DNA of 37,485 nucleotides from Melioribacter roseus (GTDB lineage: Bacteria; Bacteroidota; Ignavibacteria; Ignavibacteriales; Melioribacteraceae). Position 1 is the stretch's first letter; every line of letters starts with the position of its first letter. Under the pieces are notes generated by a model. The model did no database searches. It was not told where the DNA came from and saw only the letters and a program-made list of their open reading frames with translations. Positions 1 through 37,485 of the stretch are shown in pieces. Made by a program: the position numbers and the translations under genes. The DNA is taken from positions 1 to 37,485 of the forward strand of contig DYJK01000023.1 of the NCBI GenBank assembly GCA_020723165.1, given 5' to 3'.

Positions 1-144
1 CGCAGTAGCAACTTGGTATAAGAGAGGCTGGAAAAGATGATGATTGGTTTTATCCATAAGTGTGATTTCGACATCAGTATTTTTTAGTGCTTTAGCAGCA
101 CTCAATCCCCCGAAACCGCCGCCAATGATTACAACTTTTTTCAT
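1..144 (-). CDS. ndh: Type II NADH dehydrogenase (NDH-2)-like FAD oxidoreductase, N-terminal 48 residues only
   Basis: Only the first 48 codons lie in the window; the gene runs off the left edge. The reading from ATG at 144 begins MKKVVIIGGGFGGLSAAKAL, a FAD-binding Rossmann motif (GGGFGG), followed by DKTNHHLFQPLLYQVATA. That second stretch is the hallmark of single-subunit, non-proton-pumping NADH:quinone oxidoreductases of the NDH-2 family, peripheral on the inner membrane face. The family call rests on these two blocks; the NAD-binding and membrane-anchor parts are not visible. It lies downstream of the PII gene but behind a strong terminator, so it is probably a separate transcript. Confidence 0.75.
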   Translation of the reverse strand, partial: MKKVVIIGGGFGGLSAAKALKNTDVEITLMDKTNHHLFQPLLYQVATA

Positions 145-210
145 ATTGTTTTCTGTTTGTTTACTAAATGATAACAAAATTCCAAATAAAAAAGTTGTAA
201 TGTCGCAAAA

Positions 211-252
211 CAGAAAAGCACGGATGGGAAAATTCCCAAACGTGCTTTTCTG
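211..252 (-). terminator. Strong stem-loop terminator after the PII gene
   Basis: A perfect 12-bp inverted repeat (cagaaaagcacg at 211-222, cgtgcttttctg at 241-252) encloses a second small dyad (gggaa/ttccc). On the minus strand the stem is followed by TTTTG. It lies 34 bp past the PII stop codon and separates that gene from the NDH-2 gene. Confidence 0.75.
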
Positions 253-285
253 TTACTAATTGAGAGGAGGCATTAGTAATAATTT

Positions 286-657
<372 letters not shown>

Positions 658-666
658 TCAGATTTA

Positions 667-1389
667 TTAGAGACTAAATCCCAATACGTAAAATAAATTT
701 TCACTCGCTGGATTTAAAATTACAGAGCCAAAAATCGGTATACTAAAACTATCGCTTATTTTAATGCCTCTTGTAGCAGTGAAGCCGACATTAATAATAC
801 TAAAATCAGTTACACCATAATAACCGCTATCCTCTCCAGGAGTACCGCCAACAAAAAATGATAATCCAACATCCTCGACAGAAGTTACATATCCAACTTG
901 AAAATAAATCGGATTGTTTGCAACATTATAAAGGAAAGAATTAAAACTTAATGAAATTGGAAAACTCTCCGGTCCGGTATATCCAACATTCAATTCGATA
1001 AAATGCGCACCGGGGCCTTCTTCATCATTATGATTATGAATATTCCCGATTTTAGTTCCACTGTTCGGGTTTGTATAATCGGTAAATCCGAGACTCAAAC
1101 TGCCGGATTCGCTCAAAGCAAAAGAATAGCTTGCATAGATATCAATTTCTTCCAGAGCATTCTCGTTGGCAAAAGCATAGGCGCCCCAAAATCCGGCTGC
1201 AAAACCTCCCGTTGTTAATTTAACATTTGGCTGAAGACTTGGCGTATTAGCACCTAAATCGATACCGCGCCAAATATATCTGCTGACAAAATCAGCATTG
1301 ACAGATAGGGATTGTGAAAAAGTAGAACTGGCAAAAACAATTATTAATATCGTACTAATTCCTAAAAGATTTTTTATAGAAAATTTCAT
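667..1389 (-). CDS. TorF-family-like outer membrane protein in the ammonium cluster
   Basis: The 240-residue product starts at ATG 1389, chosen over an upstream GTG because GGAG lies 5 nt before it. The signal peptide begins MKFSIKNLLGISTILIIVFA and probably ends after TFS, before QSLSV. The mature part opens with ADFVSRYIWRGIDLG, typical of the TorF/TIGR02001 group of putative porins. It continues with alternating hydrophobic/polar strands and ends in an aromatic-hydrophobic terminus (YVLGFSL), as expected for an outer membrane beta-barrel. Its position between amtB and the PII gene suggests a part in nitrogen uptake, but the transported substrate is unknown and the functional link is inference. 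Confidence 0.7.
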   Translation of the reverse strand: MKFSIKNLLGISTILIIVFASSTFSQSLSVNADFVSRYIWRGIDLGANTPSLQPNVKLTTGGFAAGFWGAYAFANENALEEIDIYASYSFALSESGSLSLGFTDYTNPNSGTKIGNIHNHNDEEGPGAHFIELNVGYTGPESFPISLSFNSFLYNVANNPIYFQVGYVTSVEDVGLSFFVGGTPGEDSGYYGVTDFSIINVGFTATRGIKISDSFSIPIFGSVILNPASENLFYVLGFSL

Positions 1390-1435
1390 ATTCACTCCAA
1401 TGTAAAGTTAATGACTGAGATTTTTTTCAATAGTT

Positions 1436-2725
1436 TTATGATACCTTTTCAAATTCCGGATAAGCTTCCATACCATGTTCACCAATATCCAGACCTTCAA
1501 TTTCTTCTTTTTCCGATACACGAATTCCAATAACTTTCTTTAATATCGTCCAAACAATAAATGAAACAACAAAAGTAAACGCACCAACAGAAACAACACC
1601 TATTAATTGGCTGATAAACAATCCAAATCCACCACCAAAGAATAAACCATTACCGGTTGTGCCGGGCATAAAAACATCCTGGGCAAATAGACCAACTGCC
1701 AATGTTCCAAAAACTCCATTAGCTAAATGGACACCTAAAGCGCCAACCGGGTCATCAATTTTAAGTTTATCAAATGCAATTACTGCGTAAACAACTATAA
1801 CACCAGCAACAGCACCAATTATTAATGAACTACCAACGCTTATATATGCACAGCCGGCTGTTACAGCTACAAGTCCGGCAAGACAGCCATTAATCGTCAT
1901 ACTAAGATCGGGCTTACCTAAAACTAACCATGCTACTGCGGTAGAGCTTAGCAATCCAGCTATAGCAGCACTGTTAGTAGTTATACATATACGGGCGATT
2001 GCTTCCGGATCAGCAGCCATGGTACTACCGGGATTAAAACCGAACCATCCGAGCCAAAGTACTAAAACACCAATAGTAGCTGAAGTCATATTATGTCCGG
2101 GTATTGGAAAAATTTTCCCGTCTTTATACTTCCCGATTCTTGGACCTAATATAATGGCTCCGGTTAGTGCTGCCCAGCCACCAACAGAGTGTACTACCGT
2201 AGAACCGGCAAAATCCCAGAACCCAAGTTTGGCAAGCCAACCACCACCCCAAATCCAATGCCCGGTAACCGGATATATGAATGCAACTAATACAAATGAA
2301 AAAATTATAAATGCGATATATTTAATTCTTTCAGCTACGGCACCTGATACAATAGTTGCTGCGGTTCCGGCAAATACTAGTTGAAAGAAAAATTTAGCTA
2401 AAAGAGGAACGCTCGCCCAACCCATTGACGAGTAAACCCCGGAATAAGAATCTCCGGAAGCCGGACTATTGTCCGATCCACTTAATCCTAGAAGACCTGA
2501 CAATCCAAAGAAATCGTTTCCATCACTAAACATTAATCCCCACCCGATTACCCAAAATGCTAATGATGAGATTGCAAAGACAATAAAGTTTTTTGAAAGT
2601 ATGTTAACCGTATTCTTACTTCTCGCAAATCCGGATTCTACAAGAGCGAAACCAAGATTCATAAAAAACACAAGCATGGCAGTAAATAACACCCACATTG
2701 TGTCAAAAATTATTTTGTTATCCAT
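1436..2725 (-). CDS. amtB: Ammonium transporter AmtB
   Basis: This 429-residue polytopic inner membrane protein forms the ammonium channel. Visible Amt/Rh blocks include an N-terminal helix with FMNLGFALVESGFARSKN, the WIWGGGWL and STVVHSVGGWAALTGA pore region, and HNMTSATIGVLVLWLGWFGF. A C-terminal GLDIGEHGMEAYPE matches the cytoplasmic tail that contacts PII/GlnK. There are about 11 transmembrane segments and no cleaved signal peptide is evident. It begins 46 bp upstream of the outer membrane protein gene and heads an amtB-omp-glnK unit. The start is an ATG with AGGAG 8 nt upstream. Regulation by nitrogen status is expected from the family but no clear sigma54 site was seen upstream. Confidence 0.95.
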   Translation of the reverse strand: MDNKIIFDTMWVLFTAMLVFFMNLGFALVESGFARSKNTVNILSKNFIVFAISSLAFWVIGWGLMFSDGNDFFGLSGLLGLSGSDNSPASGDSYSGVYSSMGWASVPLLAKFFFQLVFAGTAATIVSGAVAERIKYIAFIIFSFVLVAFIYPVTGHWIWGGGWLAKLGFWDFAGSTVVHSVGGWAALTGAIILGPRIGKYKDGKIFPIPGHNMTSATIGVLVLWLGWFGFNPGSTMAADPEAIARICITTNSAAIAGLLSSTAVAWLVLGKPDLSMTINGCLAGLVAVTAGCAYISVGSSLIIGAVAGVIVVYAVIAFDKLKIDDPVGALGVHLANGVFGTLAVGLFAQDVFMPGTTGNGLFFGGGFGLFISQLIGVVSVGAFTFVVSFIVWTILKKVIGIRVSEKEEIEGLDIGEHGMEAYPEFEKVS

Positions 2726-3032
2726 TATTTAGTCTCCTTTTATTACTAGATTTTTTATAAATATTTAGTTAACAAAAAAACTATATGTAACACTGCTGCA
2801 TTGTTATCCTCCGCTAATTTGTTATTGTTATATAAACTTATGTGACATCGACTTAGTTTTATCAACTATTTTTATTTTTTACCTAATAATGTTTGTTATA
2901 ATATACGAGATATGTTAATAATTTAGGAATCCTAACCCGTAATATAAAATTATTAATGCAATTGTCAAGTATTACCTAAATATATTATGTATAGGTGGTA
3001 AGTATTTTAAAGAAGTGAGGGGTAAAATAAAA
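2726..3032 (-). promoter_or_regulatory. 307-bp non-coding region upstream of amtB
   Basis: There is no credible gene here. The stretch is very AT-rich and should hold the amtB promoter and the end of the lptD transcript. Candidate minus-strand elements are a TTG (complement of 2966-2968) followed after 19 nt by TATATTA, and a weaker TTG-N22-TAAGTTTA around 2834-2865. Neither is compelling. A short ACCTA/TAGGT dyad around 2976-2997 might help end the lptD message. No GG-N10-GC sigma54 element was found. Confidence 0.35.
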
Positions 3033-5639
3033 TTAAAGTCTTCCTGAGTATAAGCCGCTTGATTTGGTAACCTTTAGATCCTTAAACTCAGGGGCTTTCA
3101 TTCTAATTTCAAAACGGAAACCTCTGTATGTACCAAGTGGATTCCAAGTGAAATTCATTTCCCAGCAGTGGAGATCGCGATAGATTGTAATTTGAGGTGC
3201 AGAAATTTCTTTTCTTTCAAAATCATAGCTGCCTCTTACCGTAAACTTCCAATACTCAGTCAAGCTGAAACTGAGATTAGCACTTACGTTTGAATTTTTA
3301 GTTACTTCATCCGGGTTCCGTTTAGAAAGATTATAGTTGTAGTTTAGACTTAAATTCCATGGGATGCTGAAATCAGGTGTCTCTGTTTCTTCATAAATTG
3401 AGTTAGTATAAGTAGATTTTTTAAATAACTCTTCTTCTTTATCCTCTGCTCTCTGTGAAGGCTTACTCTTAGTTTCTTGTTTTTCACCGGTAAGATTTGC
3501 AGAAATCGAAAAGTAAAAATTCTTTAATCTGAACAAACCTTTTCCGGCAGATGCCAGTGTTCTGTCAATTATTTTCTTATTTACAAAATCATAAAAAGTA
3601 TATGTTGATGAACCATTAAAACTTAACAAGGAGCCGATCTGAGTTCGGTAACTTAAATTTAGATCCGACAGTTTAAGACTATCAGCCGCAAAATTGTAAC
3701 CAACATTTGCATCAAAGTTCAGCAATTGAATTTTATTACTATCATTCGACTTGGTAGTATCGCTGGGATCTTTGGCTGTTTTAATTTCAAAAACATTGCC
3801 GACAGAAAAATTTATGTTTTGATTTTCACCAGAACCTGAACCGCCAAATATTTGATCACCGTATCTATCATACTTAACAACTTTCCCTTGCGCATCAACA
3901 TACGAGCCCCAATATCCCCATTGATCGGCGGAAAAATCGGGGAAATATTGATAAGAAATTCTCGGGGTGATTGTGTGTCTAAATGCTTCAATTCCCAAAA
4001 TATTTGGCTGAATTATCCCGTATAATTTTGTTGAAGCAGATAAACTCATTTGAAAAGTTCGAACAAAATTGATTTCTTTAATTTCCCTGGTAACTAGAGA
4101 ATCAACTTTTTTAATTTCGCCGGTTGTAGAATCTAATTTTTCAATTATAAAATTTTCTTGTTCAATTCTTTTGTTGTACCACTTTTCGGTATAAGAAAAA
4201 CTTGGTGAGATATTAAAATAGCCAACTTTTGGAGAAGCACTAACATCTATATCGTGTTGAATGCCACCACGTATTTTCAACGTTCCGCTTTCTTTTTTTC
4301 TATTGTTTTGAAATGTTCCTGAATAACTATACCCAATATATTCGTACCATTTCTTGCTGCTTGTGGAAGTGTTTTCTTCTTCGGCAAACGGATAAGCAGT
4401 TTGTTTAGAGAAATAAATACGCGGCAGTAATTCATCAATAGTTCCGGAATCCAGGTCTTGAGTTCTGCTGTAACTAAAATTTAAGCTCTTATCGTCTCCC
4501 CATTTTTTATTAAACGTTGCTGATGATGTAATACTTCTTCTTAAAAGATTATTATAATCAATACTGTTGCGGTTCAAAAAATTTGAAGATTGAAAACTAA
4601 GTTTAGCATTCAGACTCATTGTCGGGTCTATAGTCTGACTATGCAAGACAGAAAGGAGCCAATCGGTTCCATCTTGTTTATATGCCAACGGATCGTTTTC
4701 CTCGCCAACTTTAATTCTAGAATACCCGGCTTCTATAATGGCGTTAAAATCATAACGTTCTGCATAACGAAAACGGCTTCGTAATCCATAACCTCCTTTA
4801 GTATAATAATCACCGGACAAACTAAGATCCATATAATCATTCATCGCCCAAAAATATCCGAAGTTGTGAAAATATTGTCCTCTGCTTATATCTTGTCCGT
4901 ATGTTGGGACAATAATCCCTGATCTTCTTCCAGATTTATTTGGAAAGACACCGAATGGAAGCGGAATTGGGAAAGGTACACCACCGATATTCATAAAAAT
5001 CCATCTTGCAATAATTTTATCACCTTGAATAACTTTCATTTGATCGGCAGTAAAATATGTATGGGGTGTATCTTCTTCGCATGTTGTGAACATCCCGTTA
5101 TCAATAAAGTATGTTTCTTTATCCAACTTTTTAACTTTTTCACCTTCGTAACGCGAATCATCTTCTTTATTCTTTGCCATTGAGATATAACCGCTTTGAT
5201 TTTTAAAATTATACCTCAACCACGTACCTTCATACGCTTCTCCACCTTCGGTTAAGACGGGGGTGTTTTTCAATTTGCCCTTTGCTGAATCTGCGGTATC
5301 TGCTATGCCGTACGCTTCTAATTCATTTGTATCATAATCAATAAATATCTTTGCACTTTTTAACCCAGTGTCCTTGTATTTCAAATCACCGGAGCCGTAG
5401 ATAAACATTTTTTTGTTCCGTACATCATAAATAAGCGAATCTGTTGCTGCCGCAGTAATTACAGAAGTGATATCAGATTTTTTAGTTTTAGTTGAATCAG
5501 TAACAGTAGAATCAGGTAAAACAGTTTTAACTGAATCAGGTATAATTTTAGTCGTATCACTTTGTTGACCAAACACGTGTTTAGCAAACAGAAACGTAAG
5601 GACAAAAAGTATAAAATATTTTTTGCTTCGATTGATCAA
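3033..5639 (-). CDS. lptD: LPS-assembly protein LptD (OstA-like outer membrane protein)
   Basis: The 868-residue product inserts lipopolysaccharide into the outer leaflet of the outer membrane. A signal peptide (MINRSKKYFILFVLTFLFAKHVFG) is followed by a Thr/Asp/Ser-rich linker. An OstA/LptA-like beta-jellyroll spans roughly residues 65-190 (DSLIYDVRNKKMFIYGSGDL, then repeated short strands). The large C-terminal barrel begins near GRRSGIIVPTYGQD. The start codon is TTG: no in-frame ATG or GTG lies between it and an upstream stop, and only this start gives a signal peptide. No good Shine-Dalgarno is visible, so translation may be coupled to the upstream gene, whose stop is 37 bp away. It is the last gene of the five-gene envelope operon. 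Confidence 0.87.
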   Translation of the reverse strand: MINRSKKYFILFVLTFLFAKHVFGQQSDTTKIIPDSVKTVLPDSTVTDSTKTKKSDITSVITAAATDSLIYDVRNKKMFIYGSGDLKYKDTGLKSAKIFIDYDTNELEAYGIADTADSAKGKLKNTPVLTEGGEAYEGTWLRYNFKNQSGYISMAKNKEDDSRYEGEKVKKLDKETYFIDNGMFTTCEEDTPHTYFTADQMKVIQGDKIIARWIFMNIGGVPFPIPLPFGVFPNKSGRRSGIIVPTYGQDISRGQYFHNFGYFWAMNDYMDLSLSGDYYTKGGYGLRSRFRYAERYDFNAIIEAGYSRIKVGEENDPLAYKQDGTDWLLSVLHSQTIDPTMSLNAKLSFQSSNFLNRNSIDYNNLLRRSITSSATFNKKWGDDKSLNFSYSRTQDLDSGTIDELLPRIYFSKQTAYPFAEEENTSTSSKKWYEYIGYSYSGTFQNNRKKESGTLKIRGGIQHDIDVSASPKVGYFNISPSFSYTEKWYNKRIEQENFIIEKLDSTTGEIKKVDSLVTREIKEINFVRTFQMSLSASTKLYGIIQPNILGIEAFRHTITPRISYQYFPDFSADQWGYWGSYVDAQGKVVKYDRYGDQIFGGSGSGENQNINFSVGNVFEIKTAKDPSDTTKSNDSNKIQLLNFDANVGYNFAADSLKLSDLNLSYRTQIGSLLSFNGSSTYTFYDFVNKKIIDRTLASAGKGLFRLKNFYFSISANLTGEKQETKSKPSQRAEDKEEELFKKSTYTNSIYEETETPDFSIPWNLSLNYNYNLSKRNPDEVTKNSNVSANLSFSLTEYWKFTVRGSYDFERKEISAPQITIYRDLHCWEMNFTWNPLGTYRGFRFEIRMKAPEFKDLKVTKSSGLYSGRL

Positions 5640-5676
5640 AGTATAACAACTTTAATTTATGAATGTGATGCTTACA

Positions 5677-6276
5677 TCAAAATGATTTATCTACAATTGT
5701 AATTTCGTCAGGGTATTGAATTTTGCCAATCGGGGTACCAATGACCGGTTTTGTCATAAGTTTAATATTAGATGTTGAACTTCCTACTCCGCCTAATTTT
5801 AAAACAATACCAAGCACGTTATCAAGATTTTTGTCTTTAATTGTTTTTGCAACATCAAATTCAACATCCAAAGGGATGATAACATTTTCACCTTTACCCG
5901 GAATAAAAACCGGTGCTTTGATATTACCAGCTACTGTTTCTTTGTCCTCTATAAATAAGCGCCACGGGAAAGATTCGATTGTTAAATCAGTACTTTCAAA
6001 TCCTCCACTTGCATCATTCGGATTTTTTGCTTCGACATTTATGTTAAATGTTAACGGTAATTTACCTTGCAAAAGCGATGAAGTTAGTTTCAATAATTCA
6101 ACTGAAGTAAAATCCTTAACAGTTGTTTTATTTGAGATTTGAATACCGGCAAGCTTGTAATTCTTTGCAGAATGAATTCTAAACTTCAATCGTGAAAAAT
6201 TTTCTGCTGTTTGGAAAAGAGAACATGATGTTACAATGTGCCCGGCAATAATCCCGATTATAAGAACTCTTTTCAT
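5677..6276 (-). CDS. Lipoprotein with an LEA-type-2-like domain
   Basis: The 199-residue product has a short signal sequence ending in a lipobox-like VTSC (Cys18), so it is probably a lipid-anchored periplasmic protein. The body has the rhythm of LEA-2/immunoglobulin-like beta proteins: LKLTSSLLQGKLPLTFNINV, then an Asn-Pro-Asn step (EAKNPNDASG), then a second strand set (VIIPLDVEFDV). The start codon overlaps the stop of the Gfo/Idh gene by ATGA, and lptD follows 37 bp later. The context suggests an envelope role, possibly in outer membrane assembly. The LEA-2 assignment is by pattern and the exact function is not known. Confidence 0.6.
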   Translation of the reverse strand: MKRVLIIGIIAGHIVTSCSLFQTAENFSRLKFRIHSAKNYKLAGIQISNKTTVKDFTSVELLKLTSSLLQGKLPLTFNINVEAKNPNDASGGFESTDLTIESFPWRLFIEDKETVAGNIKAPVFIPGKGENVIIPLDVEFDVAKTIKDKNLDNVLGIVLKLGGVGSSTSNIKLMTKPVIGTPIGKIQYPDEITIVDKSF

Positions 6277-7262
6277 GATAGTTTAGATTCATTAATTTTT
6301 TTTATGATCATTTCAGCAACCTTCAATGCTTTTAATCCATCAGAGCCGGTTATCGGCGGTTTTGTTTTATTATTGATCGAATCAACAAACAATTGTAATT
6401 CATGCCTTAGCGCATTAATTTCAACTTGTTCCGGTTGTTCGTAAATAACAACTTTTTTCTTCTCACCAACACCAATCTCGCCAAAATTGACAAAAGAATT
6501 TTCGGGTAATTTTTCCGGGTGGACTAACCGATAAACTTCCGATGTTCCCGAAATAAAATCTAAAGTTATATAAGCGTCTCTCTGGAACATTCTCATCTTT
6601 CTCAACTTTTTCTGTGAAATACGACTTGCTGTGACATTCGCAACAGCCCCATTTTCAAACTCGATTCTCGCGTTTGCAATGTCAATCGAATCCGATACGA
6701 CCGGTACTCCGCTTGCCCTAACATCTTTAACATCACTTTTGACTAAACTCAAAATTATATCAATATCGTGAATCATTAAGTCCAGCACAACGGCTACATC
6801 GGTGCCGCGCGGATTGAATTGTGATAACCGATCGGTTTGAATAAACATCGGGTTCAAATCATATTGTTCCAACGAAACAAGTGCCGGGTTGAAGCGCTCG
6901 ATGTGACCTACCTGAAAGTTCAGATTCTTTTCATTAGAAATTTTTACCAATTCTTCTGCTTCCCATATCTGGGATGTAATTGGTTTTTCAACAAAGACAT
7001 GCTTGTTATTTTCAAACGCTAGTTTTACTAATTCATAATGTGCACTTGTTGATGCAACAATAATAACAGCATGGACTTGATTAAATAAATCATTAATATT
7101 TTGGTAAGCAGCAACATTAAATTCATCAGCAACTTTTTTAGCTTTTTCCGAATCGACATCATAAATGCCGGCTAAGATTCCATTCTCAACTTGTTGGAAT
7201 AGTTTTGTATGAAGTTTACCAAGATGCCCGGTACCGATTATACCAACTTTTAATTTTTCCAT
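6273..7262 (-). CDS. Gfo/Idh/MocA-family NAD(P)-dependent oxidoreductase
   Basis: The 329-residue product has an N-terminal Rossmann fold with GIIGTGHLGKLH (residues 8-19) and the family signature EKPI after a VFV strand at about residue 92. A C-terminal alpha/beta domain carries DLMIHDIDIILSL, containing the usual HD(I)D substrate/catalytic region. Members oxidise or reduce sugar or polyol hydroxyls with NAD(P). The substrate cannot be read from sequence. It sits inside the lptD operon, overlapping both neighbours (13 bp with the DUF5103-like gene, 4 bp with the lipoprotein), so a role in making an envelope sugar is a reasonable inference. Confidence 0.85.
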   Translation of the reverse strand: MEKLKVGIIGTGHLGKLHTKLFQQVENGILAGIYDVDSEKAKKVADEFNVAAYQNINDLFNQVHAVIIVASTSAHYELVKLAFENNKHVFVEKPITSQIWEAEELVKISNEKNLNFQVGHIERFNPALVSLEQYDLNPMFIQTDRLSQFNPRGTDVAVVLDLMIHDIDIILSLVKSDVKDVRASGVPVVSDSIDIANARIEFENGAVANVTASRISQKKLRKMRMFQRDAYITLDFISGTSEVYRLVHPEKLPENSFVNFGEIGVGEKKKVVIYEQPEQVEINALRHELQLFVDSINNKTKPPITGSDGLKALKVAEMIIKKINESKLS

Positions 7263-8497
7263 AACTCCCCGGAATTAATTTTTTGATAACCTATAATTTT
7301 ATCATAACCGCCTTTCTCTTGCGATTCGTAAAAAAGAAAAATATTATACTCATTATTTGTTTCCCAAAAATTTCCTTCCAATATATGCCAATCGATATTT
7401 CTCACTTCGTCTCCTACTAAATCCCCGGTTACATATTGATAATCGTAAACACCCCGTTTTAGTTGAAGTTGTAAATTCAGTAAACCGTTATCATCAAACA
7501 TTTCATATTTGGGCAAAACTTTCCAATCATTAAATGATCCGACAAGGAAAACCGATGATGTAATGTTTTCAGGCGGACGGATTTTGAAATTTACTTTTAC
7601 ATATTCGGAATAATCATTTCTGTAATCAAGAAATATCGAGCCGCCGTTCAAATCACGCAATCCTTTTTTGAAAAAATTGGATGTTTCAATCCCGGTATGC
7701 TGCGGATTTATTACGGGTTGATTAAAACGATTCTCATCCCGGAAATCTGTATTGCGATACTCGTTACCCGGCAACAAATCTTTTGCAACAAAAACAAAAC
7801 GATCGCTGCCATTCCATTCATAGTAATTCGTTAAATGATTCAATTGACGATCAACAATTATTGGGTAGGATACTTTTTTGTTTTCAATTATCTCTATCAT
7901 CTTTACACCGGTAGGAAACACAGAATCCGGGAGATTGAAAAATGTTTTAATTGAAATTGATCTACCGAGATCTACCGGTTCCGGAATCGAACCTTCAACC
8001 CGACCCTTATCGATAGCAACTTTTAATTTTACTTCTTTTGATACTACATAAAACCGACCCTCACCATAAATACGGTCCCTTTCATTTTGATCAACAATAA
8101 AAAATTTCCATTTACCGGGGAACGGAAAATTTACATTTTGGTTAGGAAATGTACCGGTGTAATGATATTTAGCGCCTTTAACTCTTAACGAAAGCCGGTC
8201 CAACCAAAGATTATTTTCGGCATCGTACCTTGGGTTCAGTAAAAAAACATTTTCATACGGTTGCCAATTAATATCGCAAAATCTAAAAAGAAGCATCAAA
8301 TTCGGCTGGTATTCTCCATCAGTATCAAATTCAATCGTAATATTATTCATATTTGGATTTGTAGAATCGATAACCGGCAGATCAGTTTGATCGGTGGATG
8401 AAAAAACACGGAGACTTTTTATCTGAAAATCCTGAGATAAAAGTGTATTGTTAAAGAAAATTAGCGAGACAAGAATTATTAAAATATTTCTACGCAT
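7250..8497 (-). CDS. DUF5103 (type IX secretion plug-like) secreted protein with a C-terminal CBM48/AMPK-like domain
   Basis: The 415-residue product has a signal peptide (MRRNILIILVSLIFFNNTLLS, cleavage before QDFQIKSL). The N-terminal half resembles DUF5103 proteins: ITIEFDTDGEYQPNLMLLFR, the LNPRYDAENN block and FPFPGKWKFFIVDQ. Near the C terminus, SSVFLVGSFNDWKVLPKYEM followed by a GVYDYQYV strand is a typical E-set glycogen-binding-like (CBM48/AMPK-beta) fold. DUF5103 proteins are Bacteroidota-specific and have been linked to the plug of the type IX translocon. Whether this one serves that machine is inference, as no other T9SS gene is in the window. The ATG start lies inside the end of the upstream small gene (19-bp overlap). 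Confidence 0.65.
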   Translation of the reverse strand: MRRNILIILVSLIFFNNTLLSQDFQIKSLRVFSSTDQTDLPVIDSTNPNMNNITIEFDTDGEYQPNLMLLFRFCDINWQPYENVFLLNPRYDAENNLWLDRLSLRVKGAKYHYTGTFPNQNVNFPFPGKWKFFIVDQNERDRIYGEGRFYVVSKEVKLKVAIDKGRVEGSIPEPVDLGRSISIKTFFNLPDSVFPTGVKMIEIIENKKVSYPIIVDRQLNHLTNYYEWNGSDRFVFVAKDLLPGNEYRNTDFRDENRFNQPVINPQHTGIETSNFFKKGLRDLNGGSIFLDYRNDYSEYVKVNFKIRPPENITSSVFLVGSFNDWKVLPKYEMFDDNGLLNLQLQLKRGVYDYQYVTGDLVGDEVRNIDWHILEGNFWETNNEYNIFLFYESQEKGGYDKIIGYQKINSGELWKN

Positions 8498-8718
8498 TTT
8501 ATAGAAGTATATGGAATGAATATGTTAAAAGTTTGTTTCTCGCGCGTGGATTCAAGCAAAATTCCATCGTCGTAAGCGGCAGTAAGTTTACCTACTTTAA
8601 ATACTATTTCATAAAATGTAGGTTCTTTATCATCATCCTGGCCATAAACAACACCGTAGTTTTCAAACAATGTAACATTCAAAGTTTTGTCTTTGAATTG
8701 ATTCCAGTCCAATTTCAT
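8479..8718 (-). CDS. Small conserved-looking protein of unknown function
   Basis: The 79-residue product is not recognised. It is acidic, without signal peptide or membrane segment, and predicted to be mostly beta (LNVTLFENYGVVYGQ, YEIVFKVGKLTAAYDD, FNIFIPYTSIKCVEIF). The last block resembles the end of a small beta-barrel fold, but no family is claimed. It has an AAGGTG site 4 nt before ATG, overlaps the following DUF5103-like gene by 19 bp and lies directly after a good promoter. It is therefore very probably a real, first gene of the envelope operon. Confidence 0.7.
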   Translation of the reverse strand: MKLDWNQFKDKTLNVTLFENYGVVYGQDDDKEPTFYEIVFKVGKLTAAYDDGILLESTREKQTFNIFIPYTSIKCVEIF

Positions 8719-8754
8719 GAATCACCTTTGTAAGTGAGAGGTTAATTTTTGTTC

Positions 8755-8785
8755 AAAAAGTAGTTAAAAATGGATTCTTTTACAA
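8755..8785 (-). promoter_or_regulatory. Bacteroidota-type promoter of the envelope/lptD operon
   Basis: On the minus strand TTG (complement of 8783-8785) is followed after exactly 20 nt by TACTTTTT (complement of 8755-8762). This matches the Bacteroidota -33/-7 pattern TTTG-N19/20-TAnnTTTG. Transcription would start near 8748, about 30 nt before the ATG at 8718. Confidence 0.55.
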
Positions 8786-8828
8786 TTGATAAAGATTTAC
8801 TGGAGATTTAAGAAATGAGTTTATAGGA

Positions 8829-8853
8829 AAAGCGGTAGTAAAACTACCGCTTT
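8829..8853 (-). terminator. Rho-independent terminator of the DUF4097 gene
   Basis: A perfect hairpin aaagcggtagt-aaa-actaccgcttt lies just after the DUF4097 stop codon at 8865. On the minus strand it is followed by TTTTCC. Confidence 0.75.
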
Positions 8854-8864
8854 GGAAATGTATA

Positions 8865-9797
8865 TTATTTTTCTAAGATGTAAATATCACCGCCGCTTGT
8901 ACTGCAAACTAATTTTTCACCGCCACCGTTAAATTCGGCTATCAGCTCTCCTCGTTTAACTTTGTTATTTTTCGAGTTAGAAAAATTACAGTCAATATCG
9001 CCGCCGGTTGTTTCTAGATCGACGTTTGCTTTAAATGTTGATGGTAAAGTAATTCGAATATCACCGCCTGATGTTGAAGCATGAATCCCTTCATTAGATC
9101 CTGAATAATTTATTTCTACGTCTCCGCCGGAAGTTTTAGCCGAAACAGTGCCATCGTTTGATTCGATATTAATGTCACCACCCGATGTAGAAGCTCTTAA
9201 TCCACCGCTATGTTTAATAGTTCTAATATCGCCACCGGAAGTTGAAACTTCAGCTTTACCCTTGTGATTGTTGAGGGTAATATCTCCACCGGATGTTTCA
9301 ATATCAGCAGTTCCTTTAGAATCCTTTAATAATACATCCCCCCCGGATGTATCCAAATTAAATTTCCCGGTTATACCATAAACTTCAATATCTCCGCCCG
9401 ATGTTTCAATTAGAGGATTATATTGATAAGGCACTGACACTTCAATCCTAACACTATACCCACCGCCCCAGTTAAAAAACCATGAATCTTTTTTCTTGGC
9501 AATAACCTTAACACCGCCATCAACATTTTCTATTCTAAACTCCATTTTCTGTTTAGCTTTTTCGTTACCATAAATTTTTATATAGACCTCGTTTTTATCC
9601 CAGCTAAAAACTTTTACATCTGCACCTGAAGCATCTACATAAAGATTTTCGCCGCTCTTTGCTTGTATCGATTTCTCTTTGATCAGTTTAATTTCGCTTG
9701 CAAAAAGATCGGTTGTTAATGATAATCCTATCAAAAATAATAGAACCGTAACGAGAAACTTTTTCATATTGCCTTGTTCTTCAATTAAGTATTTCAT
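8865..9797 (-). CDS. DUF4097-family beta-repeat protein with nine T(S/T)GGD motifs, exported
   Basis: The 310-residue product has a signal peptide within MKKFLVTVLLFLIGLSLTTDLFA. From about residue 130 to the end it carries nine copies of T(S/T)GGD followed by a hydrophobic-polar strand (for example ETSGGDIEV, STSGGDIRT, KTSGGDVEI), spaced about 17-22 residues. This is the right-handed parallel beta-helix pattern of DUF4097/DUF4098 proteins, sometimes labelled putative adhesins. Two starts are possible. ATG 9797 has GGAG 6 nt upstream and adds ten residues (MKYLIEEQGN); ATG 9767 has AAGG 5 nt upstream and gives a normal signal peptide. Function is unknown; export across the inner membrane is likely. 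The gene is monocistronic, with its own terminator. Confidence 0.8.
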   Translation of the reverse strand: MKYLIEEQGNMKKFLVTVLLFLIGLSLTTDLFASEIKLIKEKSIQAKSGENLYVDASGADVKVFSWDKNEVYIKIYGNEKAKQKMEFRIENVDGGVKVIAKKKDSWFFNWGGGYSVRIEVSVPYQYNPLIETSGGDIEVYGITGKFNLDTSGGDVLLKDSKGTADIETSGGDITLNNHKGKAEVSTSGGDIRTIKHSGGLRASTSGGDINIESNDGTVSAKTSGGDVEINYSGSNEGIHASTSGGDIRITLPSTFKANVDLETTGGDIDCNFSNSKNNKVKRGELIAEFNGGGEKLVCSTSGGDIYILEK

Positions 9798-9924
9798 TTA
9801 ATTCTCCATTTTATTTTCACCACTTTAGACTTACATAATGTTTTGGAAGTTACATGGATTTAGACTTTAATCCGGGTTGAAAAGTTGTGCTTCGTAATAA
9901 ATTTTTTCGTTGTTAAACAAAGTA

Positions 9925-9932
9925 TATATTTG
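9925..9932 (+). promoter_or_regulatory. -7 element of the PAP2 gene promoter (TATATTTG)
   Basis: TATATTTG matches the Bacteroidota TAnnTTTG element and sits 21 bp before the TTG start at 9954. The -33 region is only a T-run (9902-9907). Its position rules out the longer reading that begins at 9885. Confidence 0.5.
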
Positions 9933-9953
9933 CGCTTAACAAATGAGGTGAAT

Positions 9954-10727
9954 TTGAATCGCCTAGTTGGAGCTGCTGTCATAATTTTGTTAATTCTAAT
10001 ATCAAACAGTTACTCACAGAATAAACTAGATTTTGATCAGTTCAGGGACGAAACAATTGAATTCATCAAACAACCGATTAAATGGAATGCTTCCGATTAC
10101 GGCAAATTAGGTTTAGTTGCTCTATCAACTTACTTAGTAATGTATTTAGATGAAGAAGCGAGGGATGAAATAATAAAAGATCGTTCCTATTATTATAGTT
10201 TGCCAATTGAAGGAGGTAGAATCTGGGGTGAACCTTACACAACATTGCTTATAAGCGGTGCCCTAGCAGTAAGCGGATTAGCTAATGATAATTTTACCAA
10301 CAAAAAAATCGCATTTGAAATCGTACAATCAGCTATCTATACCGTTTCGATTACACAACTGCTTAAAATGTCTATAGGACGTGAACGCCCGTACATGAAT
10401 TCCGGCGCATATAATTTTTCACCATTTCAAAAAATAGATAATGATTATTGGTCGTTACCTTCCGGGCATACAAGTTTAGCATTTTCGCTTTCTACAATAT
10501 TATCAGAAAATTCAAAATCAGATTTGCTAAAAGCGGTTTGGTTTATACCGGCAGTAATGACTGCATTTTCAAGAGTATACCAGGATGAGCATTGGACCTC
10601 AGATGTTTTACTTGGAGGTGCGGTTGGATATTTCATCGCAAAATGGATCAGCGATCAACATAAAGTAAGCGAGAAAAATCAATTAATAGCGCCCACTCAA
10701 TATATTACACTACAATTACAATTATAA
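9954..10727 (+). CDS. PAP2-family membrane-associated phosphatase
   Basis: The chosen start is TTG 9954: GAGG lies 5 nt upstream, a -7 promoter element lies between it and the longer frame, and it gives a clean signal peptide (NRLVGAAVIILLILISNSYS, cleavage before QNKL). The 257-residue product carries all three PAP2 signatures: KX6RP (Lys138 to Arg145-Pro146), PSGHT (169-173) and SRX5HX3D (Ser206-Arg207, His213, Asp217). The fold is vanadium-haloperoxidase-like, and enzymes of this type dephosphorylate lipid phosphates such as undecaprenyl pyrophosphate or phosphatidic acid. With a cleavable signal and several hydrophobic helices, the active site should face the periplasm. The substrate is not predictable from sequence. 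Confidence 0.85.
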   Translation: MNRLVGAAVIILLILISNSYSQNKLDFDQFRDETIEFIKQPIKWNASDYGKLGLVALSTYLVMYLDEEARDEIIKDRSYYYSLPIEGGRIWGEPYTTLLISGALAVSGLANDNFTNKKIAFEIVQSAIYTVSITQLLKMSIGRERPYMNSGAYNFSPFQKIDNDYWSLPSGHTSLAFSLSTILSENSKSDLLKAVWFIPAVMTAFSRVYQDEHWTSDVLLGGAVGYFIAKWISDQHKVSEKNQLIAPTQYITLQLQL

Positions 10728-10730
10728 AAA

Positions 10731-10758
10731 AAAGACAGAATGAAATTATTCTGTCTTT
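10731..10758. terminator. Bidirectional terminator between PAP2 gene and pntB
   Basis: An 11-bp perfect stem (aaagacagaat / attctgtcttt) with a 6-nt loop lies between two convergent genes. On the minus strand it is followed by a U-tract (TTTTTTATAAT), so it mainly ends the pnt operon. Confidence 0.75.
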
Positions 10759-10784
10759 AGGAATAAATACTACAAAAATTTATT

Positions 10785-12179
10785 TCATAAATTTTTTATC
10801 TCGTGAGTTAATTTTGTAATAGCATCCTTCGCATCGCCAAAATACATTAAAGCATTGGGATAGAAAAACAATTCATTATCAATACCGGCATAGCCGGCAC
10901 TCATGGATCTTTTATTAATTATTACGGTTTTTGCATAATCAACGTTAAGAATAGGCATACCATAAATTGGACTGCTCTTATCATGTCTGGCAGCCGGATT
11001 AACAACATCGTTGGCTCCAATAATCAATGCAATATCGGTATTAGGAAAATCATCATTAATATCTTCCATTGCTAACATTTTATCATAAGAAATCTGCGCT
11101 TCAGCTAAAAGTACATTCATATGTCCCGGCATTCTTCCGGCAACCGGGTGAATAGCAAATCTTATTTTCTTCCCTTTAGCTTCAAGTAAATTCACCAAAT
11201 CCCTAACAGCATGCTGGGCTTGAGCAACAGCCATTCCATATCCGGGGACTATAATAATATTTTCCGCTACATCAAATAACATTGCTAATTCTTCTTGATC
11301 AATTGATTTTACTTGTCCTTTCGCAGAATCTGTAGCGGCAGTTGCAGTTGCTGTACCGGCAGATTCCCAACCTCCTAAAACCACGTTCATTAATGAGCGG
11401 TTCATACCTCTGCACATTATCAAAGTTAAAATTATTCCTGATGCACCAACCAATGCGCCGGCAATAATTAGTTCATTATTTTTTAATACAAAGCCAGTCA
11501 TTGAACCCGCTAATCCTGAATATGAATTAAGTAATGAAATTGCAACCGGCATATCGGCACCGCCAATAGGTAAAACTAAAAGAACACCAAGTAATAATGA
11601 TATCGCGGCTATCAAAATGACTACCCATTCCAAATTAGGATCGATTACAAACCATGCGCTAAAGGCAAATGTGATAATTAGAAGAAGTAAATTGATTGGA
11701 TGCTGCAATGGATATTTAACCACTTTTCCCGTAACCAAACCTTGAAGTTTTCCAAAAGCAATAAGAGAGCCGGTAAATGTAACTGCACCAATCAAAATAC
11801 TAAGAGCTATTGTTACATCAGTCTGAATATTAAATGACCATGTTGTAAAATTTTTCATTTTGTAGTATTCGGAGATTGCAACAAGTAATGAAGCCCCTCC
11901 GCCAAATCCATTTAATAATCCAACCATTTGAGGCATACCTGTCATTGGAGTTTTGTATGCCATCAATACACCGATAATTCCCCCAATTAATAATCCAATG
12001 ATAATCCATTCAAAGGTAAGTACATCCTGATCAAACAATGTAACTACAATAGCAATTAGCATACCAAGAGCAGCTAAAAAATTTCCTTGTCTAGCAGTTT
12101 TAGGAGAAGATAATTTCTTAATTCCCAATATGAATAGTATTGAAGAAACGAGATAACAGATTTCAATTATTATATTCAT
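10785..12179 (-). CDS. pntB: NAD(P) transhydrogenase beta subunit (proton-translocating)
   Basis: The 464-residue product comprises nine or so transmembrane segments (domain II) and the NADP(H)-binding domain III. Domain III shows VPGYGMAVAQAQHAVRDLV (the dinucleotide fingerprint), FAIHPVAGRMPGHMNVLLAEA, and IGANDVVNPAA. With PntAA and PntAB it forms the inner membrane enzyme that uses the proton gradient to drive hydride transfer from NADH to NADP+. It follows pntAB by 8 bp and is the last gene of the three-gene pnt operon. Confidence 0.95.
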   Translation of the reverse strand: MNIIIEICYLVSSILFILGIKKLSSPKTARQGNFLAALGMLIAIVVTLFDQDVLTFEWIIIGLLIGGIIGVLMAYKTPMTGMPQMVGLLNGFGGGASLLVAISEYYKMKNFTTWSFNIQTDVTIALSILIGAVTFTGSLIAFGKLQGLVTGKVVKYPLQHPINLLLLIITFAFSAWFVIDPNLEWVVILIAAISLLLGVLLVLPIGGADMPVAISLLNSYSGLAGSMTGFVLKNNELIIAGALVGASGIILTLIMCRGMNRSLMNVVLGGWESAGTATATAATDSAKGQVKSIDQEELAMLFDVAENIIIVPGYGMAVAQAQHAVRDLVNLLEAKGKKIRFAIHPVAGRMPGHMNVLLAEAQISYDKMLAMEDINDDFPNTDIALIIGANDVVNPAARHDKSSPIYGMPILNVDYAKTVIINKRSMSAGYAGIDNELFFYPNALMYFGDAKDAITKLTHEIKNL

Positions 12180-12187
12180 AGTTTATC

Positions 12188-12472
12188 TCACTTCTTCTTA
12201 AACATTTTAAGCATGCGATCGGTAACAAGAAATCCGCCTACAACATTTATAGTAGCAAAAATAACAGCCACCAAACCAAGTATAGTGCTGATAGTAAATT
12301 CATGTAAGCCGGCACTTAAAATTGCACCAACAATTGTAATTCCAGATATTGCATTGGAACCCGACATCAACGGTGTGTGTAATGTTGGGGGGACTTTTGT
12401 AATTAATTCAAACCCTACAAAGATTGCCAGAACGAATACATATATTAACATAATTAAACCAAGAGTTTCCAT
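12188..12472 (-). CDS. pntAB: NAD(P) transhydrogenase alpha subunit part 2, membrane segment
   Basis: The 94-residue product has three or four hydrophobic helices, including TLGLIMLIYVFVLAIFVGFE, TLHTPLMSGSNAISGITIVGAI and a Gly-rich helix ending in FLVTDRMLKMF. This is the membrane part of the alpha subunit, encoded separately as in Rhodospirillum rubrum. The start is ATG 12472, with AGGAG 5 nt upstream inside the end of pntAA; the GTG two codons earlier overlaps that site and is unlikely. It starts just after the pntAA stop. Confidence 0.92.
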   Translation of the reverse strand: METLGLIMLIYVFVLAIFVGFELITKVPPTLHTPLMSGSNAISGITIVGAILSAGLHEFTISTILGLVAVIFATINVVGGFLVTDRMLKMFKKK

Positions 12473-12474
12473 TT

Positions 12475-13638
12475 TCACTCCTTATCGACTATAAGTTGTA
12501 ATAATTCTTTTGTTTTTTCATGAACAACAATTCCATCTTTAATGATTGTTGCTCCCCTTAAAATTTCATCATCCATGTTATGAATAAAATTTCCTTCCTT
12601 ACTTGAATGTTCTATTAGATTAAGAATATTCTTAGCGTACATATCGCTAGCATGAAACGGAACTAAACTCGGCAAATTTGTTTCGCCGATCAATGTAACT
12701 CCGTACTTTTCAACAACTTTACCTTTTTCACTTATTTCACAATTACCTCCAAATTCAGTCGCCATATCAAGCACAACAGAACCAGGTCTCATATTTTTTA
12801 CCATTTCCTCGGTAACAAGAAGCGGAGCTTTTTTACCAGGTATTAGAGCCGTAGTAATAACAATATCTGCTTCAGTAATATGCTTGTATATTAATTCTTT
12901 TTGTTTCCTCAAGAAACCTTCGCTTTGCTCCTTAGCATACCCACCGGCATCTTGCATTGAAGCATCTGTTGGAACTTCAATAAATTTTCCGCCTAGACTT
13001 TGAACTTCTTCTTTAACCTGGGGACGGACATCTGATACTTCAACAACAGCACCTAATCTTCTCGCTGTGCCCAGCGCAGATAGGCCAGCAACACCAGCAC
13101 CCATAATAACTACTTTTGCCGGAGATATTGTACCGGCGGCAGTCATCATCAAAGGAAATATTTTATGAAGATAATTAGCGGCAAGTAAGACACTTTTATA
13201 TCCGGCTAAATTTGCTTGCGAGCTTAGAGCATCCATTCTTTGAGCAAGTGTTGTTCTTGGGATGGCATCCATCGATATAATATTAATTCCTAATGATACC
13301 GCTTGATTAACTAGATCAACATTAAATAAAGGATAGAAAAAAGTAATTAATAGGGTTCCTCTCTTCATTAATTGCAATTCATTCTTCTTATAGAGTGGAT
13401 GATCAATTGGCTTTTGTACTTTTAGAACTATATCAGAGTTGGAATATAACTCAGGTAAATCTTGAATAACTTTCACGCCGGCATTTTCATATTTATCGTT
13501 CGTAAAACCGGCATTTATACCGGCATTTTTTTCAATTCTAATTTCGAATCCTTTTTTAATAAGTTTTGCAGCAACATCCGGAACAATGGCAACTCGGTTT
13601 TCACCTTCAACAATCTCTTTCGGAATTCCTATAATCAT
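12475..13638 (-). CDS. pntAA: NAD(P) transhydrogenase alpha subunit part 1, NAD(H)-binding
   Basis: The 387-residue soluble domain I binds NAD(H). It starts MIIGIPKEIVEGENRVAIVP, the alanine dehydrogenase/PNT N-terminal signature. It also has the Rossmann fingerprint VVIMGAGVAGLSALGTARRLGA, the RMDALSSQANLAGYKSV loop, and the mobile-loop region around YAKEQSEGF. It is the first gene of a pntAA-pntAB-pntB operon. It lies 179 bp downstream of a sigma54-type regulator gene and has its own -7-like promoter element, so it may be transcribed apart from the upstream redox operon. Confidence 0.95.
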   Translation of the reverse strand: MIIGIPKEIVEGENRVAIVPDVAAKLIKKGFEIRIEKNAGINAGFTNDKYENAGVKVIQDLPELYSNSDIVLKVQKPIDHPLYKKNELQLMKRGTLLITFFYPLFNVDLVNQAVSLGINIISMDAIPRTTLAQRMDALSSQANLAGYKSVLLAANYLHKIFPLMMTAAGTISPAKVVIMGAGVAGLSALGTARRLGAVVEVSDVRPQVKEEVQSLGGKFIEVPTDASMQDAGGYAKEQSEGFLRKQKELIYKHITEADIVITTALIPGKKAPLLVTEEMVKNMRPGSVVLDMATEFGGNCEISEKGKVVEKYGVTLIGETNLPSLVPFHASDMYAKNILNLIEHSSKEGNFIHNMDDEILRGATIIKDGIVVHEKTKELLQLIVDKE

Positions 13639-13685
13639 TAATTACTCCTTACAAAGTTTTTATATGATGAGATTAAAATCCTCTG

Positions 13686-13718
13686 AAGAAGATTCGATAT
13701 CTTCTTATCAAAGATATC
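13686..13718. repeat. Two overlapping 8-bp dyads in the pnt leader/promoter
   Basis: GATATCTT (13696-13703) pairs with AAGATATC (13711-13718) across 7 nt. AAGAAGAT (13686-13693) pairs with ATCTTCTT (13699-13706) across 5 nt. The two share bases, so they exclude each other as hairpins. The first overlaps the -7 element. This could be an operator or an attenuation device. Confidence 0.4.
13709..13716 (-). promoter_or_regulatory. -7 promoter element of the pnt operon (TATCTTTG)
   Basis: The minus strand reads TATCTTTG, an exact match to the Bacteroidota -7 consensus and identical to the element before the EF-P gene. Transcription would start near 13702, giving a leader of about 64 nt. No good -33 TTG is seen at the expected distance, so an activator may be needed. 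Confidence 0.45.
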
Positions 13719-13817
13719 AAAATTAATATGAAATAATATCATTTAGAAAACTTTTGTGATAGGATTAACAGGAAAGCTCAACAAAAAAAATCTTGGACTA
13801 TCCGCGATCAAAAATGA

Positions 13818-15200
13818 TTAATGTGCGGAGTGATGATCAATATTATATTTTTTTATTTTAGCAATGAGATTAACCCGTGAAATACCCAGTATCTCTGCGG
13901 CTTTGGTTCTATTGTTATTTGTAAACTCTAAGACTTTAATGATGTGTTCTTTTTCAATCTCACTTAATGAATGAGGTATAATCTCTTCATCAAGAGAAGC
14001 GATAGAATTATTATTTTCAAGGAAATAGCTAGGCAATGATTTTTTTCTAAGCTCATTGGATGTCTCTACAATTATAGCGCTGTTGATAATGTTCATCAGT
14101 TCCCTAACATTACCAGGAAATGTATAAGATTTAAGATAATTCATAACCGAATCTGATATCTTACTTATTTGCTTCCCAAACTTTTCATTGAATTTTTTTA
14201 GGAAGTAATTTGCCAATAATTCTATATCCCCTTTTCTTTCCCTCAGCGGCGGTAGGTTAATAGAATTTATATTCAACCGGAAAAACAGATCCTTCCTAAA
14301 ATTACCTTTCTTAATCTCATCAAAAAGATTTTTATTTGTAGCCGCTATAATTCTAACATCAACTTTTATATTTCTTGTAGAACCGAGTCGGTAAAATTCT
14401 TCTTCTTGCAATACTCTTAAAAGTTTCACCTGAATAGGAAGTGTTAGTTCGCCAATTTCATCTAAGAAAAGAGTACCGCCGTTAGCTTCCTCTATAAAAC
14501 CGGCTTTATCATGCGATGCCCCAGTAAAAGCACCTTTATCGTAACCGAAAAACTCGGATGAAAATAATTCTTGCGCGAACGCACCGGCGTTAACAGCAAC
14601 AAATTTTTTGTCTCTTCGATTACTAATTTTATGTATCGCTTCAGCAATTAATTCTTTCCCTGAACCGCTTTCACCCCAGATCAATACGCTATTATCTGTC
14701 TGCGCAAATTTTTCGACTATATGAAAAATTTTGATCATCTTTTCATCAATTGTTATTACACTGCTAAATGCCTCTTTATACTTTAATCCGTTCAGGACTG
14801 CTTTCTGTGCCGTATCTATTTCTTTATTGAGCAGTACATTTTCGTTAAGTGCAGATTCAATTGCCTCTATAAGATGTTCTTCTTCGATTGGTTTTAGCAT
14901 ATAATCGTACGTACCAAGTTTCATAGCAGAAATGGCAAGATCAATATCTTCGACACCGGTTAACACAATTGTTTTTAATGCCAATTTATTTTTAACAATG
15001 TACTTCAAAATATCCAGCCCGGTTACATTCGGCATGTCCATATCAAGAAGAAGTAAATCATATTTATTATTGCTTAACTGTTCAAAAGCTTTGGTGCTGT
15101 CTTGTAATGTTTCTACGTGATACTTGTTCTTCTGGAGAAGAAGTATTCTCAAGAAATTCAACACTGCCTGGTTATCATCAATCAAAAGAATCTTGACCAT
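13818..15200 (-). CDS. Sigma54-dependent NtrC-family response regulator
   Basis: The 460-residue product has three domains. The receiver domain (1-120) has Asp8/Asp9, phosphoacceptor Asp53 and the KP dipeptide near 103. The AAA+ domain (about 150-380) has Walker A GESGSGKE (176-183), the sigma54 contact loop GAFTGA (223-228) and Walker B TLFLDEIGEL. A Fis-type helix-turn-helix lies at the C terminus (NNRTKAAEILGISRVNLIAK). It would activate sigma54 promoters when phosphorylated. It starts 4 bp after the histidine kinase gene, which is its obvious partner, and is the last gene of the operon containing the Stn-like complex. The most likely target is that operon or its neighbours. Confidence 0.93.
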   Translation of the reverse strand: MVKILLIDDNQAVLNFLRILLLQKNKYHVETLQDSTKAFEQLSNNKYDLLLLDMDMPNVTGLDILKYIVKNKLALKTIVLTGVEDIDLAISAMKLGTYDYMLKPIEEEHLIEAIESALNENVLLNKEIDTAQKAVLNGLKYKEAFSSVITIDEKMIKIFHIVEKFAQTDNSVLIWGESGSGKELIAEAIHKISNRRDKKFVAVNAGAFAQELFSSEFFGYDKGAFTGASHDKAGFIEEANGGTLFLDEIGELTLPIQVKLLRVLQEEEFYRLGSTRNIKVDVRIIAATNKNLFDEIKKGNFRKDLFFRLNINSINLPPLRERKGDIELLANYFLKKFNEKFGKQISKISDSVMNYLKSYTFPGNVRELMNIINSAIIVETSNELRKKSLPSYFLENNNSIASLDEEIIPHSLSEIEKEHIIKVLEFTNNNRTKAAEILGISRVNLIAKIKKYNIDHHSAH

Positions 15201-15204
15201 ATTA

Positions 15205-17067
15205 CTACCTTTTTGCCGGAATTTTTATTGTGAAGGTTGTTCCTTCTCCAACTTTTGAAGATACTTCTATTTTACCACCGTGATCTTTTATTATTCCATA
15301 AGAAATCGAAAGTCCTAAACCGGTACCGCCTCTATCCCTTTTAGTAGTAAAGAAGGGATCAAAAATATTTTTCAATATCGATTCATCCATACCAATTCCA
15401 TTATCACTGATAATCAACACAATTTCATTTAGACTTTCATTATATAAGGTTTTTATTTTAACCACTCCCTTATCATTAACTATTGCTTCGGAAGCATTCA
15501 TAGCAAGATTTAATAACACTTGCTCAATTTTATTACTATTGCCGTTAAATACCGGCAGTTTTTCGCAAAGTTCAAGTTCAATCTGTGCGTGTTTTTTTAT
15601 TTCCTTAAAGGTTAGCGTAAGATTGTTTTTGATGAGATCATTTAGATCAACATCCTCGACTAGAGCGCCATCATCTTTTTTTGCAAAATTTCTTAGATCG
15701 CTTACAATTTTTTTAGTACGATTTGCGCCATTAATCATATCCGATATTAAAAGGCAAACATTTTCTTTAAATAGCTCATAATTAAGCCGGGCTATCATAA
15801 AATCGTTATGCTCTTCATAGTAATTATCAAGTATAGGGAAAATGTCTACGAATGCTTCTTGAACAATTTTTAAATTGCCAAGAATAAAAGTATTAGGATT
15901 ATTAATTTCATGAGCGACACCGGCAACAAGTTTACCGAGAGATGCAAGTTTATAAGATTGGATTAACTGTGTCTCAAGATATTTTTGAGTAGTTATGTCA
16001 TGGCAAACTTCTAAAACTCTTTCTACTTTGCCTTCTATACCGAATATTGGGTAAGCACGGAGTGAAAATGTTCTCGATTCATACTGTATTTCACGGAATG
16101 CGTTTGAAGCAGATTTAAAAGATTCAAGACCGGCACAATTTTCACAGTAACTATCCCTATTAAATATTTTCTTATAACACTTGCCGGAATCACCAATATC
16201 ATCTTTGTTAGACATAATAATGCTAAAGTTGGAATCAATAACAACTATAACATCGGAGATTGCTTTAAAGAATGCGCTTAATTTCTCTCTCTTTTGGTAA
16301 CATTCTTCAGTCATCTTTAAAAGCGCATCATTTTTAGCTGTAAGAATTTTTTGTTGTTTCTCTAAATAATTTGTTTTTTCTTCTTTCTCAACTAGCGTAG
16401 CAATCTTACCAGCTATTTCATCAATTAGTTTTTGTTCCTCCTCTAAAAATCCTAAACCATTAATTGAATAGACTTCTATTTTACCTTCGGTATTATCACT
16501 TGATTTAATATCTGCTGTTATGAAATTGTACTGTTTATCATCCGGCAGAACCTTTTTGCCATAGATTTTTTTATTAATTTTTATTTTAGCAACAACATCA
16601 TCCGGGAACTGAAATGCATCCTCAATCAACTTAGCACAATTATCTAATACATCATTTATTCGATTTGATTTTTCTAATTCGTTACTAATATCATATAAAC
16701 ATTTTAGTTCCTTAACCCTTTCTTTTAGTTCTTGTTTAATATTAGTGATTTGAACAATCTTTTCTTTTGTACTTATAAAAAAAATTCCATCTCTAGTATT
16801 ACTTGAAGGGAATATTAAAATTTCTTTGTCAATGCCGGGAAGATAAAATGAATGAGGTTCATTAGTTTTGAAAACATGTTTGAGCTGTTGTAATAAATTT
16901 GTGTTAGGTAAAATATGGGTAGAGTTAAGTTTTGATAATTCTATATTGGCATTGGATAACAGATTATTTAAAGAATTTCCTTCATAGATTAAAGTGAAAT
17001 CATTTTTTACAATAGCTATATCATCAAACAGTTCTTTGACTAAGCCTGAATCACTATGTGCAATCAT
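15205..17067 (-). CDS. Cytoplasmic histidine kinase with GAF-like and Cys-containing PAS domains
   Basis: The 620-residue product has no transmembrane segment. An N-terminal PAS-like region (1-105) and a coiled linker lead to a GAF-like domain (about 115-230, VKELKCLYDISNELEKSN). A second coiled coil precedes a PAS domain (about 255-360) holding Cys297, Cys308 and Cys311. The catalytic core has the H-box GKLVAGVAHEINNPN with His386, an N-box around NLAMNASEAI, G1 SDNGIGMDESIL and G2 GGTGLGLSISYGIIKDHGG. Its start lies 5 bp from the end of the large redox subunit gene and its end 4 bp from the regulator gene, so kinase and redox enzyme appear co-transcribed. The soluble form and Cys triad suggest sensing of an intracellular redox or metabolic signal (inference). 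Confidence 0.88.
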   Translation of the reverse strand: MIAHSDSGLVKELFDDIAIVKNDFTLIYEGNSLNNLLSNANIELSKLNSTHILPNTNLLQQLKHVFKTNEPHSFYLPGIDKEILIFPSSNTRDGIFFISTKEKIVQITNIKQELKERVKELKCLYDISNELEKSNRINDVLDNCAKLIEDAFQFPDDVVAKIKINKKIYGKKVLPDDKQYNFITADIKSSDNTEGKIEVYSINGLGFLEEEQKLIDEIAGKIATLVEKEEKTNYLEKQQKILTAKNDALLKMTEECYQKREKLSAFFKAISDVIVVIDSNFSIIMSNKDDIGDSGKCYKKIFNRDSYCENCAGLESFKSASNAFREIQYESRTFSLRAYPIFGIEGKVERVLEVCHDITTQKYLETQLIQSYKLASLGKLVAGVAHEINNPNTFILGNLKIVQEAFVDIFPILDNYYEEHNDFMIARLNYELFKENVCLLISDMINGANRTKKIVSDLRNFAKKDDGALVEDVDLNDLIKNNLTLTFKEIKKHAQIELELCEKLPVFNGNSNKIEQVLLNLAMNASEAIVNDKGVVKIKTLYNESLNEIVLIISDNGIGMDESILKNIFDPFFTTKRDRGGTGLGLSISYGIIKDHGGKIEVSSKVGEGTTFTIKIPAKR

Positions 17068-17072
17068 AAAAA

Positions 17073-20000
17073 CTAGGATAACTTCTTTTCTATATTGTTA
17101 AAATAGTAATTCTCCTGATAATGAATAGTTGGTTTAATTGGATCAAATGTCGATAGATCAACAATCGAATCGCTAATCTTCAATATTTTTTCGTTGAATC
17201 CATTGTTAAAATATCCCGGTAACCACGAGCTATTATTCCCAACGTAATTATGTAATCTGTTTACTTTATTGATCTCATGATTGATATCTGATAGAGAGTC
17301 ATAGTGAAATTGATCTGAGAAATATGCAGCCAGTTTTGATATGATTTCCCAATTTTCAAATTCATGCAAGCCATTAATTATCTTAGGGACAACTTGATAA
17401 GTATTATCACATCTAACAAAAGTACCGGGCTGCTCAAGATAAGTTGCTGCCGGTAATACAACATCTGCTTCTATCGTTGTATCTGTGCGGAATGAATCGC
17501 AGACAACTGTGAATTCAACACCGTTAAAATATTTTCTGTTATTTTTTTCGATTAACGGATCTTCTCCAAAAATCAATAATGCTTTTATTTCTCCCCTTCT
17601 TAATTTTTTTGAAAGATCATTAGTTTTGAAAATATTTTTCAAATCAATCGACCATAAATTTCCGATTCTTGTTACTTCTTCATGCTCGCTATTCTTAACA
17701 TACCCGGGGAGATGATTTGGATTAGCGCCCATCTCCATTGAACCGACAGCATTGTTAAATTCACGCAATATGATAATACCGTTATTCGGCTTTCCTATTC
17801 TACCAGTTAATGTTAGGAAGTTACCCACAGCTTGTAAATCATTAATCGATTTATCACTCGTTGAATCTAAGTTATAAACAAATATCACATTTGATTCAAG
17901 GTTTTGTAACAGCCCGATAAACCTAGAATATTTCTCTTCATCTATACCGGTAATTTGTAAAAAATCTTGACCAATATATCCAGCCATGCCTTTTGAAAAT
18001 TCATCTATATCAATTTTATGTTGATGTACGAAATCTTCATTAATTTTATTTTTATCGATTAAGTGATTGATAAGACTATTAATAAGTAAAGTATTAGTTC
18101 CTTTTTTACTATCTACCCAAAGGTCAGCATATTTAGTAAGCTGAATTTCAGAAGAATTTATCAGTACAAGTTTAGCACCATTTTTCTGTGCTGCTTTTAT
18201 CTTCATCTCCATTACTAAATTATCTTCGGACAGATTTGAATTTAGTACAACAATAATATCTGCTTTGTCGATTTCATCAATAGCAACCGTTGATGATGTA
18301 AAACCGAGCATATCATCAAGACTATTTTGTTCGATACCGTACAGAAGATTTGAAAAGCTTGATATGTTATTATTCTTTAGTCCAACCCTCGCAAATTTTT
18401 GAAGCAAATAGAGTTCCTCATTTGATAGCTTTGGAGATGCCATCACAGCGATTGAATCGCCGCCATATTCTTCAATTATAGCTCTTAATTTTTTACTTAC
18501 ATAAAGCAGCGCATCTTCTTCATTTACATTATGAATTAAACCGTTTCTACGAATCTGTGGATTTAGTATTCTGTCCTTTTCCAGAAGATACCGATGACCA
18601 AACCTACCTTTTGAGCATAGATAACCTTTGTTATGTGATTCTTTTATTTCTTCTGTCGAATTGGAAACGAAGAAAATATCGTCATTAATTTTTTTGATGT
18701 TGACCTTGCATCCTATCGAGCAGAAATTGCATACGGTCTCGTGATTTTCTTTCGGTAAAGTCCCTAATATTTTAAATGGATATTTTTCGCTAATAGCACC
18801 GGTTGGACACGCATCAATGCAATTACCGCAGTTGATACAGTTCGTCTCTAAAAGTGATTTTTCCATAGCCGGTTTAACAACAGATTTAAATCCACGATAA
18901 ACAAAACCAAGAGCCGATACCTTTAACACCTCTGTGCAAGTTCTAACACACTTTCCGCAATTAATACACTTGTTGGGATCTAACTGTATGAAGGGATGCC
19001 TCCCATCAATCATATATTTTTTTGTCTCGCCTACAAATTCATTTATATCAATATTATATTCATCGCAATATTTTCTTAGCTGGCAGTCAGAATATTCCGA
19101 ACATCCGCATTCAAGGCATCTTTCTGTTTCATATAAACATTGCTCTTCAGAAAATCCGAGGTCTACTTCTTTGAAATTATGTACACGATCAATTATTGAT
19201 AACTCATACATTTTTTCGCGTGCTAATTTTTTTGTCTGTTCAAATTCCCTTTCGGATAAATTTGAAAGTTTGTGTTTCAAGCTGTAGTAATGGCTGTTCT
19301 CTTTTTCAGCTTTACCTAATTTGATAAAACTCATTATAGATTTAGCGGCTTTTTTACCTTGAGCGATAGACATTATTGCAGTTAATGGACCGGTCACAAC
19401 ATCACCACCGGCAAATACACCCGGTATTGATGTCTCTAACGTTTCATTGTTCACACATACTGTTCCCCATTTCTCAAGTGTACAGTCTTTATCATATTTA
19501 GAGAAATTGTTATCAACAGATTGGCCAATTGCCCCTATCAAAAAATCACAATCAATTTTAAATTCTGATCCTACTACCGGTACCGGTTTCGGTCTTTCAC
19601 CGGGTTTGCTCTCAACAAGTTCCATCTTCAAACATTCTACGCCTTTCAACTTATTATTTTCTGATATGATTGATTTCGGATTCGTCAAGAATAAAATTTC
19701 AATTCCTTCTTTTTGTGCTGCTTCTATTTCTTCATGGTTAGCCGGCATTTCATTTATACTTCTTCTGTAAACAATTTTTACTTCTTCTGCACCGCAGCGC
19801 ATAGCTGTGCGTGCTGCATCAATTGCAGTGTTTCCGCCGCCAACTACAATTACTCTACCATGCAGTTGTGGAATGTAACTCAAAACAACTTCACGTAGAA
19901 AATCGATGCCTCTAAAGATTCCAAATATTTTATCTTCTCCATCCAAGCCGAGTTTGCTTGCTTTATGTGCACCAACACTAAGATAAACTGAATCATATCC

Positions 20001-20831
20001 GCTTCGTAATAAATCTTTTATACTGAAATCAACCCCCAGTTCAACGCTGGTTTTTACTTCTACACCAAGATCAATAATCCAATTTATTTCCATGTCTAAA
20101 ATCTTCTTCGGTAACCGGTATTCAGGAATTCCATAGCGCAGCATTCCCCCTAACTTGGGAAGTTTTTCAAAAATTGTAACAGAATATCCTTCAAGCGTTA
20201 GGTAGTAAGCGCAAGATAATCCCGATGGACCACCGCCAACAACTGCAACTTTTTTATTATTTTTTTCCTTAACAGTTGGTCTCCATTTATGCGGTGCGTC
20301 TTCATCAGCTATAAACCTTTTGAGTGCATTTACAGCTATCGGTTCATCAACATAATTTCTTCTGCAAGCTGCTTCGCAATCACGCACGCAAACTCTTCCA
20401 ATGGAAAGCGGTAATGGATTATTTTCTTTAACAAGTTTAAGCGCTTCTTCGTATTTACCCATCGATATAAGTGCAATATAAGTTTGAGCATCAACACCCG
20501 CCGGACAGTTATTTTTGCATGGACCAATACAATCAGCATAATGATTGGACATCAATAACTCTAGAGCAGTTTTCCTTGAATCGATAACCAATTTACTTTT
20601 TGTCTGTATTTTCATTCCATTCTGAATCTTAGTAGAACATGACGGGACTAGTTTGTTCATCCCTTCAACCTCAACAACACATAAAAAACATGATGTAAAA
20701 TGTTCTAATCTTTTATCATGGCACAAGGTTGGAATGCTGTCAATATTATTTTCGTGAACAACTTCAAAAATAGTTTTATCCGGTGTCGTTAATATTTGTT
20801 TACCGTTAATTGTTACATTGATTTGTTCCAT
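17073..20831 (-). CDS. stnC-like: Stn-type transhydrogenase large subunit: NuoG-like protein fused to a GltD/NfnB-like NADP(H) domain
   Basis: The 1252-residue multidomain redox protein begins with a plant-type [2Fe-2S] domain (Cys37, Cys48, Cys51, Cys65). A His97/Cys101/Cys105/Cys109 segment then merges the NuoG His-Cys3 motif with the GltD-type Cys block (further Cys148, Cys152, Cys156). A GltD/NfnB flavoprotein domain spans about 193-520 (VVGGGPSGLSCAYYL, VVGGGNTAIDAARTAM, FAGGDVVTGPLTAI). A Cys-rich link starts at Cys572, followed by two ferredoxin-like 4Fe-4S motifs (about 620-690), a CNFCSIGC cluster motif (about 700) and a molybdopterin-oxidoreductase-like domain to the end. That domain lacks a Cys/Sec ligand where formate dehydrogenases have one (near NNNISSFSNLLYG, about 815-831), so it looks catalytically silent, as in NuoG. 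With NuoE- and NuoF-like genes upstream this matches the reported StnC architecture. A formate dehydrogenase role is the weaker alternative. Confidence 0.75.
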   Translation of the reverse strand: MEQINVTINGKQILTTPDKTIFEVVHENNIDSIPTLCHDKRLEHFTSCFLCVVEVEGMNKLVPSCSTKIQNGMKIQTKSKLVIDSRKTALELLMSNHYADCIGPCKNNCPAGVDAQTYIALISMGKYEEALKLVKENNPLPLSIGRVCVRDCEAACRRNYVDEPIAVNALKRFIADEDAPHKWRPTVKEKNNKKVAVVGGGPSGLSCAYYLTLEGYSVTIFEKLPKLGGMLRYGIPEYRLPKKILDMEINWIIDLGVEVKTSVELGVDFSIKDLLRSGYDSVYLSVGAHKASKLGLDGEDKIFGIFRGIDFLREVVLSYIPQLHGRVIVVGGGNTAIDAARTAMRCGAEEVKIVYRRSINEMPANHEEIEAAQKEGIEILFLTNPKSIISENNKLKGVECLKMELVESKPGERPKPVPVVGSEFKIDCDFLIGAIGQSVDNNFSKYDKDCTLEKWGTVCVNNETLETSIPGVFAGGDVVTGPLTAIMSIAQGKKAAKSIMSFIKLGKAEKENSHYYSLKHKLSNLSEREFEQTKKLAREKMYELSIIDRVHNFKEVDLGFSEEQCLYETERCLECGCSEYSDCQLRKYCDEYNIDINEFVGETKKYMIDGRHPFIQLDPNKCINCGKCVRTCTEVLKVSALGFVYRGFKSVVKPAMEKSLLETNCINCGNCIDACPTGAISEKYPFKILGTLPKENHETVCNFCSIGCKVNIKKINDDIFFVSNSTEEIKESHNKGYLCSKGRFGHRYLLEKDRILNPQIRRNGLIHNVNEEDALLYVSKKLRAIIEEYGGDSIAVMASPKLSNEELYLLQKFARVGLKNNNISSFSNLLYGIEQNSLDDMLGFTSSTVAIDEIDKADIIVVLNSNLSEDNLVMEMKIKAAQKNGAKLVLINSSEIQLTKYADLWVDSKKGTNTLLINSLINHLIDKNKINEDFVHQHKIDIDEFSKGMAGYIGQDFLQITGIDEEKYSRFIGLLQNLESNVIFVYNLDSTSDKSINDLQAVGNFLTLTGRIGKPNNGIIILREFNNAVGSMEMGANPNHLPGYVKNSEHEEVTRIGNLWSIDLKNIFKTNDLSKKLRRGEIKALLIFGEDPLIEKNNRKYFNGVEFTVVCDSFRTDTTIEADVVLPAATYLEQPGTFVRCDNTYQVVPKIINGLHEFENWEIISKLAAYFSDQFHYDSLSDINHEINKVNRLHNYVGNNSSWLPGYFNNGFNEKILKISDSIVDLSTFDPIKPTIHYQENYYFNNIEKKLS

Positions 20832-20848
20832 AGCTTAACCCCGAATTA

Positions 20849-22612
20849 TTATACTTTGATTATTGCATCAAGTTTACAGACATCATAGCACTTACCGCAT
20901 TTAATACAAAGACCTTCGTTGAGAACGTGAACTTCTTTTTTATTACCGGTTATTGCACCGCTTGGACAAACTTTTATACACACGCCGCATCCTTTACAAT
21001 TTTCTTCAACAATTTGGTACGAGATGAGAGAAGAACAATTATGCGCCGGACACTTTTTATCAAAAATGTGCGCTTCATATTCTTCACGGAAATATTTTAG
21101 TGTTGTTAAAACTGGATTAGGTGCTGTCTGCCCTAAACCGCAAAGACTGCCCATTTTAATTTTGGAAGCAAGTTCTTCCAGCAATGAAATATCCCGTTCC
21201 CTTCCTTCACCATCAGTAATCCTCTCCAATATTTCTAACATTCGCTTAGTCCCGATCCTACAGAAGGTACATTTACCGCAAGATTCTAATTGGGTGAAAT
21301 TGAGAAAATATTTTGCAAGATCGACCATACATGTTGTATCGTCAAGTATTATAAGTCCGCCGGAACCCATGATAGCACCGGTTCGTGTAATTTCATCGTA
21401 ATCAATTTTAAGATCACCCATGCTTGCCGGGATGCATCCGCCGGATGGACCGCCAATTTGTACTGCTTTAAACTTTCTATTATTTTTTATTCCGCCGCCA
21501 ACTTCATAGACTATTTCGTTGATCGTCATGCCCATCGGTACTTCAACCAAACCGCTTCTCTTAACTTTACCGGCAAGAGCAAAAACTTTTGTACCCTTAC
21601 TTTTTTCCGTGCCCATAGCGGCATATTCTTGCCAGCCATGCAAAATTATCCATGATACATTCGCATACGTTTCAACATTATTAATATTTGTAGGTTTACC
21701 CCACAATCCTTTATTAGCCGGAAACGGCGGACGCAGTCTAGGCACACCTCTTTTACCTTCGATAGATGCCATCAATGCAGTTTCTTCTCCGCATACAAAT
21801 GCACCGGCACCTTCTTTTATCTTAATATCAAAGTTGAATTTTGAACCGAATATTTTTTCTCCTAAAAATCCCCAGCTTCTACATTGATTCAGTGCATTCC
21901 TCAATCGTTTAATCGCTAGAGGATATTCCGCACGGCAATAAATGTATCCTTCGTCTGCACCAATAGTATAAGCAGCGATCATCATACCTTCTAAAACCGA
22001 ATGGGGGTCTCCTTCAAGAACACTTCTATCCATGAATGCACCCGGGTCACCTTCATCAGCATTACAGATTACATACTTTTTATCTGAGATTGTCTGCTTC
22101 GCAAATTTCCATTTCATCCCGGTTGAAAAACCTCCGCCGCCTCTGCCGCGTAAACCTGATTTTATTATTTGATCAATCACTTCTTCCGGAGAATAGTTTT
22201 CAATTACCGTCTGAATAGCTTTATACCCGTCGCGAGAAATGTACTCATCAATAATGTTGGGATTTATAACTCCGCAATTTCTTAATACAATTCTCTTCTG
22301 GTTTTTGAAAAATGATTCCTCTTTACAAGACTCATTACTTTTTATAACCCATTCTGAAACCGGATTTCCATTTATCAAATGTTCGTTTACAATCTTACCT
22401 ACTTTATCAACAGTAACTTTAGAGTAGAGACAAGAATTCTTTTCGTCTTCAATTTCTACAAGAGCTTCTTCGTAGCACATTCCCATACAGCCGGTTTCAC
22501 TCAATTCGGCATCAATGTTTTTGCTGCGGAGTTCTTCTTTAAATTTGTTGAATATTAATTCACCGCCGGCAGAAATGCCGCATGTTCCAAGCCCGACTTT
22601 AATTTTTTTCAT
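20849..22612 (-). CDS. stnB-like: NuoF/HydB-like FMN, NADH and Fe-S subunit (bifurcating core)
   Basis: The 587-residue product starts at ATG 22612. A thioredoxin-like N-terminal domain has Cys11, Cys42 and Cys46. The NuoF core carries GRGGGGFSTGMKW (NADH/FMN), NADEGDPGAFMDRS, GAGAFVCGEETALMASIEG and an SLBB-like segment, with the 4Fe-4S motif ESCGKCTFCRIG. At the C terminus are two ferredoxin-type 4Fe-4S motifs (CKGCGVCIKVCP and CIKCGKCYDVC). The C-terminal ferredoxin pair separates it from complex I NuoF and links it to HydB/HndC/StnB of electron-bifurcating enzymes. A longer reading to 22696 exists, but it would be encoded wholly within the nuoE-like gene; this start overlaps that gene by only 14 bp. 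Confidence 0.88.
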   Translation of the reverse strand: MKKIKVGLGTCGISAGGELIFNKFKEELRSKNIDAELSETGCMGMCYEEALVEIEDEKNSCLYSKVTVDKVGKIVNEHLINGNPVSEWVIKSNESCKEESFFKNQKRIVLRNCGVINPNIIDEYISRDGYKAIQTVIENYSPEEVIDQIIKSGLRGRGGGGFSTGMKWKFAKQTISDKKYVICNADEGDPGAFMDRSVLEGDPHSVLEGMMIAAYTIGADEGYIYCRAEYPLAIKRLRNALNQCRSWGFLGEKIFGSKFNFDIKIKEGAGAFVCGEETALMASIEGKRGVPRLRPPFPANKGLWGKPTNINNVETYANVSWIILHGWQEYAAMGTEKSKGTKVFALAGKVKRSGLVEVPMGMTINEIVYEVGGGIKNNRKFKAVQIGGPSGGCIPASMGDLKIDYDEITRTGAIMGSGGLIILDDTTCMVDLAKYFLNFTQLESCGKCTFCRIGTKRMLEILERITDGEGRERDISLLEELASKIKMGSLCGLGQTAPNPVLTTLKYFREEYEAHIFDKKCPAHNCSSLISYQIVEENCKGCGVCIKVCPSGAITGNKKEVHVLNEGLCIKCGKCYDVCKLDAIIKV

Positions 22613-23117
22613 ATTCAACTCTGCATAGTTCTTCGGTTTTAATTTTCTTAATCGTCTTTTTGATCTTATCAATCGTGAGATTTCCATAAGTATCATTGTT
22701 AACCATCATAACCGGTGCTAATGAGCAGCATCCTAAACATGCAACTGATAGAAGACTAAATACACCATCGTCTGTTGTTTCACCGACTGTAATGCCCAAT
22801 TCATCATTGAGAGCTGAGAGAACTGTTTTTGCACCGTTCACATGGCAAGCAGTACCTTCACATATCCTGACAATATTTTTACCCATTGGTTTCAACCGGA
22901 ACTGTGCATAGAACGTGATAACACCGTAAATTTCCGCAGCCGGAATTTTAACTAACTCGCTTATGTAGTGAATTACTTTTTCCGGGACATATCCATAAGA
23001 ATCTTGTGCAGACTGTAACAAAGGAATTAGTGAACCGTGCTGATGTCTTTTGTTAATGAGGTCAACTTTGAAGTTGAGAATTTCTTTTTTCTCCTCGAGT
23101 ATTTCTACATCTTCCAT
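22599..23117 (-). CDS. stnA-like: NuoE/HydC-like [2Fe-2S] thioredoxin-fold subunit
   Basis: The 172-residue product has the standard NuoE length. An N-terminal helical bundle (LIPLLQSAQDSYGYVPEKVI) precedes the thioredoxin-like domain that holds one [2Fe-2S] cluster through Cys86, Cys91, Cys127 and Cys131 (CEGTAC and CLGCC blocks). It is the partner of the NuoF-like subunit encoded directly downstream, with overlapping ends. The start ATG has AAGGTG 7 nt upstream. No other complex I genes (NuoA-D, H-N) are present, so it belongs to a soluble NuoEF-type module. Confidence 0.92.
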   Translation of the reverse strand: MEDVEILEEKKEILNFKVDLINKRHQHGSLIPLLQSAQDSYGYVPEKVIHYISELVKIPAAEIYGVITFYAQFRLKPMGKNIVRICEGTACHVNGAKTVLSALNDELGITVGETTDDGVFSLLSVACLGCCSLAPVMMVNNDTYGNLTIDKIKKTIKKIKTEELCRVEYEKN

Positions 23118-23149
23118 AATTATACACCTTCATTTTTAAAAGAAAGGAA

Positions 23150-23194
23150 GTACAAGGTATTTGTCCGCACTGTTACACAGACAAGTACTTGTAC
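23150..23194. repeat. Long imperfect inverted repeat between the REC-Lrp gene and the nuoE-like gene
   Basis: The arms gtacaaggtatttgtc (23150-23165) and gacaagtacttgtac (23180-23194) pair almost fully around a 14-nt loop. No U-tract follows on the minus strand. It sits 33 nt before the nuoE-like start and may be an mRNA processing or stabilising hairpin, or an operator. Confidence 0.5.
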
Positions 23195-23239
23195 AGTAAT
23201 CTATTCTTGAAACAGAAAACCCTATAAATAAATCCAAGA

Positions 23240-24229
23240 TTACATTTCAAATATGTTTATAATTGGATATTCCTTTACCTTTAACACACCATCAAGATTG
23301 ATAATTTTCTTTTCAATGATTTTATCAATCTCGCCGAATTGTGAACCGTATATCATCAATATTAAATTGTAATTGCCGAATGTATAATCACAATAAAGAA
23401 CATTTTCGGTTAATCGCAGCACCGGATAAATTTGCTCTAATTTTTCTCTGTCAACATCGACAAGCACGTATGAATAAACAGATTTTTGAGAATCCCTTGA
23501 TTTACTCATACCGGGCATATCTTCAAAAGTAGTAATGCCGGCAGCATTAATAATTTCTTTTATTCCGTCATTAAGTACCGGAATACCGACCGGTAAAAAC
23601 TGGGTAGAATTTATTCCTTCAAGATTTTTTATGTCTTTATCAAAAAATTTGCGGCAGCTTTCAATCGAATCGCTTTGTATTAACAAAAAAATATCAATGT
23701 CGCCTTTGGTTGCATCGCAGTAAAGAACGTTATCCATGAAGTATAATTTTTTATACAAAGCGAAGAAATCGGTATTCTCTTTTACTTTTATCATCACATA
23801 GGCAGAAACAGTATTTGCATCTTTCTTTTCAACTATTTCAATTTGTTTCGGTTTTTTATCGAGTATCTCATTGATCTTTTGAGTAATTTCATCCGCGGTG
23901 AAAGGTTTTTCAATTAAGCCATCGGCTTGCAATTCCTCCAAATCGCCAAAATCCAATTTGTCTGCATAGCCGGTTATATACATCATTGTTGTATCAGGAT
24001 ATTTTGATTTAATGATCTTGCCAAGTTTAATTCCGTTGATATCCGGCAGATTGATATCTACAAGAACAGTATCCAGGTTGACAGCATTCTTCTTATAGAG
24101 TTCAAGTTTGTTGAGTGCAGTAAAACCGTTTTCACAAGGTTCTACATCAAATCCTAATTGTTTAAGACCTAATGAGAGCGACCTTCTTAAAGACGATTCA
24201 TCATCTATTAGCAGAATTCTTTTTTGCAT
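23240..24229 (-). CDS. Response regulator with two Lrp/AsnC-type ligand-binding (RAM) domains and no DNA-binding domain
   Basis: The 329-residue product starts at ATG 24229 with AGGAG 6 nt upstream; a longer frame to 24268 lacks such a site. The receiver domain (about 1-120) has MQKRILLIDDESSL, phosphoacceptor Asp58 and the KPF signature. Two similar halves follow, at about 135-205 and 245-325. Each runs as a beta strand (VSAYVMIKV; VYSYVLVDV), a helix, a VLYCDAT/VLYCDYT-GD/N strand pair, a LLI/LMI strand and a final helix-strand. This is the alpha-beta sandwich of Lrp/AsnC effector domains. No helix-turn-helix is seen. It is the first gene of the Stn-like operon. The protein may bind a small metabolite and act by protein contact, perhaps on the kinase or the enzyme (inference). 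Confidence 0.75.
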   Translation of the reverse strand: MQKRILLIDDESSLRRSLSLGLKQLGFDVEPCENGFTALNKLELYKKNAVNLDTVLVDINLPDINGIKLGKIIKSKYPDTTMMYITGYADKLDFGDLEELQADGLIEKPFTADEITQKINEILDKKPKQIEIVEKKDANTVSAYVMIKVKENTDFFALYKKLYFMDNVLYCDATKGDIDIFLLIQSDSIESCRKFFDKDIKNLEGINSTQFLPVGIPVLNDGIKEIINAAGITTFEDMPGMSKSRDSQKSVYSYVLVDVDREKLEQIYPVLRLTENVLYCDYTFGNYNLILMIYGSQFGEIDKIIEKKIINLDGVLKVKEYPIINIFEM

Positions 24230-24606
24230 TGTATTCTCCTTCTTAATAATCCTTCTAAGACTATTCAATCAGCATACCAATCTATTTTGTTTGAAATTTT
24301 AGTCTATTGAGGTAAATAAGTATGAAGTAAAATGATCGATAGTAAACTTTTTTAACAGCAATTATCTAATTCGTTGTTATGAAACAAAATAAAGTATGAT
24401 AATTTTTTTAACACATTTGTTAATTATTAATAAGATGTAAAGTCCAGAATAATAAGAGCATCAGCTTTAAAGTTCTGATTGACAATAGAAATATTTTCTC
24501 CGGTAAAAAAATATTTGATAATTTTCGAATGAAAATCTCTTGATAATCAGGTAAAGAATTATGAAAGAGAGACTTAAAATGAAAGTACTGATATTAAGGA
24601 AAACAC
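24230..24606. promoter_or_regulatory. 377-bp divergent control region between the Stn-like operon and nfnAB
   Basis: There is no gene here. It must hold both divergent promoters. Visible are a sigma54-like element toward the Stn-like operon (24264-24280), a perfect palindrome TTAACA-catt-TGTTAA (24408-24423), and two copies of TTGATAATyTTC-like or TTGATAATC sequence (about 24515-24526 and 24540-24548). No convincing TAnnTTTG promoter for nfnA was found. Confidence 0.5.
24264..24280 (-). promoter_or_regulatory. Sigma54-like -24/-12 promoter candidate for the Stn-like operon
   Basis: The minus strand reads TTGGTATG-CTGA-TTGAA against the consensus TTGGCACG-N4-TTGCA. The invariant GG and the GG-to-G spacing are right, but the -12 GC is GA. 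Transcription would start near 24254, 25 nt before the REC-Lrp ATG. The operon's last gene encodes a sigma54 activator, which makes the match more meaningful. Confidence 0.35.
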
Positions 24607-25458
24607 ATGTCAAAAATTCTATTCAAGAAGCAGCTCTCCAAAGATGTTTATTTAATGAAACTCCACGCACCGTTAATTGCCGAAGAAAGGTCAGCCGGGC
24701 AATTCATCATCCTTCAAGTTGATGATGATTATGGGGAAAGAATTCCACTTACAATAGCAGATGCAAATGTTGACGAAGGAAGTGTTACAATAATTTTTCA
24801 AGTTGTCGGGAAAAGTACACACAAACTTTCGTTATTAAACGAAGGAGATAACGTTCCGACTCTTGTTGGTCCGTTAGGTAAACCAACACACATAGAAAAT
24901 TTTGGTACTGTTGTCTGCGTTGGCGGCGGAATAGGTGTTGCACCACTTCATCCGATTGCACAAGCATTAAAAAAAGCCGGTAACCATGTGATAACAATTA
25001 TAGGTGCACGAACTAAAGAATTAATTATTCTTGAAGATGAAATGAAATCTATCGCCGATGAATTTATACTTTGCACCGATGATGGTTCCTACGGACGAAA
25101 AGCATTAGTAACCGAACCGCTTAAAGAAATCTGTGAACGAAATCCAAAACCTAATATGGTTATCGCAATCGGTCCCCCCATAATGATGAAATTCTGTTCC
25201 GAGACAACAAGACCATATGGAGTATTTACTCAAGTTTCGCTTAACACAATTATGGTAGATGGAACCGGAATGTGTGGTGGATGCCGTGTTAATGTAGGCA
25301 ATGAAGTAAAATTTGTCTGCGTTGATGGCCCCGAGTTTGACGGACACAAAGTTGATTTTGATAATATGATGGCTCGATTAAATTCTTACAAAGAAATAGA
25401 AAAGGAATTGCATACTTGTTATTTAGAATCTCTTATACAGAGCAAGGAGTCAAAATAA
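24607..25458 (+). CDS. nfnA: NADH-dependent ferredoxin:NADP+ oxidoreductase small subunit NfnA
   Basis: The 283-residue product is a ferredoxin-NADP reductase-type flavoprotein. It has an FAD-binding barrel (RSAGQFIILQVDDDYGERIPLT), an NAD-binding half with VVCVGGGIGVAPLHPIAQAL, and a C-terminal [2Fe-2S] site with GTGMCGGCRVNVG and FVCVDGPEFDGHKVDF. The same family includes sulfide dehydrogenase SudB and DHO dehydrogenase electron-transfer subunits. The paired NfnB gene makes Nfn the best call. ATG 24607 has AAGGA 6 nt upstream. Its stop TAA and the nfnB ATG share one base, so translation is coupled. Confidence 0.88.
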   Translation: MSKILFKKQLSKDVYLMKLHAPLIAEERSAGQFIILQVDDDYGERIPLTIADANVDEGSVTIIFQVVGKSTHKLSLLNEGDNVPTLVGPLGKPTHIENFGTVVCVGGGIGVAPLHPIAQALKKAGNHVITIIGARTKELIILEDEMKSIADEFILCTDDGSYGRKALVTEPLKEICERNPKPNMVIAIGPPIMMKFCSETTRPYGVFTQVSLNTIMVDGTGMCGGCRVNVGNEVKFVCVDGPEFDGHKVDFDNMMARLNSYKEIEKELHTCYLESLIQSKESK

Positions 25459-26978
25459 TGGATCACAAAACATCTGAACAACTTGCAGAAGAAGCAAAAC
25501 AATTAATTGTCGAATACATTTCTAAAATTGATGATATGAAACCGAAAGAGCGGACTCACATTCCAGCACAAGAAATGCCTTCGCAAGATCCGCTTGAAAG
25601 AATTCATAACCTTGATGAAGTTGCCCTTGGTTACACTGTTGAACAAGCACGAATTGAAGCGATGAGATGTTTGCAGTGCGTGAAAAAAACTTGTGTTGAT
25701 GACTGCCCGGTTAAAATTGATATACCAAGGTTTATAAATCACATAGCTCATTCGGAATTTGAAAATGCTGCCGCTGTAATTAAAGAAGCATCACTATTAC
25801 CGGCAATATGCGGAAGGGTTTGTCCGCAAGAAGTTCAATGCCAGCAAAATTGCACAGTCGGCAAAGCATTGAAAGATGTTGATAAGGCAGTTGCAATAGG
25901 ACGACTTGAAAGATTTATTGCCGATTGGGAAAGAGCAACCGGCAAAATTTCGATACCTGAAGTAAAACCCGAAACTGGTAAAAAAGTTGCGGTTGTAGGC
26001 AGCGGCCCGGCTGGTTTAGTTGTCGCCGCAGATTGCAAACGCGAAGGCCATCACGTTACAGTATTTGAAGCATTCCATAAACTTGGCGGTGTACTTCGAT
26101 ACGGTATCCCGGAATTTAGATTACCCAATAATATCATTGATAAAGAAATTGAGACCTTATCTGCTATGGGCGTTGAATTCAAAACGAATTTTGTTGTGGG
26201 CAAAACAAGAAAACTAATGGATTTAATTAACAAGGATGGATACAATGCAGTATTTATTGGCACCGGTGCCGGGTTGCCTTTGTTCATGAATATCGAAGGA
26301 GAAAATTTAGTCGGAGTTTTTTCTGCAAATGAATATTTAACACGCGCAAATTTGATGCGTGCTTTCGAAAAAGGTAAGGCTGATACACCAATCTACCCTT
26401 CTAAAAATGTTGCTGTACTTGGCGGCGGAAATGTTGCAATGGATTCAGCCAGAATGGCAAAACGTCTCGGTGCAGAAAATGTTTATGTAGTTTACCGCAG
26501 AACAGAAGTTGAAATGCCGGCTCGTAAAGAGGAAGTTGCTCACGCCAAAGAAGAAGGTATTGAATTTTACTTTTTACAGAATGCAAAACGAATTCTGGGT
26601 AATGAAAAAGGAAAAGTACGTGCAATGGAATGTTTACGTTATGAACTTGGTGAACCGGACAATTCAGGCAGACGCAGACCGGTCGTGATTTCTAACAGTG
26701 AGTTTATTTTAGAAGTTGATACAGTGATCGTTGCAATTGGTAACAGCAGCAATCCATTGATCAGCCAAACAACTCCCGAAATAAATGTGAACAAATGGGG
26801 AAACATATTAGTAGATGAAACCCAAAAGACATCTGTAGATAAAATATTTGCCGGTGGCGATATTGTACTTGGTGCAGCTACAGTAATTCTTGCAATGGGC
26901 GAAGGCAGACGAGCCGCGGCTGCAATTAATAAAATGCTTACTGAGGAGATTGAGAAAGCAAAAGCTGCTTTGAATTAA
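25458..26978 (+). CDS. nfnB: NADH-dependent ferredoxin:NADP+ oxidoreductase large subunit NfnB (GltD-like)
   Basis: The 506-residue product starts at ATG 25458, with AAGGAG 8 nt upstream; an earlier frame start lies inside nfnA. The N-terminal domain holds two 4Fe-4S clusters through CLQCVKKTCVDDCP and CGRVCPQEVQCQQNC. A GltD-type flavoprotein follows, with VAVVGSGPAGLVVAADCKRE, LGGVLRYGIPEFRLP, VAVLGGGNVAMDSARMAKRL and a C-terminal FAGGDIVLGAATVILAMG. With NfnA it forms the soluble electron-bifurcating transhydrogenase that couples NADPH oxidation to ferredoxin and NAD+ reduction, or the reverse. It could also act as a SudAB-type sulfide dehydrogenase. It is convergent with the GH13 gene, with only 12 bp between stops. 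Confidence 0.88.
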   Translation: MDHKTSEQLAEEAKQLIVEYISKIDDMKPKERTHIPAQEMPSQDPLERIHNLDEVALGYTVEQARIEAMRCLQCVKKTCVDDCPVKIDIPRFINHIAHSEFENAAAVIKEASLLPAICGRVCPQEVQCQQNCTVGKALKDVDKAVAIGRLERFIADWERATGKISIPEVKPETGKKVAVVGSGPAGLVVAADCKREGHHVTVFEAFHKLGGVLRYGIPEFRLPNNIIDKEIETLSAMGVEFKTNFVVGKTRKLMDLINKDGYNAVFIGTGAGLPLFMNIEGENLVGVFSANEYLTRANLMRAFEKGKADTPIYPSKNVAVLGGGNVAMDSARMAKRLGAENVYVVYRRTEVEMPARKEEVAHAKEEGIEFYFLQNAKRILGNEKGKVRAMECLRYELGEPDNSGRRRPVVISNSEFILEVDTVIVAIGNSSNPLISQTTPEINVNKWGNILVDETQKTSVDKIFAGGDIVLGAATVILAMGEGRRAAAAINKMLTEEIEKAKAALN

Positions 26979-26990
26979 TAATAAACTGTA

Positions 26991-29900
26991 TCAATTGTGA
27001 TGAAATTTATCTATAAAATTTTCGTATCGATACCCTGCTTCACCCGATAATCTTTTGATTTCTCTATATTTTTCAAACGAGTTGTTTATTAATTCAACAT
27101 TCTCATTTGTGCTTTTATCATTTTGCTGTTTAATATTTTGTTCCTTCAATCTGTAAATCAAGTAAAGTGAAAAGAGCCAATTTAATAATTCCTCAAAATT
27201 CTCTTTGCTGTAATAAATAATTCCTTCGTATTCATTTACACCAATAAAATTTCTAATTACCGGTTTTTCAAGAATAGAAACCAATCCGTTACAACTTACT
27301 TGTGGAGTTAATTTATCTTTTGCAACAGTATCATTATCAAAAATATTATTTAGTTCTATTGATGTTTCCCGTAAACTATTTAAAAGTAATAATTCATGGT
27401 AAACTTCTGCATCGCCTCTACCCAGTCTTCTAAAAATACTTCTGATAGGTGTATCGAGGAGTAACTCATCAATATAATCTTTTTGAGTAACCCTGGTTAC
27501 ATTTTTCACAATTTCTTCAATGCTTGAAATCATTAACCACATTATAAGAAGAACAGAATTTTCACTGTAGTTGGAATCAGGACTTGTGATTATAGTTTTA
27601 TGAAGTTCATGGTTCTGCCGATTGTTATCAACCGGGAAATTTTGTTCTAATATGTTATTCAATTTTTTAACAGCAATAATTTGATTATCAAACTTTTTCA
27701 GTATTTCTTTAACGCCATCAGAAACGCCAAAATGGTTGTTCACATTTTTCAAAAGTTTATTAAACTTTTTATCAATAAATATTACTCTGTCTTCTTTTCG
27801 CTTCTTCTCATCTCCATCAAGAATACATGTCTTGATAAATCCTTCAAGTGATTCTTCATCAAACATTTGCTCAAAGGCAGTGTGCACCGGTTCGAGCTTC
27901 ATTTCAGCTAATGCTCTTAAAATACTTGGTACACCTCTTCCTTGTAATTTTTTTATTAACTTTTCATAATCACCGCTCTCATCATATACTTCCCTGAAAT
28001 CGAGATAGACTAAATACCTGAAGGCGTTGAGTTCAACATGAAAACCGTTCTTTGAAAAATCTTTACCCGATCTAACATATTCTAAGTTGGTAACATGTTC
28101 TCTAAAAATATAATAATGATGGGGTGAAGAATCTATTGAAAGTGCTTCCGCTATTGTTACATCCTTCGGTTCTTTGTTAACCAGTTTCAATGATGATCTA
28201 AATATTTTTCCGCTTGTGTACTGGTATTTATTATTATAAAATATCAGTGCTCTTTCTCCAAATTCTCCATTAGAATATGCATAAACATTTTCATTTAGAC
28301 CGCCGAGATCATCAATAAAATCAAACAGCCAATAGTTAGTAACGTTGCTGAATAGATATCTTCTTTTTGCGAGTGGGAAAATTTCTCTTTTGTGCCGGTC
28401 AATCAACCATTGATTTGGTACTTCATGATAATACGCACGCTGGTATTCCATTCCATACTTTTCAGTAAAACCTTCTATTTGCCCATGTGCAAACATCGGC
28501 AGACCGGGAAGGGTAACCATCAAAGTACAGACACCAAAATATTTATCATCCGTACCGAATTGTTTAATCGCTGTCTCTTCATCAGGATTGCTCATAAAAT
28601 TTACATATCGTTTTAATATTTCCGGTTCGAATTCGAGTGTGTTCGAAATTAGATCGCGGTATTTCGCATTTTCTTCTTTCATCATCATATGCATGAATGC
28701 TGAATTGTACACCCTATGCATACCTAAAGAACGTACAAAGTACCCTTCCATCAGCCAGAATGCTTCGGCAAGTAAAAGTGTTTCTGGCATTTCTGAATTT
28801 ATTCGATCAACTACTTCGCGCCAGAATTCTTTCGGGAATAACTGGTCAAATTCACTTTGACTCATTGAATAATCTGCACGTGAAGGTATGTCGCCTCCTC
28901 TGCCCGGCGCCGGATACCACAAACGTGAAAAATGTTTTTTTGCAAGAGTCATTGCTGCATCAAACCGGATGATTGAAAACTTGCGTGCTACTTCAAATAT
29001 TTTTTGTATTACCGCTTCCCTAACCTCCGAGCGAATCATATTGAGCTGTGCGGTATCATTCCACGGCATGTTTGTACCATCATTCCCGTGATAAATATAA
29101 CGTGTTTCGCCGGTCTTGTTATCAATTCTCTGAAACACAACTGCTGCGTCGCTTCTGCTCCAATACCCATCTTCAATTCTCAATACTATTGATGGATCAT
29201 CTGATAAATCGGGACCGGTAAAATGATAATTCGGAAAAGGCGGATAAGCTGATTGAATAAAATAATCGGGATGTTCAATTACCCATTTTGAAAAGATCCC
29301 GGTATGATTCGGTACCATATCACTTGCAAGGCGGATACCTCTTTTGCGTGCGCGCTCGTTTAAATTGTGGTACGCATATTCTCCCCCCAGATCCCAGGCA
29401 ATCTGATAATCATATAATGAATATGCTGAAGCAACTGCATCTATGTTTCCTAAAATGTGTTTTATTCTTTTTGAAGCAATACTCCGTTCCCAAATTCCAA
29501 TTAACCACAAGCCGTTAAACCCATATTGTGCAAGTTGATCTAATTCTTCATCCGGTATTTGATCCAAAGTTTTAATATGCCGCTGATATTTTTTTGATAA
29601 TTGATCGAGCCACACATAAGAATTTTTTGCTATCATAATTACATTCGGCATCCAATCAACATCCCTCGTAAAATTTTCTGGTTCATCATAATCTTTCCAA
29701 GCATCGAGCGCATACTTGTAACCCGATTTACCAAGTGATAAAAATTCTGCTTCGCTCATTTGCCCTTTGTATTGAGGTGCAAATGTTGGTGCACCACCGC
29801 CTCCGCCAAAATGTAATATTGTGTAATCCTCTTTAATTAAATCTTTGCTGCTTAAAATTCTTGTAAGAAATTTTTCATCGAGAAGGATTCCCCACTTATC

Positions 29901-30623
29901 GCGGATAAAATCTAACTGCGCTTCTAAGTTATCAGGATTTTGCAGAATAGGAGTTTTGAAAAATGTAAGCAAATCCTGGTTATCCGGACCAAACTTCTTT
30001 TCGCTCTTAAAAAAATCTTCGAGTGCTGAGATTGATTTTTGTAACGCTTCCTTTTCAGTTAAATAATTTTTATCAAATAATTCTATAATGTTTTTGTTAG
30101 CCGGATTAATATTTGCAATCGTAAGAAGCATCATCTCTTCGAGTGTAATTTCAGCATTAGTCCTATCAGCAGTAAATGAATTCAAATAATCAAATGTGCT
30201 GATCTTGCCTTTGTAAACATCTATTGGTGGAAAAACAGAAATAAAATCGAATAACAGTTTTCTAGTGTCATCCTCGCCAATATTTGTATTCAAGTAATTA
30301 AGTGCCTTTGCTACTACACCGGGATTAACTTGTATTTCATACAATCTAAAAAGGTAATGATAAATTTCATCCAACAAACCGGCAGCATTTACTTCGCCGA
30401 CTTTAACTTTATTTTCAGGGTGACGAATATCATTGATCTTCTTTACAAAATTTCTCACCGCAAGGTTATTAACGAATACAACATTCCCGTTAATAGAAAA
30501 GAGTTCATCATCAACCTCATATTTTTTTCTGATTTCTTTGGCGATGTGAAATTCAAATCTTGGGAATAATGCGTTTAATGGAGAACACTTCAGGAAAAAA
30601 TTAGTTTGGAGTAGTATATACAT
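26991..30623 (-). CDS. Very large unusual GH13 (alpha-amylase superfamily) protein
   Basis: The 1210-residue product starts at ATG 30623 (AAAGG 5 nt upstream), preferred over an in-frame TTG at 30644. No signal peptide is seen, so it is probably cytoplasmic. Residues 1-300 are mainly helical and unrecognised. A Gly-rich FGGGGGAPTFAP precedes a GH13 barrel (about 330-760): region I DMVPNH (Asp435-His440), region II IIRFDAA with nucleophile Asp555, region III LLLAEAFW with acid/base Glu620, and a region IV-like NPDEET with Asp681, where the usual His is Pro680. The last 400 residues are again helical and unrecognised. GH13 enzymes hydrolyse or rearrange alpha-glucans; the specificity is unknown. 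It lies 32 bp after a PIN-domain gene. Confidence 0.75.
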   Translation of the reverse strand: MYILLQTNFFLKCSPLNALFPRFEFHIAKEIRKKYEVDDELFSINGNVVFVNNLAVRNFVKKINDIRHPENKVKVGEVNAAGLLDEIYHYLFRLYEIQVNPGVVAKALNYLNTNIGEDDTRKLLFDFISVFPPIDVYKGKISTFDYLNSFTADRTNAEITLEEMMLLTIANINPANKNIIELFDKNYLTEKEALQKSISALEDFFKSEKKFGPDNQDLLTFFKTPILQNPDNLEAQLDFIRDKWGILLDEKFLTRILSSKDLIKEDYTILHFGGGGGAPTFAPQYKGQMSEAEFLSLGKSGYKYALDAWKDYDEPENFTRDVDWMPNVIMIAKNSYVWLDQLSKKYQRHIKTLDQIPDEELDQLAQYGFNGLWLIGIWERSIASKRIKHILGNIDAVASAYSLYDYQIAWDLGGEYAYHNLNERARKRGIRLASDMVPNHTGIFSKWVIEHPDYFIQSAYPPFPNYHFTGPDLSDDPSIVLRIEDGYWSRSDAAVVFQRIDNKTGETRYIYHGNDGTNMPWNDTAQLNMIRSEVREAVIQKIFEVARKFSIIRFDAAMTLAKKHFSRLWYPAPGRGGDIPSRADYSMSQSEFDQLFPKEFWREVVDRINSEMPETLLLAEAFWLMEGYFVRSLGMHRVYNSAFMHMMMKEENAKYRDLISNTLEFEPEILKRYVNFMSNPDEETAIKQFGTDDKYFGVCTLMVTLPGLPMFAHGQIEGFTEKYGMEYQRAYYHEVPNQWLIDRHKREIFPLAKRRYLFSNVTNYWLFDFIDDLGGLNENVYAYSNGEFGERALIFYNNKYQYTSGKIFRSSLKLVNKEPKDVTIAEALSIDSSPHHYYIFREHVTNLEYVRSGKDFSKNGFHVELNAFRYLVYLDFREVYDESGDYEKLIKKLQGRGVPSILRALAEMKLEPVHTAFEQMFDEESLEGFIKTCILDGDEKKRKEDRVIFIDKKFNKLLKNVNNHFGVSDGVKEILKKFDNQIIAVKKLNNILEQNFPVDNNRQNHELHKTIITSPDSNYSENSVLLIMWLMISSIEEIVKNVTRVTQKDYIDELLLDTPIRSIFRRLGRGDAEVYHELLLLNSLRETSIELNNIFDNDTVAKDKLTPQVSCNGLVSILEKPVIRNFIGVNEYEGIIYYSKENFEELLNWLFSLYLIYRLKEQNIKQQNDKSTNENVELINNSFEKYREIKRLSGEAGYRYENFIDKFHHN

Positions 30624-30654
30624 AGCAGCCTTTAAAATTTCCAATAAATAATAA

Positions 30655-31074
30655 TCATAATACAGCTAATGGGTTTATAATCGTTACGCCTTTTATTACT
30701 TGTCCTGAATTTAGATCTTCTGTAAAGAGCACAGTACATTTAGCCGCCTCAGAAGTAACGATAATCAAAGCATCCCAAAAAGATATTTTGTTAAGCAAAC
30801 TAATATCAATCGCATCTTTGATCATTTCTAATGTAACCGTAATTATCTCGAATTTTTCAAAACTGTTAATTATTTCTTTTACTGCCAGTGGTTCAGCCCC
30901 TAATTTTTTGGTCGCAGCTACATAAAATTCTTGTAAAACCTGGGTAGAAATAACAATAGTGTTGCTTTCAGCCACTTCCTTGATTAACGCTCTGGCTTTT
31001 TTCTGCTTTGTTTTGCTATACTTATCAATAGAGTAAATAAAAATATTAGTATCAAAGAATATTTTATTTCTCAT
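30655..31074 (-). CDS. PIN-domain ribonuclease toxin (VapC-like)
   Basis: The 139-residue product starts at ATG 31074 inside the end of the antitoxin gene. PIN-domain acidic residues are present: FFDTNIFIYSID near the start (Asp8), a VLQEFYVA glutamate in the middle, and FWDALIIVTSEAAKC with LFTEDL at the C terminus. Such toxins cleave RNA and are neutralised by the partner antitoxin. The 11-bp overlap with the upstream ribbon-helix-helix gene is the usual type II toxin-antitoxin layout. The GH13 gene follows 32 bp later, so read-through is possible. Confidence 0.82.
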   Translation of the reverse strand: MRNKIFFDTNIFIYSIDKYSKTKQKKARALIKEVAESNTIVISTQVLQEFYVAATKKLGAEPLAVKEIINSFEKFEIITVTLEMIKDAIDISLLNKISFWDALIIVTSEAAKCTVLFTEDLNSGQVIKGVTIINPLAVL

Positions 31075-31288
31075 AAAGTTCAGCCCTATTCCATTTATGT
31101 CCTTTGGAATTAGCATCGGTTTTATCCATCAGCGAGAAACAATGATCGATCCATTTGATATCTTTTTGTTCAATTTCTTTGGATAGTAATTCCCGGATTA
31201 AAGCATTGAGTGATTTACCATGACGTTGTGCATGCTTACGGCCCTTTTTGAGAAGATCATCATCGAAAGAAAGAGTTATATTGGGCAT
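31064..31288 (-). CDS. Ribbon-helix-helix antitoxin of the PIN toxin
   Basis: The 74-residue product starts at ATG 31288, with GGAGG 5 nt upstream; a GTG four codons earlier overlaps that site. The N terminus ITLSFDDDLLKKGRKHAQRH and GKSLNALIRELLSKEI form a strand plus two helices typical of CopG/MetJ-type DNA-binding antitoxins. The C-terminal tail, with Trp residues, should bind the toxin. The dimer would also repress the pair's own promoter. It is directly upstream of and overlapping the PIN gene. Confidence 0.8.
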   Translation of the reverse strand: MPNITLSFDDDLLKKGRKHAQRHGKSLNALIRELLSKEIEQKDIKWIDHCFSLMDKTDANSKGHKWNRAELYEK

Positions 31289-31310
31289 CGTGTCCTCCAC
31301 ATATTATGTG

Positions 31311-31341
31311 TAAATATAGTACATGTCTCAGCAAACTTCAA
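31311..31341 (-). promoter_or_regulatory. Promoter of the toxin-antitoxin pair
   Basis: On the minus strand TTG (complement of 31339-31341) is followed after 20 nt by TATATTTA (complement of 31311-31318). This has the same geometry as the lptD-operon and mutS promoters. Transcription would start near 31304, 16 nt before the ATG. Confidence 0.5.
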
Positions 31342-31408
31342 TCCAGTTTGATCTGATCTACCAATAGAAAAAATATTTTGGACTGAGCAATGCCTTTTCA
31401 AATCCAAA

Positions 31409-31439
31409 TTGTTATTCGTTCATCATTCTCGTATATTTT
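31409..31439 (+). promoter_or_regulatory. Bacteroidota-type promoter of mutS
   Basis: TTG at 31409-31411, 20 nt, then TATATTTT at 31432-31439. The expected start near 31446 leaves a leader of about 18 nt before the mutS ATG. No Shine-Dalgarno sequence is present, as is common in Bacteroidota. Confidence 0.5.
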
Positions 31440-31463
31440 TAGCCCAAAATTCGAAAATTTGCA

Positions 31464-34085
31464 ATGGCACCAACACCTTTAATGGCTCAGTATGCAAGGA
31501 TTAAAGAGAATTACCCCGATACAATTCTGCTTTTCCGTATGGGTGATTTCTTTGAAACTTTTGAAGACGATGCAAAAATTGCCTCAAAAGTACTTGGTAT
31601 TACTTTAACCAAACGAGCTAATGGTGCTGCCGGAGACGTGCCGCTTGCCGGTTTTCCACACCATGCTATTGATACATATTTACCAAAGCTTGTACGTGCC
31701 GGTTACCGCGTTGCAGTTTGTGAACAGCTTGAAGATCCTAAATTTGCCAAAGGTATAGTTAAGCGTGATGTGATAGAAGTTGTTACCCCCGGGGTAGCTT
31801 TCTCAGATAAACTTCTCGATCACAAAAAGAATAATTATTTACTTTCTGTGTTTCTTGATGAAGATATTGCCGGGATTTCATTTTGCGATATTTCAACCGG
31901 TGAGTTCCAAACTTTTGAAATTAATAGAAACGAATTACTGCAGCAGCTCGGTTCTATCAATCCATCTGAGATTCTAATCCCAAAAAAGTTTAAGAATGAA
32001 TTAGAACCGCTTATTCAAAAAACAGTGCCACATACACGAATAACAAAAATTGACGATTGGATTTTTAATTTTGATTTTGCATCCGAACTTTTGATGAATC
32101 ATTTCAACACAAAAACTCTTAAAGGTTTCGGAATTGAAAATTTACATTCCGCAATTTGTTCTGCCGGTGCTACACTTAATTATTTAAGAGAGACACAAAA
32201 AGCTAATCTGCCCCACATCAATAAAATTTCACGTTACAATCCTTCCGATTATATGCTTCTCGATTTTTCAACTAAGAGGAATCTTGAGATTACTTTTACA
32301 ATGAATGAAGGCGAACGCGAGGGTTCTTTGATTTCGATACTCGACAGAACTGAAACTCCGATGGGCGGAAGAATGCTGAAAAAATGGATCACCGCACCTT
32401 TAACCAAATTGGAGTCGATATTAAAACGCCAGGAATGTGTTGAAGAACTTTTTAAGAATAAAACTCTCCGTAAAAATTTACAGAACGAACTTAAAGAAAT
32501 CGGCGATCTTGAACGTTTAACTTCAAAAGTCTGTACCGGTAGAATTAATCCGCGCGAAATGCTTAACCTTAAATCGTCATTAAAAAAAATACCACTCATC
32601 AAACAATTATTAGATATAGGTTCGGTTGAAACATTAGTAACAATAAATCAGCGGCTAAAAAATCTTGGATCATTAATAGAAAATATTGAACTTGCAATCT
32701 CCGATGATCCGCCTTTGTCTGTTGCAGATGGCGGAGCTATACGTGAAGGATTTAATACAGAACTTGATGAAATACGGGCATTATCGACTAATGCGAAAGA
32801 ATGGATTTCAACTCTTCAACGTACCGAGAGAGAGCGGACAAAAATTTCATCATTAAAAGTAAGCTACAACAAAGTTTTTGGTTATTACATAGACATAAGC
32901 CACGCTAACAAAGATAAGGTACCTGAAAATTATATTCGCAAACAAACACTTGTAAACAGCGAACGATACATCACTCCAGAACTTAAAGAATATGAAGATA
33001 AAATTCTTAATGCAGAGGAGAATATCACTAAACTTGAATTACAATTGTTCGATCAAATAAGACAAGCAGCGGCATCGGAGGCAGAAGCAATCCAGGAAAA
33101 TGCTCAATTGATTGCTATGCTTGATTGTTTTCAATCATTCGCAGATTGTGCCGATGAATATAAATATACCAAACCTGAACTTGGCGAATCAGGAATTGTA
33201 AATATTGTTGATGGGAGGCATCCGGTTGTTGAACGCATTTTGCCGCCCGGAGAAAAATTTACTCCAAATAGCTGCAAACTTTCATCAGAAGAAGAACAAA
33301 TCATAATATTAACCGGGCCAAATATGGCTGGCAAATCTGTTTATCTCCGCCAGGTTGGATTGATTGTTCTGCTTGCACAAATTGGATCGTTTGTTCCGGC
33401 AAAAGAAGCTAAGATTGGTTTGGTCGATAGAATTTTTACACGTGTTGGCGCAAGCGATAACATTTCAGCTGGTGAATCTACTTTTCTTGTTGAAATGCAA
33501 GAAGCCGCTAACATACTGAACAATGCAACTAGCAAAAGTCTAATTCTGCTAGATGAAATTGGTAGAGGCACAAGTACATTTGATGGAATCTCTATCGCTT
33601 GGTCTATAACGGAATACCTACATGACAATCCTAACTTAAATGCTAAAACTTTGTTTGCAACTCATTACCATGAATTAAATGAAATGGCAGAACTCTTTCC
33701 AAGGATAAAAAATTTCAAGGTAGAAGTTCGTGAATACGGTGATAAAGTAATTTTCCTTCACAAGGTAACACCCGGTGGTGCTGATCATAGTTATGGAATT
33801 CAAGTCGCACAAATGGCCGGACTTCCTCAATTTGTAACGAGCCGTGCTAAAGAAGTTCTTACTAATCTTGAGAGTAAAGAATTAACACCATACGAGGTGA
33901 AGAAAGCTAAATTGGCTAAGTTGAAAAATCACGATGAATTGCAGATAAGTATGTTTGAAGTGAAAGATGATTCGTTGAGACAAGAAATATCGGATATTGC
34001 AATAAATGAATTAACGCCGCTTGAAGCATTAAATAAATTAAACCAGCTAAAAAAGAAAATCGATGGAGAACATGAACAAAAATAA
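31464..34085 (+). CDS. mutS: DNA mismatch repair protein MutS
   Basis: The 873-residue MutS1 protein recognises mispairs and small loops. The N-terminal mismatch-binding domain has the Phe-X-Glu motif in FRMGDFFETFEDD. Connector, lever and clamp domains follow. The ABC ATPase has Walker A GPNMAGKS (618-625), the signature region ISAGESTFLVEMQEAANIL, Walker B ILLDEIGRGTSTFDG and THYHEL. The C-terminal tail (EALNKLNQLKKK) matches the family. Length is normal (about 850-880). The start has no Shine-Dalgarno sequence but lies right after a promoter and begins at the usual point (TPLMAQYARIK). The next gene starts inside its end. Confidence 0.97.
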   Translation: MAPTPLMAQYARIKENYPDTILLFRMGDFFETFEDDAKIASKVLGITLTKRANGAAGDVPLAGFPHHAIDTYLPKLVRAGYRVAVCEQLEDPKFAKGIVKRDVIEVVTPGVAFSDKLLDHKKNNYLLSVFLDEDIAGISFCDISTGEFQTFEINRNELLQQLGSINPSEILIPKKFKNELEPLIQKTVPHTRITKIDDWIFNFDFASELLMNHFNTKTLKGFGIENLHSAICSAGATLNYLRETQKANLPHINKISRYNPSDYMLLDFSTKRNLEITFTMNEGEREGSLISILDRTETPMGGRMLKKWITAPLTKLESILKRQECVEELFKNKTLRKNLQNELKEIGDLERLTSKVCTGRINPREMLNLKSSLKKIPLIKQLLDIGSVETLVTINQRLKNLGSLIENIELAISDDPPLSVADGGAIREGFNTELDEIRALSTNAKEWISTLQRTERERTKISSLKVSYNKVFGYYIDISHANKDKVPENYIRKQTLVNSERYITPELKEYEDKILNAEENITKLELQLFDQIRQAAASEAEAIQENAQLIAMLDCFQSFADCADEYKYTKPELGESGIVNIVDGRHPVVERILPPGEKFTPNSCKLSSEEEQIIILTGPNMAGKSVYLRQVGLIVLLAQIGSFVPAKEAKIGLVDRIFTRVGASDNISAGESTFLVEMQEAANILNNATSKSLILLDEIGRGTSTFDGISIAWSITEYLHDNPNLNAKTLFATHYHELNEMAELFPRIKNFKVEVREYGDKVIFLHKVTPGGADHSYGIQVAQMAGLPQFVTSRAKEVLTNLESKELTPYEVKKAKLAKLKNHDELQISMFEVKDDSLRQEISDIAINELTPLEALNKLNQLKKKIDGEHEQK

Positions 34086-34746
34086 TTTCTCATTTACCGA
34101 GCAGATTAAAATAAATTTATCCGCGAATATCCGTCTTATCCGCGTCATCCGCGTTCTATTCTTTATAGTCTTATTTTACGGCTGCGGCAAAGATTACTCG
34201 CCTGAACAAAAAGCTTATATAGCAGAGATTGAAAATATCAGGAAAGAAAAAAATGATTGGATGAGGGATGACCCGAATTCACCATTTAATTATAAGGGTA
34301 ATGTTGAATACCATAAACTAAATTATTTTGAAGTTGATCCTGAATTTCTTTTTAAAAGTAAACTTTATGAATACGAACGAAAAGACACTATTACAATTTT
34401 CGGAACAAAGGGCGAGTTAAGAAATACTGTTAGATTTGGATACGTTAAACTCAATTATAAAGGTACTGAATATAAAATAAACGTATATGAAGGAAGGGTA
34501 AGCGAAAATGAAGTTCATTACTCAATTTGGTTCACCGATGAAACAACAAATAAAGAATCATATGGGGTTGGAAGGTATATTAATTTTGAAAAGAATGATG
34601 ATCCAAATTTCATTTATGATATTGATTTTAACTTAGCTTATAATCCGTACTGTGCATATTCTCCAAATTATTCGTGTGCAATACCAACAAAAAAAGATAA
34701 CATAAAATTGGCAATTAACGCTGGTGAAAAAAAGTTTCATAATTAA
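34072..34746 (+). CDS. DUF1684 lipoprotein
   Basis: The 224-residue product starts at ATG 34072, overlapping the mutS end by 14 bp; an ATG three codons earlier is an alternative. An unusually long N terminus with Arg/Ile-rich IRLIRVIRVLFFIVLFYGC ends in a lipobox-like FYGC, so it is probably a lipoprotein. The mature body has the DUF1684 pattern: FFEVDPEF-type and FGTKGELRN segments, IWFTDETTNKESYGVGRYI, and the closing DFNLAYNPYCAYSPNYSCAIP with its Cys pair. The biochemical role of DUF1684 is not known. The charged part of the signal is encoded by a tandem ATCCGCG repeat, described separately. Confidence 0.8.
   Translation: MNKNNFSFTEQIKINLSANIRLIRVIRVLFFIVLFYGCGKDYSPEQKAYIAEIENIRKEKNDWMRDDPNSPFNYKGNVEYHKLNYFEVDPEFLFKSKLYEYERKDTITIFGTKGELRNTVRFGYVKLNYKGTEYKINVYEGRVSENEVHYSIWFTDETTNKESYGVGRYINFEKNDDPNFIYDIDFNLAYNPYCAYSPNYSCAIPTKKDNIKLAINAGEKKFHN
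34119..34155 (+). repeat. ATCCGCG-type tandem repeat inside the lipoprotein signal sequence
   Basis: Four units in a row: atccgcgaat, atccgtctt, atccgcgtc, atccgcgtt. They are read in frame as NIRLIRVIRV. The sequence is GC-rich against an AT-rich neighbourhood and resembles ATCCGCGT-type interspersed repeats that I recall from intergenic regions of other genomes. Confidence 0.6.
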
Positions 34747-34761
34747 TTATTGGAGTAACAA

Positions 34762-35775
34762 GTGGTTGTAATTCTAGAAAAGAATGCTGCACCCGAACAA
34801 ATAGAAAACGTTGTAAAACACTTAGAAGGATTTGGATTCCAAATTCACAAATCGACCGGCGCAGAAAGAACGATACTCGGTGCCATCGGTGTAAAACCAA
34901 ATTTTGATATTAGAAATATCAGTATTCTTGACGGTGTTGAGGAAGTTTACCGTGTAACAACACCATTTAAACTTGCAAGTAGAAGTTTTCAAGAAAAGAA
35001 TACATTAATCAAAATTAAAGATGTGGAAATAGGAGGCAACCAGGTTATGATGATTGCCGGTCCGTGTTCAATTGAAAGTGAAGAACAAATTTTTAAATTG
35101 GCCGAGATTGTTGCCAAATCAGGCGCGAAAATTTTAAGAGGCGGTGCTTTCAAACCACGTACTTCTCCCTATTCATTCCAAGGATTAGGTGAGGAAGGAT
35201 TAAAACTGATGCGAGCTGCAGCAGATAAATTTAATCTACTTGTAATTTCTGAAGTAATGCAGATAAGCCATATTGAATTGATGGAACCTTACATTGATAT
35301 ATTCCAAATTGGCGCACGTAACATGCAAAACTTTGCTCTTCTCAAAGAGATTGGTAATATTAGAAAACCCGTGATGCTAAAACGAGGCATTGCATCAACT
35401 ATCGAGGAATGGCTTATGTCTGCCGAGTATATTTTATCCGGAGGCAATAAAGAAATATTTCTTTGCGAACGTGGAATTAGAACATTCGAAAATTATACTC
35501 GCAATACGTTTGATCTTTCAGCTATTCCGGTTGTGCATAAAAAAAGCCACTTACCGGTTATTGCCGATCCTTCCCATGCAACCGGCTTACGCGATCAGGT
35601 TCCGCCAATGGCACGTGCGGCTGTAGCCGCCGGTGCGGATGGATTAATGATTGAAATACATGACGACCCCGAAAAAGCGCTGTCGGATGGTCCCCAGGCA
35701 TTGTTACCAGACACATTCATAAAATTAGTTACTGAACTAAGATTAATTGCTCAAGCTATCGGTAGGACTTTATAA
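34762..35775 (+). CDS. aroF: 3-deoxy-7-phosphoheptulonate (DAHP) synthase, type I-beta
   Basis: The 337-residue product catalyses the first step of the shikimate pathway (phosphoenolpyruvate plus erythrose 4-phosphate). The N-terminal 70 residues form the ACT/ferredoxin-like domain seen in Thermotoga/Bacillus-type enzymes (VVILEKNAAPEQIENVVKHL). The barrel has MIAGPCSIES, LRGGAFKPRTSPYSFQG, IGARNMQNF, MLKRGIASTIEEW and DPSHATG, covering the metal and substrate sites. The GTG start is fixed by TGGAG 6 nt upstream. The prephenate dehydrogenase gene begins directly after its stop, so the two are co-translated. Feedback control by aromatic products through the N-terminal domain is plausible. Confidence 0.94.
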   Translation: MVVILEKNAAPEQIENVVKHLEGFGFQIHKSTGAERTILGAIGVKPNFDIRNISILDGVEEVYRVTTPFKLASRSFQEKNTLIKIKDVEIGGNQVMMIAGPCSIESEEQIFKLAEIVAKSGAKILRGGAFKPRTSPYSFQGLGEEGLKLMRAAADKFNLLVISEVMQISHIELMEPYIDIFQIGARNMQNFALLKEIGNIRKPVMLKRGIASTIEEWLMSAEYILSGGNKEIFLCERGIRTFENYTRNTFDLSAIPVVHKKSHLPVIADPSHATGLRDQVPPMARAAVAAGADGLMIEIHDDPEKALSDGPQALLPDTFIKLVTELRLIAQAIGRTL

Positions 35776-36849
35776 TTGAGAACAATCTCCATCATCGGTT
35801 TAGGATTAATCGGCGGCTCTATCGCCAAAGCATTGAAATCCAGCGGTAAAGATTTCGAGATTTCAGGTTTCGATTTAGAAGAAATTGTTGAGCTTGCATA
35901 TCAAGAAAAAAATATTGATAAGAGGTTGAACAATATAGAAGGTGCCCTTCAATCCGATTTGATTTTTATTTGTACTCCGGTCGATTCATCACTAAAAATA
36001 TTTGATCAATTATCAGATAAATTAAAATCTAACCAGGTTATAACCGATGTTTGCAGTGTTAAAACACCATTCCAGGAAATATGGGAACGCAAAGGTAAAA
36101 ATGGATTTTATATAGGTGGTCATCCGATGACCGGCAAAGAAACCGGTGGGTACAAGAATTCAGATCATCTACTATTTGAAAATACTGTTTACATCGTAAG
36201 CGATTTAGCAAAAGGATTGCCAGTAATTAATACGTTTACTGAAATAATTCACACACTTGGTGCAAGAATGACTTTTCTAAATCCCAAAATTCATGATATC
36301 ATTGTCGCCGCGGTTAGTCATCTCCCCCAATTGGTTTCAGTATCATTAATTAATTCAGCCGGACTGAAAGAGAGCAATATCAATTTCTTTGATTATGCAG
36401 CCGGCGGTTTCCGCGATATGACAAGAATTGCATCAAGTGATTTTTCGATTTGGGAACCAATAATCAGGAAAAATAACAAAAATATTATTCAAGCAATTGA
36501 TAATTTTATTTACGATTTACAGCAGATGAAAAGTAATATTGAGAAAAATAATTTTAATGAATTGACAAAGAAGTTCGAGAATGCAAGGAAGAAACGGGAT
36601 GAAATCCCGAAAAACACAAAAGGATTTATTCATTCCTTAATTGATATATATGTTTATGTTAAAGACGAGCCGGGTGTTCTATCAAAACTCACTACTGCTC
36701 TTTTTGCAAATGGAATTAACATAAAAGATATTGAACTACTCAAAGTAAGAGAAGGTACCGGGGGAAGTTTCAGATTATCTTTTGATAATGAAGAAATAGC
36801 ATCAGCTGCTAAAAATATTTTACAAAAAGAAGGTTTTTCTATAGCATAA
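35776..36849 (+). CDS. tyrA: Prephenate dehydrogenase with C-terminal ACT domain
   Basis: The 357-residue product makes 4-hydroxyphenylpyruvate for tyrosine. The N-terminal Rossmann domain has ISIIGLGLIGGSIAKAL, and the NAD-linked catalytic region has GGHPMTGKETGGY and AAVSHLPQLVSVSLI. The helical dimer domain includes DYAAGGFRDMTRIASSD. Residues about 288-357 form an ACT domain (VYVKDEPGVLSKLTTALF), which often binds tyrosine. The TTG start immediately follows the DAHP synthase stop, with AGGA 9 nt upstream. Together the pair couples pathway entry to the tyrosine branch. Confidence 0.93.
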   Translation: MRTISIIGLGLIGGSIAKALKSSGKDFEISGFDLEEIVELAYQEKNIDKRLNNIEGALQSDLIFICTPVDSSLKIFDQLSDKLKSNQVITDVCSVKTPFQEIWERKGKNGFYIGGHPMTGKETGGYKNSDHLLFENTVYIVSDLAKGLPVINTFTEIIHTLGARMTFLNPKIHDIIVAAVSHLPQLVSVSLINSAGLKESNINFFDYAAGGFRDMTRIASSDFSIWEPIIRKNNKNIIQAIDNFIYDLQQMKSNIEKNNFNELTKKFENARKKRDEIPKNTKGFIHSLIDIYVYVKDEPGVLSKLTTALFANGINIKDIELLKVREGTGGSFRLSFDNEEIASAAKNILQKEGFSIA

Positions 36850-36878
36850 GCAATTAGTAAAAACGTCCTCTAATTGCT
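36849..36878 (+). terminator. Possible weak terminator after tyrA, abutting the efp promoter
   Basis: A perfect 9-bp stem (agcaattag / ctaattgct) with a 12-nt loop overlaps the tyrA stop region. It is AT-rich with only a short T-stretch after it (atcttt), so termination would be partial. Confidence 0.4.
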
Positions 36879-36885
36879 ATCTTTG
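36854..36885 (+). promoter_or_regulatory. Promoter of efp (TATCTTTG)
   Basis: TATCTTTG at 36878-36885 matches the -7 consensus. TTAG at 36854-36857 lies 20 nt upstream as an imperfect -33. The predicted start near 36892 gives a leader of about 29 nt, which contains TAGGAG before the ATG. Confidence 0.55.
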
Positions 36886-36920
36886 TGCCGCAATTTTTTA
36901 GAAATATAGGAGATATTTGA

Positions 36921-37484
36921 ATGGCTACAACCGCCGATTTCAGACCGGGTTTGGTTATAAGATGGAATAATGAACTTTGGACATTAGTTGAATTTCAACA
37001 TGTGAATCCCGGTAACTGGCGAGCTTTTGTTCGTGCTAAATTAAAAAATATGAAAACCGGTAAAGTTTTGGAGAACCGCTTCAGAGCCGGCGAAAGTATT
37101 GATGATGTTAGAGTTGAAAGACATCAATACCAATTCTTGTATCGCGATGGTCAGGATTTCGTTTGTATGCATAATGAAACTTTCGATCAAATAAATATTG
37201 CACCCGATATTATCGGTGAAGGACAACAATTCTTAAAAGAAAATACAAACATCGATTTGCTGATGGATGGTTCTCAAATTGTTGCAATTGAATTACCGGT
37301 ATTCATCAATCTTAGAGTTGTTTATACTGAACCTGGGGTTAAAGGTGATACAGCAACAAATACACTTAAACCGGCTAAGCTTGAAACCGGTGCAACAGTA
37401 AACGTACCTCTCTTTGTTAACGAAGGCGATCTGCTTAAAATTGATACTAGAACTTCCGGATATGTAGAACGAGTTAAAGAATAA
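36921..37484 (+). CDS. efp: Elongation factor P
   Basis: The 187-residue three-domain protein rescues ribosomes stalled at polyproline. It has the full EF-P pattern: DFRPGLVIRWNNELW at the N terminus, NETFDQINI in the OB domain, the VYTEPGVKGDTA signature and the VPLFVNEGDLLKIDTRTSGY C terminus. The loop that carries the modified residue reads VNPGNWRAF, so the position of E. coli Lys34 is Asn32, followed by Trp33 and Arg34. The usual lysylation, rhamnosylation or aminopentanol targets are therefore not in their normal place. AGGAG precedes the ATG by 8 nt. The gene ends at the window edge but is complete. Confidence 0.95.
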   Translation: MATTADFRPGLVIRWNNELWTLVEFQHVNPGNWRAFVRAKLKNMKTGKVLENRFRAGESIDDVRVERHQYQFLYRDGQDFVCMHNETFDQINIAPDIIGEGQQFLKENTNIDLLMDGSQIVAIELPVFINLRVVYTEPGVKGDTATNTLKPAKLETGATVNVPLFVNEGDLLKIDTRTSGYVERVKE

Positions 37485-37485
37485 T

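Follow-up and report, generated by a model that had tools for sequence, protein, structure and literature searches.

The window, i.e. the whole stretch of 37,485 nucleotides of Melioribacter roseus DNA that was analysed, encodes a long GH13 protein which, judged from sequence, belongs to a conserved clade across Ignavibacteria, some Chloroflexota and apparent green sulfur bacteria. We consider it probable, at roughly 60%, that this protein is a cytosolic, catalytically intact enzyme acting on the storage α-glucan of its own cell (glycogen or maltodextrin), and that it comes from a GH13 clade for which we found no place among the known subfamilies. If true, the clade would represent a storage-metabolism enzyme of three lineages that has so far been left unnamed.

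The protein is encoded by an open reading frame on the minus strand that begins either with an ATG at position 30623 (1210 aa) or with a TTG at 30644 (1217 aa) and ends at 26991. A plus-strand reading of 26991-30623 was ruled out, as stops occur throughout. Residues are given in the 1217-aa (TTG) count unless the 1210-aa (ATG) count is named; D562, e.g., is D555 in the latter. Pfam assigns residues 366-729 to PF00128 with 40 bits against a cut-off of 22, i.e. above the GH13 gathering score. The frame and this match bear out the description in the earlier note of a 1210-residue GH13 protein. The note had also stated that a signal peptide is lacking, and indeed none was seen, as judged by hydrophobicity and frame starts and not by a predictor: the N-terminus is only modestly hydrophobic, and at four related loci (L042, L044, L052 and L057) the open frame leaves fewer than 10 residues before the conserved start. 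The protein is therefore presumably cytosolic. The gene and the elements of its catalytic core are located as follows.

26991..30623, minus strand: gene of the long GH13 protein, coding for 1210 aa if started at the ATG and for 1217 aa if started at the TTG (30644)
28458..29549, minus strand: GH13 catalytic barrel, PF00128 match (Pfam), residues 366-729
29304..29321, minus strand: CSR-I, DMVPNH, residues 442-447; D, N and H each in 97/97 covered sequences
28956..28970, minus strand: CSR-II, IRFDA, with the putative nucleophile D562 (D555 in the earlier note); R and D in 99/99 covered sequences
28761..28772, minus strand: CSR-III, LAEA, with the putative acid/base E627 (E620 in the earlier note); 100/100
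28578..28598, minus strand: CSR-IV, FMSNPDE, with P687 and the putative stabiliser D688 (D681 in the earlier note); N, P, D and E each 100/100
28479..28505, minus strand: CSR-VII, GLPMFAHGQ, ending in GQ; Q 100/100

Conservation was assessed in 100 sequences, comprising 56 from the window and 55 related loci in GTDB contigs, 32 from Chloroflexota and 12 from Chlorobia and relatives. In the ATG count, D435, D555, E620 and D681 fall into CSR-I, CSR-II, CSR-III and CSR-IV, respectively, and P680 replaces the usual GH13 histidine. Both observations had been made before, the four acidic residues as apparently intact and the proline as an exchange in region IV, and both extend to the relatives. The GH13 catalytic set is present throughout, with the Asp nucleophile in 99/99, the Glu acid/base in 100/100 and the Asp stabiliser in 100/100 covered sequences; these three, the NH of CSR-I and the Arg of CSR-II are invariant wherever covered in the three lineages. 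CSR-IV reads NPD(E) in all 100 sequences, and the NHD motif, which PMC11239784 describes as typical for most GH13 subfamilies though not as defining, is absent. Furthermore, all 55 covered rows carry IRFDAA and hence no Cys before the nucleophile, and CSR-VII ends in GQ in 56/56 aligned rows. The catalytic core of the Chloroflexota and Chlorobia-type relatives is 57-71% identical to that of the window protein, their N-terminal domain 20-43%.

In most GH13 enzymes, the region-IV His helps to hold the sugar at subsite -1. Since the catalytic residues do not vary and the proline is found in 100/100 sequences, decay of the enzyme appears unlikely. By analogy with GlgE, an active transferase that also has a proline at this position, the altered region IV taken alone is no sign of lost activity. 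The clade thus offers a natural set for probing the role of the region-IV His in GH13.

Three further elements lie in the two regions flanking the core, neither of which has a Pfam match over cut-off.

29859..30575, minus strand: N-terminal all-helical domain, residues 24-262 (1217-aa count); model pLDDT 90, pTM 0.88
30357..30371, minus strand: DEIYH, residues 92-96, an instance of the [DH]ExxH motif conserved in the N-terminal domain; E93 and H96 each in 92/95
26994..27938, minus strand: variable C-terminal region following domain C, for the most part helical in the model of the whole protein

About 300 N-terminal and 400 C-terminal residues had been described as matching nothing recognisable; the lack of matches holds, while the C-terminal unassigned part is nearer 310-330 residues once domain C is counted. 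Of the structure prediction suggested for both flanks, the N-terminal part gave a confidently modelled helical domain of ~240 residues for which no PDB match was found, i.e. a helical domain without a solved structure that we could find; the C-terminal region was seen within the full-length model only, whose barrel is poor (blocks mostly at 25-65 pLDDT). The best sequence match of the N-terminal domain is MZT1 with an E-value of 0.58. Its [DH]ExxH motif begins with D in 65, H in 27 and another residue in 3 of the 95 covered sequences, and a zinc peptidase reading was set aside given the Asp in 65/95. Stand-alone use of the domain was likewise discarded: in 201 Chloroflexota genomes, 34 of 36 matches belong to open frames that are 827-1677 residues long, the other two being a fragment and a marginal match (E = 3.7e-4) in short frames. 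Close to its end, the C-terminal region has the conserved motif GVNxYEGxxYxSKExFEELxxW; Chloroflexota forms with a length of about 900-960 aa lack this region or have a far shorter one. The best sequence matches of the region, VPS4 MIT-type chains, reach only E = 0.03 and were taken as chance.

The nearest relatives by profile comparison are short GH13 proteins of about 480-560 aa with the usual NHD (8e-58 over 433 columns). They share DTAQLN-, AEA[FY]W- and GQxEG-like stretches with the long clade but lack the long flanks and have a shorter domain B. Their CSR-II is mostly GxRCDMA and their CSR-IV ENHDE, with which the P687 column of the window protein aligns, whereas the long clade has IRFDAA and NPDE. 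This uncharacterised group includes a copy in the same genome (G000:C179) and a protein from a Rhizobium plasmid (WP_260111333.1). One member, L064, has the amylases 4gkl and 3dhu as its nearest PDB structures, and all three short proteins tested have MalA_Halo as their best NCBIfam match. PMC11239784 places proteins of the 4gkl, 3dhu and MalA_Halo type among the hydrolases of GH13_48/49.

The long clade probably lies near GH13_38/48/49, which include a T. neapolitana maltogenic amylase, an H. japonica amylase and a B. cellulosilyticus α-glucosidase. It shares with these subfamilies the GQ end of CSR-VII, which section 10 of PMC11239784 also describes for some other subfamilies, and remote matches to 3dhu, 4gkl and MalA_Halo. 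However, it lacks the Cys before the nucleophile, which PMC11239784 gives for 81% of GH13_48 and GH13_49, has Pro for the CSR-IV His and carries helical flanks. All NCBIfam matches of the long protein are far under cut-off, the best being MalA_Halo with 37.6 bits against 875. The trees, computed by a quick method and with long branches, held only the long clade, the short group, GlgE and GH13 rows of the own genome; support for a clade of long and short proteins was 92, and 67 in a second tree without L002 and L004 (own GH13) and L066 (short). Neither NCBIfam nor these trees of part of GH13 assigned the protein clearly to any characterised subfamily. The idea of a possible new subfamily acting on internal glucan stands at sequence level, with the conserved clade, the scores far below NCBIfam cut-offs, the lack of a signal peptide and glycogen-related neighbours in some Chloroflexota in its favour.

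The gene is present in 43/43 genomes of its own order, Ignavibacteriales, and in 77/245 of the class Ignavibacteria, where profile matches occur in 103 genomes and represent the long protein, whole or in large part, in those 77. It was also found in 54 genomes of what appears to be the family Chlorobiaceae and in 56/301 Chloroflexota genomes. Among open-licence papers, searched by title or abstract start, we found no description of the clade, nor a relevant paper for the locus tag CT0304.

Within the 245 genomes of the class, GlgB was detected over cut-off in 79, none of which is among the 77 carriers. GlgB absence is common, as 89/245 genomes have neither gene, and both genes cluster by family: of 29 families, 8 hold carriers and 7 hold GlgB without overlap, for which we reckon a chance of about 0.07 (hypergeometric). 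Among the carriers, G134 encodes a GlgB-like protein of full length that scores 269 bits and thus stays under the cut-off of 464. Among the carriers, 74/77 have GT5 and 74/77 have GT35, three lacking a match to each. This co-occurrence was set aside as uninformative, because nearly all class genomes carry both (GT35 in 229 and GT5 in 236 of 245). The own genome encodes GlgA, a GT35 phosphorylase and MalQ, with no GlgB over cut-off and no GlgE domain. GH57 was examined in this genome, where the one match is a GH38 α-mannosidase.

An α-glucan enzyme named by Pfam lies close to the gene in 9/35 loci (raw count) and in none of the other 26. A GT35 phosphorylase and GH57 are found upstream on the same strand at L095, L105 and L106; at L096, GT35, GH57, GlgX and GlgE lie upstream, with GlgE beside the gene and no GlgB within the stretches examined around it; and GH57-DUF3536 is close by at L104, L108, L110, L112 and L117. 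Judging from shared synteny, these neighbourhoods amount to about two Chloroflexota lineages. Loci of Ignavibacteria and of the Chlorobiaceae-like genomes have different neighbours, which look like MutS, Rieske/cytochrome b, rfb genes and similar. No operon evidence was found in Ignavibacteria, where the neighbours shared by eye are MutS, a lipoprotein, DAHP synthase and prephenate dehydrogenase.

The enzyme would act by retaining double displacement, with D562 as nucleophile, E627 as acid/base and D688 as stabiliser. The clade-wide Pro in place of the region-IV His, the long domain B and the two helical flanks would favour a specialised transglycosylase, under which we also count disproportionation, over a general amylase. 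We thus infer a storage α-glucan as substrate and transfer instead of hydrolysis, and the clade may perform a glycogen-building step whose usual enzyme, GlgB, carriers in the class appear to be without. The likeliest single reaction would be α-1,6 branching in place of GlgB. This boldest step draws on distribution within the class, and that the clade is a further glycogen branching enzyme in Ignavibacteria, apparent green sulfur bacteria and part of Chloroflexota is a tentative proposal that we hold to be less probable than not. The long protein resembles GlgB only in this proposed role, with a complementary distribution within the class: the GlgB model TIGR01515 does not appear among the matches of the protein in NCBIfam with E ≤ 1, Pfam detects no CBM48, and GlgB and the GH57 branching enzymes differ in domain plan from a GH13 barrel with a region-IV Pro and an unmatched helical N-terminal domain. 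If true, annotation by GlgB alone would miscall carrier genomes as unable to branch glycogen. Chlorobiaceae, to which 54 of the carrier genomes apparently belong, are a group with cultured members and described glycogen storage, which opens the question to experiment; according to PMC11269200, Chlorobium limicola stores glycogen, and the polymer is characterised there as α-1,6-branched.

Alternatively, the protein could be an intracellular α-glucan hydrolase, i.e. an amylase or maltogenic amylase, that breaks down glycogen beside phosphorylase. The kinship with GH13_48/49, the amylase and MalA_Halo matches of the short group and the phosphorylase upstream of the gene in four Chloroflexota genomes agree with such a role. 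However, it leaves unexplained both the mutual exclusion with GlgB and why the whole clade has lost the region-IV His, and we regard it as rather unlikely.

Transfer from a glycosyl phosphate such as maltose 1-phosphate, as by the GH13_3 maltosyltransferase GlgE, seems improbable. All five GlgE loci have Pro before the region-IV Asp (as TPD, compared to NPD in the long clade), a Foldseek search with the poor barrel model returned GlgE first, and a tree test did not reject the long clade and GlgE as one clade (p-AU 0.41). The Pro may thus have a shared origin. Given the poor barrel, we draw no conclusions from the fold lists, headed by GlgE and trehalose synthase, or from the model geometry around the Pro. 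Yet kinship based on this residue is weak in profile comparison, where GlgE (a thin profile of three close sequences) matches with 2.5e-4 over 99 columns, far behind the short group. Moreover, CSR-I carries QC in GlgE but NH in the long clade, the GlgE_dom_N_S domain (PF11896) has no match in the long protein up to E = 1, the own genome is devoid of a GlgE domain, and L096 has GlgE and the long GH13 gene side by side.

The earlier note had also raised a non-hydrolytic relative, which we favour if a transferase is meant. A protein without catalysis that binds glycogen or has a regulatory role would suit the lost region-IV His and the large flanks without assigned role, and enzymatically inactive GH13 folds are known (4F2hc/CD98, which is among the fold matches), but such a dead homologue is very improbable given the invariance of the catalytic residues, the CSR-I NH and the CSR-II Arg.

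The long GH13 gene of the window lies on the reverse strand, and residues 366-729 of its protein are matched by PF00128 (Pfam). The conserved GH13 sequence regions (CSRs) are listed below, numbered on the 1217-residue form; the numbers of the earlier note are lower by 7.

26991-30623 (from ATG 30623) or 26991-30644 (from TTG 30644), minus strand: long GH13 gene, 1210 or 1217 residues
CSR-I: DMVPNH, residues 442-447
CSR-II: IRFDA, including D562
CSR-III: LAEA, including E627
CSR-IV: FMSNPDE, including D688, with P687 at the region IV position
CSR-VII: GLPMFAHGQ

The four catalytic residues named in the earlier note are correct and were found in CSR-I, CSR-II, CSR-III and CSR-IV; the proline that it claimed at region IV is likewise present (P687 in NPDE). 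Invariance was assessed in 100 sequences, comprising 56 from the window and the first related loci, 32 from Chloroflexota, and 12 from Chlorobia and relatives. Fragments were kept, duplicate entries for a genome were excluded, and loci L054, L055, L057, L058 and L060 were counted among the 56 despite their Chloroflexota or Neomarinimicrobiota labels. Wherever the sequences covered the position, the D, N and H of CSR-I were present in 97/97 each and the R and D of CSR-II in 99/99 each, while the E of CSR-III and the N, P, D and E of CSR-IV were each found in 100/100. In the Chloroflexota and Chlorobia groups, identity to the window protein is 57-71% over residues 320-800 and 20-43% over the N-terminal domain. 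The invariant catalytic core across these 100 sequences argues for the long-clade protein being an active enzyme. Most likely, it is a cytosolic glycogen transglycosylase, with alpha-1,6 branching as the candidate reaction, a favourite for testing and not a result.

Judged from their sequences, the long proteins are a real, conserved GH13 clade that could not be assigned to a known subfamily. The genome of the window and many others also encode a short GH13 paralogue, mostly with the motifs GxRCDMA and ENHDE. A profile comparison aligned the long and short cores at 8e-58 over 433 columns, with NPDE on NHDE. Two quick trees were calculated, three rows being removed before the second. The long rows fell on one side of a branch in both (26/26, support 99; then 32/32, support 100), and the short rows formed their own branch (10/10, support 100; then 14/14, support 97). 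The union of both groups had a support of 92 in the first tree and 67 in the second, and a clade of long proteins and GlgE was unrejected (p-AU 0.41). Both groups probably belong near GH13_38/48/49, because the nearest PDB entries of the short protein of L064 are 4gkl and 3dhu and MalA_Halo is the best NCBIfam match in 3/3 short proteins. PMC11239784 names two traits of these subfamilies, a Cys preceding the nucleophile and a GQ in CSR-VII; the long clade keeps the GQ but lacks the Cys. As in the long clade, a Pro precedes the region IV Asp of GlgE (NTPD in 5/5 class genes), so a Pro at this position is compatible with transferase activity. On two Rhizobium plasmids (L132, L133), the short gene lies directly 3' of a gene annotated as glucosidase, and in L093 and L094 a galT-like gene is nearby.

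A structure model built from 51 sequences shows residues 24-262 as a helical domain (pLDDT 90, pTM 0.88). Foldseek matches to it all missed the E threshold of 0.001 (lowest 0.32), a second structural aligner reached a best Z of 2.9, and a PDB profile search gave E values of 0.58 or worse only; such an absence of matches does not by itself establish a new fold. This domain conserves a [DH]ExxH motif (E and H in 92/95 each) as well as Glu at 169 (91/94) and 170 (94/94). The full-length model shows the C-terminal part as helical, for the most part with good confidence. This part is variable (17-68% identity to the window protein in 21 relatives), and the Chloroflexota proteins of about 900-960 residues lack it or have a much shorter version.

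A search of GTDB contigs yielded 55 related loci, labelled mostly Ignavibacteria, Melioribacter or Bacteroidetes and in a few cases Anaerolineae, Chloroflexota, Aminicenantes or Neomarinimicrobiota. By profile search, 77/245 genomes of the class Ignavibacteria carry the long protein, whole or as large fragments, including 43/43 of the order Ignavibacteriales (families f1 28/28, f2 14/14, f3 1/1). In Chloroflexota (the phylum of one Chloroflexota bin), 98/301 genomes matched the profile, and the 56 matches of at least 283 bits are taken for the long protein. Within Bacteroidota 134/247 genomes matched, and 54 of the strong matches come from one family, f35, a count of carriers and not a proportion of that family. 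Rieske and cytochrome b genes adjoin the long gene in L134, L137 and L147, and a cytochrome b gene in L139 (Pfam for L134, L147 and L139). This Rieske/cytochrome b gene order is that of green sulfur bacteria, and we therefore take f35 to be Chlorobiaceae. In the tree, L037 (PMCY01000036.1) groups with Ignavibacteria although labelled Aminicenantes, and the label of this bin is probably wrong; the sequences of L054 and L055 are very close to each other but carry different labels.

The branching enzyme GlgB (TIGR01515 over cut-off) was compared with the long protein across the 245 class genomes. It was present in 79 of them and in none of the 77 carriers of the long protein (Fisher 6.6e-17, a value that assumes independent genomes, which they are not). 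By family (n=29), carriers occur in 8 and GlgB in 7 without overlap, for which we reckon a chance of about 0.07. Neither protein was found in 89 class genomes, so GlgB absence is common. Four sub-cut-off GlgB fragments all belong to non-carriers; among the carriers, G134 alone encodes a GlgB-like protein of full length, which also scores below cut-off. GT5 and GT35 are each present in 74/77 carriers. The window's genome encodes GlgA, a GT35 phosphorylase, MalQ and pullulanase, and neither GlgB over cut-off nor a GlgE domain was found in it. The N-termini of its amylases look signal- or lipoprotein-like on inspection by eye, the single GH57 match is a GH38 mannosidase, and two GH13 fragments lie on contig C3. 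For Chlorobium limicola, PMC11269200 states glycogen storage and describes glycogen as alpha-1,6-branched.

Neighbours were counted in 36 loci, 32 from later sets and 4 from the first related-locus set, with unequal flank lengths and mechanically called ORFs; the long gene was whole enough for detection in 35. Alpha-glucan enzymes, each named by Pfam, lie close to it in 9/35 loci, a raw count that synteny reduces to about two lineages.

L095, L105, L106: GT35 phosphorylase and GH57, upstream, same strand as the long gene
L096: GH57, GlgX (859 bits, cut-off 641) and GlgE, upstream
L168 (genome of L096): GT35 just before GH57/GlgX/GlgE, upstream
L104, L108, L110, L112, L117, also L095: GH57 with DUF3536, near the long gene

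Inspection by eye of the Ignavibacteria and Chlorobiaceae-like loci revealed no alpha-glucan neighbours, the sole exception being galT and galK near the long gene in L141, from another Bacteroidota family. A thiolase-type ORF, identified by reading, is close to the long gene in the Chloroflexota loci L104, L108, L110, L111, L112 and L117. In the window, a PIN-domain-like ORF (30655-31116, minus strand) precedes the GH13 gene, with 31 bases between its end and the ATG, and L143 has a similar ORF near its long gene. Further away, a row of ORFs (17073-23117, minus strand) reads as NuoE-like, NuoF-like and a 1252-residue fusion of NADPH-oxidoreductase-like and molybdopterin oxidoreductase-like parts, which may together form an electron-bifurcating complex.
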